Assembly: GCA_947427095.1 (NCBI GenBank)
Contig: CANEGO010000001.1
Location: 1-64,000 of the forward strand
DNA: 64,000 bases
Source of the DNA: an uncultured Clostridium sp.
GTDB taxonomy: Bacteria; Bacillota_I; Bacilli_A; RF39; UBA660
Direction of reading: 5' to 3'
Shown: piece by piece, positions 1-64,000 of the stretch
Layout of the letters: the number at the start of each line of letters is the position of its first letter
Position numbering within the stretch: the first letter of the stretch is position 1
Made by a program: the position numbers and the translations under genes
The notes under the pieces: model-generated
Databases searched by the model: none
What the model saw: only the letters and a program-made list of their open reading frames with translations
What the model was told of the DNA's origin: nothing

Positions 1-57
1 TTCATTAGTTTTTTATTTTTCACAATATTTCATCTCACTTTCAAATTGTAATTTGCA

Positions 58-495
58 TTATAGATGTTCTAAAATATAATCTATATCTTTTTTTATTAAA
101 GATCGCATACTATCTTTATATTTAGTCAATTCTAAATTTCTTACTTTATTTTCTATAACATCTGTAAGTTCAATTTTATACATTAAAATCAAATTAAGTT
201 TTTCTAAACATTGCCTTACTGATGTTCCTTTGTCATCTTCTAACTCTTTTAATATTATATCAATATTATTATTTATTTTATTTTCATTATCCCATTTTGC
301 TAAACAACAGATTAGTCTAAATCCTCGAACTCTTATAAATGCTTTTGAATTATTTAACATATTTAAGAATTCATTAAAATAGTTATATAACTCATTTGAT
401 TCAGTAGTTATAGTTTCAAGTTCTAGTAATGTTTTATAAGCACTATTGTTATCTTCGTTATACAAATTTTCTATTTTTTCTTTCATACACAACAC
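58..495 (-). CDS. hypothetical protein, HEAT-like helical composition (start probably the internal ATG near 486)
   Basis: ORF 145 aa; Leu/Ile/Asn/Glu-rich helical sequence; no firm family. Confidence 0.6.
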   Translation of the reverse strand: MLCMKEKIENLYNEDNNSAYKTLLELETITTESNELYNYFNEFLNMLNNSKAFIRVRGFRLICCLAKWDNENKINNNIDIILKELEDDKGTSVRQCLEKLNLILMYKIELTDVIENKVRNLELTKYKDSMRSLIKKDIDYILEHL

Positions 496-507
496 CTCAT
501 CAAATTA

Positions 508-972
508 CTATTTATCGCTCTCTTGAATAATGACTTCTGGATTCATTATTACTATTGAGTCGCAATCCCAACCATAAAGACTAAAGTATAACTCGTAATC
601 CTCACTTATCAGAAGTTCTAATGCATCGTATTCTGTAGCTAATGCCTCGTAGTCAATCATTGACCACATCGTTGGTATTGGTAGTGGATTCTTCATCTTC
701 GGTAGTTGTTCTAACTGCTTTGTGTTTGTGATTATTAATACCTTGGCATCTTCTTTCAAAGTGAACATAAAACTTGTAGTTAGTTTCTCTGTTCCAAATT
801 CATTAGATTCGCACCAATCTTTCCATCCATTCGGTGAGTCTATTCTACTCGCCCATAGTCCACCTTTTGGTTTTGAGGCATCGAGTCTATTCTTTACTAG
901 CTCGAATTTGTCTTTTTCGAATTTATCGTGACCATAGTGAATAAATTTCATTGTGTCATCACTCCTTGTCAC
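508..972 (-). CDS. hypothetical protein (HYGHDKF...KPKGGLWASRIDSPNGWKDWCE)
   Basis: ORF 154 aa with conserved-looking motif; function unknown. Confidence 0.6.
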   Translation of the reverse strand: MTRSDDTMKFIHYGHDKFEKDKFELVKNRLDASKPKGGLWASRIDSPNGWKDWCESNEFGTEKLTTSFMFTLKEDAKVLIITNTKQLEQLPKMKNPLPIPTMWSMIDYEALATEYDALELLISEDYELYFSLYGWDCDSIVIMNPEVIIQESDK

Positions 973-1047
973 TATTCTATTATATCATGAAAATCGACAT
1001 TATTCGATACTCTTATTACATTTTAGAAAAATATCATAAAAATATAT

Positions 1048-1112
1048 ACGCAGAATTTCTGCGTGTTTTGTATTGACAAATTTCGACAATATATGTTATA
1101 TTTATATTGTCG
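1048..1112 (+). promoter_or_regulatory. candidate promoter with two inverted repeats (ACGCAGAA-T-TTCTGCGT at 1048-1064; CGACAATATA-N9-TATATTGTCG at 1084-1112) around TTGACA (1073-1078) and TATATT (1097-1102)
   Basis: motifs read directly; perfect 8-bp and 10-bp arms. Confidence 0.5.
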
Positions 1113-1232
1113 CAAACGCGATTTCGTTATTGAACCATTTTACTGTACCTTTCATGAAAGCACCTTCTTTCAAAGATTGCGCGCACCGCTTTCTAGATAT
1201 AGTAAAAAACGAAGCAGTAAATTTGTAGTACC

Positions 1233-1284
1233 AAGAACATTAGACTTTGATCCGAAACCTTTGGTCTGATGTTCTTATTTTTTT
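1233..1284 (+). terminator. candidate intrinsic terminator/attenuator upstream of ORF 1306
   Basis: AAGAACAT/ATGTTCTT plus AGAC/GTCT arms followed by ATTTTTTT. Confidence 0.55.
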
Positions 1285-1305
1285 GGAATAAGAAAGGAGG
1301 AACTT

Positions 1306-1635
1306 ATGAGTTGTAATAACAGACTGACTAAAATAGCAAATATGGAACCGATGGAGTTTTCTTTAACTTTAGGTTTCATTGTCGCCTTACTGATGATCCC
1401 TTTAGTTTTATTTAACATAAGTACAATAGAAAAAAATCTTCATATCCCTAAATATGAAGAAGTAACAGAAGTGTGCGTTACTTACACGTGTATATTTCCG
1501 TTAAAATTAGATAAGCCCGAATTAAGAGAAACTAGACCTGGCACAGTATTAAGTATTTTCTTATTTGAAGTAATGCTATTCTCTATACTTGGTTATTTTA
1601 TACATTGTGGCATAGTTAATAAAGTTTATTATTGA
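1306..1635 (+). CDS. small membrane protein, hypothetical
   Basis: ORF 109 aa preceded by AGAAAGGAGG; two hydrophobic segments. Confidence 0.6.
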   Translation: MSCNNRLTKIANMEPMEFSLTLGFIVALLMIPLVLFNISTIEKNLHIPKYEEVTEVCVTYTCIFPLKLDKPELRETRPGTVLSIFLFEVMLFSILGYFIHCGIVNKVYY

Positions 1636-1648
1636 AATAGTGTTGTGG

Positions 1649-1891
1649 CTATTTCTTTTTTTCTGCAATAATTGATATATCAAATTTCTTTGCGATTTTC
1701 TCGAGAGTGCGTGATGTGTAACTAGTTTTTCCTGATTCGTAATCTTGTATAGTTCTTTCGCTACGACCTATGGCTTTACCGAATTCTTTCTGTGTTAAAC
1801 CAGTCCATTCTCTTATTATTCTTATAAATGATCCACTATCATAATCCTTCAAATTTACTCTCATATTGAACCTCGTTTCCTGTCGCCACAC
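1649..1891 (-). CDS. XRE-family helix-turn-helix regulator
   Basis: IIREWTGLTQKEFGKAIGRSERTIQDYESGKTSYTSRTLEKIAKKF is a classic HTH_3 sequence. Confidence 0.85.
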   Translation of the reverse strand: MWRQETRFNMRVNLKDYDSGSFIRIIREWTGLTQKEFGKAIGRSERTIQDYESGKTSYTSRTLEKIAKKFDISIIAEKKK

Positions 1892-2069
1892 TCGTATACT
1901 TAATTATAAATTAAAAATTTGTGAAAAAATCAAAATCCACGGCTATTCTGCGTGTTATAATTAGTATGAAATATTTTTCTGATTTCATTACGAAACCTTG
2001 ACAAATATTTTATGTACGCTAACATTACAACGACTCTAGGTTTCCTAGTGTTTAGAAAGGAAGATAAAA

Positions 2070-2726
2070 ATGGTTAAATTAAAAACTGACAAAAACGGAA
2101 AGGAGTACCTGATTGACTTATACGATACACTTATTAAAAATATGCAATTTGATAGTGAGTTCTTTGCTATATCAGATATCGTTGATAAGATGTATTCTTA
2201 TGACAAAGAGTTGGCTACCAAATGGACATTTTCTTTAATTGACAACTACGGAACTAAAGCGTTACACGATTACAAAATGGACTGGGACGAAGATGCGAAT
2301 GTTCGAGCTCTTGTTAATAACCTAATTAATAGTTTGAGAGACAATTATAAATTGGATGAAATAATCAAAATGATTCACGATCACGTTTATTTAGTACAGG
2401 TTCGATTCTTTCTTTGGACATACATCTTTGGTCCTTATAAGGAAACTAACGCATTTATAAAATTCTTTGATGAGTACATTCAATCCAAAAAATACGATGA
2501 GGCTTTTGACCTTGTAAAGATGGTTGTTGATAATCAAGGTTACATTGAGGAAGCGGTTTTCGATATCACAGCTTTCTTAAATCTGATAATCGAAACCTAT
2601 TGTAATAATAAAAAAATTGAGAACCAGGAATTATTAGATTTTCTGTACTCTCTCATTGACTTGGTTTCTTCAGAACACGCAAAGGCTTTTTTAAAAGCAA
2701 ACTTTATTGACTATTTGGAGGGATAA
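2070..2726 (+). CDS. hypothetical protein
   Basis: ORF 218 aa with AGAAAGGAAG upstream. Confidence 0.65.
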   Translation: MVKLKTDKNGKEYLIDLYDTLIKNMQFDSEFFAISDIVDKMYSYDKELATKWTFSLIDNYGTKALHDYKMDWDEDANVRALVNNLINSLRDNYKLDEIIKMIHDHVYLVQVRFFLWTYIFGPYKETNAFIKFFDEYIQSKKYDEAFDLVKMVVDNQGYIEEAVFDITAFLNLIIETYCNNKKIENQELLDFLYSLIDLVSSEHAKAFLKANFIDYLEG

Positions 2727-3006
2727 AATGCTTAGGAATGATTATGATATTAGCGATGAGGAATTTGGCAAAATAATGGAACCTTTTGAGGCTGCCTTGT
2801 GTAACTATATTGCAAATAATTTTATCTATGATTATCTTGCATTTTACATTGCTACAGGTTATCGTATGGATGCTTTATGGGATGGAGATTTAGTAGGACA
2901 CGTCAATTCGGCGTTCGATTCAATATGTGATGTTGAATACAAATATGGACTCGATTATAAACATCTTAAAAAAGTCATAAAAAAACAAATACGGATTAAT
3001 CATTAA
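2707..3006 (+). CDS. hypothetical protein, overlaps upstream gene
   Basis: ORF 99 aa; start perhaps the ATG at 2728 (GGAGGG upstream). Confidence 0.6.
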   Translation: MTIWRDKMLRNDYDISDEEFGKIMEPFEAALCNYIANNFIYDYLAFYIATGYRMDALWDGDLVGHVNSAFDSICDVEYKYGLDYKHLKKVIKKQIRINH

Positions 3007-3010
3007 AAAG

Positions 3011-3022
3011 GAACATCCCCTT
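3011..3022 (+). repeat. proposed attL core GAACATCCCCTT
   Basis: exact 12-bp match to 38017-38028; 15 bp outside the endolysin terminator. Confidence 0.65.
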
Positions 3023-3036
3023 GAAATTGTAGACAC

Positions 3037-3069
3037 AAAAAAAGAGGACCAGCGTTGATTTGCTGATCC
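3037..3069 (-). terminator. intrinsic terminator of the phage late/lysis operon
   Basis: minus strand GGATCAGC-aaatcaac-GCTGGTCC then CTCTTTTTTT. Confidence 0.75.
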
Positions 3070-3074
3070 TTTTC

Positions 3075-4016
3075 TTATGGAATTAAAAGTTTTTGTCCTA
3101 CATGAATTATGTTCGGATTTGAAATGTTATTCGCTCTCGCTATCTCTGGATATCTGTTGCCATTACCATAGAATTTTTGGGCGATTTTCCATAACGAGTC
3201 GCCCTTTACTACCGTGTAATATCTTGCGTTGCTCGTTGGTGCATTTGTTCCTGCAGGAGTTAAATCTTCGGCTCTTACCCATCCTAATCCATTATTAATG
3301 TTATAAGGACATTTTGATCCTGGATTAACTAGGTAGATGGTTGCTTTTAGATTTGTTCTTGACTGCCCTGCACCATTTCCTTGGCTATCTCGATATAGAA
3401 CTCCTGTAAACCTTACCTTATCGCCTACTTTGTATGTCGTATTTACTGTTGGCTGTGGTATTGGCTTTTTATCCTTTTCTAGTTGTTTATTTACCTGTTC
3501 TGTGATGTATGGAAATTTACTTTGTAGGTATGGTCCTGGACACGCAGTTGCTGCGAACATATTATGGCGGGTTAGGTTTCCGGATGCATCCCCTGTATAG
3601 TTTAATCTTTCGATTCCGTTTCTTTTGCAGATATCCACACATAACTCTATAAGTCTTGCTAGAACATGGTCTGATACTTCCCAGTTCCCACCATTCTTGG
3701 AATTTGAAACTTCAATCGTTACGGCTTGGTGATCGTTATTCGCATTTGATGAACACCACGACCTGTTGCATTCTTCTACGTACATTCCGATTCGACCATC
3801 TGAACCGATTCCGTAGTTCGAACTTGCTTGTCTACCAGAACCTGCGAATATTCTTCCGCAGGTTTCAACCGACAACACTCCTGCCATGTGATGAATTGTG
3901 ATTTTCTTAATTTTAGCATTCCTTGGCTTATTGCAATTTGGGGACAACTTTGTATATTGAACTAATGGGCTATTACTCATTTTCATCTTCTCCTTTTCCG
4001 TTATTGAATTCTTCAC
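3075..4016 (-). CDS. endolysin: N-acetylmuramoyl-L-alanine amidase with C-terminal LysM
   Basis: ITIHHMAG...TACPGPYLQ amidase_2 motifs; YYTVVKGDSLWKIAQKFYGNGNRYPEIARANNISNPNIIHVGQKLLIP LysM. Confidence 0.93.
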   Translation of the reverse strand: MKNSITEKEKMKMSNSPLVQYTKLSPNCNKPRNAKIKKITIHHMAGVLSVETCGRIFAGSGRQASSNYGIGSDGRIGMYVEECNRSWCSSNANNDHQAVTIEVSNSKNGGNWEVSDHVLARLIELCVDICKRNGIERLNYTGDASGNLTRHNMFAATACPGPYLQSKFPYITEQVNKQLEKDKKPIPQPTVNTTYKVGDKVRFTGVLYRDSQGNGAGQSRTNLKATIYLVNPGSKCPYNINNGLGWVRAEDLTPAGTNAPTSNARYYTVVKGDSLWKIAQKFYGNGNRYPEIARANNISNPNIIHVGQKLLIP

Positions 4017-4072
4017 TATTTTCTACATCGAACACTTCTCCATTTTCATCGTGGAAAGTTTCCTTTTCTTCG

Positions 4073-4276
4073 TTATTCTCCATCGTTTGCACCTCCTTTC
4101 GTATTGCCATCTTTATTAAAGAAGTAAGTGGCGATCATACCTAAAATAAGCATGAAGTTATCTGTCGTGATTTTCTCGGTTACTGATAAATAAAAAAACG
4201 CTCCGAATGATAGAAGCGTTATAATTGATTTCACTTTTAGAAGTGACACTACTGCACTGATCGTTTTTTCTTTCAT
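4073..4276 (-). CDS. phage holin-like protein
   Basis: short protein with hydrophobic segments directly upstream of the endolysin. Confidence 0.7.
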   Translation of the reverse strand: MKEKTISAVVSLLKVKSIITLLSFGAFFYLSVTEKITTDNFMLILGMIATYFFNKDGNTKGGANDGE

Positions 4277-4575
4277 CTTTGTTCTCCTTTTCTTGGTTCA
4301 TTTGGCAAATCATACAATTGATTTACCATACTCGTTACGAGTCCGTTGCCTTTTAGCATATGGTAACTCTCGTACATATCTTTTACATTTTCTTTCATGA
4401 AACTAGAGCAGTAGCCTAGTTTCATTTGGGTGTCGTAGATTCTTACTATCTCGTTTCGGAGGAGTGCCTGCATTCCTTGTTTCAGTCCTATGTACTGTTT
4501 GAAAACATACACGATACCTCCTGTTACTCCAGTTAGTAAAAATTCCACCCAATACTTCAAAATAAAATCTAGCAT
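4273..4575 (-). CDS. phage lysis-cassette membrane protein
   Basis: N-terminal TM, overlaps holin gene start. Confidence 0.55.
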   Translation of the reverse strand: MLDFILKYWVEFLLTGVTGGIVYVFKQYIGLKQGMQALLRNEIVRIYDTQMKLGYCSSFMKENVKDMYESYHMLKGNGLVTSMVNQLYDLPNEPRKGEQR

Positions 4576-4584
4576 CTTTCCCTC

Positions 4585-4962
4585 CTAATGTATTTGTTTC
4601 CAGTTACCTGGTGTTGTATCATTTATTCCGATTCTCAAGTATATTCCTCCACCGGTATTAAGTAAAATCTGCCATAGCCAACTTCCTGTATCAGTCTTTT
4701 GCCATGTTCTTCCGTCGTTAGTTAACACTACCAATACTCCATAAATTGCTCCAGTGTATGGTGCATTTTTCATTGCTTTACCTATAGCATAAATTCCTGG
4801 AGTATAGAAATAATTAAAATCATCAGCATTTGCATTACCCTTGTAAGCCAAGAACACACGATTCTTATAATTTTGAATAAAAGTTGCTAAAGTTTCTTTA
4901 TTATGAATAATGCCATTTGCATCCCAATAAAAATCATTTTCTAATTTTATTGATTTTTTCAT
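4585..4962 (-). CDS. putative tail fibre/receptor-binding protein with pyocin-knob-like fold
   Basis: APYTGAIYGVLVVLTNDGRTWQKTDTGSWLWQILL...NDTTPGNWKQIH resembles knob domains. Confidence 0.55.
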   Translation of the reverse strand: MKKSIKLENDFYWDANGIIHNKETLATFIQNYKNRVFLAYKGNANADDFNYFYTPGIYAIGKAMKNAPYTGAIYGVLVVLTNDGRTWQKTDTGSWLWQILLNTGGGIYLRIGINDTTPGNWKQIH

Positions 4963-4971
4963 ATTCTCCTC

Positions 4972-5406
4972 CTAGGCAATACGATGCCATATATAAACTG
5001 CGAGATATGGTGGCATATTATTGTGTGCTTGACTTTCTCCAGTATTTTTAATAACCCCTAATCCGTCTGGGTAGTATGGTCCTTGGTAATTTCCGTTATA
5101 CCAAACCATACCATATGCTTCTCCACTTCCATAAGCATAAGTAACTCCGTGTGAATGTGATGGCATCTCACTCTCACTTAATGTGTGCTTTTCCTCTCCA
5201 CCTACACTATTTGCTGAATACTTGTTGCCTGCTCCTAATAAAAATCTATCCTTTAGCAATTCCCAAGTACCTCCAAATATGAGCGATGGATTTCTGCTAT
5301 CGAGACTTAAATATATCGCTCCTACCGGAAATGGATTCGGATACACTTCGTTGTTATTTTCATCTTTGAGTTGTATTCCTATCTTTGTCATGATACTCGC
5401 CTCCAC
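4972..5406 (-). CDS. phage tail collar/baseplate-like protein, copy 1
   Basis: NPFPVGAIYLSLDSRNPSLIFGGTWELLKDRFLLGAG ... NNMPPYLAVYIWHR. Confidence 0.8.
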   Translation of the reverse strand: MEASIMTKIGIQLKDENNNEVYPNPFPVGAIYLSLDSRNPSLIFGGTWELLKDRFLLGAGNKYSANSVGGEEKHTLSESEMPSHSHGVTYAYGSGEAYGMVWYNGNYQGPYYPDGLGVIKNTGESQAHNNMPPYLAVYIWHRIA

Positions 5407-5822
5407 ATATAAACTGCGATGTATGGCTGTAGGTTTCCACTATTTCCAGAACCTGCATTATATGTATAAACCTCAGTCTTAAAATCAGGGATTGCTTGAG
5501 AAGATGCATAAATTGTTCCATTATCTGGAGTCGCTCCAGGTTCTGCATTTAATGCTTTTTGCCTAAAATATTTATGATTATGGCTTTGTAAATTTTTATT
5601 TCCACCTGTCTTGTTTACTGTGGCAAATTCGCTTTGATTCTCATCTACCCCAACAAGTACCCTACCATTGGCGAAACGTTCCCACACGCCCCCAAAAAAG
5701 GCACTAGGATTGGTATTCATAACCGATATGTAAATACTTCCTACCGGATAATAAGGACATGGATAAATATTGCCTGTATCATCTTTCAATTGAACACCTT
5801 TGTTCACGCTGTTCGCCTCCAA
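5388..5822 (-). CDS. phage tail collar/baseplate-like protein, copy 2
   Basis: YPVGSIYISVMNTNPSAFFGGVWERFANGRVLVGVD ... LQPYIAVYMWRRVS. Confidence 0.8.
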   Translation of the reverse strand: MEANSVNKGVQLKDDTGNIYPCPYYPVGSIYISVMNTNPSAFFGGVWERFANGRVLVGVDENQSEFATVNKTGGNKNLQSHNHKYFRQKALNAEPGATPDNGTIYASSQAIPDFKTEVYTYNAGSGNSGNLQPYIAVYMWRRVS

Positions 5823-6340
5823 ACATAAACGGCTAGATATGGAGGCATATTACTCGTACTTCCAGTATTTCCATGATTGTGCGCTTGATTTCCACCTGAT
5901 GCAGCAACCCAGACACCTCCGTGATCGTGAGCTCCATCCGTTTGTCCTGCAAGGTCTTGCCCCCATCTTGAATTAGCTACTGGAATTTGTCCTCCATTTC
6001 CAGAGTTTGCTCCACCACCAAACCATAAAACATGGTTATGCCCTCCTGCATTATTTAATCCAGCACTATGGCTATGGCTTGGCATTTGATTCGATGTTAA
6101 AGTACAATTGCCAGTTGTGTGGCTATGGTTTGCACTTCCCCCACTTGTTCCTGGTTTATAAGTTGTTCCTGCACAGAGTAAAAATTTGTCTTTGATTTGC
6201 TCCCATGTTCCACCGAATATTTGTGAAGGATTTCTTGAGTCAACACTCATATAAATCGCTCCCACAGGGAATGGGTTAGGATAAACATTGTTATTATTTC
6301 CGTCTTTCATTTGGATTCCAATATTCTTCATTATTCCCAC
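5804..6340 (-). CDS. phage tail collar/baseplate-like protein, copy 3
   Basis: NPFPVGAIYMSVDSRNPSQIFGGTWEQIKDKFLLCAG ... SNMPPYLAVYVWRRTA. Confidence 0.82.
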   Translation of the reverse strand: MGIMKNIGIQMKDGNNNNVYPNPFPVGAIYMSVDSRNPSQIFGGTWEQIKDKFLLCAGTTYKPGTSGGSANHSHTTGNCTLTSNQMPSHSHSAGLNNAGGHNHVLWFGGGANSGNGGQIPVANSRWGQDLAGQTDGAHDHGGVWVAASGGNQAHNHGNTGSTSNMPPYLAVYVWRRTA

Positions 6341-8082
6341 TCCGCTATGACTTCGTAATCGAGAACGGCTTTCCCACTTTTTAAATAAATGTTTCCTCGA
6401 ACGGCGAGTGAGTATTCTTCCTTGTCGTTAATGACGCCGATTCCTACATTCTTCTTCGTGGCATTTATGAATTCGATCGGGATACCTTGAGCGAGAAAGT
6501 ATGGGAGTGTTACTGTTTCTAGCTTATCCTTTACCTCAACTTCAAAATTGAAAGACTTTTCATTGTCTAGGGTTATCGCTTTTTGAGTGCAAGTGTAATT
6601 ATTTGAACTTTTACTCACAGTCAAAGTTTGCCATGCTCCCCAGGATGAAGAAGTAGATTCTTTATACCTGTAGCGTACACTTTGGATGGTATTCTTATTG
6701 GTCGTGCCACAAGTTATCAAAGAAAAAATACCACCGACATTTATCTTGGTAGTATTCTCGAACTCATTTAATCTTCTTATGGAAACTGATTGACTAGGCG
6801 GTTCGTAATCAATGACATAAATCACTTTTGTCTTGGTTGTTATGAAACCTCGACTATCAATCGCCGACACATTCAGATTCACTGCACCTGATAAGTTTAA
6901 GATGCCTAGTTCTAATGAAACATCATTCGTAGAGTATGCAATGTTTCCTGACAACTCTCCTACTTCGATTCGGTAGGACACTGGTGTGGCATAATTCTTG
7001 GCTACCATCTTTTTGGCTGATGGTATGGATACTTTTAGTTTTGATTTATTCTTTACGATATAAGTATTGCTTCCTGTAATTCCTACGATTGTTGAGTTAT
7101 TATCAAAATAACTAAAATCTTCGAATGTAGGGTTGCTGTTCGTGATTGTGTAAGTTCCATCTTTGTAATTCCAGTATTTTTCTTCTCCTGCATCGTTTAG
7201 GGTACAAGCAACAACTCGAATTGTAAAAGTTTTACTCGTAGTATAATATTGCATCAAACTTGTTATTTCTGACACACTAAATGTCGCATTAGTTCCTGCT
7301 TTAGAATACCTAGAGGCACCTCCACATTCGAGCCTTATTCGGCAAGTTGCCCCACTTGGATTATTCGCTGTTACTCCAAGCGATGAACCATTGCTCACAT
7401 TGGGTGTATTGCTCGTAATTTGGTTGATTTGATGGGTTGCTTGGTAGTATGCTCCACTATCGGTTGTTAGCCCACTATCTCGCCTTTTAACCCTTAATTT
7501 AAAGTTGTAACCTGTTCCTGGGGAAAGTCCACTTATTGTAAAACTTCCACTCGCTGCATTCACGTCATTACTCACTGTCGCCCAACTACCACCATTGTTC
7601 GTTGAGTATTGGATTGTGCTACAGGTATGTGCTGCACTCCACGAGACACTAACCTGTGTTAGTCCATTAAATCCGGATTTCTTGGATACAGAGAAACCTG
7701 TAATCGATGTGTATGCGGGTGCAACGTATAAATTGTAAGTTCCAGATGTGTGATTGCACCATCCTGAATTTTGAGTATCCTTGGCTGTGAAATAACAAGG
7801 TGTGGATCCACTCGTTTTATTTGATACGGTGTACCATCCAGTCGTTCCATCGAATGCCCAGCCTTTGCTTGATGACTTACAATCTTTCGAGAAAACTTCT
7901 GATCCATTTAAAACAATTCTAAATCTAATGTTATTGTAATACCATCCACCACTCGATTCTAGGTATACTTTCCAATAAAAGCGATACTGCATATCTGCAC
8001 CACTACGTCGTGATTCGTATTGAAGAAGTACACTAGGGTATGGTGACGAATTGTAAACTCTACCACTATGTAACGTTTCCAT
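6331..8082 (-). CDS. phage minor structural protein, DUF859-like with fibronectin type III region
   Basis: YRFYWKVYLESSGGWYYNNIRF; STIQYSTNNGGSW...ISGLSPGTGYNFKLRVKRRDSG FnIII-like segment; C-terminal ...KKNVGIGVINDKEEYSLAVRGNIYLKSGKAV. Confidence 0.75.
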   Translation of the reverse strand: METLHSGRVYNSSPYPSVLLQYESRRSGADMQYRFYWKVYLESSGGWYYNNIRFRIVLNGSEVFSKDCKSSSKGWAFDGTTGWYTVSNKTSGSTPCYFTAKDTQNSGWCNHTSGTYNLYVAPAYTSITGFSVSKKSGFNGLTQVSVSWSAAHTCSTIQYSTNNGGSWATVSNDVNAASGSFTISGLSPGTGYNFKLRVKRRDSGLTTDSGAYYQATHQINQITSNTPNVSNGSSLGVTANNPSGATCRIRLECGGASRYSKAGTNATFSVSEITSLMQYYTTSKTFTIRVVACTLNDAGEEKYWNYKDGTYTITNSNPTFEDFSYFDNNSTIVGITGSNTYIVKNKSKLKVSIPSAKKMVAKNYATPVSYRIEVGELSGNIAYSTNDVSLELGILNLSGAVNLNVSAIDSRGFITTKTKVIYVIDYEPPSQSVSIRRLNEFENTTKINVGGIFSLITCGTTNKNTIQSVRYRYKESTSSSWGAWQTLTVSKSSNNYTCTQKAITLDNEKSFNFEVEVKDKLETVTLPYFLAQGIPIEFINATKKNVGIGVINDKEEYSLAVRGNIYLKSGKAVLDYEVIAEWE

Positions 8083-10268
8083 TATTCATCGCCTCCTGAT
8101 GGTACAAAAGCCCAGCCTTTATTTGTTCCACTTTGTAGTGCTACTATCTTAATTGGATTCATGGATATTTGAGTCTTGGCTTTTAGTTTTTCTACTTCTG
8201 TGGTATCTCCATTTAATGAGAACACTCTCGTTATCTCGTTATTAACTTTGGCGTATCCAGAAAATTCCATCGGACTCATAACTGTGTAACTTCCATCATA
8301 GACATTTGATTTTACAATCACGCCACTCGATGTGATGTTTACCTGGGTATTTAGGATTTCTCCGTAGGCTTGTTGGTATGGAGTTTTCATTACTCCCACA
8401 TTACACATATTATCCGTGAATGTTGCATCACTATTTGCTGAACCATAAAGCTCGACAAAATAAAAGGACTGCTTTGGTAGTAATCCTTTGAGTAAATATT
8501 CTTTATAGAACGATTCTTCATTCTCGCCTAACTGTATGATGTAACTTTCGACATCGTTATACACTTTAAAGTAACAACTTCCTTGAAGTCCTTTTTTTAT
8601 AATAGTAGAAAAAGTGTAATAAGTTTTTTGTGCCTGTGGTATATCTTCAGTATCGGCTTTTACTGTTATCTTCTGTTTAATCTTTCCGCCATTAAAGACA
8701 AACGCTCCGCCACTTTGACTTCCGTTGAGTGTTAAGTCGGCGTTGCTAATATGTGCAACTCCACCTTCATATTCCCAACTTTGAAATCCAGCAAACCCTA
8801 CACTATTTAAAATCAAGTTAGATCCTCCGGAGTGTTGGATGTCGAACTTGAACCCCTCAATATCTAACTGCAAACTATGGAGCGTGTCCGCGAGTCCTAC
8901 TATTCTTTCAATTGACATTTGACCTGCTGTGATAAAGTCAGCAACAATTTTCCCATCTGCGGTCATAGCAATTCCATAAGGACCACTTATTCCTGTTGAT
9001 GAGTATCCTAATCCGTTGATGTTCCATCTCCATACTTTCTCGGCTTCGGTCGGATTCTCATTGTCCATTATAAATAATTCGTTGCGTGTCTTATAAACAT
9101 AGCCTCCCATAGCATTAACGATTTGGCTCGTTGCATTTTGTTTGGCATTATTTAAAACATTAACATCTATCTGTTCTAATTTCTTTATAAGAGCATTTGT
9201 ATTATTGATGAAACTGCCTTTTTTCGTATCGCTATTCGATAGTTCGAATTCGGTATATTTCTTGGCTAGGACATCGTAGGTTGTCGATACTACTTTTAAT
9301 CTTTCATGAAGGTTTAAATGTGGTACGATAGCTGTCACGAAATCTCCTAGGTATATTTTTTCCATGGTCTTGTAGAGCCTCTTGTATTCCTCGGTTTTGG
9401 ATAACTCTAAAAAGTCCACTTGAATTGTTATAACTGGTTTATCGATTCCTTGGTTATATTGGTCGTATGTCGCCTGTCGTAATTGCTCGAGTGCCATCTC
9501 CTGGGTAATTCCATTTTCTTCATCGATTTGTATTTCCGAGAATTCTATCTTTTGAATTTTAGGATGTATGTAGTTTTCAATAAGTGGACTATCGATGAAA
9601 AGTTCTGGAAGTAATAAACCATCGAACCCTTGCGGATAAATCCTTGTAACTACACCTGTGATATCGATATCCCATGTAATTTCTTTCATGTTCTTTCCGT
9701 ATCTGATTTGAACTCCTCGATCTTGCCCCTTATTCATATTCATGGCAAAGTGCTTGTTATTCCTATGAAGTTCTCCACCCCATCTATTTATGAAGGAGTT
9801 GTCATCTCCTAGAACTGATGCTACGAAATTCTTTCGCACATATCTTGCACTAGCGACTTTTTGAATATCAGAAGAACAAGAGAAGTCATTGGCATACACT
9901 GTTCTTTGTAACATCCACTTTAGGGCTGCATCTCCGTTCTTATCAGTGGGCGAAACATCCACAAGAAAGTTATCAGAGAGATCATAGAATATGTGCGTGG
10001 CATACACTTTTATTCTCTTTAGTTGCTTGGATATTAGTTTAATTCTGAATAATTGGTCCTCGCCACTAGGGTTTCCAACTGGTGCTTTTATGATATTTTC
10101 TTCTATGAGATATTCTATCAATGCCCCACCGATTGGGTATTCTAGCTCGATGTCATATTGTCCATTTAAAACCTCAGTACAAGTACAAGTAAGAACATCT
10201 CTTAAAATTCCGTATCCGTTATGTTCGAAGTTTACTTCATTTTTCTCATAGATTCTTATCATAGCCAT
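8082..10268 (-). CDS. phage tail-associated (Tal/prophage endopeptidase-tail) protein
   Basis: position after Dit; ILRDVLTCTCTEVLNGQYDIELEYPIGG N-terminal region typical of minor structural proteins. Confidence 0.85.
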   Translation of the reverse strand: MAMIRIYEKNEVNFEHNGYGILRDVLTCTCTEVLNGQYDIELEYPIGGALIEYLIEENIIKAPVGNPSGEDQLFRIKLISKQLKRIKVYATHIFYDLSDNFLVDVSPTDKNGDAALKWMLQRTVYANDFSCSSDIQKVASARYVRKNFVASVLGDDNSFINRWGGELHRNNKHFAMNMNKGQDRGVQIRYGKNMKEITWDIDITGVVTRIYPQGFDGLLLPELFIDSPLIENYIHPKIQKIEFSEIQIDEENGITQEMALEQLRQATYDQYNQGIDKPVITIQVDFLELSKTEEYKRLYKTMEKIYLGDFVTAIVPHLNLHERLKVVSTTYDVLAKKYTEFELSNSDTKKGSFINNTNALIKKLEQIDVNVLNNAKQNATSQIVNAMGGYVYKTRNELFIMDNENPTEAEKVWRWNINGLGYSSTGISGPYGIAMTADGKIVADFITAGQMSIERIVGLADTLHSLQLDIEGFKFDIQHSGGSNLILNSVGFAGFQSWEYEGGVAHISNADLTLNGSQSGGAFVFNGGKIKQKITVKADTEDIPQAQKTYYTFSTIIKKGLQGSCYFKVYNDVESYIIQLGENEESFYKEYLLKGLLPKQSFYFVELYGSANSDATFTDNMCNVGVMKTPYQQAYGEILNTQVNITSSGVIVKSNVYDGSYTVMSPMEFSGYAKVNNEITRVFSLNGDTTEVEKLKAKTQISMNPIKIVALQSGTNKGWAFVPSGGDE

Positions 10269-11062
10269 AAACTCCTATATTCGATATTCATTTGTATGAA
10301 CTCGGATGGTTCTTCGCATAAAATACTGATTGTATTTTCTCCTGGAGTTAACACTGGGAAATCTCCAACCATATGACTATTCATATTCGTTCCTATCTCA
10401 TCTGTGACATTCATAAGTTCTCCATCTATAACTATCGGACTTTCAAGGTCTGTAAAATGCATGATCGTGTTATTGATATGGATTTCTATATCTCCACTTG
10501 CCTCCAAGTAAATTTTAGGATGCGTGTCGTAAAATGATACCACATCTATTACTTGCTCGTCCTCTACTGTTATTGGTATTACTGTGGGTAATACTGATTT
10601 GGCGAAAGGTTGCACCTCGAATGTTATCATAAACCTACGATACCTTTTAAACAGGCGTTCTATCGGTATTGCATTGATAATTGTTGCCTCGTAATAATAG
10701 TTAGGATAATCAGAAAAGATTAAATCTCCATGTCCATCGAGCCACACTAATATATCCTGAATAAGTGCATCAATTTCTGCTTGAGATTTTCCATTAGGTG
10801 GTAAGAAGGTACACTCTATCTCTAGTGTTTTCCCATTATATGCATCTTCACTTTCAAATAAAAAACCATCGCGTCCGGGAACTGTGATGAGTTCCCCTCG
10901 GCGTTCTGGTTTTGTTCTTGGTGGCAATTTCAAAAGTGATATACCCATCTCTCTTGAGTTTTTACCCTTAAAAATAAAATATGGTTTCACTTTTCTATCC
11001 TCCATTTCCAAGTAATTCTTTTTTAGCGATGTATTCCATCTCTGACATAAGTTTCTCGACAT
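10259..11062 (-). CDS. distal tail protein (Dit-like); start probably internal near 11005
   Basis: FIFKGKNSREMGISLLKLPPRTKPERRGELITVPGRDGFLFE; RLFKRYRRFMITFEVQPFAKS. Confidence 0.85.
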   Translation of the reverse strand: MSRNLCQRWNTSLKKNYLEMEDRKVKPYFIFKGKNSREMGISLLKLPPRTKPERRGELITVPGRDGFLFESEDAYNGKTLEIECTFLPPNGKSQAEIDALIQDILVWLDGHGDLIFSDYPNYYYEATIINAIPIERLFKRYRRFMITFEVQPFAKSVLPTVIPITVEDEQVIDVVSFYDTHPKIYLEASGDIEIHINNTIMHFTDLESPIVIDGELMNVTDEIGTNMNSHMVGDFPVLTPGENTISILCEEPSEFIQMNIEYRSLWL

Positions 11063-13649
11063 CTTCTTCTCGGTTATTCTCGAAATGCTCTATTGTTAAG
11101 TAAATATTAACATTTTTATTCGTTGTATTCTTGGTTGTATTGTTTACCTGTGATGTCGTATTGTTTTTCTTTGGATTTAACCCACGAAGTTCATAATCGA
11201 GTCCATCTGGTACAAAGTTCATCGTATTCATTAAATTGTCCATGGAGTCCTCTACCTTATCAAGGTTATTATCAACACCAATTGCGAGTCCTTCATCGAT
11301 ATTCTCTCCAAATCCCATGAACACTCTTGATGGAGAGTTAATTCCGAAGAATTTCTTAAATGCATTGATAGCGCCCTTCGCTATACTTTTCATCGTTTCA
11401 ACGACCAGGTCTTTCGCAGCTTTAAGTCCTTTTACTAATCCATCAATGATTGACTTTCCAATTGAGCCCCAGTCGATTTGAGTAAACGCTTTAAAAATTG
11501 CCGAGATGATTTGAGGTATCGCCTCTACGATTTTTGGGATTGCCTTCACTAGCCCTTGAGCGAGTGCCACGATCAACTTTATCCCTGTGTCGATTAGCAT
11601 AGGCAAATTTTGAACTATAAAATCAATCAAGCGGAGAATTACGTTCAGAATTCCATCGATGATTTTGTCGATGTTATTTACGATTCCTTGAGTTAGTGCA
11701 AGGAGCAATTTCAGACCTGTTTGTAAAATTAAAGGCAAATTGTCTATAATTTTGTTCACGACCATAAAAATCACATCTAGGATTTTCGATAGTAGTTGGT
11801 CGACATTGTCAGTGATTCCCTGGGCGAGTGTTACGATTATTGAAATCGCCCCATCGATTAGAACTGGCACATTCGCTAGAATTACATCTAGGAGTGTCAT
11901 CAGTAAGTCTAATCCGAGTGGTATCAAACGTGGAATTTCCGCGGTTATCATATCGACAAATCCACTAATAATTGTCGGTGCTTTTTCAATTGCTATTGTA
12001 AGGAATTTATCGAGTTGTTCTCCGAATTGACTTTGTGCGAGTCCTAGTCCTGCTAGGAGTAATCCTACTATCGCAAATGGTCCTACTAGCTTCATCGCAA
12101 GTGTAGCGACCTTTTGAAGTTTGGATGCTCCGGCTGTTGCAATCGTTCCTAGTTTAGAAAATGCCTGTTGCACCTTACTTAGCATTGGAGACAAGGCTGT
12201 TCCTATCTTCTGTGTCATTGGTGCAAAAAAGCCACTTATCTTGCTTGTAAGTGGTGCTATCTTGTTCGAGATGGCATCTCCTACTGTTCCTAGGAAAGGA
12301 ATTTTACTTACGAACTTATCAATGGCACTTACACACGATGTTCCCATATGTGATGAGAACTCTTTTAATCCTTTACCTGCTACTCCGATTTTCTTCGCCA
12401 TCATATCGATTCCAGAGTATGCCGAAGATACACCTTTTGTAAGTTTACCAAGAACTACGAGTCCTGGTCCAATAGACGCAGCAAATGCTCCCATTTTAAG
12501 AACTGTCATCTGGGTTTCTTGATCCATGGTCGTAAACTTGGCAATCAAACCATTAACGACTTGTATCATCTTTGTTGCCTGTGGCAAGATGTTATTTCCT
12601 AGAACTGTTGCGAGTTCTTTCATGCCTTCGGTCAATATTCTTGTTTGGTTAGCGAACCCCTGGTTTGTTCTTGCAAAGTCGCCACTAGCATTCTTCGTAA
12701 CTTCTGTAACATAACCTAAACGGAGCATGACTTTTTCTTGTTGGTTCATGTCTTTGATGCTCTTTTTAATTCCTGCCGATTTTGCATATTCGGTCAGGTT
12801 GGTTTCAGTCATTACGATTCCGTATTTCTTTAAGGCTTCGGTTTCTCCTGTGAATATTGCAGCAAGAGCGACTTGCGCCATCTCTTGGCTTGTATTTTTA
12901 AATGATGCCATGTCTGCACTTAACTGAACGAGTTTCATGGAAACATCGGCGGCTTTATCCTTAGTTAGTCCTAGGGCTGTTGCCATATCTCCATAAAGTG
13001 CTGCACCATCTAATGCACTTTGTTTTGACAATCCCATTGCTGTTAGGGATGTGTCACTCCATTTCATAATGGTGTCCGTACAATCTCCGAATACTACTTC
13101 GGTCTTACTTACTGTTTCTTCTAAATCGGACGCCATCTTAACGCCTGCTACGGTTGCAGCTATAAGTGGTGTCGTTAGTTTTGTAGTAAGGCTATTTCCT
13201 AGTCTTTCTACTCTATCTCCAAATGTGAAAAGTTTGGAGTTGATGGAGTCAACCTTTTTACTAAAATTATCAAGGAGTGATGGTTGTTGTTTCAGTTGCT
13301 CTTTGACTTCTCGTAGTTCTTGCTCCATCTTATTCAATGCGGTTGTCGCATTGTTCATTTTAATTTCTAAATTTTGGGTAGCATTGGCATCTTCGCCTTT
13401 AGTCTTTACTGACTCCTCATAGGCTTTTCGTAATCCCTCTACCTTCTTTTTTTGAAGTTCGATTTTTTCGGATAAACTTGACGCCTTGGTTTTTAATTGC
13501 TCGGATGTATTACCAAAGTTTTTGGTGCTACTTTGGGCTACCTTTAATTCACTATCTAATATTTTTAATTGCTTATCGATTCTTTGGACTCCGGCTTCGA
13601 ATTCCTTTGAGTCGAATAGCATTCCGACTTTAAGTTTCCAATTCGCCAT
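10995..13649 (-). CDS. tail tape measure protein
   Basis: 884 aa, N-terminal coiled coil, hydrophobic repeats, FFGINSPSRVFMGFGENIDEGLAIGV motif. Confidence 0.92.
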   Translation of the reverse strand: MANWKLKVGMLFDSKEFEAGVQRIDKQLKILDSELKVAQSSTKNFGNTSEQLKTKASSLSEKIELQKKKVEGLRKAYEESVKTKGEDANATQNLEIKMNNATTALNKMEQELREVKEQLKQQPSLLDNFSKKVDSINSKLFTFGDRVERLGNSLTTKLTTPLIAATVAGVKMASDLEETVSKTEVVFGDCTDTIMKWSDTSLTAMGLSKQSALDGAALYGDMATALGLTKDKAADVSMKLVQLSADMASFKNTSQEMAQVALAAIFTGETEALKKYGIVMTETNLTEYAKSAGIKKSIKDMNQQEKVMLRLGYVTEVTKNASGDFARTNQGFANQTRILTEGMKELATVLGNNILPQATKMIQVVNGLIAKFTTMDQETQMTVLKMGAFAASIGPGLVVLGKLTKGVSSAYSGIDMMAKKIGVAGKGLKEFSSHMGTSCVSAIDKFVSKIPFLGTVGDAISNKIAPLTSKISGFFAPMTQKIGTALSPMLSKVQQAFSKLGTIATAGASKLQKVATLAMKLVGPFAIVGLLLAGLGLAQSQFGEQLDKFLTIAIEKAPTIISGFVDMITAEIPRLIPLGLDLLMTLLDVILANVPVLIDGAISIIVTLAQGITDNVDQLLSKILDVIFMVVNKIIDNLPLILQTGLKLLLALTQGIVNNIDKIIDGILNVILRLIDFIVQNLPMLIDTGIKLIVALAQGLVKAIPKIVEAIPQIISAIFKAFTQIDWGSIGKSIIDGLVKGLKAAKDLVVETMKSIAKGAINAFKKFFGINSPSRVFMGFGENIDEGLAIGVDNNLDKVEDSMDNLMNTMNFVPDGLDYELRGLNPKKNNTTSQVNNTTKNTTNKNVNIYLTIEHFENNREEDVEKLMSEMEYIAKKELLGNGG

Positions 13650-13668
13650 TTCAGTTTTCCTTTCTTAA

Positions 13669-14270
13669 TTAGAAAACATCATCAATGTAACCGAACTGTA
13701 CCTCACTTTCCGGACCATCATTTTCATCGGTTTTAAATCTTGCATAAATTCTCGATTTAATTACCAATTGCTTTGGTGTACTTCTCCAAAACTCATCATC
13801 ATCCATTTTGAGAATTTCTTTACCTAAATAATAAAGCCATTCCCAGTCTATTCCGCTCTGCGTGGTTGATGATCCGGATGTTCGTTTTTTGTTGACGCTT
13901 CCTTTTCATCTTCCTCGCCCTCCTCGAACGCATTATTGATTAGTTTTGTGATTGCCCTTTCAATTGTTGTAAAATTGTTCATGTCAATTAGTCTACCAAC
14001 TTCGAACTCGGTTAAGCTTTCATCGGTAGATTTCAACACAGCATATAAAAATGACCTAACGGCTTTTAGTTTTTTCTTCTTTAATTCTGCTATGGCGATT
14101 TGTAATGAACCGAAGATATCTTCTAGTTCTGCCATCGCATTAAGGTCGAAGTTCATCTCGTACTTCTTACCTTTCAATTCGATTGTCGTTGTTTGAACTT
14201 GTAAGTCCTTTCCAGTCACTCTCTTTTGTCCATTGTAATTGTTATTACGATGTTTTTTATTCTTACTCAT
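13669..14270 (-). CDS. tail assembly chaperone gpGT-like fusion made by -1 frameshift (downstream T ORF ~13669-13883)
   Basis: downstream frame translates to RTSGSSTTQSGIDWEWLYYLGKEILKMDDDEFWRSTPKQLVIKSRIYARFKTDENDGPESEVQFGYIDDVF*; slippery A_AAA_AAC at 13884-13890. Confidence 0.8.
13848..14270 (-). CDS. tail assembly chaperone gpG-like
   Basis: KYEMNFDLNAMAELEDIFGSLQIAI; position between major tail protein and tape measure. Confidence 0.85.
   Translation of the reverse strand: MSKNKKHRNNNYNGQKRVTGKDLQVQTTTIELKGKKYEMNFDLNAMAELEDIFGSLQIAIAELKKKKLKAVRSFLYAVLKSTDESLTEFEVGRLIDMNNFTTIERAITKLINNAFEEGEEDEKEASTKNEHPDHQPRRAE
13884..13890 (-). promoter_or_regulatory. -1 programmed ribosomal frameshift heptamer A AAA AAC
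   Basis: in frame as acA AAA AAC gaa (..ST K N E..). Confidence 0.85.
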
Positions 14271-14283
14271 GATTTGTTCCTTT

Positions 14284-14901
14284 CTACTCGCTTGGAGTTA
14301 CCTCACTTGGTTCTTGCACTGATGTAAAGAAGTTTTTAATCTTTTCAGCATCTGCACCAGTTGCATCGGTATCTAGCATTAATCTCCAGTTACCATCACT
14401 ATCTCGATCGTAGAACTTACCCTTAATCTTGGTAGTCTTACTGTTAGGTTTTTCTCCTTTGGTTTCGTATTCATCTTCGATTTCAGAGAATTTTCCTTTG
14501 TATAAAACACAATAGCGATACACAGGATTTGCTTTTGTACTATTCGATTTTTCACTTCTAAATAAAAGGGCTAGTTTTGGTGGTAAGTCACTACTATTTT
14601 CTACTAACTCTCCATTATGGTATCTCTTACCTAGAAGTAATGCACGATGTTCTAGTGTAAGTGCGTTTTGTTCGATTTCTACCTCGCATCCTGCGAATGC
14701 TGATAGTTCATCTTCCACCCCATCATCACTATACAATGTTTCACTATTCACACTTGGTGTAATCTTTGCAGTGATGGCACGGCTTATTTTTACTGGTACT
14801 TTATAAACTGTTCCACTAATTCCATCACTTTCGATTAGTGCAACGTGGACATCTTTAAGACCTATCTGTCTTGGTACTACTGATTTGTCAGCTACAGGCA
14901 T
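14284..14901 (-). CDS. major tail protein (start set at MPVADKSVVPRQIGLKDV)
   Basis: phi13-type major tail protein signature IGLKDVHVALIESD. Confidence 0.85.
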   Translation of the reverse strand: MPVADKSVVPRQIGLKDVHVALIESDGISGTVYKVPVKISRAITAKITPSVNSETLYSDDGVEDELSAFAGCEVEIEQNALTLEHRALLLGKRYHNGELVENSSDLPPKLALLFRSEKSNSTKANPVYRYCVLYKGKFSEIEDEYETKGEKPNSKTTKIKGKFYDRDSDGNWRLMLDTDATGADAEKIKNFFTSVQEPSEVTPSE

Positions 14902-14902
14902 C

Positions 14903-15241
14903 TTATTCAACCTCCTTTGTATTTTCCAATTTGAACCGGAATGCCTTATGATACATTTTTGTATCTTTTTCGTATAAATCTTCTTCATCATCTAGGTAGA
15001 AGTCCTCGGACTCCATGGCATCGATGATTTGTTTTTCTAAATGTTTGTATTTTGGATTTTTAGTCCATAGGTCAACTTGTACGATATAAATTGCTCGGTT
15101 GACCTCATCTTCTGAATACTCGTATTCGTAGTCGTATTCAAAAAATGTGATATAAGTTTCTGGTGGATTTATAATCTCCTGGTATCCACTTGTAATGTCT
15201 AGGAGATTAAGTGCTTTCTTTGTTTTCTCTCGTATTGTCAT
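14903..15241 (-). CDS. phage tail completion/terminator-like protein
   Basis: synteny between HK97 gp10-like and major tail protein. Confidence 0.7.
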   Translation of the reverse strand: MTIREKTKKALNLLDITSGYQEIINPPETYITFFEYDYEYEYSEDEVNRAIYIVQVDLWTKNPKYKHLEKQIIDAMESEDFYLDDEEDLYEKDTKMYHKAFRFKLENTKEVE

Positions 15242-15657
15242 AGTCCTAGTTCCTTTCGTACTCTCTCCGAGAACACATTAAAGCATTGATTCTTATTCTT
15301 ACTCATCGATTTGTTCATGAATGGTTTCTTTGGATATTTACTATTCGAAGTTCCCCATTCAGAAAACTTGGCATAGAAGTAATCACTTCGATCAGACTTT
15401 TCCCATCCATATTCGATGGCACGATATCCGTTCTCTCGGACTAATTTTAAAGGAATATTGTCTGCCATGTGACCACTTCCATATTTGCCTTGGTGTCCTT
15501 TCTTATCTCGAGGAGCTAGTTTTTGAGCATCCTTGTATGCTGGTTGTATTGCTTCCTCTAGGGCATCATCGATGACATTGCTTTCCAGAAGTTCGTTCAT
15601 TTTGTTTAAGTCATTTACGATGGCATCAAGTCCATCAAAATCAAGTCTTGCGGGCAT
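15238..15657 (-). CDS. HK97 gp10-like phage morphogenesis protein
   Basis: AQKLAPRDKKGHQGKYGSGHMADNI...FYAKFSEWGTSNSKYPKKPFM. Confidence 0.85.
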   Translation of the reverse strand: MPARLDFDGLDAIVNDLNKMNELLESNVIDDALEEAIQPAYKDAQKLAPRDKKGHQGKYGSGHMADNIPLKLVRENGYRAIEYGWEKSDRSDYFYAKFSEWGTSNSKYPKKPFMNKSMSKNKNQCFNVFSERVRKELGL

Positions 15658-15976
15658 AGAGTTTCTCGCCTTTCGTAATTAATTTGATGTAGTTCTCATC
15701 CACTTCACAGATGTCGAGTACCTCATATATGCGGTTCTCATACACTATTCGGATATCACTACTACATAGTGACTTGTAATTTTTGCGAATTGTCATATTC
15801 GTTTCGACTTGAGTAGTTATGGAGTTATCATCGTTCGTGGTTCTCACTATCTTATCTTCGAGTGATGCGAAGATCATACGAATAGGTTTCCATGTTTGAA
15901 CTGACACACCTTCGCTGTCATATTCTTGCTCGAACTTTTGGATTTCGATTTTCTTATCAAGTTTCCCCGGATTCAT
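15641..15976 (-). CDS. phage head closure / head-tail adaptor protein
   Basis: MNPGKLDKKIEIQKFEQ...W; SPP1 gp16-like. Confidence 0.85.
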   Translation of the reverse strand: MNPGKLDKKIEIQKFEQEYDSEGVSVQTWKPIRMIFASLEDKIVRTTNDDNSITTQVETNMTIRKNYKSLCSSDIRIVYENRIYEVLDICEVDENYIKLITKGEKLYARKT

Positions 15977-16247
15977 TATTCTCTATCGGACTGCAATATC
16001 TAATTTGAAAAATTATAGCATCCACACTGTGTTTTATTACATCGGTTACGACTCCGACAAGTGACCTGTTATCGTTCCAGTGTTCTATTAGAATTAACTG
16101 GGCGAGGTCGGTTAGTTCATTTGGCTTATAAGTTCCGATTGCATTCTCTAAATAAATCTTGGAGGCGGCAATCAAAGAACGAATAAACTCATCATCTTCA
16201 TCGTAGTCGATTCGTAGGTACTCTTTTGCTTTCTTTAAATCCACCAT
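15957..16247 (-). CDS. phage head-tail connector (gp6-like)
   Basis: MVDLKKAKEYLRIDYDEDDEFIRSLIAASKIYLENA. Confidence 0.88.
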   Translation of the reverse strand: MVDLKKAKEYLRIDYDEDDEFIRSLIAASKIYLENAIGTYKPNELTDLAQLILIEHWNDNRSLVGVVTDVIKHSVDAIIFQIRYCSPIENNESGET

Positions 16248-16297
16248 GGATTATCATCTCCCTTTTAAAATGTGAAAAGAGAAGCACTTGGCCTCTC

Positions 16298-17563
16298 TTA
16301 TTCTGTTGGTTCTCCTTCATTTCCACCTTCTGGCGTTACTGGAGTATTTTGTGGTTCTACTGATTGTGGTTGTGGTTGTGCTGGAGTTGTTTCTGTTACA
16401 TTTTTAACATAGACAACTGGTTTTTCTTTTGGTGCTGTAAGTTTGATATTAAGGTATGACTTAACATCTTTCGTTACAACGTCATCTCTTTGAATAGCAC
16501 GGATTAGAGTCAAGTTCTTTGTGAACCCCGCTTCTTTAGATACGGCTAGTGCCATTTCTTCTCGATCCATGAACTTCACGGCTTCTTCTAGGTTACCGAT
16601 ATAAACTGGAGATGCTCCATCTTCATCTTTGATATTTGTGTTTGCGTACACTTCGATATTGATTCCTGCTAGCATTTTCTTTGTTGGATCCTGTGGATTT
16701 GGTTGTAGAATTGGTTTTCCAGTAGCATCTACCCAGTTATCCATGATATCGAACCCATTTTGATTTGTTATGATGATTGCACCATTTAGTAATTCTGGGT
16801 CAAGTTTTGTATTGATTGCTGATTTAATCTCGGCATGGGTACTAGCGTTTAACTTGATACCATTTGCTTTCAATACTGCAAGGATTTTGCGGTTATCTGT
16901 GATAACTGACTTACGAGCAATCCATTTATTGATGTACTTAACAAGCCCACCTTTTTCATCTGATAAAAGTGTGTTACTGATTGGAAGGATTCCACCTTTA
17001 TCTGTGATAGCGAATTTTTGTTGTTTAAGTGTTGGTGATAACATTTCGCCAATTTCGGTTGCTTCTGTAATATCAACGAATGGCTCGATGGTATCTCCGT
17101 TTTCATAAACAAATGAACCACTTGTCGTGCTTGTTGTTTGAACATCTACGAATTGTTTTAGTGGTTTGTATTGTCTTTTTAACTCATTGATTTCTGTGTA
17201 GATGTCTTGCGGAATAATAACGGCTACACTGTTTTGATCGTCGCCTGGTGTCGTAGTTTCAACTAGAACATCTCTTTCTTCTTTCGTTAGATGTTTGCCT
17301 TGTAGGTATTTTACGAGTGCTGTTCTCGTTTCGACAAGCTTTTTCTTGGTTCTTGTTTCTTCAACTTCTACTACTTCATTCCCTTCACTTACTGTTTCTT
17401 CTAATTCTTGCATTTGTTCTTCTAGGATGATTTGGTCTTTGATTTCTTGAGCTTCTTTCGTAGCCTTCTGACCTTCCTCCACTTTACCTGCATCGATTAA
17501 CTCTCTAGCCTCTTTCAATTTGGCTGTTAAATTTCTTCTTAATTCAATTAACTTTTTATTCAT
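16298..17563 (-). CDS. HK97-family major capsid protein
   Basis: N-terminal coiled-coil delta region then capsid core KYINKWIARKSVITDNRKIL. Confidence 0.93.
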   Translation of the reverse strand: MNKKLIELRRNLTAKLKEARELIDAGKVEEGQKATKEAQEIKDQIILEEQMQELEETVSEGNEVVEVEETRTKKKLVETRTALVKYLQGKHLTKEERDVLVETTTPGDDQNSVAVIIPQDIYTEINELKRQYKPLKQFVDVQTTSTTSGSFVYENGDTIEPFVDITEATEIGEMLSPTLKQQKFAITDKGGILPISNTLLSDEKGGLVKYINKWIARKSVITDNRKILAVLKANGIKLNASTHAEIKSAINTKLDPELLNGAIIITNQNGFDIMDNWVDATGKPILQPNPQDPTKKMLAGINIEVYANTNIKDEDGASPVYIGNLEEAVKFMDREEMALAVSKEAGFTKNLTLIRAIQRDDVVTKDVKSYLNIKLTAPKEKPVVYVKNVTETTPAQPQPQSVEPQNTPVTPEGGNEGEPTE

Positions 17564-17578
17564 ATTTATCTCCCTTTT

Positions 17579-18196
17579 CTATATTTTTAGTAATTCAATC
17601 ATGGCATTTACTTGTGCCTTTTTGAGTTCTTCGAGAACTCTTTCTTCTCTGGTCTTTAAGTTATGTTCTTGTAGTAAAGACCTTTTTCCTACTTCACTGG
17701 TTGGATAAGCCGGAAATGGTGTAGGCGATATCTCTATAAGGTCGATATCTAAAAGTGTTCGCTCGTAGACATCTTCATCTTTCAAGTATTCCCACTTGTC
17801 GCCATTATCACGGATATAAAATCCAAATGACACACCATCGACATCTCCCCTTTTTATGGATTCGTATATATCTCTCGCTTGGCTAGAATTTGGTAGTTCT
17901 AATTCAAAGCGAAGTCCTATCTCATCTTCCACAAGTTCTAGGGTTCTCGATTTGGTACTTCCTAGAACAATGTCGGAGTTATGATTCCATAATGCTTTGA
18001 TGGTATTTTCTTCTAGGCTTTTAGCGAAGGCGCCCTTGGCGACTCTTTCGTACCACTCATCGTATAAAAGATGGCTACGTTCATTGAACTTTACGACATA
18101 TCCTTGGATTATCATCGATTCGCTATTCGTAGGGTTTTCTCTTATATGAATGTCCGTGGTAGGAATGTACCTAATTTCCTTGATCCTTTTCTCCAT
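17579..18196 (-). CDS. HK97-family prohead protease (start set at MEKRIKEI)
   Basis: IIQGYVVKFNERSHLLYDEWYERVAKGAF...LWNHNSDIVLGSTKSRTLEL. Confidence 0.92.
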   Translation of the reverse strand: MEKRIKEIRYIPTTDIHIRENPTNSESMIIQGYVVKFNERSHLLYDEWYERVAKGAFAKSLEENTIKALWNHNSDIVLGSTKSRTLELVEDEIGLRFELELPNSSQARDIYESIKRGDVDGVSFGFYIRDNGDKWEYLKDEDVYERTLLDIDLIEISPTPFPAYPTSEVGKRSLLQEHNLKTREERVLEELKKAQVNAMIELLKI

Positions 18197-19547
18197 CGTT
18201 TCCACCTCCCTCTTGTTCCTCGTTTTCACTTGGATTTTTTTCTTCTTCATCTGGAGGCTTATCCTCCATTTCATCTGGTTTTGTTTCTTGTTGTTTCTCA
18301 TCTTTAATTTTGACTTTTTGTTTTTGGTACTCGTTCATCAAATCAATGTCGATGTAGTTTAATGACATATAGTGTTTATCGCCATTTTTGATTTTGTCTT
18401 TGTCCTCCAGTTCTCGCACTTCATTGATAGAATAAATTCCTAGGTTTATCATTTTCTCGTAGTATGCTGCTCGATTGGTGCTATCTCCTCGAAGTAATGA
18501 ATTTAAGTTAAACTTAAAGTAATACTTCTTGTTTAGGATTTCATCTTCAGTGAATAACTGGTACTGGAGTTCTTGCTCCCAACTAATCAATAAAGGCGAC
18601 AAAGTATCTCGTACGAATTCTAACGATTGTTGTTCTATGTTCGAGAATGTGGCTCTTTCTAGGTCTGCTAACATATGTGGTGGTACATTAAAAATTCGAG
18701 CAATCTCCGCAATGGAGAATTTTTGCGTTTCTATGTACTGGGCATCACATTGTTTAATTCCTAGTGACTGGTAGTCAAGCCCTGCATCTAGTATTGCTAC
18801 TCGGTGTGCATTATCAATTCCATTATTGAACTTTTCCCACTCTTGTCTTATGACTTGTTTAGCTTCTGGGTTTAATGGTTGAGGAACTTTTAAAACTCCA
18901 CTACTCATTGTTCCGTTCGCATAAAATTTGCCAGTGAACTTTTGACCTGCGATTTGGATTCCGATTGTTTCTCTAGCTACATCTATTGGACTCTTACCCA
19001 CTATTCCATTTGTAGATAATCCCTTAATATGTAAAACACTCGTGTATGGCAAATTGACTACTTGCCCATTTACGAGTGTTGTTTGCACTAGGTATCGTTT
19101 TAGGTTTCCGTGTTGGTCTTTTTCCATTACTATTTTTGTAACGAGAGGATTTAAAATCCATAAGGCTTTTGGGTATCCGGTTTTACTCCATTCAATTTCG
19201 GCATAAGCATTTCCATAAAGTTGCCTATGTGCTTCCATGGTTTGCTTAAATTGAAACGGAGTCATGTATGGATTCGGTCTTGTTTCAATAAGTTTGGCTA
19301 TCGGATGATCGTGTATTCGTTTTTTCTTGCCTCGACTTTCCTGGTATAACTGGAGAGGGAGCATCGCTACATGATTTGATAAAATTCTGATACAAGCATA
19401 AACGGCAGCAATGTTCATGGCTGTGTCGGTAGTGACATTTTCGCCTGAATAAGTATCGTTTCCACCTATTAGGTTGATGAGCCATTTATTTGGTGCTTTC
19501 AAATCACTTGTATCTTCGTTTCGCTTTTCTAATTTTCTAAATAGCAT
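18171..19547 (-). CDS. HK97-family portal protein
   Basis: AVYACIRILSNHVAMLPLQLYQ; FNVPPHMLADLERATFSNIEQQSLEFV. Confidence 0.95.
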   Translation of the reverse strand: MLFRKLEKRNEDTSDLKAPNKWLINLIGGNDTYSGENVTTDTAMNIAAVYACIRILSNHVAMLPLQLYQESRGKKKRIHDHPIAKLIETRPNPYMTPFQFKQTMEAHRQLYGNAYAEIEWSKTGYPKALWILNPLVTKIVMEKDQHGNLKRYLVQTTLVNGQVVNLPYTSVLHIKGLSTNGIVGKSPIDVARETIGIQIAGQKFTGKFYANGTMSSGVLKVPQPLNPEAKQVIRQEWEKFNNGIDNAHRVAILDAGLDYQSLGIKQCDAQYIETQKFSIAEIARIFNVPPHMLADLERATFSNIEQQSLEFVRDTLSPLLISWEQELQYQLFTEDEILNKKYYFKFNLNSLLRGDSTNRAAYYEKMINLGIYSINEVRELEDKDKIKNGDKHYMSLNYIDIDLMNEYQKQKVKIKDEKQQETKPDEMEDKPPDEEEKNPSENEEQEGGGNDGEKDQGN

Positions 19548-19558
19548 TTAGTTCCACC

Positions 19559-19792
19559 TCATTTCAGTATTTTGGATAACACTCCACCAAGCCACACGAA
19601 TGCGAGACCTTGAACGAGCAATCCTACTTTGATGTCATATAAATATGCGGATATGACTATCGAAATAAGCCCAGACAGGATCAAGATATCTTCAATGTAG
19701 CTACACAAAAAAACGAACCTATCACGAGTTCGCTCACTTAATTTTTTATGGGACATCTTCGGTATCTCCTTTCTAAAATCCAAATCCTTCAC
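19559..19792 (-). CDS. small phage membrane protein
   Basis: 77 aa ORF with two TM segments between terminase and portal. Confidence 0.6.
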   Translation of the reverse strand: MKDLDFRKEIPKMSHKKLSERTRDRFVFLCSYIEDILILSGLISIVISAYLYDIKVGLLVQGLAFVWLGGVLSKILK

Positions 19793-21314
19793 TCATGATG
19801 TGCCTATTGATATCGACTATTCCGTTATCGATTCGTGCTAATGTGTGGCTAATTATCATTGCCGCTGCTGGGTCAATCCTGAACCTTGCCTTGCTCTTAT
19901 CGAGCATCTTGTTTTCATTGGCATCAGTCTTGGCGATGGCATTCGATACTGCCCATGTAAGAACTGGATTCATATTTGTAATAATTCGTTTTTGTAATAC
20001 TAATGCTTCTACATCCTTGGTTGGTTCTGACAAAGTAAGCATTCCTTGTCTTACCTCCACCATAACGAACCCATCATGCTCCATATCGGTCGCAAATTGC
20101 GTGGCATTGTAAGGATCGTAACCTATTTGAATAACTGGGTAGATTAGGTTTAAGTCGGCAATGTATTTTTTTATGTAGTCATAATCCACGACGTCGCCTT
20201 CTGTCGCTGTTATAAAGCCCTGTTTTATCCATAGGCTATATGGTACTCTATCTTGTTTTTCTCGCTCTAAAACTCGATTTTTGGGCATAAAACTGTGCGA
20301 AAGCATGACATATTCGCCCGTATCCAATTTAAACTCAGCATTTACGCTCGTTAGGTCGATTTTAGAGGACAAATCCACCCCTATGGTGCAAGGTCGGCCT
20401 CTTATCTTCTCGAAGTCGAATTCTCGGTCACTTGCTTTCCATTTTTTCATATCCATCCATGCTATCTCGCCATTTACCCATTGGTTTAGGTATAATCTTC
20501 GGAATGTCGCCTCGGCTGTTGGTATTTCCTTGGCTCGAACTGCTAGAGTTCGCATTTCTTCGATTTTTCTAAATACACCAAGTGCAGGGTTGGCGATGTA
20601 CCATGTTTTCTCATCATAAATGTCGGCATCTTCTGGTGCTTCGTAAATGACTGGATAGAAAGTTTTATCAGTAACTACACCATCAAGGATTTTCTTTGAG
20701 TATTCGTATAACTCGTAGCATATTGTTCCGATTTCGACACCTGCTGTCGTTATGCTTATGAATAATGGTTGTCTACGAGCACCTTGACTGGTTTTCATCA
20801 AGTCATAAAGTTTACGATTCTTCGCTGCATGAATTTCATCATAGATGACAATGTGAGCATTGAACCCGTCCTTTGTGTTTGTATCCGCTGATATTGCCTT
20901 ATAAAAAGAATTTGTTTCTAGTCTTACGATTTTCTTTTGCGATTCTAGTATCTTACATTTCTTGAATAAGGCTTTATTCATTCGTATCATGGCGGCTGCC
21001 GCATTGAATACCTTGGATGCTTGTTCTCGGTCGTTGGCACATGAGTAAATCTCTGCTCCATACTCATCATCCATGAATAGGAAGTACACGAGCATTGCTG
21101 CGATTAGTTCTGTCTTGCCATTTTTTCTTGGTAGGAAGATGAAGGCTTCACGATATTGCCTTGTTCCATCTTCATTAAGTGTTCCGATTAAATCTCTAAC
21201 GATTTTGTCTTGAAACTCCATGAGATTGAAAGGCTTTCTTGCGAATTCTCCTTGCGTGTGTTTTAGAAGTTTAATGAACTTGACTGCGGTGTTGGCTTTC
21301 TTTTCATCAAACAT
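19773..21314 (-). CDS. terminase large subunit
   Basis: FIFLPRKNGKTELIAAMLVYF Walker A region; IVIYDEIHAAKNRKLYD; GVDLSSKIDLTSV nuclease. Confidence 0.95.
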   Translation of the reverse strand: MFDEKKANTAVKFIKLLKHTQGEFARKPFNLMEFQDKIVRDLIGTLNEDGTRQYREAFIFLPRKNGKTELIAAMLVYFLFMDDEYGAEIYSCANDREQASKVFNAAAAMIRMNKALFKKCKILESQKKIVRLETNSFYKAISADTNTKDGFNAHIVIYDEIHAAKNRKLYDLMKTSQGARRQPLFISITTAGVEIGTICYELYEYSKKILDGVVTDKTFYPVIYEAPEDADIYDEKTWYIANPALGVFRKIEEMRTLAVRAKEIPTAEATFRRLYLNQWVNGEIAWMDMKKWKASDREFDFEKIRGRPCTIGVDLSSKIDLTSVNAEFKLDTGEYVMLSHSFMPKNRVLEREKQDRVPYSLWIKQGFITATEGDVVDYDYIKKYIADLNLIYPVIQIGYDPYNATQFATDMEHDGFVMVEVRQGMLTLSEPTKDVEALVLQKRIITNMNPVLTWAVSNAIAKTDANENKMLDKSKARFRIDPAAAMIISHTLARIDNGIVDINRHIMSEGFGF

Positions 21315-21315
21315 A

Positions 21316-21813
21316 CTAATCGTTCCCCTTTAGTAGTTCCTCCATCTCATCATCGAAGTCATCTCCTGGTAGTTGCATCCTACCTCGGCTAGATGGTGTT
21401 AGTCCGAATTCGGTCATAAACTCTTTGGCGAGTTTTAAGTAACGATGAGCGATAGAAACTTGGGGGATTTGTTGCACATAACCACTCGGAGTTTTGATGA
21501 TGGTACTTTGTGCCTTATCGATTTGTTGCTCGGCTTCTTTGTACCTACTCCAACATTTGCAATATGCCTCTAATGCCGAGGTGTCATTGACTTTTAAAAG
21601 TCCAAGGTCGGCAAGTATCGGTGCGACTCTATCCCACTCGGCATTGGCAATTGGATTATTCTTGATCCATTCAGGCGCTTCTAATAGTGATACATCTGTT
21701 ATTGCTGGTACACTATTTTCTAATTCTATTCGCTCGGTGATATCCCTTTTTCCTGGGTTACCATTCATTTGATGTACTACTGTTGGCGTTGGTTTTGGTC
21801 CTCGCGTTGACAC
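21316..21813 (-). CDS. terminase small subunit (P27-like)
   Basis: RGPKPTPTVVHQMNGNPGKR...EWDRVAPILADLGLL. Confidence 0.92.
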   Translation of the reverse strand: MSTRGPKPTPTVVHQMNGNPGKRDITERIELENSVPAITDVSLLEAPEWIKNNPIANAEWDRVAPILADLGLLKVNDTSALEAYCKCWSRYKEAEQQIDKAQSTIIKTPSGYVQQIPQVSIAHRYLKLAKEFMTEFGLTPSSRGRMQLPGDDFDDEMEELLKGND

Positions 21814-21825
21814 ATTGCATTCCTC

Positions 21826-23220
21826 CTAACTTGTCATAGTTTCTCCTCCTATTACTTCTTCGTAGGTGTATTCCTTACCATCACGAATAAGGCGAATGGT
21901 TTCAGAACTACCTTTGAATTGTAAATATCTCTTGACTATTACATCAACATACTTCTCATCTATCTCGATTGCGTAACACTTTCGCTCTAACTGCTCGGCG
22001 GCTATCAAGGTCGAACCTGAACCTCCGAACCCATCGAAGACGATGTCATCCTTTTTGCTCGAATTAACCATCAATTTGGCTACGAGTGTAATTGGTTTCA
22101 TGGTAGGATGTTCTTCGCTTCTTGTTGGTTTATCGTTGTAAATAACCGTACTATTTTCGTTATTACTATCGATTAACTTTTGGAAAAAGTCGACTAATTC
22201 GCTTTTGGACATTTTCTTTGGATTCATTTGCACGAAGTCATCGATGACCGTGTCCTTATCTCTATCTCCATACCACTTATGTCCTGCTCCTGGTTTCCAT
22301 CCATAAAGGATTGGCTCATGCCTCCAGTGATAGTCTTGCCTTCCCATGACTAAACTGTTCTTTACCCATATCAAACATTGCTTATAACAAAATCCGGCAT
22401 CCATGAATGATTTCCTAAAGTTGACCGCTTCCGTATCGGCATGGAACACATAAATAGGCGCACCACTTTTACAGGCTTCAAAAGTCCTAGTATAAAAAGC
22501 AACTAAAAAACGATGAAAACTTTCATCATCTTTAAAATTATCATTTTGAATTTTCTTTCCATCTGCTGATGAATAATCCACGTTGTATGGCGGATCCGTT
22601 ATCACGACATCTATTTGCTCGTTCTCTAGTAATCTGATATAAGTTTCTTTGATGGTCGAGTCGCCACAGATGACTTTATGGTTTCCAAGTTTCCATATAT
22701 CTCCTGGCTTGGAGAACGGAACTTTCGGAATGTTATTTTCTAGGTCGAAGTCATCTTCCTTTACTTCATTCTTAACAAACATCTTGGTATATTCTTCAAC
22801 ATCGAACCCTGTTAGTTCCATGACTCCAACTGTATTTAATTCATCGAGTAAGACTCCTAACTTTTCCATATCCCATTCGCCACTTATTTTGTTAAGTGCG
22901 ATATTGAGTGCCTTTTCATCTTCTTTGGATAAATCTAAAACTACACACTCGGCTTCTTCTGTTCCTAGGGCTTTCATGACTGTGGCTCTTTGGTGTCCAC
23001 CGATTATTGTTCCATCTTTGTTTATGATGATGGGATCTACATATCCAAAATGTAAAAGACTATTTTTGATTTTCTCGTATTCAGCATCTCCTGGTTGGAG
23101 ATTCTTTCTAGGATTATACTCGGCTGGTTTTAATTCCTCGATTCTTCGTTTTTCTATATTCACGATTTTTTCCTCCTTCAAAATTTGATACCCCCTTATG
23201 AAATACGCGATTTCATACAC
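21826..23220 (-). CDS. ParB-domain DNA methyltransferase (start probably GTG near 23163)
   Basis: RRIEELKPAEYNPRKN...HQRATVMKALG ParB-like; VVITDPPYNVDYSS and DIVFDGFGGSGSTLIAAEQ MTase motifs. Confidence 0.93.
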   Translation of the reverse strand: MYEIAYFIRGYQILKEEKIVNIEKRRIEELKPAEYNPRKNLQPGDAEYEKIKNSLLHFGYVDPIIINKDGTIIGGHQRATVMKALGTEEAECVVLDLSKEDEKALNIALNKISGEWDMEKLGVLLDELNTVGVMELTGFDVEEYTKMFVKNEVKEDDFDLENNIPKVPFSKPGDIWKLGNHKVICGDSTIKETYIRLLENEQIDVVITDPPYNVDYSSADGKKIQNDNFKDDESFHRFLVAFYTRTFEACKSGAPIYVFHADTEAVNFRKSFMDAGFCYKQCLIWVKNSLVMGRQDYHWRHEPILYGWKPGAGHKWYGDRDKDTVIDDFVQMNPKKMSKSELVDFFQKLIDSNNENSTVIYNDKPTRSEEHPTMKPITLVAKLMVNSSKKDDIVFDGFGGSGSTLIAAEQLERKCYAIEIDEKYVDVIVKRYLQFKGSSETIRLIRDGKEYTYEEVIGGETMTS

Positions 23221-23276
23221 GAAGTTGGGCGCCGTTCGTTAGAGAGCGTCGCTCTAGCTTTTCATGGGTGGGGGTG

Positions 23277-23630
23277 TTAGTGTTTGATTCCATTGTGGCA
23301 AGACTCACACAAACTCATGAGATTATCTAGGTCTAACCTTTTACTCCAGTCTTTCTTAACTGGGATGATGTGGTGTACCATGGTCGCTACAGAGAGTACG
23401 CCTTTTTGTCGACACAACACACAATGATATCCATCCCTTGCTAATGCCAAGGCTCGTATGGCCTCCCATTCTGGTGTCTTATAGAAGTCAGTATATATCT
23501 TGTCTGTACGTTCCCTATTATAGCGGGTGTAATACTCATCTTGGTGCTTGGTACAATACCTTTCCCTTGTAAGGCTCGTACAACCCGCCTTATTGCATAA
23601 ATGAATGGCTTTCATGGGCATTTGCTCCAC
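23277..23630 (-). CDS. HNH endonuclease
   Basis: CVLCRQKGVLSVATMVHHIIPVKKDWSKRLDLDNLMSLCESCHNGIKH. Confidence 0.93.
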   Translation of the reverse strand: MEQMPMKAIHLCNKAGCTSLTRERYCTKHQDEYYTRYNRERTDKIYTDFYKTPEWEAIRALALARDGYHCVLCRQKGVLSVATMVHHIIPVKKDWSKRLDLDNLMSLCESCHNGIKH

Positions 23631-23797
23631 CTCTATCCTAAACGCGTCACACAGGGCTTAAAAACGCCCAATTATCGCGTTATTATCTTTTTGTATTTTC
23701 TAAAAGTCCAATATCGCCTATTTTTGATAAATAAAAAGGGAATATTGCATCCCTTTCAATTTATCGAAATCTTAGGTCGAGGAGGACCAGAAATAAA

Positions 23798-23821
23798 GTG
23801 GTAATTCGTGCGAACTACCAC
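23798..23821. repeat. interrupted palindrome GTGGTA-A-TTCG-TG-CGAA-C-TACCAC next to a TATAAT
   Basis: read directly; candidate operator/leader hairpin. Confidence 0.6.
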
Positions 23822-23879
23822 AATACCATTATACTATATCTAGTTGCGAGTAAACTGCCCCATTTCTGCTACTTTTCTG

Positions 23880-24155
23880 CTACTTTTCAGCCCCTTGCCT
23901 ATTTTGTAGTTCTTTTTCCATTTCTCGCCTTATGTAACTTTCCTGTTTATGTAATTTTATTAATTCTTTCCGAATATTAGCTTCTTCTTCGCTTAAACTA
24001 TCAGGTCTTACCACAATTCCTTTGAATTGAGCGAATGCTTCGGTTTCGCCACATAAAGGGCATATTTGAGTATGGTTATCGGCTCTTGAAAGTGCAGGAT
24101 AACCATTATATTGCTTTTTACACTTTGGACATTTTCTCATCTTAATACATCTCAC
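23880..24155 (-). CDS. zinc-ribbon protein, unknown function
   Basis: CPKCKKQYNGYPALSRADNHTQICPLCGETEA two CxxC pairs. Confidence 0.8.
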   Translation of the reverse strand: MRCIKMRKCPKCKKQYNGYPALSRADNHTQICPLCGETEAFAQFKGIVVRPDSLSEEEANIRKELIKLHKQESYIRREMEKELQNRQGAEK

Positions 24156-24561
24156 TTTCTTCTAGGGCTTTCTCTAGAATTTTTTTATCAAATCCAAATC
24201 TTTCATATCCTTGGTCTAGGACATTGTAATAATTCGTTGGTGGTGTTGATTCTTTTTTAGTATTCATGATGTAAACCATGGCATCCACTTTCTGACCGTT
24301 GACTTTAATTTTTAACATCTCTTTTCTGTAAAATCTAGGGTATCCTTCATAAATGTCAAGACTTCGCTCATCGCTAGGTTTAATATCCCATATTAGGACA
24401 GGCACTTCATACCCATCGAATGGTTCTATCGATGCTGGTCCGTTAAATAATAACCTCCAATTTTTTAGTATGCTTGTTCCTACTATTGTGGCTGTAGGAC
24501 ATCTTCTAGCCATTTGTTCTTCGCTTAGGTTACTTCCGTAAGCAATGTAATATCTTTTCAT
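24142..24561 (-). CDS. gamma-glutamylcyclotransferase (AIG2-like) family protein
   Basis: YIAYGSNLSEEQMARRCPTATIVGTSILKNWRLLFNG...SLDIYEGYPRFYRKEML. Confidence 0.92.
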   Translation of the reverse strand: MKRYYIAYGSNLSEEQMARRCPTATIVGTSILKNWRLLFNGPASIEPFDGYEVPVLIWDIKPSDERSLDIYEGYPRFYRKEMLKIKVNGQKVDAMVYIMNTKKESTPPTNYYNVLDQGYERFGFDKKILEKALEESEMY

Positions 24562-24580
24562 TTTTTCTTTCCTCCTCTAT

Positions 24581-25546
24581 TTAGGCTATCGCTTTCTTTT
24601 TAGGTGGATAGCCGAACCTCCAAGCTGCCACTCCATTTAGGTGTTTGTATAAATGCTCTCGACAAGCCTTGTAGTCATCTCCGATTAAACCGATCCTATT
24701 TAGGTATGTTCTCATGGCGAATTTTTCATTCTCGGTTTGTGGCTTTCTTGATGATGCTCCACTTTGTGTTAAGGCTTGGTAGTTAAGTGCCAAGGCAAGG
24801 ACAATGTATGCTCTGATTTTTCCGGCGTGTAGCTCACTATTGAACCCTCGTAATTCTACTGTGTGATTTCCTGTAAAGTAACTATGCAAGTTTAGAAAAT
24901 GGTATCTACTTTCGTGGTAGTGATATTCAGAAAATCCACCATATCCTTCATACCATATTTTTTTGATGGCATCTTCGGTTTTTGGTCGCCTTCTTTTAAT
25001 TTTATCTACTAGGGTACTATCCATTTTTTTGCACCATCTCATTCTTTCAGGTTTAATTTGTAAGGCTTTGTATAGTAAGTCATTCTTACTTGCAATGATG
25101 TTGATAAAATTCTTTAGTGTTTTCGCATTGTGTGGTTCTCCATCCAAGTGAATGTGAATTCCACATTGTAATGCTGCTCCTGCGAATGCCCCTTCACTTC
25201 GTAAGTTTCTTACGATTGTTTGTAGTATCTCGATATCTTCTTTGTAAGTAAGTATTGGACTTACCAATTCTACGCTATATTCCCAGTTTGCACTTACTGT
25301 TCTGCCATTAGTTTTCTTTCTTGTTCGAATACTTCCATCTGACATGATAGTCCATTTTCTCCCGTCCTGTTGCTTTATGGTTCTCTTGTCATAACCAGCT
25401 CCTACATACTCTATTGTTCCGCCTATTGTTCTTGCGACCACCTCGGCTGCTTGTGATCGTGTAATACCAGTCATCTCGATTTCGATTCCAAATTGAGACT
25501 TTAACATTTCATCTTTCATTTCTATTCCTCCCCCCTGGTGACACAC
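24581..25546 (-). CDS. amidoligase-family protein (start probably near 25519)
   Basis: FGIEIEMTGITRSQAAEVVA...ELVSPILTYKEDIEIL...GIHIHLDGE...HTVELRGFNSELHAGKIRAYIVLALAL. Confidence 0.88.
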   Translation of the reverse strand: MCHQGGGIEMKDEMLKSQFGIEIEMTGITRSQAAEVVARTIGGTIEYVGAGYDKRTIKQQDGRKWTIMSDGSIRTRKKTNGRTVSANWEYSVELVSPILTYKEDIEILQTIVRNLRSEGAFAGAALQCGIHIHLDGEPHNAKTLKNFINIIASKNDLLYKALQIKPERMRWCKKMDSTLVDKIKRRRPKTEDAIKKIWYEGYGGFSEYHYHESRYHFLNLHSYFTGNHTVELRGFNSELHAGKIRAYIVLALALNYQALTQSGASSRKPQTENEKFAMRTYLNRIGLIGDDYKACREHLYKHLNGVAAWRFGYPPKKKAIA

Positions 25547-25599
25547 ACATTACCGCGTAAGCCACACATAGTCCAGCAAATAATCGAAGAAATTTGAAA

Positions 25600-26094
25600 T
25601 TATTTCATTATTTCTTCAAATAGGCTCGAAATATCCCTTTTTATGCCTTCATATTTCTTGCGAACCCCACTAGAAGTAATGTATTCGTGGTACTCGTTTC
25701 GGAATTTAGAATTGAATTGATGGGTTATTATGTTCCATTTTTTCTTCTCGAAATGCTTTTGCGTGAGAATGAAGTTTGATTCTTCATCTAACGATTCGAG
25801 GAGGATATCTACTATTTTGTTCTCATTCTCAAGTGATTTTATCTTGTCTTGGCTCTCCCTAATCCATCCACTTATTTTCTCTTTTTGATTTTCTACTCGT
25901 ATCATCATGGATTCTATTGGATTCAAATTGTTGCTTGTTTGTACACCTAGGTTCTCACATTTAGGCTGTGAGTATAAACTATCTATTTCACTCGCATCTT
26001 TCGTGAGAGTTTCTTCCCATTGATTGATTTTTAATTTCAGCATTCCAATGGTTGCTTCGTTTCGTTTATAACCATTTAACAATTTATCAATCAT
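25600..26094 (-). CDS. hypothetical phage protein, helical
   Basis: ORF 164 aa in operon. Confidence 0.65.
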   Translation of the reverse strand: MIDKLLNGYKRNEATIGMLKLKINQWEETLTKDASEIDSLYSQPKCENLGVQTSNNLNPIESMMIRVENQKEKISGWIRESQDKIKSLENENKIVDILLESLDEESNFILTQKHFEKKKWNIITHQFNSKFRNEYHEYITSSGVRKKYEGIKRDISSLFEEIMK

Positions 26095-26109
26095 TCTTGA
26101 TCCTCTCCC

Positions 26110-26445
26110 TTATTTTAATTCTTCGATTATTTTTACCACCTCATCAATGCTCGTAACTACTCCAGCTGTTACTCCTAGTTGAATAAATTTTCTAATTAGT
26201 GCCTTTTGGATTTCAGTTGGTTTGTTTCCTGGTTGTTTTACCTCAAGGCATAAAAAAAAGGACTTTCCATCCTTTCGCACTACTGCCATTACATCTGGTA
26301 GTCCTTTTACGGAATAAAGGCCTCCATGGTTCTTCCACGCGAAACCTTTCCAGGACTTACCCATTCTCGGTTTGTTGATGTAATCTAGTATCTTTTTTAC
26401 GATATCTCGCTCTAGCATTTTTCGCCTCCTTGTACACATTGTCAC
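26110..26445 (-). CDS. VRR-NUC domain nuclease
   Basis: WKNHGGLYSVKGLPDVMAVVRKDGKSFFLCLEVKQPGNKPTEIQKALIRKFIQLG. Confidence 0.9.
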   Translation of the reverse strand: MTMCTRRRKMLERDIVKKILDYINKPRMGKSWKGFAWKNHGGLYSVKGLPDVMAVVRKDGKSFFLCLEVKQPGNKPTEIQKALIRKFIQLGVTAGVVTSIDEVVKIIEELK

Positions 26446-26697
26446 TATTGTGCAGTTATTTTTTTGACTTGAAACACTCGCAAACCCTTATAAATAAAGG
26501 CTTTCAAGAGAAATTGAACGATTGAACGCACTTTTTTGAAAAATATATATGCTATATATAGTAATAATTATGTGAAAAAGTTATCTCCCCTATAATATAT
26601 ATTTTTTTTATAGTTCATAGTTCAATATATAATATATATACCCTTTTTTCCCTTTTATTTCCTAGGTTTTTATCTTGTACACTTCTTGAACGCAAAA

Positions 26698-29406
26698 TCA
26701 CTTTTTTTCTTGGTTTCGTTCAAGTTCTTTCATCTTTCGCTTATGTTCTTCTATTTTTTGTTTCAGAATATCTTCTTCGTGACTAATTTCCAGAGCCTCG
26801 CTCCACTCCAAGTCCTCGATCCTCATTTGCTCGGTCGGAGTTAAGTCACGCATATCTTCATCAACCTTAATTGCAACATACGCGGTTGTTATGCCACCAC
26901 TGGTTCTCCTGACTGTGTTTCTCCTTTGGCTTGATTCTATTAAGATGTAACCTCGTTCCTTGAACCCTTGTAAGGTTTTCTTGTAATTGTATCCCTGTTT
27001 TATGAGTTCTTGCTGTAGGATGCTCGGTTGCACTAAAAAATAGACATCATCGCCTATCGTTTCATGAGTTCCATATATTTGGTTCTTGGATAACGGACTA
27101 AAGTAATTCACATTTACGGCTATCCAACTCTTAATATACGAGTATGCTTTGTCGACAATGTCTACCTCTTTCTGGGTATCCAACTTCTCCAGTATCCTTT
27201 TTCCGAAGTGTAACGATGCACTGACATTATCTACATCGAATATTACCATGTTGGATATATAATCAGCTACACAAATAAGGCTCACAGATGCAATGTGACT
27301 GCTGATATTTTCTTCTTTGTTTTCCTCTAACCTTTTACAAAAATAATCGTACAAGTCATCCAGTAAGTTGGACTTTGGAACAACAACATTTTCTATTAAG
27401 TATTTGATGTACTTTCTTCCGGCGAGTCCATAATTCTTGGTCGTAAAACGATGCATCTCTATGGCATCTCGTTCTTTATCGAATAGTGGTCCGTATAACT
27501 CAAGTGTTCTGCTCGATATTCCTGTTTGCGATGTTTCGCTCGATATCGGCTCCTCGCCCGTTGTTATGATTGCCATGTTCCAAGATGAACGTGACTGGAT
27601 AGTACCAGTTTTCGTGCCTCTGGTTCTTCCTGTTCCAAGCCCCAACATATAAACTAAATTGTTTATAAAGTCCTTATTTCCGCCGACTGCTTGCTTCTCA
27701 TCAATACCGAATGGGAGATCATTATACAATGATGCCATACGCTCTATACCGACACTTGTTGAGTTAAAGTTTCCCATCGTAGCATCTGGATTTCCCCATA
27801 TCGAAAGTGCTACTTTTAGTGCTGCAGTTTTACCTGCTCTCGAGTCAGCCCAGAAGTGTGCTATAAAAAGTCTTGTCTTTAATAATTTGATGAGTGGCGA
27901 TGCGAAGCTCACTTTCAACATACAATTAAACAAATCATTCTTCATTAGTGGTTTAATCTTCGCTATCCATTCATCTAGGTTGCCTTCTTCTTCGTAGCCT
28001 GTGATGAGTTGCTTATTCGTTCCATCACTTTTCAAATGTATATCGCCAGGGTAATGAGGTAAGAAATTCTTACCCCACCATCCAAACTGGGACACGCATT
28101 TCTTGGTTTCTATGGTATCGAAGTTCAGCTCATCCAGTTGTCCTAAATAATCGGACATCTTCTTGGCATTTTCTCCAGTTATAGGAATACCTTTTTCGCC
28201 GAGTCCTAGAATTTGTCGTTGGTTGTTTATGATGCTTCTGGTAGTGAGAAACGAGTTCCACTTTTTAAATTTGTAAAACGATATCTCTAGTTCTTCGGTT
28301 TCATCTTCTAGGTTGTAATAAATCGCCGATATGATGACTGGGATTCTACATATCAAAGAGTCATCTCCCTTGCCATCTTTGTACACTATACCTTCCTTAC
28401 AAAGCTCGTAATCATCTGGGACTTTCACTCTTACTGGTATTCCTGGTACTGGTTCTTGGGCGAGTAATGTTACTTCTTTTAAATCTAACCTTACGGCCTC
28501 ATTCATTAACTTTCGAATGTCTGATCTAAACTTATCATAGTTGTTTAGGTTGATTTCTTCGGTGTACGATGCCACATCCTTTTTGAATAAGTCGCTTGGA
28601 TCCTTGCACTCTAGTGTGGAACACGAGAACTCATAAACTTCGGCATTCTTGTTTCTGCTATAAATGGTTTCACATATCTTGTTACGGAAGAGATTACCTC
28701 CCGCATCATTTTCGTTGTGTATGTACACTTTTTTATTTAATATATATCTTAACCATTCAATTCTGAACATTGTGGCTCCGGGAATGCCTAGAACTGTGAA
28801 CCCTGCTAGGGAGAGTGCATGGGTGTCGCTTTCTCCTTCTACCAGTATCACATAGTCATCTATCTGTCTCATCCTTGCTAGTCCGTATGGAATAATCTTT
28901 GAGTTCTTCTCCCACCTGAATGCCTTGTTCTCTCCTCGGTATCTCGTTGCTACGAGGTTCTCATTGGCATCATAGTAAGGTATCTTTATTCCCTTTTTGT
29001 GGTCGCTCATCTTCCATATTTTCTCTAGGTAGACAACAGGGAACTTTTTGTCATGGGCATAACTTTTTAATGAAAAGGGTTCTTGCACTTCTGGAGTTGT
29101 TCCAGAGTTAACTTTCGGTGGAGTTATGTCGTATGATTCACACAATTCTTGGTACACTGTGGTTGTATCTTTATTGTCCATCTTCGCCTTAAATCCTATG
29201 AAGTTTCCTTTTTCATTGCATCCAAAACAATGATATTTTCCACTAGTTATATCTATACTAAATGATGGCTTATCATCATCGTGAAATGGACATCTCGTTA
29301 TAAGCGAATTTCCATTCTTCTTTGCGTTAGGTAGGTACTTCTTATATTCCTTTTCGTAGTCGATAGCATCATCAATTGTTGATTCCATCTTTTTCCCTCC
29401 TATCAT
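26698..29406 (-). CDS. primase/helicase-like protein (CHC2 zinc finger + Toprim + DUF927-like)
   Basis: CPFHDDDKPSFSIDITSGKYHCFGCNEKGNFI; VILVEGESDTHAL; FWADSRAGKTAALKVALSIWGNPDATMGNFNST. Confidence 0.9.
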   Translation of the reverse strand: MIGGKKMESTIDDAIDYEKEYKKYLPNAKKNGNSLITRCPFHDDDKPSFSIDITSGKYHCFGCNEKGNFIGFKAKMDNKDTTTVYQELCESYDITPPKVNSGTTPEVQEPFSLKSYAHDKKFPVVYLEKIWKMSDHKKGIKIPYYDANENLVATRYRGENKAFRWEKNSKIIPYGLARMRQIDDYVILVEGESDTHALSLAGFTVLGIPGATMFRIEWLRYILNKKVYIHNENDAGGNLFRNKICETIYSRNKNAEVYEFSCSTLECKDPSDLFKKDVASYTEEINLNNYDKFRSDIRKLMNEAVRLDLKEVTLLAQEPVPGIPVRVKVPDDYELCKEGIVYKDGKGDDSLICRIPVIISAIYYNLEDETEELEISFYKFKKWNSFLTTRSIINNQRQILGLGEKGIPITGENAKKMSDYLGQLDELNFDTIETKKCVSQFGWWGKNFLPHYPGDIHLKSDGTNKQLITGYEEEGNLDEWIAKIKPLMKNDLFNCMLKVSFASPLIKLLKTRLFIAHFWADSRAGKTAALKVALSIWGNPDATMGNFNSTSVGIERMASLYNDLPFGIDEKQAVGGNKDFINNLVYMLGLGTGRTRGTKTGTIQSRSSWNMAIITTGEEPISSETSQTGISSRTLELYGPLFDKERDAIEMHRFTTKNYGLAGRKYIKYLIENVVVPKSNLLDDLYDYFCKRLEENKEENISSHIASVSLICVADYISNMVIFDVDNVSASLHFGKRILEKLDTQKEVDIVDKAYSYIKSWIAVNVNYFSPLSKNQIYGTHETIGDDVYFLVQPSILQQELIKQGYNYKKTLQGFKERGYILIESSQRRNTVRRTSGGITTAYVAIKVDEDMRDLTPTEQMRIEDLEWSEALEISHEEDILKQKIEEHKRKMKELERNQEKK

Positions 29407-29409
29407 GGG

Positions 29410-30120
29410 TTATTCTAGTACATCATTATCTGTCTCATCGATTCTTTGTAATCTTGTTGTCTGTTTTACATTAGCCGAGAATTCTCGCATTACTTTCTTC
29501 TCATCAGCATTCAAAAGTCTTGAAATAGCGAACTGAACTTTTGAGTATTTGATTCCTGTTTGGCTTTTCTCTACAGTCAAAGTCATCTTGGTTACGACAT
29601 CACAGGCTTTCATACCCTTGGTTACGATCCTCTTTGAGATGTAGTCAGAGAAGTTCTTGATGCTTGTTGGTGGTAGTGTAACGAGTAGTGGTAGTATCTC
29701 TCCACTTCGCAAGATGTAAATTCTACGCAAGTTCTTACACTTTTTACCTTTGCCATCATCGGCACTGCCATACTTATTCAAAGGACAATTTGCACACGCT
29801 CCACCTGGGCATCCGATTCCTAGTTTTCCATCCATGCTACTGCAAGCTGGAGGTTGTGCCTGTCCGTTGTATTCTTCTTCGAAGTATGCATTCACTGGGT
29901 AATGGTCGACAATGACTCCTTCTATTTCTTTTGAGTATTCTGGCTCATCTGGATTGTCTGATCCTGGGAGTTCCCACATTTGACCTCCGCCACTTGGTAT
30001 GCTTATCTTATCGAACGAGATGGCAAGTCCATCTAAATCTTCGGTATCTATTTCCATGCCACCTGTTGGCACTACGAAGTTCTTTTCATCTTTTACTGCT
30101 AATTCATTTTTATTTTCCAT
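29410..30120 (-). CDS. phage protein with Cys cluster, next to primase (possible ssDNA-binding/recombination role)
   Basis: CSSMDGKLGIGCPGGACANCPLNKYGSADDGKGKKCKNLRRIYILR. Confidence 0.6.
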   Translation of the reverse strand: MENKNELAVKDEKNFVVPTGGMEIDTEDLDGLAISFDKISIPSGGGQMWELPGSDNPDEPEYSKEIEGVIVDHYPVNAYFEEEYNGQAQPPACSSMDGKLGIGCPGGACANCPLNKYGSADDGKGKKCKNLRRIYILRSGEILPLLVTLPPTSIKNFSDYISKRIVTKGMKACDVVTKMTLTVEKSQTGIKYSKVQFAISRLLNADEKKVMREFSANVKQTTRLQRIDETDNDVLE

Positions 30121-30150
30121 GTTTCATTTCTCCTTTCAATTTTACACATG

Positions 30151-30178
30151 AAAAAGAGACTATCGCTTGATAATCTCT
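30151..30178 (-). terminator. intrinsic terminator downstream of moron genes
   Basis: minus strand AGAGATTATC-AAGC-GATAGTCTCT then TTTT. Confidence 0.75.
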
Positions 30179-30187
30179 AAATAATTT

Positions 30188-30586
30188 TTACTCTACTATT
30201 TTTTTAATAGTTATTTTATTTTCAAATACTATTTTTATACGTTCTTCTTGATTTCCTTCACCTTTTAAAGTTAGAATGGCTACATCATCTTCCCAAGAAA
30301 CATTAAAATTATTATCATTTAAAGGGCTTCCATCATTAGATATTTCTGTTTTATATAGTTTCTTATTAAAAATTCCATTAAAATTATTTTTGTAGGCATA
30401 GACTTTTATGTCCTCACTACCAAATGACCACTTTGGTCCATTGCCCTTTATAACAATCTTATATTCATTATTTGGTGAAATATATGACTTTACCTTAAAG
30501 TATAAATTCCCTGAAAATGCTAATATAATCAAAGCAACAAATATTAATAAAAGTAAAACAATAATAAAATAAATTATTTTTTTCAT
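30188..30586 (-). CDS. membrane-anchored protein, hypothetical (moron)
   Basis: N-terminal TM; ISPNNEYKIVIKGNGPKWSFGSEDIKVYAYK. Confidence 0.7.
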   Translation of the reverse strand: MKKIIYFIIVLLLLIFVALIILAFSGNLYFKVKSYISPNNEYKIVIKGNGPKWSFGSEDIKVYAYKNNFNGIFNKKLYKTEISNDGSPLNDNNFNVSWEDDVAILTLKGEGNQEERIKIVFENKITIKKIVE

Positions 30587-30590
30587 AATC

Positions 30591-31148
30591 CTAATTACTA
30601 TCCTTTATAGAACATTCATAATTTTCTAAAGAACACTTGAAGTATCTATACTCACTATGTTCTCCTATAAAAATATCTCCTGACAAAGTAATTGAATTAT
30701 TTTCTATATTCTTTATGCTACCAGTTAAGAATGGATTTACCTTATCATCAATTTTAAATTCCAACGGTTTTATCTTACTTTCTTTTCCTTTTAATTCTAT
30801 TTCAAATATCATTGGAGTATTCCCATTTCCAACACCGTATAACTTGTTATCATAAAATTGATATGTCGATTTATTTTTATAAGCATCGTTATGAGATGAT
30901 TCCAATGTTTCTAATAAAATGAAATCATCATCTGCAACTTTATAGAAAAACCCAGTTGTTATAGTCATATCTCCTGTTGTCAAATCTGATAAAGCATATG
31001 TTTCTTTACCTCGCTTATCGCTATAATATACATAAGTTTCAATGTCCTTATCTTTCAAGTCATAATGTTTATATGCATCATCTTCTTTTTGACATCCTGT
31101 AGCAATAAGACAAATTAATAGCATAACTAGTGAAAAAAACTTTTTCAT
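30591..31148 (-). CDS. lipoprotein, hypothetical (moron)
   Basis: MKKFFSLVMLLICLIATGCQ lipobox. Confidence 0.85.
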   Translation of the reverse strand: MKKFFSLVMLLICLIATGCQKEDDAYKHYDLKDKDIETYVYYSDKRGKETYALSDLTTGDMTITTGFFYKVADDDFILLETLESSHNDAYKNKSTYQFYDNKLYGVGNGNTPMIFEIELKGKESKIKPLEFKIDDKVNPFLTGSIKNIENNSITLSGDIFIGEHSEYRYFKCSLENYECSIKDSN

Positions 31149-31187
31149 ATAATTTCTCCTTTTTAAAGAATTTTTTAATTAAGATTA

Positions 31188-31415
31188 TTATATCATTTTT
31201 CGGTGTTTTTTTCTACTGTTCTTCGAATGTTTCAATTTAAATAATTTGATTTTTAATCCTAAAACCTTTTTGCACCACGGACTAAAAATCTTCGAGTAGT
31301 ATCGTATCTCGTTCTGGGTGTACTTTATTTCTTTGGCAAGTGCTGTCATTACTAGCTGCACTTCCTTACGGCGATTTTGGTTTTCTCGTAAACGTTGATA
31401 AAGTCTACAATCCAC
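31188..31415 (-). CDS. hypothetical phage protein
   Basis: ORF 75 aa, basic. Confidence 0.45.
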   Translation of the reverse strand: MDCRLYQRLRENQNRRKEVQLVMTALAKEIKYTQNEIRYYSKIFSPWCKKVLGLKIKLFKLKHSKNSRKKHRKMI

Positions 31416-31864
31416 TCTGGTATCTCATCATCATTGTTGGCTTTTAGTTCTTTTACGAATGCACGAAGGCTGTTTGCATTGACTTGTTCTTGTACCAAGT
31501 CGCCTGCATCATTGTTTCGTAATGCTTCGAATAGTTCTTCCTTGCATTCTGCTTTGGCTGATGCGTATGTGTCCACTTTAAGGCTATACGAGTGTCCATT
31601 TCGCTTGAATGAGTCTAACTCTGCCGTTACCATTGCTGCCACCAAGTCTTGCTCTACAGCCTCAATCATTGCATTAGTTTCCTTTAATGAAATTTCTAGT
31701 TGCTCTTTCTCATCTCGTAACTCCTGTAATCTGTCTGCCATTGTTAAATCGATATTATTCTCCATCTTTATTATCCTCGCTTTCGTTTTCATTTTGTACT
31801 TCTGGTTGTGCTGCATCTTCTTTGATTTTTTGAGCCTTCTTGTATCGTTTCTGATCGGCTTCAT
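31352..31864 (-). CDS. Gp157-like phage protein (start probably internal, MENNIDLTMADRLQEL)
   Basis: DRLQELRDEKEQLEISLKETNAMIEAVEQDLVAAM...KRNGHSYSL. Confidence 0.65.
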   Translation of the reverse strand: MKPIRNDTRRLKKSKKMQHNQKYKMKTKARIIKMENNIDLTMADRLQELRDEKEQLEISLKETNAMIEAVEQDLVAAMVTAELDSFKRNGHSYSLKVDTYASAKAECKEELFEALRNNDAGDLVQEQVNANSLRAFVKELKANNDDEIPEWIVDFINVYEKTKIAVRKCS

Positions 31865-32105
31865 ATTCTTTTACCGAGTTCTCCAACTCTGCCTCTAGGC
31901 TATTGATGACAACTCTCGTTTTTTCAATGCGATTGAAATCCCTTGTTGATATTGAATTAAGGCATATGATGTACTGTTGTTTTAATGTGTCAATTTGTCT
32001 TACTAATGTTGGATAATTCTTTCTCATGTCGGTTAGTTCTACTACTCTTTGATGACCTATCTCCCATACTTGGTCTAGCACTTCATTTGTAATTATTGGT
32101 TTCAT
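31755..32105 (-). CDS. hypothetical phage protein, coiled coil
   Basis: ORF 116 aa. Confidence 0.6.
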   Translation of the reverse strand: MKPIITNEVLDQVWEIGHQRVVELTDMRKNYPTLVRQIDTLKQQYIICLNSISTRDFNRIEKTRVVINSLEAELENSVKEYEADQKRYKKAQKIKEDAAQPEVQNENESEDNKDGE

Positions 32106-33505
32106 TTGTTCTCTCCTTTAAATAAATTTTTTAATATTTTTTCTAATACATTTACTACAATTGAATTGCCTGCTTGCTTGTAAAGTTGCGTATTACTAAT
32201 TCCTGCACCTTGGGCTTTGTAAAAATCTTCATCATCAAATCCCATAAGTCGCCAACACTCTAGTGGTGTAAGTTTCCTTATTCGCAAACTAGGTTCTTTG
32301 ATTTTCTGTAGGCTATTATTCGATTGGGCATTTATCGTTGTTGATATACCTTCTGTGTTTAACACGATTTTATTCATGTTATGCCATCCTTCTCGTTCTA
32401 GTGGTTCTTCGTACTTTATTTTCTTCTCAACCACGACGCCTACGTCTGGAGTTGTTTTGATTGTTTGGATTTTGTCTTTTTGGACTACTCCACGCTTTTG
32501 ATGAGGTCTATTGATATAAACACCATCGCCATCGCCCGCTTCGGCGTATCCTTTCTTTGTTGCTTCTGGTATTTTGATTAGATGTGCTGCCGATGAGGTA
32601 GTGCTACCACATTCTCCTGTGATGGTCTTGGCGACATCTTTGACCTCGGTCTTGTTATATGGATTGAAAATCTCTGGGACATAACCATTCTCGTTTATGA
32701 ATTCATCGTACTTTCTTTTCACGTAGTTATCTTCTGGTCTTGATCCTGCGGTTGTCTTTATCGTGTTGGCGACTCTGTCATCATCGAGTTCATGTGGTTT
32801 GAAACACTTACCTCTGATGTATCCGTTACGATTTGTCATGTCGGAAAATGTCTTTATCATCCTATCACTTAAGTAATACTTTTCATCGACTTCATCTTCC
32901 AGTAAATCTTTGAGTTTTAGTGTGAGTTCTTCTTTCTCTGGGAACGTAAATTCTTGGTCTATGTCTTTTCTAATCGATACGATGAATACTCGTTCCCTGT
33001 GCTGTGGTATTCCATAATCCTTGGCATCCAAGACTTGCCAGTAACTGTTGTATCCGGCTTCATCTAAATCATGAAGGATGCTTTCGAATGTGTCGGCAAA
33101 CTTTTTGCTCGTTAGAGCTTTGACATTCTCAATCAAAGAATACTTGGGTTTCTTCTCTTTTAGGATTCGGAGTCCATCGTAATAAAGACCACTACGAGTT
33201 CCTTCGTGAATGCCTGCTTGTTTTCCGGCTATCGAAATGTCCTGACATGGAAAGCCCCAGGTCATAAAATCAAAGTCTGGAAGTTCTTTCTCATTGATTT
33301 TGGTTATATCCCAATAGTTTTTTATCTCTGGTTCCTCATGTACTGCTGAATAACTTCTGCTGGCATATTTGTCTATCTCGCTATATCCTACGAGTTCATA
33401 TTCTATGCCTAGCCTTTTTAGTGCTTTTTCTGGTCCTCCAATTCCTGAAAATAGACTAAAAAGTTTCAAGTATGTTATTCTCCTTTCTTGAAGTATTCTC
33501 TCCAA
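32102..33505 (-). CDS. DNA (cytosine-5) methyltransferase
   Basis: LFSGIGGPEKALKRLG; DFMTWGFPCQDISIAGKQ; SLIENVKALTSK; LRIRKLTPLECWRLMGF; QAGNSIVV. Confidence 0.96.
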   Translation of the reverse strand: MERILQERRITYLKLFSLFSGIGGPEKALKRLGIEYELVGYSEIDKYASRSYSAVHEEPEIKNYWDITKINEKELPDFDFMTWGFPCQDISIAGKQAGIHEGTRSGLYYDGLRILKEKKPKYSLIENVKALTSKKFADTFESILHDLDEAGYNSYWQVLDAKDYGIPQHRERVFIVSIRKDIDQEFTFPEKEELTLKLKDLLEDEVDEKYYLSDRMIKTFSDMTNRNGYIRGKCFKPHELDDDRVANTIKTTAGSRPEDNYVKRKYDEFINENGYVPEIFNPYNKTEVKDVAKTITGECGSTTSSAAHLIKIPEATKKGYAEAGDGDGVYINRPHQKRGVVQKDKIQTIKTTPDVGVVVEKKIKYEEPLEREGWHNMNKIVLNTEGISTTINAQSNNSLQKIKEPSLRIRKLTPLECWRLMGFDDEDFYKAQGAGISNTQLYKQAGNSIVVNVLEKILKNLFKGENK

Positions 33506-34917
33506 TTATCTACTATGTTTTTAGCGATATCCTCTTTGCTCTCTAGAGCCTTGATTATCTTTTCATCTACTGTTCCTGTAGATATTAGATTTATATAAGT
33601 ACAAGTACACTTTTGTCCTATACGATGCGTTCTCGATATGGCTTGGGTGTAATTTGCGTAGTTAAAGTCAAGGCTATAAAAAACAGCAGTATCGGCTGCC
33701 GTTAGTGTTATCCCTAGCCCGGCTGTTTGTATCTGGGCTATGAATAGTTTTACTTCATCATCGTTTTGGAACTTGTCGCACATCTCTCCGCGATCGTCGA
33801 TTTTTATATCTCCAGTGATGTATGCATACTCGATTCCCATCTCTCTGGCTACACTTTGGATGGATTCTATCTCTGGGATAAATCGTGCAAATACAACAAG
33901 TTTCTTTTTATTGTCGATGATGATATCTTCCATGATGTCCTTTAGTTCGTTGAGTTTTGCTTTCGATATAACTTGGATTCTTTCATCATCATCTTTGACG
34001 TGTCCTCCGGATATCTGCGACAATCTCATCAGTTTTGTTAACACATTGGTTGCTGTGATTTCTCCATCCAAGAGTTCGGCATAACTTTGTCTAACTACGG
34101 CATCGTATGTTCTTCTCGCTCCTGGCTCTAACTCACAATACCTATTTTGGAATATCTGCTCTGGTAAGTCGAGAGCTTCTTCCTTGGTGATTCGATATGC
34201 GACACTATGTGCCTTGCTCGTTAGTTCATCCATATTCTTGTATCTTATGATTTGGTGGTTGTAGTAACCGCCCATCACGGCATATCTGTTTCTAAATGCA
34301 TAAAAACTTAAGCCGAATATGTTAGGATCAAGAAATTTCCATTGACTAAAAATATCCATCGGCGAGTTTTGTACTGGTGTTCCAGTAAGTATCATCTTGT
34401 ACTCGGCTTTCGCTCCTAGTCGGTGGAGTGTCTTACTTTGCGATGCACTCGGATTTTTAATTTTCTGTGACTCATCACATATAATCATATCTGGCTTATA
34501 AATGTTTAGTTCTTTTTCCATTCGCCATGTGGCTTCGTAGTTAATTATGGCAATCTTTAATCCTCGCTTATGTGCGAGTGATATAAGTTTTGCTTTTCTC
34601 TTACTCATGGTCGATCCTGTTATCAATTCCATATTGTAATCGTAATCGGCGAACTTGCTTATCTCTTTTTCCCATACATTGATTATTGATGTTGGGCATA
34701 CAACAAGGACTTTTTCGATTAAGCCTTCCAAGAACAACTCTCCCATAATGGCTATGGATGTGAAACTCTTACCAAGCCCCATGTCCATCAACAAGGCTGC
34801 ACATCCTTGCTCTTTTAGTTTCGGTATAGCAAAGTTACACGCTATCTGTTGATGCTTGTAAGGTTTTACCTTTATTGGTAGTTCCATATTTTTCTCCTTT
34901 CGTTTTGGTACTGCCAT
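33475..34917 (-). CDS. SNF2-family DEAD-like helicase
   Basis: ALLMDMGLGKSFTSIAIMGEL; ICDESQKIKN; LTGTPVQNSPMDIFSQW; QAISRTHRIGQ. Confidence 0.95.
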   Translation of the reverse strand: MAVPKRKEKNMELPIKVKPYKHQQIACNFAIPKLKEQGCAALLMDMGLGKSFTSIAIMGELFLEGLIEKVLVVCPTSIINVWEKEISKFADYDYNMELITGSTMSKRKAKLISLAHKRGLKIAIINYEATWRMEKELNIYKPDMIICDESQKIKNPSASQSKTLHRLGAKAEYKMILTGTPVQNSPMDIFSQWKFLDPNIFGLSFYAFRNRYAVMGGYYNHQIIRYKNMDELTSKAHSVAYRITKEEALDLPEQIFQNRYCELEPGARRTYDAVVRQSYAELLDGEITATNVLTKLMRLSQISGGHVKDDDERIQVISKAKLNELKDIMEDIIIDNKKKLVVFARFIPEIESIQSVAREMGIEYAYITGDIKIDDRGEMCDKFQNDDEVKLFIAQIQTAGLGITLTAADTAVFYSLDFNYANYTQAISRTHRIGQKCTCTYINLISTGTVDEKIIKALESKEDIAKNIVDNWREYFKKGE

Positions 34918-35077
34918 TTTTTTTCATTTCTTTTTCAATTTGACTTATTGGTTTTCTTTGGTCGTAATCAAAAATGGATAAGATTTTAAACTCATCCATA
35001 TTTAAGTATTTGGCTAATTCATTAATGTTTCCAGTCACATATAATCTCTTACCCATATTATTTTTCATACTCCTCAA
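34835..35077 (-). CDS. hypothetical phage protein
   Basis: ORF 80 aa overlapping neighbours. Confidence 0.5.
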   Translation of the reverse strand: MRSMKNNMGKRLYVTGNINELAKYLNMDEFKILSIFDYDQRKPISQIEKEMKKNGSTKTKGEKYGTTNKGKTLQASTDSV

Positions 35078-35483
35078 TGTTCATCGCTAGAGCAATTTTC
35101 TTATAGGCTGCCATTTTTATTTTTAGAAAACTGTGTTTTGCTAATCCCATCTTTACCATGATATCTTCATCAATCATTTTAAATTCAGAAAAAAATTTAT
35201 AATTAAGTATCTTTCTTTCTTCTGGTTGGAGTCTATTGAACGCAGCTGTTAAATCGGTTATAAATGCATCCAATTGCTTTGCTAGTTCTTCTCGCTTTTC
35301 AACAAACGATTCAACTTTTGATTTTGGTTTACCACTTGGACTACTATACACTAAATTAAAACTCGAAGTCATTTTTGGTAGGTTATCATCTGATAATCTA
35401 AATTTTAATAACTCATAATCTTCAAACATCTTTTCTACTGCATATTTTGTTTTTTTATAATCAATTCTTATTCCAATTGCCAT
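35058..35483 (-). CDS. ArpU-like phage transcriptional regulator (sigma-like)
   Basis: DLTAAFNRLQPEERKILNYKFFSEFKMIDEDIMVKMGLAKHSFLKIKMAAYKKIALAM. Confidence 0.7.
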   Translation of the reverse strand: MAIGIRIDYKKTKYAVEKMFEDYELLKFRLSDDNLPKMTSSFNLVYSSPSGKPKSKVESFVEKREELAKQLDAFITDLTAAFNRLQPEERKILNYKFFSEFKMIDEDIMVKMGLAKHSFLKIKMAAYKKIALAMNIEEYEK

Positions 35484-35641
35484 TGTATGGCCTCCTTTTT
35501 TTTAATGTATTAGTAGTTAGATGCATTAAAAAAAGAGCACATTAATCCTGTACCCTTATTAATTATGTTCTCCTACATTTTACGACACTTGAATTGATTA
35601 TTTTGTCGAACCATAGTAGGCTTATCATAATTTGTCTAATT

Positions 35642-37560
<1,919 letters not shown>

Positions 37561-37656
37561 CATTTTATAAATTGTTTTCGTTTCTTGAATAATCGGTACT
37601 CTTATCAGTAAACCTTTTTTAGTTAATTGTCTTGAGATTTTGCTATATTTTTTATA

Positions 37657-37947
37657 CTATTTTGCCATCAATTCTTTTAATTTGTTTAGTGTGCATTTAT
37701 GCTGAATATCATATAAGAATATTGCATCTTCTTCGTAGTAGTATTCTCCATAATTTAATATGATTACTTCTTTCTCTGCTTTTTTGATTATAATCTTATT
37801 AGGGTTTACGCAACTCATATTTGTTCCTTTGAACTGTATTAGTTGCCCTGGAATATAAGTATATTCGGTATTTTTAATCCCTATTGTTGATTCTAGCTTA
37901 TCTTTAAAATCGTTTGAAATTTTCATTTTTTTGCTACATATTTTCAT
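37657..37947 (-). CDS. hypothetical phage protein between integrase and attachment site
   Basis: ORF 96 aa with GGAGGAATG upstream. Confidence 0.6.
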   Translation of the reverse strand: MKICSKKMKISNDFKDKLESTIGIKNTEYTYIPGQLIQFKGTNMSCVNPNKIIIKKAEKEVIILNYGEYYYEEDAIFLYDIQHKCTLNKLKELMAK

Positions 37948-37972
37948 TTCTTCATTCCTCCTCTAATATATA

Positions 37973-38004
37973 GCAAAACCTCATTGACTATCGCCAATGA
38001 GGTT
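37973..38004 (-). terminator. intrinsic terminator just inside the right prophage end
   Basis: minus strand AACCTCATTG-N8-CAATGAGGTT followed by TTGC. Confidence 0.7.
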
Positions 38005-38016
38005 ATTTATGTAATC

Positions 38017-38028
38017 GAACATCCCCTT
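38017..38028 (+). repeat. proposed attR core GAACATCCCCTT
   Basis: exact 12-bp match to 3011-3022; lies in hairpin 38015-38046 downstream of tRNA-Leu. Confidence 0.65.
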
Positions 38029-38057
38029 ATTTCTCGGGGAGTTCGAGTGAGTTCTTA

Positions 38058-38142
38058 TGGTGCGGGTGAAGGGACTTGAACCCCCACGGATAAATCCACT
38101 AGATCCTAAGTCTAGCGCGTCTGCCAATTTCGCCACACCCGC
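38058..38142 (-). tRNA. tRNA-Leu (anticodon UAG)
   Basis: cloverleaf with 7-bp acceptor, anticodon loop ctTAGga, long variable arm, encoded CCA. Confidence 0.95.
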
Positions 38143-38151
38143 ATAAACAAG

Positions 38152-38228
38152 TGGTGGACCCTGTAGGACTCGAACCTACGACCGCCCGGTTATGAGCCGG
38201 ATGCTCTAACCAACTGAGCTAAGGGTCC
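38152..38228 (-). tRNA. tRNA with CAU anticodon (likely tRNA-Ile2 lysidine type, or Met)
   Basis: GGACCCTTAGCTCAGTTGGTTAGAGCATCCGGCTCATAACCGGGCGGTCGTAGGTTCGAGTCCTACAGGGTCCACCA. Confidence 0.93.
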
Positions 38229-38317
38229 ATACAAATTTCTCACTTGCTTTTATATATTATCATATTCTTTTAAGTTTATCAATATGATTGTTTAAAAAAA
38301 ATTAAAAAAATGGCAAA

Positions 38318-38743
38318 TTAATCACCATTTTGTAACATGTTTAATAAATCGATTTTAAATTTATCTTTATCAGAATTTGCTTTAGATATCATAACACCCT
38401 TATATGCTTCTAGTTCTTGTCTATGACCTTCTGATAAAAGACTTTCTGGTGTTATCGTTTCAAGTATTATAGTTTTACTATTTTCGCAAACTGAATAATG
38501 AAGTATAACCTCACCATGAACCCTAACAAACAAATCATCAGTAGGTAATTTAAGCTCATAATTTTTAGTGTTTTCTATGCTGTTTACACTTATTAGCTTT
38601 CCTAAAAAGTTACCCTCTTTCATTTGTGGATAAAATTCAAAAACTAGTTTTTTATATGCCAGCATATTATATTTTTTTACTGAGCGTTCTAGTTTTCTAA
38701 ATTCATTTTCATTTAAATACTCGAAAATATAAGTTCCTTTCAT
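38318..38743 (-). CDS. hypothetical protein (start set at MKGTYIFEYLNENEF)
   Basis: ORF; upstream extension in ORF track looks non-coding. Confidence 0.65.
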   Translation of the reverse strand: MKGTYIFEYLNENEFRKLERSVKKYNMLAYKKLVFEFYPQMKEGNFLGKLISVNSIENTKNYELKLPTDDLFVRVHGEVILHYSVCENSKTIILETITPESLLSEGHRQELEAYKGVMISKANSDKDKFKIDLLNMLQNGD

Positions 38744-38844
38744 ATTTTTAACCCCCTTCTTTATAATTGGGATACAATATACATTATATATTACCCAATT
38801 GGTACGCCTATTATACCACAGATGACAAAAAATGTCAATTTTAT

Positions 38845-39654
38845 TTACACTTTCTTCTGACAATAAGGACAATAGTAGGTTCCTCGTCCTCCTACTTTTT
38901 CCTTAATAATTGTGGTTCCGCAATCATAGCAAGGCTTATTTTCTCTCATATGAACCTTCAAATGATTTTCAAAAGTTCCTCGCTTGCCATCAATGTTCGG
39001 ATAAGTACCCTTACACTCTAAGGATCTTTCGAAAACAATCTTTGTATTATCAATTATTGATTGCAATTTATTCTTACTCAATTTATCAGCGTAACTTTTT
39101 GGATTTATTTTTGATTCAAAAAGTATTTCATCTGCATATATATTTCCAATGCCAGTAATATAACTCTGATCTAAGAGCATCTTCTTTATATCTGTATGAT
39201 GAGTTTTAAATTTATCCTTTAGATACTTTGACGTAAGGTTGTGGTCTGTATATTCTAATCCTAATTTCTTCTCTTCAAAAAATTTTTCTAAGTCCACTTT
39301 ATCAATGACCTGCATTTTACCAAATAATCTAGGATCATTATAATGAAGAGAAAAATCATCAAAATAGAAAATAACGTAATCATGCTTATCTTTTTTAGCT
39401 TCAAGTGGTAATAAATAAAACCTACCTTCCATTCTAAAATGGATTATCACGTAACTATTATCAAGTTCAAACAACAACCACTTACCACGTCTTTTTACTT
39501 TTCTTATGACTTCATTTTCTATTTTATTAACAAATTCTTCACTTTTATTATAAACTATTTTATCCAAATAAACTTTGACTTTATTAACTTTTTTATTTTC
39601 TATGATTTTACTTAAATCTCTTCTGGTTGTTTCAACTTCTACTAACTCTGGCAT
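38845..39654 (-). CDS. mutM: formamidopyrimidine-DNA glycosylase
   Basis: MPELVEVETTRRDL; C-terminal zinc finger CYDCGTTIIKEKVGGRGTYYCPYCQ. Confidence 0.97.
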   Translation of the reverse strand: MPELVEVETTRRDLSKIIENKKVNKVKVYLDKIVYNKSEEFVNKIENEVIRKVKRRGKWLLFELDNSYVIIHFRMEGRFYLLPLEAKKDKHDYVIFYFDDFSLHYNDPRLFGKMQVIDKVDLEKFFEEKKLGLEYTDHNLTSKYLKDKFKTHHTDIKKMLLDQSYITGIGNIYADEILFESKINPKSYADKLSKNKLQSIIDNTKIVFERSLECKGTYPNIDGKRGTFENHLKVHMRENKPCYDCGTTIIKEKVGGRGTYYCPYCQKKV

Positions 39655-39676
39655 TTTATTATTCCCCTATCAAAAT

Positions 39677-42265
39677 CTATTTAGCTTCATACCAATTATT
39701 TCCGACTTGTATATCAACTTTAAGTGGAACATCTAACTTATATGCATTATCCATGCATCTATCAACTATTTCTCTAATCATCTGTTCTTCTTCATTTACA
39801 ACGTTAAATATAAGTTCATCGTGCACTTGTAAAAGCATTTTACTTTTTACGTTTTTTTCTTTAAATTCTTTATATATATCAATCATAGCCTTCTTTAATA
39901 TATCCGCACTAGAACCTTGAATAGGTGTGTTCAAAGCCATTCTCTCTCCTTGCTGTCTAATCATGTAATTAGTATTACTAAGCTCATCAATTCTTCTTTT
40001 ACGATTCATTATAGTCATAACATAGCCTTTTTCATAAGCATCTTTTATAACACTATCCATGTATACCTTAGTTCCACTGTAAGTTTCAAAATATTTATTT
40101 ATAAACTCTCTTGCCTCTTTAACAGAAATACCCAAATCTTCTGATAAACCAAAACCACTTATCCCATAAAGAATCCCAAAGTTTACCGCCTTAGCTTGTC
40201 TTCTCATAAGGGATGTCACTTCATCTTCTTTAACATTAAATATATCCATTGCTGTACGGGTATGGATATCCATATCTTTTTTAAACGCCTCGATCCAGTT
40301 AGGAACCTTTGAGAAATGGGCGAAAACCCGAAGTTCTATTTGTGAGTAATCACTTGATAAGAGGATACTATCTTTTTCGGCAACAAAGGCTTTTCTAATT
40401 AATTTACCATATGTAGTTCTAACTGGTATATTTTGAAGATTTGGTTCAATTGACGAAAGTCTTCCCGTTCTAGTTAATGTTTGCGTATATATAGTATGAA
40501 TTTTTCCATCCTCTAAGATGTTACCTTCAAGCCCTACTATATATGTACTTTGAAGTTTTGTAAGCATCCGGTGTTCTAACACTAATGGAACCACTGGATG
40601 TCTATCCTTATATTTTTCTAGAATAGTTTTATCAGTAGAATAACCACTTCTAGTTTTCTTACCCGTTCCTATTTTTAATTTTTCAAATAGAATTTCTCCC
40701 AACTGTTTTGGTGATGAAATATTAAATTTTTTGCCAACGAGTTCGTATATTTTATTTGATATTTCCTCAATTTTACAGTCCAGTTCTTTATTCATTTCAT
40801 ATAAAACTGATTTATCAATCCTTATTCCTACATATTCCATTTCCCCTAAAACTATAGACAAAGGCATCTCTATTTCATTAAATAAATAAATACAATCTTC
40901 TTTTTGCATTTCACTTAAAAGTTCGTCTTTTGTTTCAAAAATAAATTTTGCTTTATCAATTACTAACTTTTTTATTGTATCTTCATCTAACACTTTAGCC
41001 TTACTTATAACTTCATAAAAAGAAACATCATAACCAAATTGGTTCGCTAAGTAAGCAACGTCATCTTTGACGTTATAATTAAGCAGATAAGCAGCAACAC
41101 TAGAATCAAAAGAAACGTTTTTTAAATCAAGACCTTGTTTTTTCATTGTAACATAATGTTTTTTCAAATCATACGTATATTTTTCCTTATCATTTATGTA
41201 GTTTAAGACATCATAAATTTTTTCCTTATAAACGTAATAGGCACAATTACCATCAAAAAGCCCCATTCCTAAAACATTTGCTAAATGATAGTTAGATTTA
41301 TCGATTTCAATATAAAACGAAACTGGAAAAGAAATAGATTCGATATCTTTTAAAGATGATACTTCTTTAATATCTATCGCCTCTTTTTTTCTTTTAACTT
41401 TCATATTTTTTAAAAATGAATAAAATTCTAAATTTTCATATATCTTTTTTAACCCCTCTAAATTACCTTTATCAATTAGTGTATCTTCAATACCAAAACC
41501 TAACGGAACCTCTTTATATATCGTAACTAAATCTTTACTTTCAAATGCTTTATCTCGTCCATTGATAAGTTTAGTGGCAACAGCACCCTTAATATATGCA
41601 AGATTATCATATACGTCCTCTAAGGAGCCAAAATCCTGAAGTAACTTTAAAGCTGTTTTTTCTCCGATTCCCTTAACACCTGGAATATTATCCGAAGTAT
41701 CTCCTTGAAGGGCCTTTATATCAATCATTTTATCAGGGGTAAGGCCATATGTTTCAAAAAATGTTTCTTCTGTCATCATTACATAATCTTTTGATTTCAA
41801 CAATTTCATAACAACTTTATCTGTTATTAACTGAAGTAAATCTTTATCGCTACTTACAATTAGTCCTTGGTAATCTGTAGATTTATCAATCATGCGTGCC
41901 ATCGTTCCAACAATATCATCAGCTTCATAATTATCTATCTCAAACCATTTAATACCTAAATTGGTAAGGATTTCCTTTGCAACTGGAAATTGCTCTTTAA
42001 GCTCGTTTGGCATTTCAATCCTACCAGCTTTATAATCTTCATACTTATCATGACGAAAAGTTTTTCCTTTATCAAACGCAACAAGCATGTAAGAAGGATT
42101 TTCATCATTTATAATCTTGTTTATCATATTAACAAAACCGTATAATGCGTTTGTTGGAAAGCCTTTACTATTTTTCATAAAATTTCCTTGATACGCAGTT
42201 GCATAATAACTTCTAAATAATAAATTATTTCCATCAACTAATACTACTTTTTTCATTTTTACCAC
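39677..42265 (-). CDS. polA: DNA polymerase I
   Basis: 5'-3' exonuclease domain, SSDYSQIELRVFAHFS, RRQAKAVNFGILYGIS, LQVHDELIFNV. Confidence 0.98.
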   Translation of the reverse strand: MVKMKKVVLVDGNNLLFRSYYATAYQGNFMKNSKGFPTNALYGFVNMINKIINDENPSYMLVAFDKGKTFRHDKYEDYKAGRIEMPNELKEQFPVAKEILTNLGIKWFEIDNYEADDIVGTMARMIDKSTDYQGLIVSSDKDLLQLITDKVVMKLLKSKDYVMMTEETFFETYGLTPDKMIDIKALQGDTSDNIPGVKGIGEKTALKLLQDFGSLEDVYDNLAYIKGAVATKLINGRDKAFESKDLVTIYKEVPLGFGIEDTLIDKGNLEGLKKIYENLEFYSFLKNMKVKRKKEAIDIKEVSSLKDIESISFPVSFYIEIDKSNYHLANVLGMGLFDGNCAYYVYKEKIYDVLNYINDKEKYTYDLKKHYVTMKKQGLDLKNVSFDSSVAAYLLNYNVKDDVAYLANQFGYDVSFYEVISKAKVLDEDTIKKLVIDKAKFIFETKDELLSEMQKEDCIYLFNEIEMPLSIVLGEMEYVGIRIDKSVLYEMNKELDCKIEEISNKIYELVGKKFNISSPKQLGEILFEKLKIGTGKKTRSGYSTDKTILEKYKDRHPVVPLVLEHRMLTKLQSTYIVGLEGNILEDGKIHTIYTQTLTRTGRLSSIEPNLQNIPVRTTYGKLIRKAFVAEKDSILLSSDYSQIELRVFAHFSKVPNWIEAFKKDMDIHTRTAMDIFNVKEDEVTSLMRRQAKAVNFGILYGISGFGLSEDLGISVKEAREFINKYFETYSGTKVYMDSVIKDAYEKGYVMTIMNRKRRIDELSNTNYMIRQQGERMALNTPIQGSSADILKKAMIDIYKEFKEKNVKSKMLLQVHDELIFNVVNEEEQMIREIVDRCMDNAYKLDVPLKVDIQVGNNWYEAK

Positions 42266-42288
42266 CTATGTTTATTATAACATCTAAA

Positions 42289-42314
42289 AAAGAGTTTTAA
42301 TAAACTCTTTTTTA
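42289..42314 (-). terminator. intrinsic terminator between ORF 42312 and polA
   Basis: AAAAAAGAGTTT-N-AACTCTTTTTT. Confidence 0.7.
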
Positions 42315-43541
42315 AATTTGTGTATTATTTTGATTATTATTTGACCATAACGAAGTATGACCACCATTAAAATCATTATTATTTTGTTTTTCTATGGATG
42401 CGTTTACATTATCATTCTGATCTAAAGTAACGTTTTGATTAATATTATTTTGACTATTTAATGTTTCACTTAGATTTTGGTTATTAACGGTTGAAGTATA
42501 AGTATAATTAGTTTGAGCTTGCTCATTAAAACCCTGTACTCCTTCTTCATTGTTTAATGTTTCAACCACATTATTAACAGAATTATTTAAAATATTTTCT
42601 TGTAAAGGACTGTTTGTCATGCTAGTTAAAGCATCATTTGAATTAATGTCATTAATTGGAACGTTATAATTATTTTGTAAATTAGCACCATAATCAGGTG
42701 TATTATCAAATGTACTGTTTAAACTACCGTTTGGTTCTACATTATTATCAAACATTGGAGCTTGATACATACCATCCGTTTTAGCCATATTTACAGAATT
42801 TCCTTCTGGTTCCACCTCTAACTTAGTAACATCTCCATTAAAAGTGCTACCATAACTTAATGGCTCCGATCTAATTTCATTAACCTCATTTAGATCGTTA
42901 ACACTATTATTTGTAACAGTATTATCCTGAATCGGCATAACAGGCGCTGCCCCTATTCCGGCTAAATTAGTAAAATCGTTTACACTCCCATCTAGCCCAC
43001 CAATACTTATGTTTGTTTTTTCCAAATCTACGTTTTCTACATCACTATTTTGTAACGTGTTAACATTATTTATAGTAGCATCATTTATACTACTAGCTTG
43101 AGTATTTTCATTTGCATAAATATCCTCTTGTATTGGATTAGCATTTTTGGAAAAAGCTAACATTGGAAAAAATACTATTGGTAAAAATATCATTCCGATT
43201 GTGTATCCAGTGTCTTTTCCAAACTTTTTAGCAACCGCATCATATATTACATACATTGCGTATATATTTGCTAATGGAACACAAAGTAAAAGTATGTACC
43301 ACCACTGTTTTTCCGCTATTTCGCAACATAAAACGTATACGTTATAAAACGGTACAATAGCAGCCCATCCTGGTTTTCCCAATTTTTTAAACACTTTCCA
43401 CATGGAAATAATCATAAGCACAGAAGCCGCCATAGCAATTATCCATACGATTATCATAAATATTAACATTCCACCAACCAAACCGGAAGCAGAAGCCGCA
43501 TTATAACCATAAGACGTATCAACATAATAACTTGTATCCAT
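42312..43541 (-). CDS. membrane protein (DUF5684-like) with Asn/Gln-rich C-terminal domain
   Basis: MWKVFKKLGKPGWAAIVPFYNVYVLCEIA-type membrane region; low-complexity N-rich tail. Confidence 0.75.
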   Translation of the reverse strand: MDTSYYVDTSYGYNAASASGLVGGMLIFMIIVWIIAMAASVLMIISMWKVFKKLGKPGWAAIVPFYNVYVLCCEIAEKQWWYILLLCVPLANIYAMYVIYDAVAKKFGKDTGYTIGMIFLPIVFFPMLAFSKNANPIQEDIYANENTQASSINDATINNVNTLQNSDVENVDLEKTNISIGGLDGSVNDFTNLAGIGAAPVMPIQDNTVTNNSVNDLNEVNEIRSEPLSYGSTFNGDVTKLEVEPEGNSVNMAKTDGMYQAPMFDNNVEPNGSLNSTFDNTPDYGANLQNNYNVPINDINSNDALTSMTNSPLQENILNNSVNNVVETLNNEEGVQGFNEQAQTNYTYTSTVNNQNLSETLNSQNNINQNVTLDQNDNVNASIEKQNNNDFNGGHTSLWSNNNQNNTQI

Positions 43542-43650
43542 TTTTATCCCTCCTATTTTATTTAATTATATAATTTTTAAAAGCTATTATCAATAAAATA
43601 ATGTATAATTTACCATTATTTACAAAAAATATACTGAAAGGGATGAAAAA

Positions 43651-43860
43651 ATGAATAACATTAGCATAAGAGAGTACATAACCAGTAGTTTTAAAGGTGA
43701 TAATGAAAATGAGATAAAAGAATCAATTGAAGATTCAATTAAAGAGGGATTAGAAGAAGCTTTACCTGGTCTTGGTGTATTTATGGAAATAATATGGAAA
43801 AACGCTTCCGAAGACTTAAAAAAAGAGCTTTTAGATATTCTAAAAACTCATTTGAATTAA
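43651..43860 (+). CDS. small hypothetical protein
   Basis: 69 aa ORF with GAAAGGG RBS, TATAAT upstream. Confidence 0.55.
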   Translation: MNNISIREYITSSFKGDNENEIKESIEDSIKEGLEEALPGLGVFMEIIWKNASEDLKKELLDILKTHLN

Positions 43861-46226
43861 TTATCTCTTAAAGTTGCTGGAATACTTTCAGTAACTTTTT
43901 TTATTATGTTATTAAAGCTTTCCATAACTTCTTCTTCTGTTAATGTTTTTTTATCATCTTGGAAATATAACGAGAATGCTAAAGATTTTTTACCTACACC
44001 TACGTTATCACCAACATAAATATCAAATAACTCTTGATTTATAAGGTTTCTTCCACCTGCTTTTTTAATTTCTTTCATTACGCTTTCAACCGTCACATTA
44101 TTATCAACGATAAATGCAACGTCCTTTTTAACGATAGGATACTTAGGGATTTCTTTAAATGACATTCTGGTTCCTCTATTAGAAAGTAACTTAGTTAAGT
44201 TAAGTTCAAATACGTATACGTCGTCTTTTATTACGTTTGGATGAAGTTTACCAATAACTCCAACTTTTTTACCTTGCATAAGTATGCTTGCACTTTGTCC
44301 TGGATGTAGTTCTTCTGGAACATCACTAACATTTAAACTATATCTTCCGTTATATCCTAAGTAATCTAGTAGTTCTTCTAAAACACCCTTAATTGTATAA
44401 AAATCTACTTTAGTATTATTAATATCTAAATAATAATCTCCAGTCATTAAAACAGCAAGCTTTAAATCTTCTTTATAACAATCATTTTCTTTGTAGAAAC
44501 CTTTACCTACTTCAAATATAGAAATATCACTATTGTTGCGTGCTTTATTATATAAATAAATTTCTTTTAATGAATAAAGAAGGCTATATCTTAAAGTATT
44601 TCTATCTTCACTCATTGGATCATTTAAAGTTATTTCCGTAAAATCTTCAGTAGTAAATTTATGTGCTTCAGAGTTAGGTATAAGACTATAACTTAAAGTT
44701 TCGTTTAAACCTAAGTTTATTAATTTGTTTTTTATTTCCCTTTTAGTTCTATCAAAATGACTATTAACTAGTTTTAAAACCGGAAGTTTACCCTTAATAT
44801 TATCCATTCCGTAAATTCTTCCAACTTCTTCGATTAAGTCTTCAACGATTGAAATATCAAGTCTTCTTGTTGGAACCGTAACAGTTAGATAATCATCCTT
44901 ATCTTCTACTTTAAATGCTAGTGATTTTAGTATTTCTATAACTTCATTTTTTGGAATACTTATTCCCAAAACCTTATCTATTTTTTCTAACTTAATATCA
45001 ATTACTTTTTCATTCTTACTTGTTTTATCATATTTAACCATGCCATCTAATACAGTTCCACAAGCATATTTTTCAAGCAAAGCACAACTTCTTTCAATAG
45101 CCATGTAAGTTCTATTTGGATCAAGACCTTTTTCAAACCTATTAGATGCTTCACTTCTAAGTATCTTCTTAGATGTTCTTCTTATTTTAACTTTATCAAA
45201 TATAGCAGATTCAATTATTATATCCGTTGTAGAAGGTTCTACCTCGGTAGATAATCCTCCCATAACACCTGCTAAGCCTACTGCTTTTTCTTTGTCTGAT
45301 ATTACTATATCATCAGTTGTTAACGTTCTTTCTATACCATCTAAAGTAGTTAGTTTTTCACCATCATTTGCATTTCTAACAATTAAAGTATCACCAAGTG
45401 ATTTAGCATCGTAATAATGAAGTGGTTGACCTGTTTCAAGCATAACGTAGTTTGATATATCAACAACGTTGTTTATTGGTCTAATACCTGATGCAATAAG
45501 CCTTTCTTTAATAAAATCAGGGCTTTCTTTTATAACAACGTTCTTAACTTTTTTAGCTAAAAATATAGGACAATCACCAGTTTTTACTTCAACTTTAAAT
45601 TCATCATTAACATTTTCATCATTATGTGTATAACTTAAATCAATTTCTTTTACATCTTTTTTATATATTGCACCTAATTCATAAGCCATACCTAAGATGC
45701 TAAGTAAATCACCTCTATTAGAAGTAAGTTCAAAATCAATTACTTCATCATCTAGGTTTAATGCTTTTATAGCATCAGTACCAATTTCAGCATTATCTGG
45801 TAATTCATGAATTCCGGTTTTATCTTTTTCTTCTAAGAATTTATTATCAAGACCTAGTTCCGCTTTAGAGCAAAGCATTCCATTTGATTCTACGCCTCTT
45901 ATCATTCCTTTTTTTATTTCACCACCAGGTAAAATAGCGCCAGCAAGTGCAACTACTACTTTGATACCGCATCTTACGTTAGGAGCACCACATACGATGT
46001 TTAAAACTTCACTTCCAACGTTTACCATGCAAACATGTAAATGATCGCTATCAGGATGATTAGTGCACTCTATTACCTCACCTACAACTAGGTTTGTACA
46101 ATTAATTAGTTTTCCAGCATAATCATATTCATTACCAACACTTGTCATATCTTCAGCAATTTGTTCTACCTTCAAGTCTTCTGGTAAATCTATATAATCA
46201 CTAACAAATCTTCTAGATAATTTCAT
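43857..46226 (-). CDS. pheT: phenylalanyl-tRNA synthetase beta subunit
   Basis: tRNA-binding N-terminal domain and B3/B4, B5 domains; adjacent to pheS. Confidence 0.97.
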   Translation of the reverse strand: MKLSRRFVSDYIDLPEDLKVEQIAEDMTSVGNEYDYAGKLINCTNLVVGEVIECTNHPDSDHLHVCMVNVGSEVLNIVCGAPNVRCGIKVVVALAGAILPGGEIKKGMIRGVESNGMLCSKAELGLDNKFLEEKDKTGIHELPDNAEIGTDAIKALNLDDEVIDFELTSNRGDLLSILGMAYELGAIYKKDVKEIDLSYTHNDENVNDEFKVEVKTGDCPIFLAKKVKNVVIKESPDFIKERLIASGIRPINNVVDISNYVMLETGQPLHYYDAKSLGDTLIVRNANDGEKLTTLDGIERTLTTDDIVISDKEKAVGLAGVMGGLSTEVEPSTTDIIIESAIFDKVKIRRTSKKILRSEASNRFEKGLDPNRTYMAIERSCALLEKYACGTVLDGMVKYDKTSKNEKVIDIKLEKIDKVLGISIPKNEVIEILKSLAFKVEDKDDYLTVTVPTRRLDISIVEDLIEEVGRIYGMDNIKGKLPVLKLVNSHFDRTKREIKNKLINLGLNETLSYSLIPNSEAHKFTTEDFTEITLNDPMSEDRNTLRYSLLYSLKEIYLYNKARNNSDISIFEVGKGFYKENDCYKEDLKLAVLMTGDYYLDINNTKVDFYTIKGVLEELLDYLGYNGRYSLNVSDVPEELHPGQSASILMQGKKVGVIGKLHPNVIKDDVYVFELNLTKLLSNRGTRMSFKEIPKYPIVKKDVAFIVDNNVTVESVMKEIKKAGGRNLINQELFDIYVGDNVGVGKKSLAFSLYFQDDKKTLTEEEVMESFNNIIKKVTESIPATLRDN

Positions 46227-47275
46227 TATTCATCATCCTTTCTATCAAATTGGGTTAAGAACCTAATATCATTTTGATATATCGTTCTAATATCAGTTAT
46301 TCCATATTTAAACATGGCAAATCTATCCATTCCGGTACCAAATGCGAAGCCTTGGTACTTAGTGCTGTCATACCCACTCATCTCTAAAACGTTTGGATGA
46401 ACCATTCCAGCACCTAGTACTTCTATCCAACCAGTCCCCTTACATAATGGGCAACCTTTTCCACCACATTTAAAGCAAGTTACGTCAACTTCTACTGATG
46501 GTTCTGTAAATGGGAAGTAACTCGGTCTAAATCTTACCTTAGTTTTTTCACCTAATATTGTTTTACAAAATAACTCTAGTGTTCCTTTTAAATCTGCCAT
46601 TGAAACATCTTCATCTATTACAAGTCCTTCTATTTGCATGAATTGATGTGAATGGGTTGCATCTTCATCTCTTCTGTATACTTTTCCAGGGCAAACTATT
46701 CTAAGTGGTCCCTTATCTTTATTTTCTTCCATCGCACGAACTTGTGCAGTAGATGTTTGGCTTCTTAATAAATAGTTTTCAAACTCATCTTTTAAATAAA
46801 ACGTATCTTGCGCATCTCTTGCAGCATGTCCCTTTGGTAAATTTAATTTTTGGAAACAGTTTTCATCACTTTCAATTTCAGGCCCATCATAAATTGTATA
46901 TCCCATTGACAAGAATAAATCTTCAAACTTTTCTTCTATTCTAGTCATAGGGTGTTTAGAACCACGTTTTATTCTTTTACTTGGTACTGTTACGTCTATC
47001 TTTTCACTTTCTAATTTTCTATTCAACTCTGCAGTTTCCAACTCTTTTTTCTTTTCTTCCAAAGAATTAGTAACAAGACACCTTACCTCGTTAACAAGCA
47101 TACCAAACTCTTTTTTTTGCTCACTTGGAATATCTTTCATCATTTTAGAAAGCTCTGTTATCTTACCTTGTTTACCTAGATATTCTACCCTTATATCATT
47201 TAAAGTCTTCATATCGTTAATTGTTAAAACGTCTTTTTCAAAAGCTTCTTTAATTACGTTTACTTTTTCATTCAT
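46226..47275 (-). CDS. pheS: phenylalanyl-tRNA synthetase alpha subunit
   Basis: GSKHPMTRIEEKFEDLFLSMGY; RIVCPGKVYRRDEDATHSHQFMQIEGL; FAFGTGMDRFAMFKYGI. Confidence 0.98.
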   Translation of the reverse strand: MNEKVNVIKEAFEKDVLTINDMKTLNDIRVEYLGKQGKITELSKMMKDIPSEQKKEFGMLVNEVRCLVTNSLEEKKKELETAELNRKLESEKIDVTVPSKRIKRGSKHPMTRIEEKFEDLFLSMGYTIYDGPEIESDENCFQKLNLPKGHAARDAQDTFYLKDEFENYLLRSQTSTAQVRAMEENKDKGPLRIVCPGKVYRRDEDATHSHQFMQIEGLVIDEDVSMADLKGTLELFCKTILGEKTKVRFRPSYFPFTEPSVEVDVTCFKCGGKGCPLCKGTGWIEVLGAGMVHPNVLEMSGYDSTKYQGFAFGTGMDRFAMFKYGITDIRTIYQNDIRFLTQFDRKDDE

Positions 47276-47293
47276 AGCATTTCCTCCTCTACT

Positions 47294-47515
47294 AAAAAAA
47301 ATCTATGATAACAAGGGCGAAAATATTTTCCGTGGTACCACCTTGCTTCATAGATTTCTATGCACTTTATTTTCTTGTAACGTAAGATATACGTGATAAC
47401 TTTAGGTTATCCAGCTCCAAAGCGAATTCATAAGATATTACTATTAGTTTCCACCAGCCACTAATTCTCTATAAGCTTTTTTCTTATTACTACTCTTCTT
47501 CACTGCCTTTAACTA
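47294..47515 (-). ncRNA. T-box riboswitch leader (Phe; specifier UUC at 47424-47426)
   Basis: GCAAGGTGGTACCACGG (T-box), GAATTCGCTTTGGAGCT specifier region, AGTGGCTGG stem I motif, terminator CTATGA..TCATAG-ATTTTTTTT. Confidence 0.95.
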
Positions 47516-47521
47516 AAATTT

Positions 47522-47549
47522 ATTATACCATATTAAAAGCCTTTGTCAA
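47522..47549 (-). promoter_or_regulatory. promoter of pheST T-box transcript
   Basis: TTGACA-16 nt-TATAAT. Confidence 0.85.
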
Positions 47550-47624
47550 ATATTAACTTGGACTGTTTAATAGCCTTTTTAATAGCTATAGATTATCTTA
47601 CAAACAAAAAAACGATTTAATTTT

Positions 47625-48299
47625 TTATAAATCATTTTTTACTTTCTTTACATCACTAATATTTCCAGCTGTATCCACCACTCTTACATATTTTATATTA
47701 AATAATTCTTTATTTATGGTAGCTGATTTTCCAGAAATATTTTCTTCTTCCCAATTAATACCATCATAAGAATACTGAATACTTGATAAACCCGTATTAT
47801 CCGATGCTAAAATACTTAATTTATCAAAATTAACATCAATTTTTAACGTAGGGGTTTCCTTGTCTATTTTAACTAATGCTTCATATACATAGCTTTGATA
47901 ACCTTTTTCGTTTTCCACTTTAACGTATACTGTCTTATTCATGGTTTTAGTAAACAGTAACTTAATATTAGCCTCTTTACCATAATTGGCCTCGTAAACA
48001 TCATCATACCAAGTCTTTTTATCATACGAGTAATAAACTTTATCTATTTTATACATACTTTCTGCAAAAACAGTTAAAACGACATCCTCATTAACTAACC
48101 TATCACCACTAGAATTAATAACCATTGTTATAACAGGATAATAACTACTATTAGCGTTTTGATTTAAGTCTTTAGACATCTTATTTAGACTAGCCTTTAT
48201 TTTATTAGTTGTTCCACTAATGAATAAGAAATAACTAGTTAAGATTATAAACATTGAAAGTAGAAATAAAACTAAAATATTTTTCTTATCCTTCTTCAT
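47625..48299 (-). CDS. secreted/membrane-anchored protein with Ig-like region, hypothetical
   Basis: N-terminal TM; VYYSYDKKTWYDDVYEANYGKEANIKLLFTKTMNKTVYVKVENEKG repeats. Confidence 0.7.
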   Translation of the reverse strand: MKKDKKNILVLFLLSMFIILTSYFLFISGTTNKIKASLNKMSKDLNQNANSSYYPVITMVINSSGDRLVNEDVVLTVFAESMYKIDKVYYSYDKKTWYDDVYEANYGKEANIKLLFTKTMNKTVYVKVENEKGYQSYVYEALVKIDKETPTLKIDVNFDKLSILASDNTGLSSIQYSYDGINWEEENISGKSATINKELFNIKYVRVVDTAGNISDVKKVKNDL

Positions 48300-48341
48300 A
48301 AAAGCCCTCCTAGTCTAATACAATTATACTTTCTTTTTACT

Positions 48342-48369
48342 AAAAAAACAATAACTTTATTGTTATTGT
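48342..48369 (-). terminator. intrinsic terminator downstream of frr
   Basis: ACAATAAC-aataaa-GTTATTGT-TTTTTT on minus strand. Confidence 0.75.
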
Positions 48370-48374
48370 TTTTG

Positions 48375-48920
48375 TTATATTTCCATAAGCTCGTTTTCCT
48401 TTGTTTTTAACTTATCATCTACTATTTTATTATAATTAGCAATTAAATCTTGAACATCTTCCATCGCTCTTTTTTGATTATCTTCAGGTATTTCCAATTT
48501 TTTAATGTCACCATTAGCATCCTGTCTTATGTTTCTAAGCGCTATTTTAGCATCTTCCGCTAAAGACTTAGCTTCTTTTACGTATTCCTTTCTTCTTTCC
48601 TCGGTAAGCTCTGGAATAACAAGCATAACCGTTTCTCCATTATTATTAGGTGTAAGACCAATATTAGCTTCAAATATAGCCTTTTCTATTGCTCCTATAC
48701 TACTTCTATCAAATGGTTTAATAACAAGTTTTCTAGCTTCTGGAACCGATATTGTAGCAAGTTGGATAAGTGGCGTTGGGGCTCCATAATACTCAACTGT
48801 TACTTTATCTAAGATTTTTGGATTAGCACGGCCTGCACGAACGTTTAAAAATCTATTTTCCATAATCTGGATTGCTTTTTGCATCTTATCTTCAGTTTCT
48901 AATAAAATATCGTCAGTCAT
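48375..48920 (-). CDS. frr: ribosome recycling factor
   Basis: NVRAGRANPKILDKVTVEYYGAPTPLIQLATISVPEARKL. Confidence 0.98.
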   Translation of the reverse strand: MTDDILLETEDKMQKAIQIMENRFLNVRAGRANPKILDKVTVEYYGAPTPLIQLATISVPEARKLVIKPFDRSSIGAIEKAIFEANIGLTPNNNGETVMLVIPELTEERRKEYVKEAKSLAEDAKIALRNIRQDANGDIKKLEIPEDNQKRAMEDVQDLIANYNKIVDDKLKTKENELMEI

Positions 48921-49006
48921 TATATCCCTCTTTCATAAATATATTATAAATAAAAAAAGACTTTGTGACAAGCCTTTTTAATCAATAAACTAACTTATTA
49001 AAATAA

Positions 49007-49585
49007 TTATTTAACTTCCTCATTCGTTTTTTCTATTAACATTTTATCAATCAAACTCAAAAAGCTACTTTTTAAGTTTGATTTTTCTTCTTCCGTTAAT
49101 ATTTCTTCGGCATCAGAAGATAAAACCCCAACGTATACACCTATTATGTTACCATTATTTACGAAAACAATGGTTGGTGCTTTAATTTTACTTTTCTCCT
49201 CATCATCTTTTATATAATCTGATAATACGTTAGTTAATTTTCTATATTCATCAGTGTTATTTTCTCTTATATCTTTAAAATTATAATATAATATTTCGTC
49301 TATGTTTTTTTCTTTGGCAGCCTTGTTTAGCACTGGAACTATTTTTGTACATAAATCGCAACTTGGAAAACCTAAATATATAATTCCACTACCACTTTCT
49401 ATGGTATCCATAACGTTATCATAAGTTGCATACACGTAAATATTATTATTATCATTTAATTCATATTCTTTACTAAACCTTATGGCATCAGTTTTTGTAT
49501 CATCTTCTACCTTTGTAACCTCAACCATATTACAACCCGCTAAAACTAACAAAAAAGTTAGTAATAACGCCACTAACTTTTTCAT
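49007..49585 (-). CDS. lipoprotein with thioredoxin-like fold
   Basis: LLTFLLVLAGCN lipobox; GIIYLGFPSCDLCTKIVPVLNKAAKE. Confidence 0.8.
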   Translation of the reverse strand: MKKLVALLLTFLLVLAGCNMVEVTKVEDDTKTDAIRFSKEYELNDNNNIYVYATYDNVMDTIESGSGIIYLGFPSCDLCTKIVPVLNKAAKEKNIDEILYYNFKDIRENNTDEYRKLTNVLSDYIKDDEEKSKIKAPTIVFVNNGNIIGVYVGVLSSDAEEILTEEEKSNLKSSFLSLIDKMLIEKTNEEVK

Positions 49586-49587
49586 TT

Positions 49588-50460
49588 TTATTCACCATTC
49601 ATCTGAGCAGCTACTTCTTCAGCAAAGTTTTCTTGACGTTTTTCTAGACCTTCACCAACTTCGTATCTAATAACATCAATAATTTTACCACCATTATTAC
49701 TTACAAACTTACCTACAGTAACAGAGTTATCCTTAACAAATTCTTGTTCCTCAAGACAAATTTCTTTATAATACTTGTTAATTCTTCCCATAACCATCTT
49801 TTCAGCAATATTAGCTGGTTTACCTTCTCTAATAGCCTCTTCAGTTAAAATTTTCTTTTCATTTTCTACTTGATCAGCTGGAACTTGTTCTTTAGTTACA
49901 TATTCTGGACGCATTGCAGCTGCATGCATACAAACGTCTTTAGCAACATTTTCCGATGCGCCTTTTATCAATGACAAAACAGAGATTTTACCACCCATAT
50001 GGATGTAAGAACCAAAATTTTCATCATCACTTTTTTCAAGTAACGTAAATCTTCTAAATGAAATTTTTTCTCCAATTGTTGCAGTCATAGAAGTAACATA
50101 ATCATTTAAAGTTCCTTGTTCACAATCTAATGATAAAGCTTCTTCATTTGTTTTCGCATTACTATTTAAAATAGTTGTTGCAACATCATCCATGAATTTT
50201 TGAAACTTTTCATTTTTTGCAACAAAGTCAGTTTCACAGTTAATTTCTAGAATAACTGCCTTATTACCTTCTATTTTAATGGTTGATAAACCTTCAGCAG
50301 CAATTCTACCTGCTTTTTTAGCAGCCTTAGCAATACCTTTTTCTCTTAGCCATTCAGTAGCTTTCTTAATATCATTATCATTTTCTTCTAAAGCCTTTTT
50401 GCAATCCATCATTCCAGCTCCAGAAATATCTCTTAATTCTTTAATTAAACTTGCGTTCAT
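49588..50460 (-). CDS. tsf: elongation factor Ts
   Basis: ELRDISGAGMMDCKKALEEN; INCETDFVAKNEKFQ. Confidence 0.98.
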   Translation of the reverse strand: MNASLIKELRDISGAGMMDCKKALEENDNDIKKATEWLREKGIAKAAKKAGRIAAEGLSTIKIEGNKAVILEINCETDFVAKNEKFQKFMDDVATTILNSNAKTNEEALSLDCEQGTLNDYVTSMTATIGEKISFRRFTLLEKSDDENFGSYIHMGGKISVLSLIKGASENVAKDVCMHAAAMRPEYVTKEQVPADQVENEKKILTEEAIREGKPANIAEKMVMGRINKYYKEICLEEQEFVKDNSVTVGKFVSNNGGKIIDVIRYEVGEGLEKRQENFAEEVAAQMNGE

Positions 50461-50515
50461 ATCCTTCTTCTCCTTTTATAATTAAAGATGATTTTTATAA
50501 ATCATCTTATGTTAA

Positions 50516-51499
50516 TTATTTTGTTAAAGCTTTAACTAACTCATCTTTCTTTAGTTTTGAATAACCTTCTATTTTAGCCTCTTTTGCCATAGCCTTTAAT
50601 TCTGCAACAGTTTTCTTTGCCAAATCCGTAACCTCTTCAGCAGCTTCCTTTACGATTTCTTTTACTTCTTCTATTTTTTCTTTAGCTACTGGAGCAACTT
50701 CTTTAACCTTTTTTTCTACAACATTTTTAACGTCTTTAGCTAGTTCTTTAACGTCACTAACTACTTCTTTTGCAGCAGCTTTAGTTTTATCTTCTTCAGT
50801 TACGTAATCTTCAATTGGTTTTCCCGTTGCTTCACATATTGCGTTATTTAAAACCCCTAACACTATTTTAACAGCACGAATAGCATCATCATTTCCTGGA
50901 ATAACATAATCAACTAAATCTGGATCACAGTTAGTATCTACTATACCAAATACTGGAATACCAAGTTTTCTAGCTTCATTTATTGCGTTAATTTCCTTTT
51001 TAGGATCAACGATAACCATAGCTTGTGGTAATTTTTTCATTTCTCTAAGTCCACAGAAATAAGAGTTTAATTTTTCATATTCCTTACGTATCTTAACTAC
51101 TTCTTTTTTAGGTAACTTATCAAAAGTTCCGTCTTTTTCCATTTTTTCAATTTGGTCTAATCGTCCAATTCTTCTTCTAATGGTTCTAAAGTTAGTAAGT
51201 GTTCCACCTAACCAACGCTTTGCAACGTAGTAACTATCAGATCTTTTAGCCTCTTCCTCGGCTGATTCTTGAGCTTGCTTTTTAGTTCCTACAAAAATAA
51301 CTTTTCCACCGTTTGCGGCGATTTCTTTTAAAGCAGCATATGCTTCTTCAATTTTCTTTACCGTTTTTTGCAAATCGATAATATAAATATCATCCCTTGC
51401 GGTAAATATATATTCTTTCATCTTTGGATTCCATCTTTTTGTTTGATGTCCAAAGTGTACACCTGCCTCTAGCAAGTAACTCATTGATACAACTGGCAT
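50516..51499 (-). CDS. rpsB: 30S ribosomal protein S2 with C-terminal helical extension (start set at MPVVSMSYL)
   Basis: [38 protein letters not shown]. Confidence 0.97.
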
Positions 51500-51539
51500 T
51501 TTCTTTTCCTCCTTCGTTTTAACCTCTAAACTCTTCATC

Positions 51540-51577
51540 TTTACATACTCACCCTCTTCGGGCACTCGAGATGTAAA
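51540..51577 (-). ncRNA. candidate structured rpsB leader hairpin
   Basis: TTTACAT-CTC-GAGTG-CCC-GAAGA-GGG-T-GAG-T-ATGTAAA nested stems in the 5' UTR. Confidence 0.5.
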
Positions 51578-51622
51578 TCCAAGTTTATGCGTATTTCTTT
51601 CCTTATTCGAAAAGCCATGCTT

Positions 51623-51652
51623 ATTATAACACATAAATATTATATGATACAA
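51623..51652 (-). promoter_or_regulatory. candidate rpsB promoter
   Basis: TTGTAT-18 nt-TATAAT. Confidence 0.6.
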
Positions 51653-51738
51653 GGTATTTTTTTATATTTTATAAAGAAAAAAGAGTAAAATCTTTAGTTA
51701 ATTTTTCTCTTTTATTTCCACTTTTCGTTTTATCTAAA

Positions 51739-52383
51739 TTAACATCCCATACAAGAGTTCATCCAATTTAATGCAAAATTACTATCAACGTATGGTTTAT
51801 CATTTACTATGTTAAGATACCAATCATATTTTTCTTTTTCCATACAAGTTAATGTTTCTTTATCTTTTATTTTTTTCTGCAAATATTTGGCATCTTCTTT
51901 TAACTTATCAAGTAAGTATGCTTCAGTTTCCATTCCTGTATACTCTTCTAATATTTTTGCTAAATCATTATTAAATAAAAGACAATCGTAAACAAAACTT
52001 CTTAAGTTAATAGTTTGTTCACAAGTACCACCTATTTTAGTAGGTTTAACGGTTTTACCAAGCATTGGTCTTTCTTCACTTGGTAACTTACACCCTTTAT
52101 CAGTTAATTGACTACATGGTCCACCTTTACCTAATATATCTATAACATCAGCACCTTCATCCCTTGCCTTTAAATATAAAATAAACGTCCAAGCATCACC
52201 ACAAAAACCATTAACAGGCTGGCCAGCAATTGATGCAGTTCCTTGTTTTAAAAGCTCCTTAATTTTTTCAACATCTAATCCCTTTTCATAAAATTGCCTT
52301 ATAGAATATATACATCCGACTGTTTTACAACATGATCCGCCACATTTTGCACACATGTTTTCGTCTTTGTAATATGTTTCCAT
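51739..52383 (-). CDS. YkgJ-like Cys-cluster protein
   Basis: MCAKCGGSCCKTVGC...GGPCSQLTDKGCKLPSEERP. Confidence 0.75.
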   Translation of the reverse strand: METYYKDENMCAKCGGSCCKTVGCIYSIRQFYEKGLDVEKIKELLKQGTASIAGQPVNGFCGDAWTFILYLKARDEGADVIDILGKGGPCSQLTDKGCKLPSEERPMLGKTVKPTKIGGTCEQTINLRSFVYDCLLFNNDLAKILEEYTGMETEAYLLDKLKEDAKYLQKKIKDKETLTCMEKEKYDWYLNIVNDKPYVDSNFALNWMNSCMGC

Positions 52384-52450
52384 TTTAATATCCCCCTAAA
52401 ATCAAAAATATTGCAATTATTATACTTATAGCACTTAAAAAGTCAAGCAA

Positions 52451-52789
52451 TTAATCTTGACCTTTACTAGTACTTATCAAAAATATCCTTTTATCAAATG
52501 ACCCACGTTTATTTCTTTTATTAATAGCAATTTTTTCTATCTCTTTAATATCACTATCTATAAGTTTTAATTTAGCTAGTATAACTTCATAAAGATCCGC
52601 TAATTCTTCTTTTATTTCATCATCTGTTTTAGTGCTAATAACTTCATTAGCTTCTTCTAAAAGTTTTCTATTAAGTTCGTTTTTATATTCATCATCTGAT
52701 AAAATTCTTATTTCTGCTATTTCATTATTAGATTTTATTATATCAGGAATATTATCCCTTACTAACTTATTAAATACTTGTTTTTTCAT
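52451..52789 (-). CDS. MazG-like / phosphoribosyl-ATP pyrophosphohydrolase-like protein
   Basis: NKLVRDNIPDIIKSN...LLEEANEVISTKTDDEIKEELADLYEVILA. Confidence 0.85.
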   Translation of the reverse strand: MKKQVFNKLVRDNIPDIIKSNNEIAEIRILSDDEYKNELNRKLLEEANEVISTKTDDEIKEELADLYEVILAKLKLIDSDIKEIEKIAINKRNKRGSFDKRIFLISTSKGQD

Positions 52790-53412
52790 TATAACCCCTT
52801 TATATTTTGTATCTCATTTATCAATTCTTTAAAAATTTCGTCATCTTCATATTTTGATTTATGATATTCTATCCAAAAATCACTAGCAGTTTTTACTTTT
52901 TTTTCTATTTCACCTGCTCTATCTCCGTAAAATGGTAAATCTTCTTTAGCTTTTTCGTAACTAAAGGCTCCTTGTAAATCATATACTTTAGCTTGAAAAT
53001 CACATTCTATTTTATCAATGTGATAACAAAAGATAGCTTCTTTTGTTAGTTGAGCATTAAACTCATCTAATAGCTGTTCTATTTCATTTTGTTTAAATAA
53101 TCCATCCGTTACATCTTTAACGCATTTTTTACCTAGTTCTATTTTTTCTTCCTTGGTAATACCAGAGCGTAAAGTTAAATCACCCATTTTTATTTCTTCT
53201 AACTCATGTAGCGCTAACATCTTTAATACTTTATACATATCCAAATCAAGTTTATATTCACTATCTATCGCTATGGCAAGTATTAAACATCCATATATAT
53301 GTTCCGCAACAGATTCCAATCTTTCTTTATTGATGCCTATTTCTATCCATCCAGTTCTTACCTTTTCCTTTAACTTATTAGCAAGGACATAAAAATTTAT
53401 TATGTTTTTCAT
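52789..53412 (-). CDS. HD-domain protein (YfbR-like)
   Basis: RTGWIEIGINKERLESVAEHIYGCLILAIAI...ALHELEEIKMGD. Confidence 0.85.
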   Translation of the reverse strand: MKNIINFYVLANKLKEKVRTGWIEIGINKERLESVAEHIYGCLILAIAIDSEYKLDLDMYKVLKMLALHELEEIKMGDLTLRSGITKEEKIELGKKCVKDVTDGLFKQNEIEQLLDEFNAQLTKEAIFCYHIDKIECDFQAKVYDLQGAFSYEKAKEDLPFYGDRAGEIEKKVKTASDFWIEYHKSKYEDDEIFKELINEIQNIKGL

Positions 53413-53423
53413 TACATTTTCTC

Positions 53424-55589
53424 CTATAAATTAACCGGATTAAAATCCAATTCTACTTTTATCTTACTGTTTCCTTCGTATATTTTTACGATTTCATTTA
53501 AAGCTTTATATAGCATATCATCTTTTTTATATTTTAGTATGACTTGAAAATTATAATTATTGTTAATTCTTAAAACACTTGCAATCGAAGGTCCTAATAT
53601 ACTTGTTGTACTACTTAAATTATTTTTTAAAAATATACTTACCTTTTTCGCTTCATTAATACCATAATCAAAGTCTTTAGAAGTTATTTTTATTAATGTT
53701 ATAAAACAATATGGTGGATAGTTAAGCTTTTTTCTAACCATCATTTCTCTTGCAAAAAATCCTTTGTATTCATGCTTTGATGCGCAAACAATACTATAAT
53801 GGTCCGGATTAAAAGTTTGTATGACTGCTTCACCCTCTTTATCAGCTCGTCCTGCACGACCTATTACTTGATCTAAAAGACTAAATGTGTTTTCTGCTGA
53901 TCTAAAATTTGGAATGTTTAAAGAAGAGTCTCCATTTATAACACCAACTAATGTTACGTTGGGAAAGTTAAGTCCTTTTGCAATCATTTGGGTTCCAACT
54001 AATATATCATATTTACCATCATTAAAATCGTTTATTAATCTATGATGTGAACCTTTTTTGCTAGTTGTATCAGCATCCATCCTAATTACTCTTGCTAGTG
54101 GAAATTCATCATTTATCTTTTCTTCTAGTTTTTCAGTTCCCGTACCCATATTGTTTACGCTTTTTTCCTTGCAAGAAGGACAAGTATCAGTTTTAGAAGT
54201 TGCATAACCGCAATAATGACACCTCATCATTCCTGATGACTTATGATAAGTTAACGTTATGTCACAGTTAGGGCACTTAAATACAAAACCACATGATTTA
54301 CAAGATAAATAATTAGCATATCCCCTTCTATTTAAAAGCAGCATAACCTGTTCCTTTTTATTTAAATGATCATTTATTTTTTCTTTTAGAATACTAGAAA
54401 AAATTGAATTACCTTTTCTTATTTCATACTTCATATCAACAATAGTAACGTTTGGCAGTGGCCTTTCATTAACTCGATTACTTAATTCTAAATATTCATA
54501 GTATCCCTTTTTAGCCCGTGCATAACTTTCAATGGTTGGTGTTGCACTACCAAGTACCAACGGGCAATTATGTGTTTTAGATCTTTCGGTTGCAATGTCA
54601 ATGGTGTTATACCTAGGATTATTTTCTTGTTTATAACTTTCTGAATGCTCTTCATCGATAATTATTACACCAATGTTTTTAAGAGGAGCAAAAATAGCAC
54701 TGCGAGCACCTATTACAACCTTTACTTCCCCACGGTTTATTCTTCGATATTCGTCATATCTTTCACCATCAGATAAAGCCGAGTGAAGAATTGCTATTTC
54801 ATCATTAAAAACTCCTTTAAACCTTGATGTTATCTGTGGCGTTAAACTTATTTCAGGAACCAAAATAATTGCACTTTTTTCGTTTCTTACCACTTCTTTT
54901 ACCACGTCTATATAAACTTCTGTCTTACCACTTCCGGTCACGCCGTAAAGTAAAATCGTTTTATTTGTATCAAAAGCTTGTTTTATACGACTGCTAACGG
55001 ACGCTTGTTCTTTAGTAAGCATTATATCATTACTATTAATACAAACGTTCACTTTTCGATATATTTCCTTGTTAAATTGGGTTACGATGCTTTTTTCTAT
55101 TAATTTTTTTAACGATGATTTACTCTTTATTAAACTTTTTAGTACTTCTTTATTTTCCTTTAACAAATTTATTATTTCCAATTGACTTTTTATTTTAATA
55201 TCATAATTATTAGAGAAATCATTTAACCTAACATAAGTTAAGTTTTTTACACCATAATTATTTTTAGCATTTGCCTTTAATGCTTTAGGAAGCATCGCTT
55301 GATAACAATTTATTAATGGGCATAAATACTTATTACTCATAAACTTTCCTAAACTTATTAATTCTTCATTTAAAATTGTTTCATCATCAACCACACTTAT
55401 AATATCTTTAACCTCATAAGTATTATCAAAATCAGTATACTCAAGCACAAATGCTTCTACGATTCTTTTGCCAAATGGTACCAACACTCTTTTACCAATC
55501 AAATCAGATCCTAGCTTTAATGGTGCATGGTAAGTAAATGTCATATCGTTACTTTTAACCCTAGTTTCAATCAAAACGTTTACGTACAT
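53424..55589 (-). CDS. priA: primosomal protein N' (replication restart helicase)
   Basis: LLYGVTGSGKTEVYIDVV; IIIDEEHSESYKQENNPRYNTIDIA; zinc-binding C-clusters; IGRAGRADKEGEAVIQT. Confidence 0.97.
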   Translation of the reverse strand: MYVNVLIETRVKSNDMTFTYHAPLKLGSDLIGKRVLVPFGKRIVEAFVLEYTDFDNTYEVKDIISVVDDETILNEELISLGKFMSNKYLCPLINCYQAMLPKALKANAKNNYGVKNLTYVRLNDFSNNYDIKIKSQLEIINLLKENKEVLKSLIKSKSSLKKLIEKSIVTQFNKEIYRKVNVCINSNDIMLTKEQASVSSRIKQAFDTNKTILLYGVTGSGKTEVYIDVVKEVVRNEKSAIILVPEISLTPQITSRFKGVFNDEIAILHSALSDGERYDEYRRINRGEVKVVIGARSAIFAPLKNIGVIIIDEEHSESYKQENNPRYNTIDIATERSKTHNCPLVLGSATPTIESYARAKKGYYEYLELSNRVNERPLPNVTIVDMKYEIRKGNSIFSSILKEKINDHLNKKEQVMLLLNRRGYANYLSCKSCGFVFKCPNCDITLTYHKSSGMMRCHYCGYATSKTDTCPSCKEKSVNNMGTGTEKLEEKINDEFPLARVIRMDADTTSKKGSHHRLINDFNDGKYDILVGTQMIAKGLNFPNVTLVGVINGDSSLNIPNFRSAENTFSLLDQVIGRAGRADKEGEAVIQTFNPDHYSIVCASKHEYKGFFAREMMVRKKLNYPPYCFITLIKITSKDFDYGINEAKKVSIFLKNNLSSTTSILGPSIASVLRINNNYNFQVILKYKKDDMLYKALNEIVKIYEGNSKIKVELDFNPVNL

Positions 55590-55624
55590 ATTACCACCAC
55601 CTAAACGTATTATATCACATAAAA

Positions 55625-55652
55625 TAAAAAAGAACCTATTTAAGATTCTTTA
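55625..55652 (-). terminator. intrinsic terminator between ORF 55650 and priA
   Basis: AAAGAATC-ttaaata-GGTTCTTTTTT. Confidence 0.65.
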
Positions 55653-56381
55653 TTTTGAAGGGGCTTGGGAAAATGTGAACTGTACTTTTAAAGTGTCCTT
55701 ATAATATGTTTTGTTGTTTCCGTTATCAAGTCCTTGTCCACTATCAGTTTCTTCTCTCCATTCTGCGCTAAAACGCATATACATACTTTCACCAGGCTGA
55801 AGAATAATTAAAGCATTTTCAGTATCTATGTATTTAGAAATTTCATCCGAAGATTTAAGATTAACCGAAATATTACCATTCGCATCCTCAAATCCTAAAA
55901 GTTCAAAATCCATAATACTATTATAATCAAGATTGTTTGTGCAATTAGAAAAGGTATCATCCTCAAAATTTCCTTCGCATCTTTCAATTGACCACTGAAT
56001 ACTTCCTTCTTCCGATTCCATACCAGGGTTAAATGATGCTGGTATAGAACCACTATTCGTTAATTTTACCGTATAATTTCTTGCTGCCAAAGGCTGGGTT
56101 AACTCCGCATTAAATGTCACTTCATTTCCATTAACCGTACAACTATCATTCTTGTAATGGTTGTCTTTTGTAATGGATGGACTTCCACTAAAAAAATAAT
56201 TATAACCTTCCATTGGAAAATCTTTTTGTATTCCAGGGGTACATGTCGTTGTTATATTAAAATCACCCTTAGCTGTTGCAGTACCATTTATTGTTAATGC
56301 CTCTGAAAATAATGCATAACCTACCATCATTGTTACCACAAGTGTTAATACTGCTATTATTACTTTTTTTTGCTTGTTCAT
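55650..56381 (-). CDS. secreted surface protein, camelysin/TasA-like character
   Basis: N-terminal signal MNKQKKVIIAVLTLVVTMMVGYALFSEALTINGTATAKGDFNI. Confidence 0.7.
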   Translation of the reverse strand: MNKQKKVIIAVLTLVVTMMVGYALFSEALTINGTATAKGDFNITTTCTPGIQKDFPMEGYNYFFSGSPSITKDNHYKNDSCTVNGNEVTFNAELTQPLAARNYTVKLTNSGSIPASFNPGMESEEGSIQWSIERCEGNFEDDTFSNCTNNLDYNSIMDFELLGFEDANGNISVNLKSSDEISKYIDTENALIILQPGESMYMRFSAEWREETDSGQGLDNGNNKTYYKDTLKVQFTFSQAPSK

Positions 56382-56421
56382 ATCTTTTACTTCTCCTTTA
56401 TTTTCTTTATTTTACATGTTT

Positions 56422-56451
56422 ATAATAACATACTACCCCCCCCCCGGTCAA
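56422..56451 (-). promoter_or_regulatory. promoter with G10 homopolymer in the spacer (TTGACC-G10-TAGTATGT-TATTAT)
   Basis: -35 at 56446-56451, C10/G10 at 56436-56445, -10 at 56422-56427, spacer 18 bp. Confidence 0.7.
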
Positions 56452-56595
56452 TTTTTTTAAAACGCTTGTGTAAAAGAAAAAAGCAGGGTAAATTTATTTA
56501 TTTAACAATTTTTTACGTGTTTTCTTTTCAACATAATAACATTGTTTTATCATTTTTACATATTTTTTATGAAACATTAGCTTTAAAGCTAACAC

Positions 56596-56627
56596 AAAAA
56601 AAGAAGATTTTTAAAAGTCTTCTTTTT
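56596..56627 (-). terminator. intrinsic terminator downstream of Cys-rich protein gene
   Basis: AGAAGA-cttttaaaaa-TCTTCT-TTTTTT. Confidence 0.7.
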
Positions 56628-56638
56628 TTCTTTATTAG

Positions 56639-58519
56639 TTATTTTACCTCTCTTTTATTTCCAGTATAAGTCCATCCATTAATACTAGTTTGAGTAGACC
56701 ATTTATATTTTTGTTCACATGAAGTTTTATATATAGCTTCCGCGTTTTTAGTGCTACTTGTATTTACGGTTTTAACACAACTAGTACCATTTAAGATATA
56801 ACCACTATCACATGAGTAAGTTACCTTTTGGTTAGTAATCGTTTTAGTACATTTTTTACCATTTAATGTATATCCAGGATAATCCGCGCAAGAATAAGTA
56901 GTGTTTGAGTTAGTTTTAATACAATATAACTTGTCGCTAGTTTGAACAGTACCCTCTGGACAAGTACATACTTTAACCTTAGATTTAACCGTACACTTAG
57001 TACCATTTAAAGTATATGTTTTATTTGAAGTATTAGGCGGGCAAGAATACGTCGTAGTAGAACATTTTCCTCCACCAATTGAATTTGTTCCAGCAGGACA
57101 ACCATAAATATTTTTAGTACAATATCTTTCATCAGATGTTTTATTAGTTCCAGACGGACAAGAATATGTTACTCCAAGTGTTTTCGTACAAGTTTTTTTA
57201 GCTTCATCTAGTTTATAATCAGAACCATATTTAGAACAACTATAAGTAGTTTCTTGTTTTGTACAACTACTTCCTGCATCAGTATAGCCAGAAGGGCACT
57301 TAGTTGTTACAGTAGTTGCTTTTCTACATTTATCAGTTCCATATTTTTCATAACCTGGAAAAGCATCACACGAATAACTATATTCCGTAGCATCTTTTCT
57401 ATAACGGTAATATTTATAAATTTTTACAGTTGTAAAACAAGTATCACAAGTAAGTTCCTCCCACCAATCAACTAAAACTAGCTTTTCGTTATCATTTGTA
57501 AATGCTAAGTTACTTTGATCAGAAGTAAGTGTTGATACATAAGTCCATTTATAGCCAGAGGCAACTTTAGTTGCGTTTATAACATCGTAATTTTGAACTT
57601 TTATATAATCTGCCGTAACTGTTTTAACAGTACCAACAGCACCTTTTATATCATAAGTATATTTTTTATCAGCAGTAACTGTTTGAGTACCTTTAAATAC
57701 TTCATCAGTAACAGAACTTGATGGTGTAGCGTCAATGGTTGAGGTTAAAGTAGTTACTTTGCAACTTGCAGGCTCTTTTTTATCAGTTGTAGAAACTATT
57801 GGTTTCGCATCCTTAGTATCAGTTTCTGTTACGTTAGTAACGTTTTTATAAGCTTCTTTTGTAATCGTTTCAGAACCATTCTTAATACATTTATTACCAA
57901 CTAAATAATAGCCCGATGGACACACGTATTTATCAAATTTATCAGTACATACATTTTTAACAAACTGATATTCGTACAACTTACCACCATTTTTAGTGGT
58001 GGTTATCTTACCCTTAGTAGTAGTTTTATCAACCTTAGTGGTTGTTTCTAGCATCTTACACTCATTACTACAAATATCATAACATCCATAATGTTCAATT
58101 ATGTAATCTTTTTTATCAGTACAAGATAATTGCACCTTTATTATGTATTCGTTTTCTAACTTAGTTATTTGGACATAAGATGTATCTGCATCACAATAAT
58201 TACCATTTGAATCCATTAAAGGTAAAATAAGATGTTTATCAATCATTTCCTTTAATGTCATTTTTTTAGACGTATTAAAATCGCTTGGTAATCTTTCAAT
58301 TGTATAATAAGACTTTGCAGCGTCTTTCATCCTATCTAAATTATCTGCGAAAATCTGGTTATTTAATGGTTTTAAATCAGGCATTGGAAATAACCAAATT
58401 AATAAAAAGATAAAAATTATAATTAGTATTAGTCTAATTAGTAAATCTTTTACGGTCAAACCTCTTTTTTCTTCCATCAAAATTCCCCCTTTGTTTGAAT
58501 GGCTGTTATAATAGCACAA
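56639..58519 (-). CDS. membrane-anchored Cys-rich repeat protein (start probably internal, MEEKRGLTVKDLL)
   Basis: N-terminal TM; about ten modules like YSCPSGTNKTSDERYCTK, YSCADYPGYTLNGKKCTK, YSCDSGYILNGTSCVK. Confidence 0.8.
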   Translation of the reverse strand: MCYYNSHSNKGGILMEEKRGLTVKDLLIRLILIIIFIFLLIWLFPMPDLKPLNNQIFADNLDRMKDAAKSYYTIERLPSDFNTSKKMTLKEMIDKHLILPLMDSNGNYCDADTSYVQITKLENEYIIKVQLSCTDKKDYIIEHYGCYDICSNECKMLETTTKVDKTTTKGKITTTKNGGKLYEYQFVKNVCTDKFDKYVCPSGYYLVGNKCIKNGSETITKEAYKNVTNVTETDTKDAKPIVSTTDKKEPASCKVTTLTSTIDATPSSSVTDEVFKGTQTVTADKKYTYDIKGAVGTVKTVTADYIKVQNYDVINATKVASGYKWTYVSTLTSDQSNLAFTNDNEKLVLVDWWEELTCDTCFTTVKIYKYYRYRKDATEYSYSCDAFPGYEKYGTDKCRKATTVTTKCPSGYTDAGSSCTKQETTYSCSKYGSDYKLDEAKKTCTKTLGVTYSCPSGTNKTSDERYCTKNIYGCPAGTNSIGGGKCSTTTYSCPPNTSNKTYTLNGTKCTVKSKVKVCTCPEGTVQTSDKLYCIKTNSNTTYSCADYPGYTLNGKKCTKTITNQKVTYSCDSGYILNGTSCVKTVNTSSTKNAEAIYKTSCEQKYKWSTQTSINGWTYTGNKREVK

Positions 58520-58536
58520 ACAGGTAAAAATGTCAA
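58508..58536 (-). promoter_or_regulatory. promoter of Cys-rich protein gene
   Basis: TTGACA-17 nt-TATTAT. Confidence 0.75.
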
Positions 58537-58665
58537 CATTTTATGTAATTCATAATTACAAGAACGAAACACGTCAATGTTTTGTAAATTAAAATTTCTA
58601 TTACTTACCTCATCATGCATTAAAACATTATAAGTCTTTATTTTAAATCATTACAAATTTTGGTA

Positions 58666-58935
58666 TTATTTTTTTAAATAAACAACGGTACAACCGGGAT
58701 TATAAGGATTCAAATGGAAGCTTTCAACTATTTTACTAACCCGTAAAACCTCTTGAACCTCATTTTTCAAAGCTCCCGTCCCAACACCATGAATAATTAA
58801 TACCCGGTTATTTTTTAAAACGTAATTATCATGAATAAACTCTTTTATTAACACTCTTGCAGAAGATCTTATTTCACCATGTAAATCTAAGCTTGGCAAG
58901 TTATTAACAAAAACATCATCAAAAAAGCTTCTCAT
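58666..58935 (-). CDS. stand-alone Smr-domain protein
   Basis: LDLHGEIRSSARVLIKEFI...VLIIHGVGTGALKNEVQEVL. Confidence 0.85.
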   Translation of the reverse strand: MRSFFDDVFVNNLPSLDLHGEIRSSARVLIKEFIHDNYVLKNNRVLIIHGVGTGALKNEVQEVLRVSKIVESFHLNPYNPGCTVVYLKK

Positions 58936-58936
58936 G

Positions 58937-59770
58937 TTAGTTTTGAATCTTGTATGCCTTTACTACATTTTTAAGCAAGCAAGAAACCGTCATTGGTCCT
59001 ACTCCACCAGGAACCGGAGTAATTAAAGAAGCTTTCTTACTAACTTCCTCAAAATCAACGTCTCCACATAATAAATTACCTTCTTTATTTATCCCGACGT
59101 CTATTACCACTGCACCTTCTTTTACCATATCCTTAGTAATTAGGTTTGGATGGCCAGCAGCAACTATTAATACGTCAGCTTTAGTAGTATAATTTTTAAT
59201 ATCTAAACTTTTAGAGTGGCAAACACTTAAAGTAGCATCTTCCTTTAATAAAAGTTGCATAAGTGGTTTACCTACCAAGTTACTTCTTCCAACTAAACAA
59301 ACATTTTTTGTTGCAAGATCAACTTTATATGCTTTTAAAAGTTCCATTACCCCAAGCGGTGTACATGGTACTAAACAATCATTTTCTAAAACTAAATTTC
59401 CAACGTTTTGGTAGGTTAATCCATCAACGTCTTTTATCGGATTGATTTCATTTATTATTTTACCCTCATCAAAACCATCAGGTAGTGGAAGTTGAACTAA
59501 TATACCGTTTACACTAATGTCATTATTAAGTCTTTTTATTTCATTTATAACTAAATCTTCAGAAATCGTATCATTAAATTTTATATGTTCAAACCTTATT
59601 CCTACGTCTTCGCATGCCTTTTTCTTATTTTTTATATAAACCTGGCTTGCTTTATTGTCCCCTATTTGAATAACCGCAAGACAAGGCATTATTTTTTCTT
59701 CCGAAATTAACTTTTTAACCTGCTTTCTTATATCAAAACTTACTTTTGTTCCATCAATTATATCTTTCAT
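58937..59770 (-). CDS. folD: methylenetetrahydrofolate dehydrogenase/cyclohydrolase
   Basis: [50 protein letters not shown]. Confidence 0.98.
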
Positions 59771-61001
59771 AATTCACCTTCTCGTATATAGGATTTTTAT
59801 CACACAATGCCTTAACCCTTAACATTAAATCTCTTTTTATTCTTTCATCTTCTCCATTATGAAGACAAGTAGAAATTATTTTACCAACTTCAACAAAATC
59901 TTTTTCCTTAAATCCACGACTTGTCATTGCAGCACTGCCAAGCCTTATTCCACTTGTTATAAAGGGAGTTGTAGAATCATAAGGAATCATATTTTTATTA
60001 CAGGTTATCCCAACTTCTTCAAGCATTTTTTCAGCTTCTTTTCCAGTCATGTTAACCGATTTTTTAACATCGATTAAAATCAAATGATTATCCGTTCCGT
60101 TGGTTATCACTTTAAAACCTTCTAGTTTTAAAACGTCACTTAAAACTTTTGCGTTTTTAATAACCTGTTTTTGATAATTAATAAAATCAAGGGACATAGC
60201 CTCTGCAAAACAGACAGCCTTAGCTGCAATAACATGCTCTAAAGGTCCTCCTTGAATACCAGGAAAAACAGTTTTATCAATTTTTTTAGATAACTCCTCA
60301 TTGTTAGTTAAAATAATTCCTCCCCTAGGTCCCCTTAATGTTTTATGGGTAGTTGAAGTTACAACGTCCGCAAACTTGCATGGATTTTGATGAAGACCCG
60401 CTGCAACAAGTCCAGCAATATGGGCCATATCAACCATAAGATAAGCTCCACACTCATTAGCTATATCTTTAAACTCGGCAAAATCAATTTTTCTTGAGTA
60501 AGAAGATGCTCCCGCAACAATAAGTTTTGGTTTTTCCTTTAAAGCTATTTTCCTTACCATATCATAATTAATTTGCCCTGTTTCCTTATCAACGTCATAA
60601 GATATAAAATTATAGTCCATACCACTAAAAGATAAATCACTACCATGGGTTAAATGCCCACCAGAATTAAGGTTCATTCCAAGAACTTTATCGCCCCTTT
60701 TTAAAAGCGTTCTATATACAGCCATATTCGCTGATGAACCCGAATGAGGTTGTACGTTTGCATACTTTACTCCAAATAACTTCTTTGCGTTATTAATGGC
60801 GATTTTTTCTATTTCATCTATGAATTCACAACCACCATAATATCTTTTTTCTGGGTATCCTTCTGCATATTTATTAGTAAGAACACTTCCTTGTGCCTTA
60901 AGTACGTTTTCGCTAACAAAATTTTCCGAAGCAATTAACTCTATTGTATTTTGCTGTCTTTTTTTCTCTTGGTTTATTATTTTAAATATTTCATCAATCA
61001 T
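59754..61001 (-). CDS. glyA: serine hydroxymethyltransferase
   Basis: [58 protein letters not shown]. Confidence 0.98.
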
Positions 61002-61012
61002 AACTTAGCCTC

Positions 61013-64000
61013 CTATATCTCTATAAATTTATTTAGTTTTATAGAATATATGAATTTTTTTATCTCTTTAGCGCCAAATATTTGTTTTACCCCTATTTCG
61101 TATAAATTTAATTGAACTTTATATCTTTCTACCAAATCATTTAATTTATCTACATCATCTGTTTTATAATCAACTATGTAATACGTATCATCTTTAATAA
61201 ATAATAAATCAATTATTCCTTCTACTAATATTTGAGAATCATCTAAAGACTCGTCATATAAAGATGCTGGTGCCAAAAAAGATAATCTTTTTTCTTTATA
61301 TATTATATCACTAGTTAACAATAAATCATAAATATCAGAAGTTAGATATGCAAATATATTGTCAAGTTTTATTAATTTTCTTTCTTTAAGAGAGATACTA
61401 CCGTTATTAACTAGTCTTAATAACTCCTCTTCTAAAGTATCAATCGTGTATTTTTTTATAGGGAGCATTTCAAATATTTTGTGATATAGAGTACCAATAT
61501 TAGTATGATTTAAACCATCTTTCATAAAGTCAGGTTTAACTTTATATATTTTATCATGACTTTTTATGTCACTAACACTTTTATATAATGGTACACCTAT
61601 AAAATTACTTTCATAATTGAACGAAGATAACTTATTATATAAAGTTACATCAAACGTTTCCTTAATTTTCTTTTCTTCTTCTTCAAATTCTTTTTCATTT
61701 ATTAAAGAAGAATCCACTATTTTTGTATCAATTACAGAATCACTTTCAAATATCTTTGGTAATAAAGGGCACATATCTCTTAATTCATCACAAGACTTAT
61801 TTCTTAATAAACATGGTAATAGTATTTCTAAATAATTATTAACACCACTTAAATATATACCAGATATATTTTTTAAATTACCCATTTTAGCTACTACGTT
61901 AGATAATTTATTGCTTAAGTTTTTAGTATAACCAGTTATTATTAATTTTTCTTTGGCACGTGTTAACGCTACATAAAGAATTCTGAGTTCTTCCGATAAC
62001 ATTTTTCGCTTTTCCATATCTTTAAATAATAGTAACGGAAAAGAGCTTTTCTTAGAAAAATTATCTATGTTTCTAATCATAAACGCGATTCCTAAATCAT
62101 CATTAATCATTAAGCCCGAATTTAAATCTTTAAAATTAAATTTACTTCCAGTTTCACTTAATATAACTACCGGATACTCTAATCCCTTTGATTTATGAAT
62201 GGTTGTTATTAATACGTTATCTCCTTCTTTTAATGGATTAATGCCTTCTAGTGACCCTTTATTTTTAATTATATTTTCAATATAATTAATAAACTCACTT
62301 AAACTAGATGAGGTATTACTCTCAAAATTAATTGCATGACTTATCATATGAGTTAAATTTTTATGAACTTCCACTCCATTTTTATAAGCGGATAAAACTG
62401 GAATCATATTAAATTTATTAAGTACCACACTTATTAGTGAAGATACGCTATTGTTTAATGAATAATCTTTTAATGATTTTAAGTCGTTAAATAAACTAAT
62501 TATTTCTTTATCATCACTTTTTATTAAAGAATCATATAAACTAACGTACTTATTTTCTCTTCTTAAATTCGCTACTAAATCTAAATCAATGTTTAATAAA
62601 TCAGAATTAATAACACTTAAAAAAGCTACATCATCATATGGATTATTAATTATTTTTAATAAGTTAATTAATAATTTAATCTCATAATTATCAAAGTATA
62701 AGCTAGATGATAAAGAGTATACACTTATACCTCTTTTATTTAATGCCTTAATGTATAAACTACTATGCTTCATACTCCTAAGCAATATTGATATATCACT
62801 AGCCTTTATATCTCTCCATAAGTTATTTTTGTTATCATAAACTTGCCTTTTATCTTTAATTAATTTCTTTATTTTTTCTGCTACTAAAATAGCTTCTTTT
62901 TGATAACTGGTTAGGTCTTCCTCTTCTTCTAAATCATCCAAAGTATCTACATAAACTTCTTCTGGCCTGCAAGCGTCATCATTTATTATGCATACTTCTG
63001 TTTCAAGGTCCTTTCCATCTTCAAAAGATGCACCTAAATATAAGAATTCATCCCCATTATAATCTACTTCACCAAAATCATTAGACATTGTGTTTTCAAA
63101 AATGAAGTTACAAAAATCTAATACTTCTTTTCTACTTCTAAAATTCTTTGATAAGGTAATTAATCTTGGAAAGCCATCTTTACTAGCATTAGCTTTATCT
63201 TTGTTAAATATATGAGGGCAAGCACTTCTAAATCTATATATACTTTGCTTTACATCTCCAACAATAAACAAATTAGAATTATCTTTTGATATTGAATTAA
63301 AGATAATATTTTGTAAATTGTTAGTATCTTGATATTCATCTATTAATATTTCTTCATATCTTTTAGATATTTCTTTAGCAAGATGTGTTTTATTATCATC
63401 TTTAATTAATAATTTCACACAAAAATGTGCTATGTCATTAAACGTATATGAGTTTATTTTTCGTTTTTCCTTTAAAAGTTCTTTTTCATATAGTAATACT
63501 ATTTCAAATAAGCTTTCTAACATATCACCGCAAAGTTTTTGCTCTTCGTTATATATATCTTCATTAATGTATTTATATTCTTCTAAAGTCTTATTAATAA
63601 ATGTTTTAAAATCTTCTCGTACAGATTTATATTTTATTATCTCCTCATCACAAGCATGGCCCTTTGGAGTACTAAATCTATCGAAGCTTATTAATTTTAA
63701 ATTCTGTGATAACGTATTAAAATCATTGGAATTAATAATTTTATTCATATAATTAATTTCTATATTCGCAAGACTAATACTCTTATTATACAAAAAAGGA
63801 TCAATTTTTAAGTCTTCTACAATATCTTCATATAATTTTTTAAACGAATTTACTTTACTAAAAATATTTTCAAATATTAACCTTTTATAAAAATCATTTT
63901 TATAATTATCTAACGCCTTATTTATGAACGTTTGTTTATCAGGTAAAGTATCCAAATAATCGCTTATCTTTAAAACGGTGTCCTTAATTAAATCATTATT
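61013..64000 (-). CDS. addA: ATP-dependent nuclease subunit AddA, truncated by the window edge
   Basis: LIDEYQDTNNLQNIIF; VGDVKQSIYRFRSACP; TIHKSKGLEYPVVIL; VALTRAKEKLIITG; C-terminal nuclease VDYKTD; frame open to base 64000. Confidence 0.93.
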   Translation of the reverse strand, partial: NNDLIKDTVLKISDYLDTLPDKQTFINKALDNYKNDFYKRLIFENIFSKVNSFKKLYEDIVEDLKIDPFLYNKSISLANIEINYMNKIINSNDFNTLSQNLKLISFDRFSTPKGHACDEEIIKYKSVREDFKTFINKTLEEYKYINEDIYNEEQKLCGDMLESLFEIVLLYEKELLKEKRKINSYTFNDIAHFCVKLLIKDDNKTHLAKEISKRYEEILIDEYQDTNNLQNIIFNSISKDNSNLFIVGDVKQSIYRFRSACPHIFNKDKANASKDGFPRLITLSKNFRSRKEVLDFCNFIFENTMSNDFGEVDYNGDEFLYLGASFEDGKDLETEVCIINDDACRPEEVYVDTLDDLEEEEDLTSYQKEAILVAEKIKKLIKDKRQVYDNKNNLWRDIKASDISILLRSMKHSSLYIKALNKRGISVYSLSSSLYFDNYEIKLLINLLKIINNPYDDVAFLSVINSDLLNIDLDLVANLRRENKYVSLYDSLIKSDDKEIISLFNDLKSLKDYSLNNSVSSLISVVLNKFNMIPVLSAYKNGVEVHKNLTHMISHAINFESNTSSSLSEFINYIENIIKNKGSLEGINPLKEGDNVLITTIHKSKGLEYPVVILSETGSKFNFKDLNSGLMINDDLGIAFMIRNIDNFSKKSSFPLLLFKDMEKRKMLSEELRILYVALTRAKEKLIITGYTKNLSNKLSNVVAKMGNLKNISGIYLSGVNNYLEILLPCLLRNKSCDELRDMCPLLPKIFESDSVIDTKIVDSSLINEKEFEEEEKKIKETFDVTLYNKLSSFNYESNFIGVPLYKSVSDIKSHDKIYKVKPDFMKDGLNHTNIGTLYHKIFEMLPIKKYTIDTLEEELLRLVNNGSISLKERKLIKLDNIFAYLTSDIYDLLLTSDIIYKEKRLSFLAPASLYDESLDDSQILVEGIIDLLFIKDDTYYIVDYKTDDVDKLNDLVERYKVQLNLYEIGVKQIFGAKEIKKFIYSIKLNKFIEI

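Follow-up and report, generated by a model that had tools for sequence, protein, structure and literature searches.

Poly-G promoter spacers probably switch surface-protein genes on and off in RF39-lineage bacteria

The window analysed here is a 64,000-nucleotide stretch with a G+C content of 34%, part of an assembly of 1,278,357 bases in 27 contigs. Its minus strand encodes, at 55650..56381, a 243-aa protein whose ATG at 56381 lies 40 nt past the TATTAT hexamer of the promoter. Reading 5' to 3' on the minus strand, this promoter comprises a -35 element, TTGACC (56446..56451), ten consecutive Gs on the coding strand (56436..56445), TAGTATGT (56435-56428), and TATTAT. The hexamer (56427-56422) and a TG at 56430-56429 together make up an extended -10 element, TGTTATTAT (56422..56430). 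Both elements were read from the sequence and by a promoter scanner, and TTGAC is common to all of the poly-G promoters described below; the homopolymer was identified in the sequence and in a count of G-runs over the whole assembly. The arrangement given in the original prediction, TTGACC-G10-TAGTATGT-TATTAT upstream of the 55650-56381 reading frame, is confirmed by the sequence at 56422-56451 (-), as is the uninterrupted homopolymer within the 18 bp spacer that separates the -35 from the -10 element. Additionally, a TTTTACACA box (56467..56475, minus strand) located 15 nt 5' of TTGACC fits TTWTNCACA, the DnaA-box consensus. The promoter scanner alone does not single out this site, since it reports 23 sites versus 18.3 expected; the site stands out because of the comparative evidence.

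The gene had also been described as terminator-bounded. The scanner reports no terminator at either gene end, but hairpins are visible in the sequence at both: an AT-rich hairpin followed by a T run at ~56625-56595, and a weaker one 3' of the gene. The adjoining gene (56639-58519, minus strand) encodes a 626-aa protein that is cysteine-rich and repetitive, has a hydrophobic helix at its N terminus and gives no match in a Pfam search; the spacer of its likely promoter, TTGACA-17-TATTAT (58536-58508), is ordinary and contains no G-tract.

Translation, a family profile and a predicted structure indicate that the 243-aa protein consists of an N-terminal hydrophobic helix followed by a beta-rich domain. 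What stands of the earlier description as a signal-peptide surface-like protein is that it is secreted or membrane-anchored by way of this helix. The protein matches no family in Pfam and none above cut-off in NCBIfam, and a PDB fold search with its medium-confidence model returned no match at E <= 0.001 and no TasA-like fold. The family shares a conserved short motif, GYALFSxTLTINGTATAKG, and related motifs occur in other proteins encoded downstream of poly-G promoters. Its profile has 18 genomic matches, of which some ten or eleven lie behind poly-G promoters; the remaining matches lack a tract, so that the tract goes with the dispersed copies and ordinary promoters with the clustered ones. 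Twenty aligned members of the surface family, taken from two genomes, all lie behind poly-G promoters. Some of the tract-less members are clustered with a gene for a SipW-like signal peptidase (TIGR02228, 93.9 bits; cut-off 51.85). One tract-less paralogue scores 15.3 bits against the SipW-type signal peptide model TIGR04088, under the cut-off of 19, and the window protein does not match this model. The family resembles the TasA/CalY-type proteins processed by SipW in that a single hydrophobic helix at the N terminus precedes a short motif (GYALFSxTLTINGTATA), but differs in that the window protein has no Pfam, NCBIfam or PDB match, and we do not claim membership.

Besides the G10 tract, the longest run of G or C in the window is 6. 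Across the assembly there are 23 G-runs of at least 7, with lengths of 9 to 16; none has a length of 7 or 8, which is not what chance would give. Twenty-two of the 23 lie on the gene strand directly 3' of TTGAC (0 to 4 nt) and 5' of a -10-like hexamer. The other, a G16 at the end of contig C2, lacks upstream context and could be an artefact of assembly. The window promoter is, judging by this shared architecture, one of about 22 putatively slippage-sensitive promoters that form a genome-wide regulon.

Tracts of this kind are present in 14 of the 18 genomes of the genus. There, 106 of 114 G-tracts of length 8 or more are in promoter position, the window's included; the other eight comprise one tract cut off at a contig end, the context-free end of C2, and six tracts located elsewhere. 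A reversed-pattern control yielded no matches in the 18 genomes, and in every poly-G promoter of the genus the coding strand carries G, never C. The architecture was found in 13 of the 59 genera of a family sample and, in an order sample, in 32 of 146 genomes and 19 of 75 genera, with the control positive in one genome only. In other genera the -10 sequences (TATAAT, TATCTT) and the flanks are different, and the block from TTGAC to the hexamer is often the same 28 nt, equivalent to a 16 bp spacer. Viral contigs gave 6 matches among 2.9 million, which serves mainly as a background rate. Three near-identical IMG/VR contigs (L164, L166 and L169) carry a phage-borne look-alike, TTTTCCACA ... TTGACA-G8-TGATTTTGG-TATTAT, in which the box lies ~20 nt 5' of the nearer TTGAC.

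These distributions bear on whether long G-runs could be products of assembly or of two-colour sequencing, an explanation that would suit the G16 run, with its missing upstream context, at the end of C2. Against it, the 22 tracts of the genome share both promoter context and strand orientation, and the architecture recurs about 106 times in the genus and again in independently assembled genomes of other genera. The probability that the tracts are artefacts is negligible, and for the window tract this reading is already refuted by the recurrence across genomes.

Promoters in which the tract follows TTGAC at a distance of no more than 2 nt form a class of 84, in which spacers were counted with TTGACN as the -35 hexamer. 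Their spacers are 16 (52 promoters), 17 (22), 15 (7), 18 (2) or 14 bp (1) in length. Tract length is anticorrelated with the remainder of the spacer (Spearman rho -0.52, P 4e-7, the P value being only indicative as the sequences are related), and the variance of spacer length is 0.45, versus 0.94 when tract lengths are shuffled, with 0 of 20,000 shuffles as low. Thus, the flank compensates for the tract, and the conserved quantity is the total spacing rather than the tract length. The 22 copies in the genome, the roughly 106 in the genus and this compensation give strong support to the original prediction that the site is a genuine promoter whose spacer is sensitive to slippage.

Within the window's own genome the spacers range from 15 to 20 bp. 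The window promoter, at 18 bp, has one of the two longest spacers in its class and departs from the 16-17 bp optimum; its closest relative, 5' of a paralogue at locus L016, has a G9 tract and a spacer of 16 bp. Ordinary promoters within the window, of which there are few examples, have spacers of 16 or 17 bp. A second class of poly-G promoters, with TTGACANNN before the tract, has spacers of 19-20 bp (for example L019, L029, L050, L060, L062 and L064) and, in several species, is kept 5' of orthologous genes for MGVxKNxVGRP membrane proteins.

The layout of the genus promoters extends beyond the tract: TTTTCCACA, 13-14 nt, TTGAC, G8-G11, TATATGATATTAT, and AAACAT. In 103 of the 105 promoters other than the window's, a TG is found one base 5' of the hexamer. 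The box TTWTNCACA, a string that serves as the DnaA-box consensus (PMC5835720 and others), is present in 78 of the 101 genus promoters with enough upstream sequence, and in 63 it lies 13-14 nt from TTGAC. Its position 5 varies (C/A/G), as does the same position of the DnaA-box consensus. The conserved upstream TTTTNCACA box is therefore DnaA-box-like, a candidate by consensus match. Furthermore, TTATCCACA or TTATCAACA occurs shortly 3' of seven promoters, versus ~0.3 expected.

A search for the composite of the TTTTCCACA box, TTGAC and TGNTATTAT, which did not require the Gs, found 67 matches in the genus, of which 59 have a pure tract of G8 or longer. In the other eight the spacer is shorter, interrupted or degenerate and mostly G-rich, and the five genus genomes without poly-G promoters contain no composite element. 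An equivalent search in the window's own genome gave five sites, all five with poly-G. Because composite matches track poly-G in this way, the box, tract and -10 element constitute one promoter type. Interrupted tracts (G3AAG5, G4AG6, G7AGG and others) are found in the composite promoter at G007:C1:22817, G008:C42:228, G014:C5:12424 and G017:C64:7332; it is possible that they are locked versions of a switch.

Such an association would also be expected if the G-tract were a fixed, strand-specific promoter element, either a structural spacer or a regulator site combined with the TTTTNCACA box, whose length changes only over evolutionary time. Besides the composite counts, this explanation draws on the occurrence of G on the coding strand without exception, on the near-uniform tract length within several genomes, and on the G-rich character that interrupted tracts retain (GGGAAGGGGG, GGAGGGG). 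A protein site, however, needs neither such purity nor lengths of 8 to 11, the compensating flanks show that it is total spacing and not tract length that is conserved, and one-G differences exist between copies whose flanks are identical. Moreover, a change of one G alters promoter geometry regardless of any other role of the tract. We regard a fixed element as unlikely, but as a serious alternative to switching. Slippage does not require a coding-strand G bias, and the tract may also have a structural or binding role.

Differences in tract length are seen between closely similar promoters. One genome contains a pair of promoters, one with G9 and the other with G10, whose 68 flanking nt are identical, and 4 of the 13 promoter pairs with at most two substitutions over the 68 flanking nt differ by one G. 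The contigs of the window's assembly provide a hint of variation at a single locus. Contig C26 shares an overlap of exactly 55 nt with C6 and another with C10, a length characteristic of a 55-mer assembly graph. The terminal 55-mer of C22, which bears a G11 tract, is contained in C10, which bears G10, and the two share 45 nt of the same downstream sequence. Most simply read, C22 and C10 represent one locus for which both G10 and G11 were present in the reads, although slippage during PCR or sequencing, or the collapse of repeats, might give rise to the same pattern.

Besides the strand bias, two observations stand against switching. Several genomes are near-uniform in tract length, as in genome G012, where most tracts are G9 with a spacer of 16; a freely switching set of promoters would not be expected to look like this, except where the ON state predominates and is the one captured in the assembly. 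The near-uniform G9 of G012 agrees with either such predominance or a fixed element. In addition, MutS (MutS_I domain) is encoded in 17 of the 18 genus genomes, and its presence should keep slippage rates low; the rates may therefore be moderate. Loss of mismatch repair as the driver of variation is rejected on the same count.

The genes 3' of the poly-G promoters mostly encode secreted-type proteins with one N-terminal hydrophobic helix, and these belong to paralogous families. By eye only, GNAT-like, von Willebrand-like and pilin-like sequences are also seen among the downstream genes. Poly-G promoters precede sigma-70-type genes as well. An orthologous long sigma-70 gene has such a promoter in three species (genomes G000, which is the window's own, G005 and G011) and adjoins dnaJ in two of them; G001 has another sigma-70 gene with a poly-G promoter, and near C1:109 kb such a promoter precedes a gene for a sigma-like protein longer than 1,200 aa. 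The G000 gene (L126:2037-4457, minus strand, contig C17) lies between dnaJ and a P-type ATPase gene and encodes an 806-aa sigma-70-family protein with a long C-terminal extension and its own G10 promoter. Its G011 orthologue (L127:2658-4922, minus strand) is split into two reading frames of 615 and 135 aa, for which a frameshift, decay or a second variable site are candidate explanations.

The poly-G promoters of the three orthologous genes and of the G001 gene raise the question of whether the long sigma-70 factor is a dedicated alternative sigma factor that reads poly-G promoters, its own included, and so sustains a self-reinforcing regulon. Its distribution does not agree with such a role. 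Genome G012 has about 30 poly-G promoters and no long sigma paralogue in our search, whereas G004 and G010 have a long sigma factor but no poly-G promoters; TTGAC and TGNTATTAT are, furthermore, ordinary housekeeping-type elements. Co-occurrence across the genus fails, and we rejected a dedicated sigma factor as the promoter reader, an explanation that we regard as highly improbable.

Given these observations, we consider it likely that the G10 tract serves as a spacer of variable length in an extended -10 promoter of the sigma-70 type, and that it belongs to a genome-wide regulon whose genes are switched one by one through slippage. During replication, slippage would add or remove single Gs and shift the -35/-10 spacing around the preferred 16-17 bp. 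Each shift would toggle a gene between strong and weak transcription independently of the others, an effect and an independence that we infer from promoter geometry. As most members of the regulon are secreted paralogues, the population would come to display a mixed surface repertoire, and through the few members that are sigma-70 factors the switch could be passed on to other genes. The promoters of the regulon are very probably phase-variable; the window promoter, with its 18 bp spacer, is predicted to be weak or OFF as assembled and to become stronger upon losing one or two Gs. RF39-lineage bacteria, by this reasoning, probably switch surface proteins on and off by miscopying G-runs.

A more speculative extension, which we think rather improbable, is a lineage-wide contingency regulon. 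The poly-G spacer and the DnaA-type box would together couple the stochastic switching of surface and sigma-factor genes to replication initiation or to the level of DnaA, and slippage in the single tract of a poly-G-controlled sigma factor would switch a whole secondary regulon. It is possible, given the shared box and the sigma factors under poly-G control, that slippage acts on top of a shared regulation.

The best-documented cases of multi-locus phase variation by simple repeats come from pathogens, a restriction that, according to a 2025 review, may reflect database bias, such that wider surveys would be informative (PMC11868660). In the uncultured, small-genome lineage described here, poly-G switching appears, from sequence alone, to be a main mode of surface-gene control, and the architecture is present in about a quarter of the order's genera sampled. 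In the open-access literature we found no papers joining RF39 with phase variation.

The precedent named in the original prediction holds: the porA promoter of Neisseria meningitidis has a poly-G tract in its -35/-10 spacer, and one G more or fewer alters transcription (PMC3899988). The poly-G tract occupies the same place in both systems; porA, however, is a single locus of a Gram-negative pathogen, whereas the present lineage, uncultured and with small genomes, has some 22 promoters per genome that share the tract together with a conserved upstream box and an extended -10 element. In Mycoplasma hyorhinis, every vlp gene has a poly-A tract in its promoter (PMC10502178). The likeness lies in a paralogous family of surface proteins in which each gene has its own homopolymer promoter switch; the vlp tracts differ in being poly-A and in serving a single lipoprotein family, whereas the poly-G promoter is shared by unrelated genes, including those for sigma factors. 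We know of no TTTTNCACA box in the vlp promoters. Thus, the class of mechanism is known from porA and vlp, and what look new are its scale in number of loci, the lineage in which it occurs, the conserved box and the sigma-factor targets.
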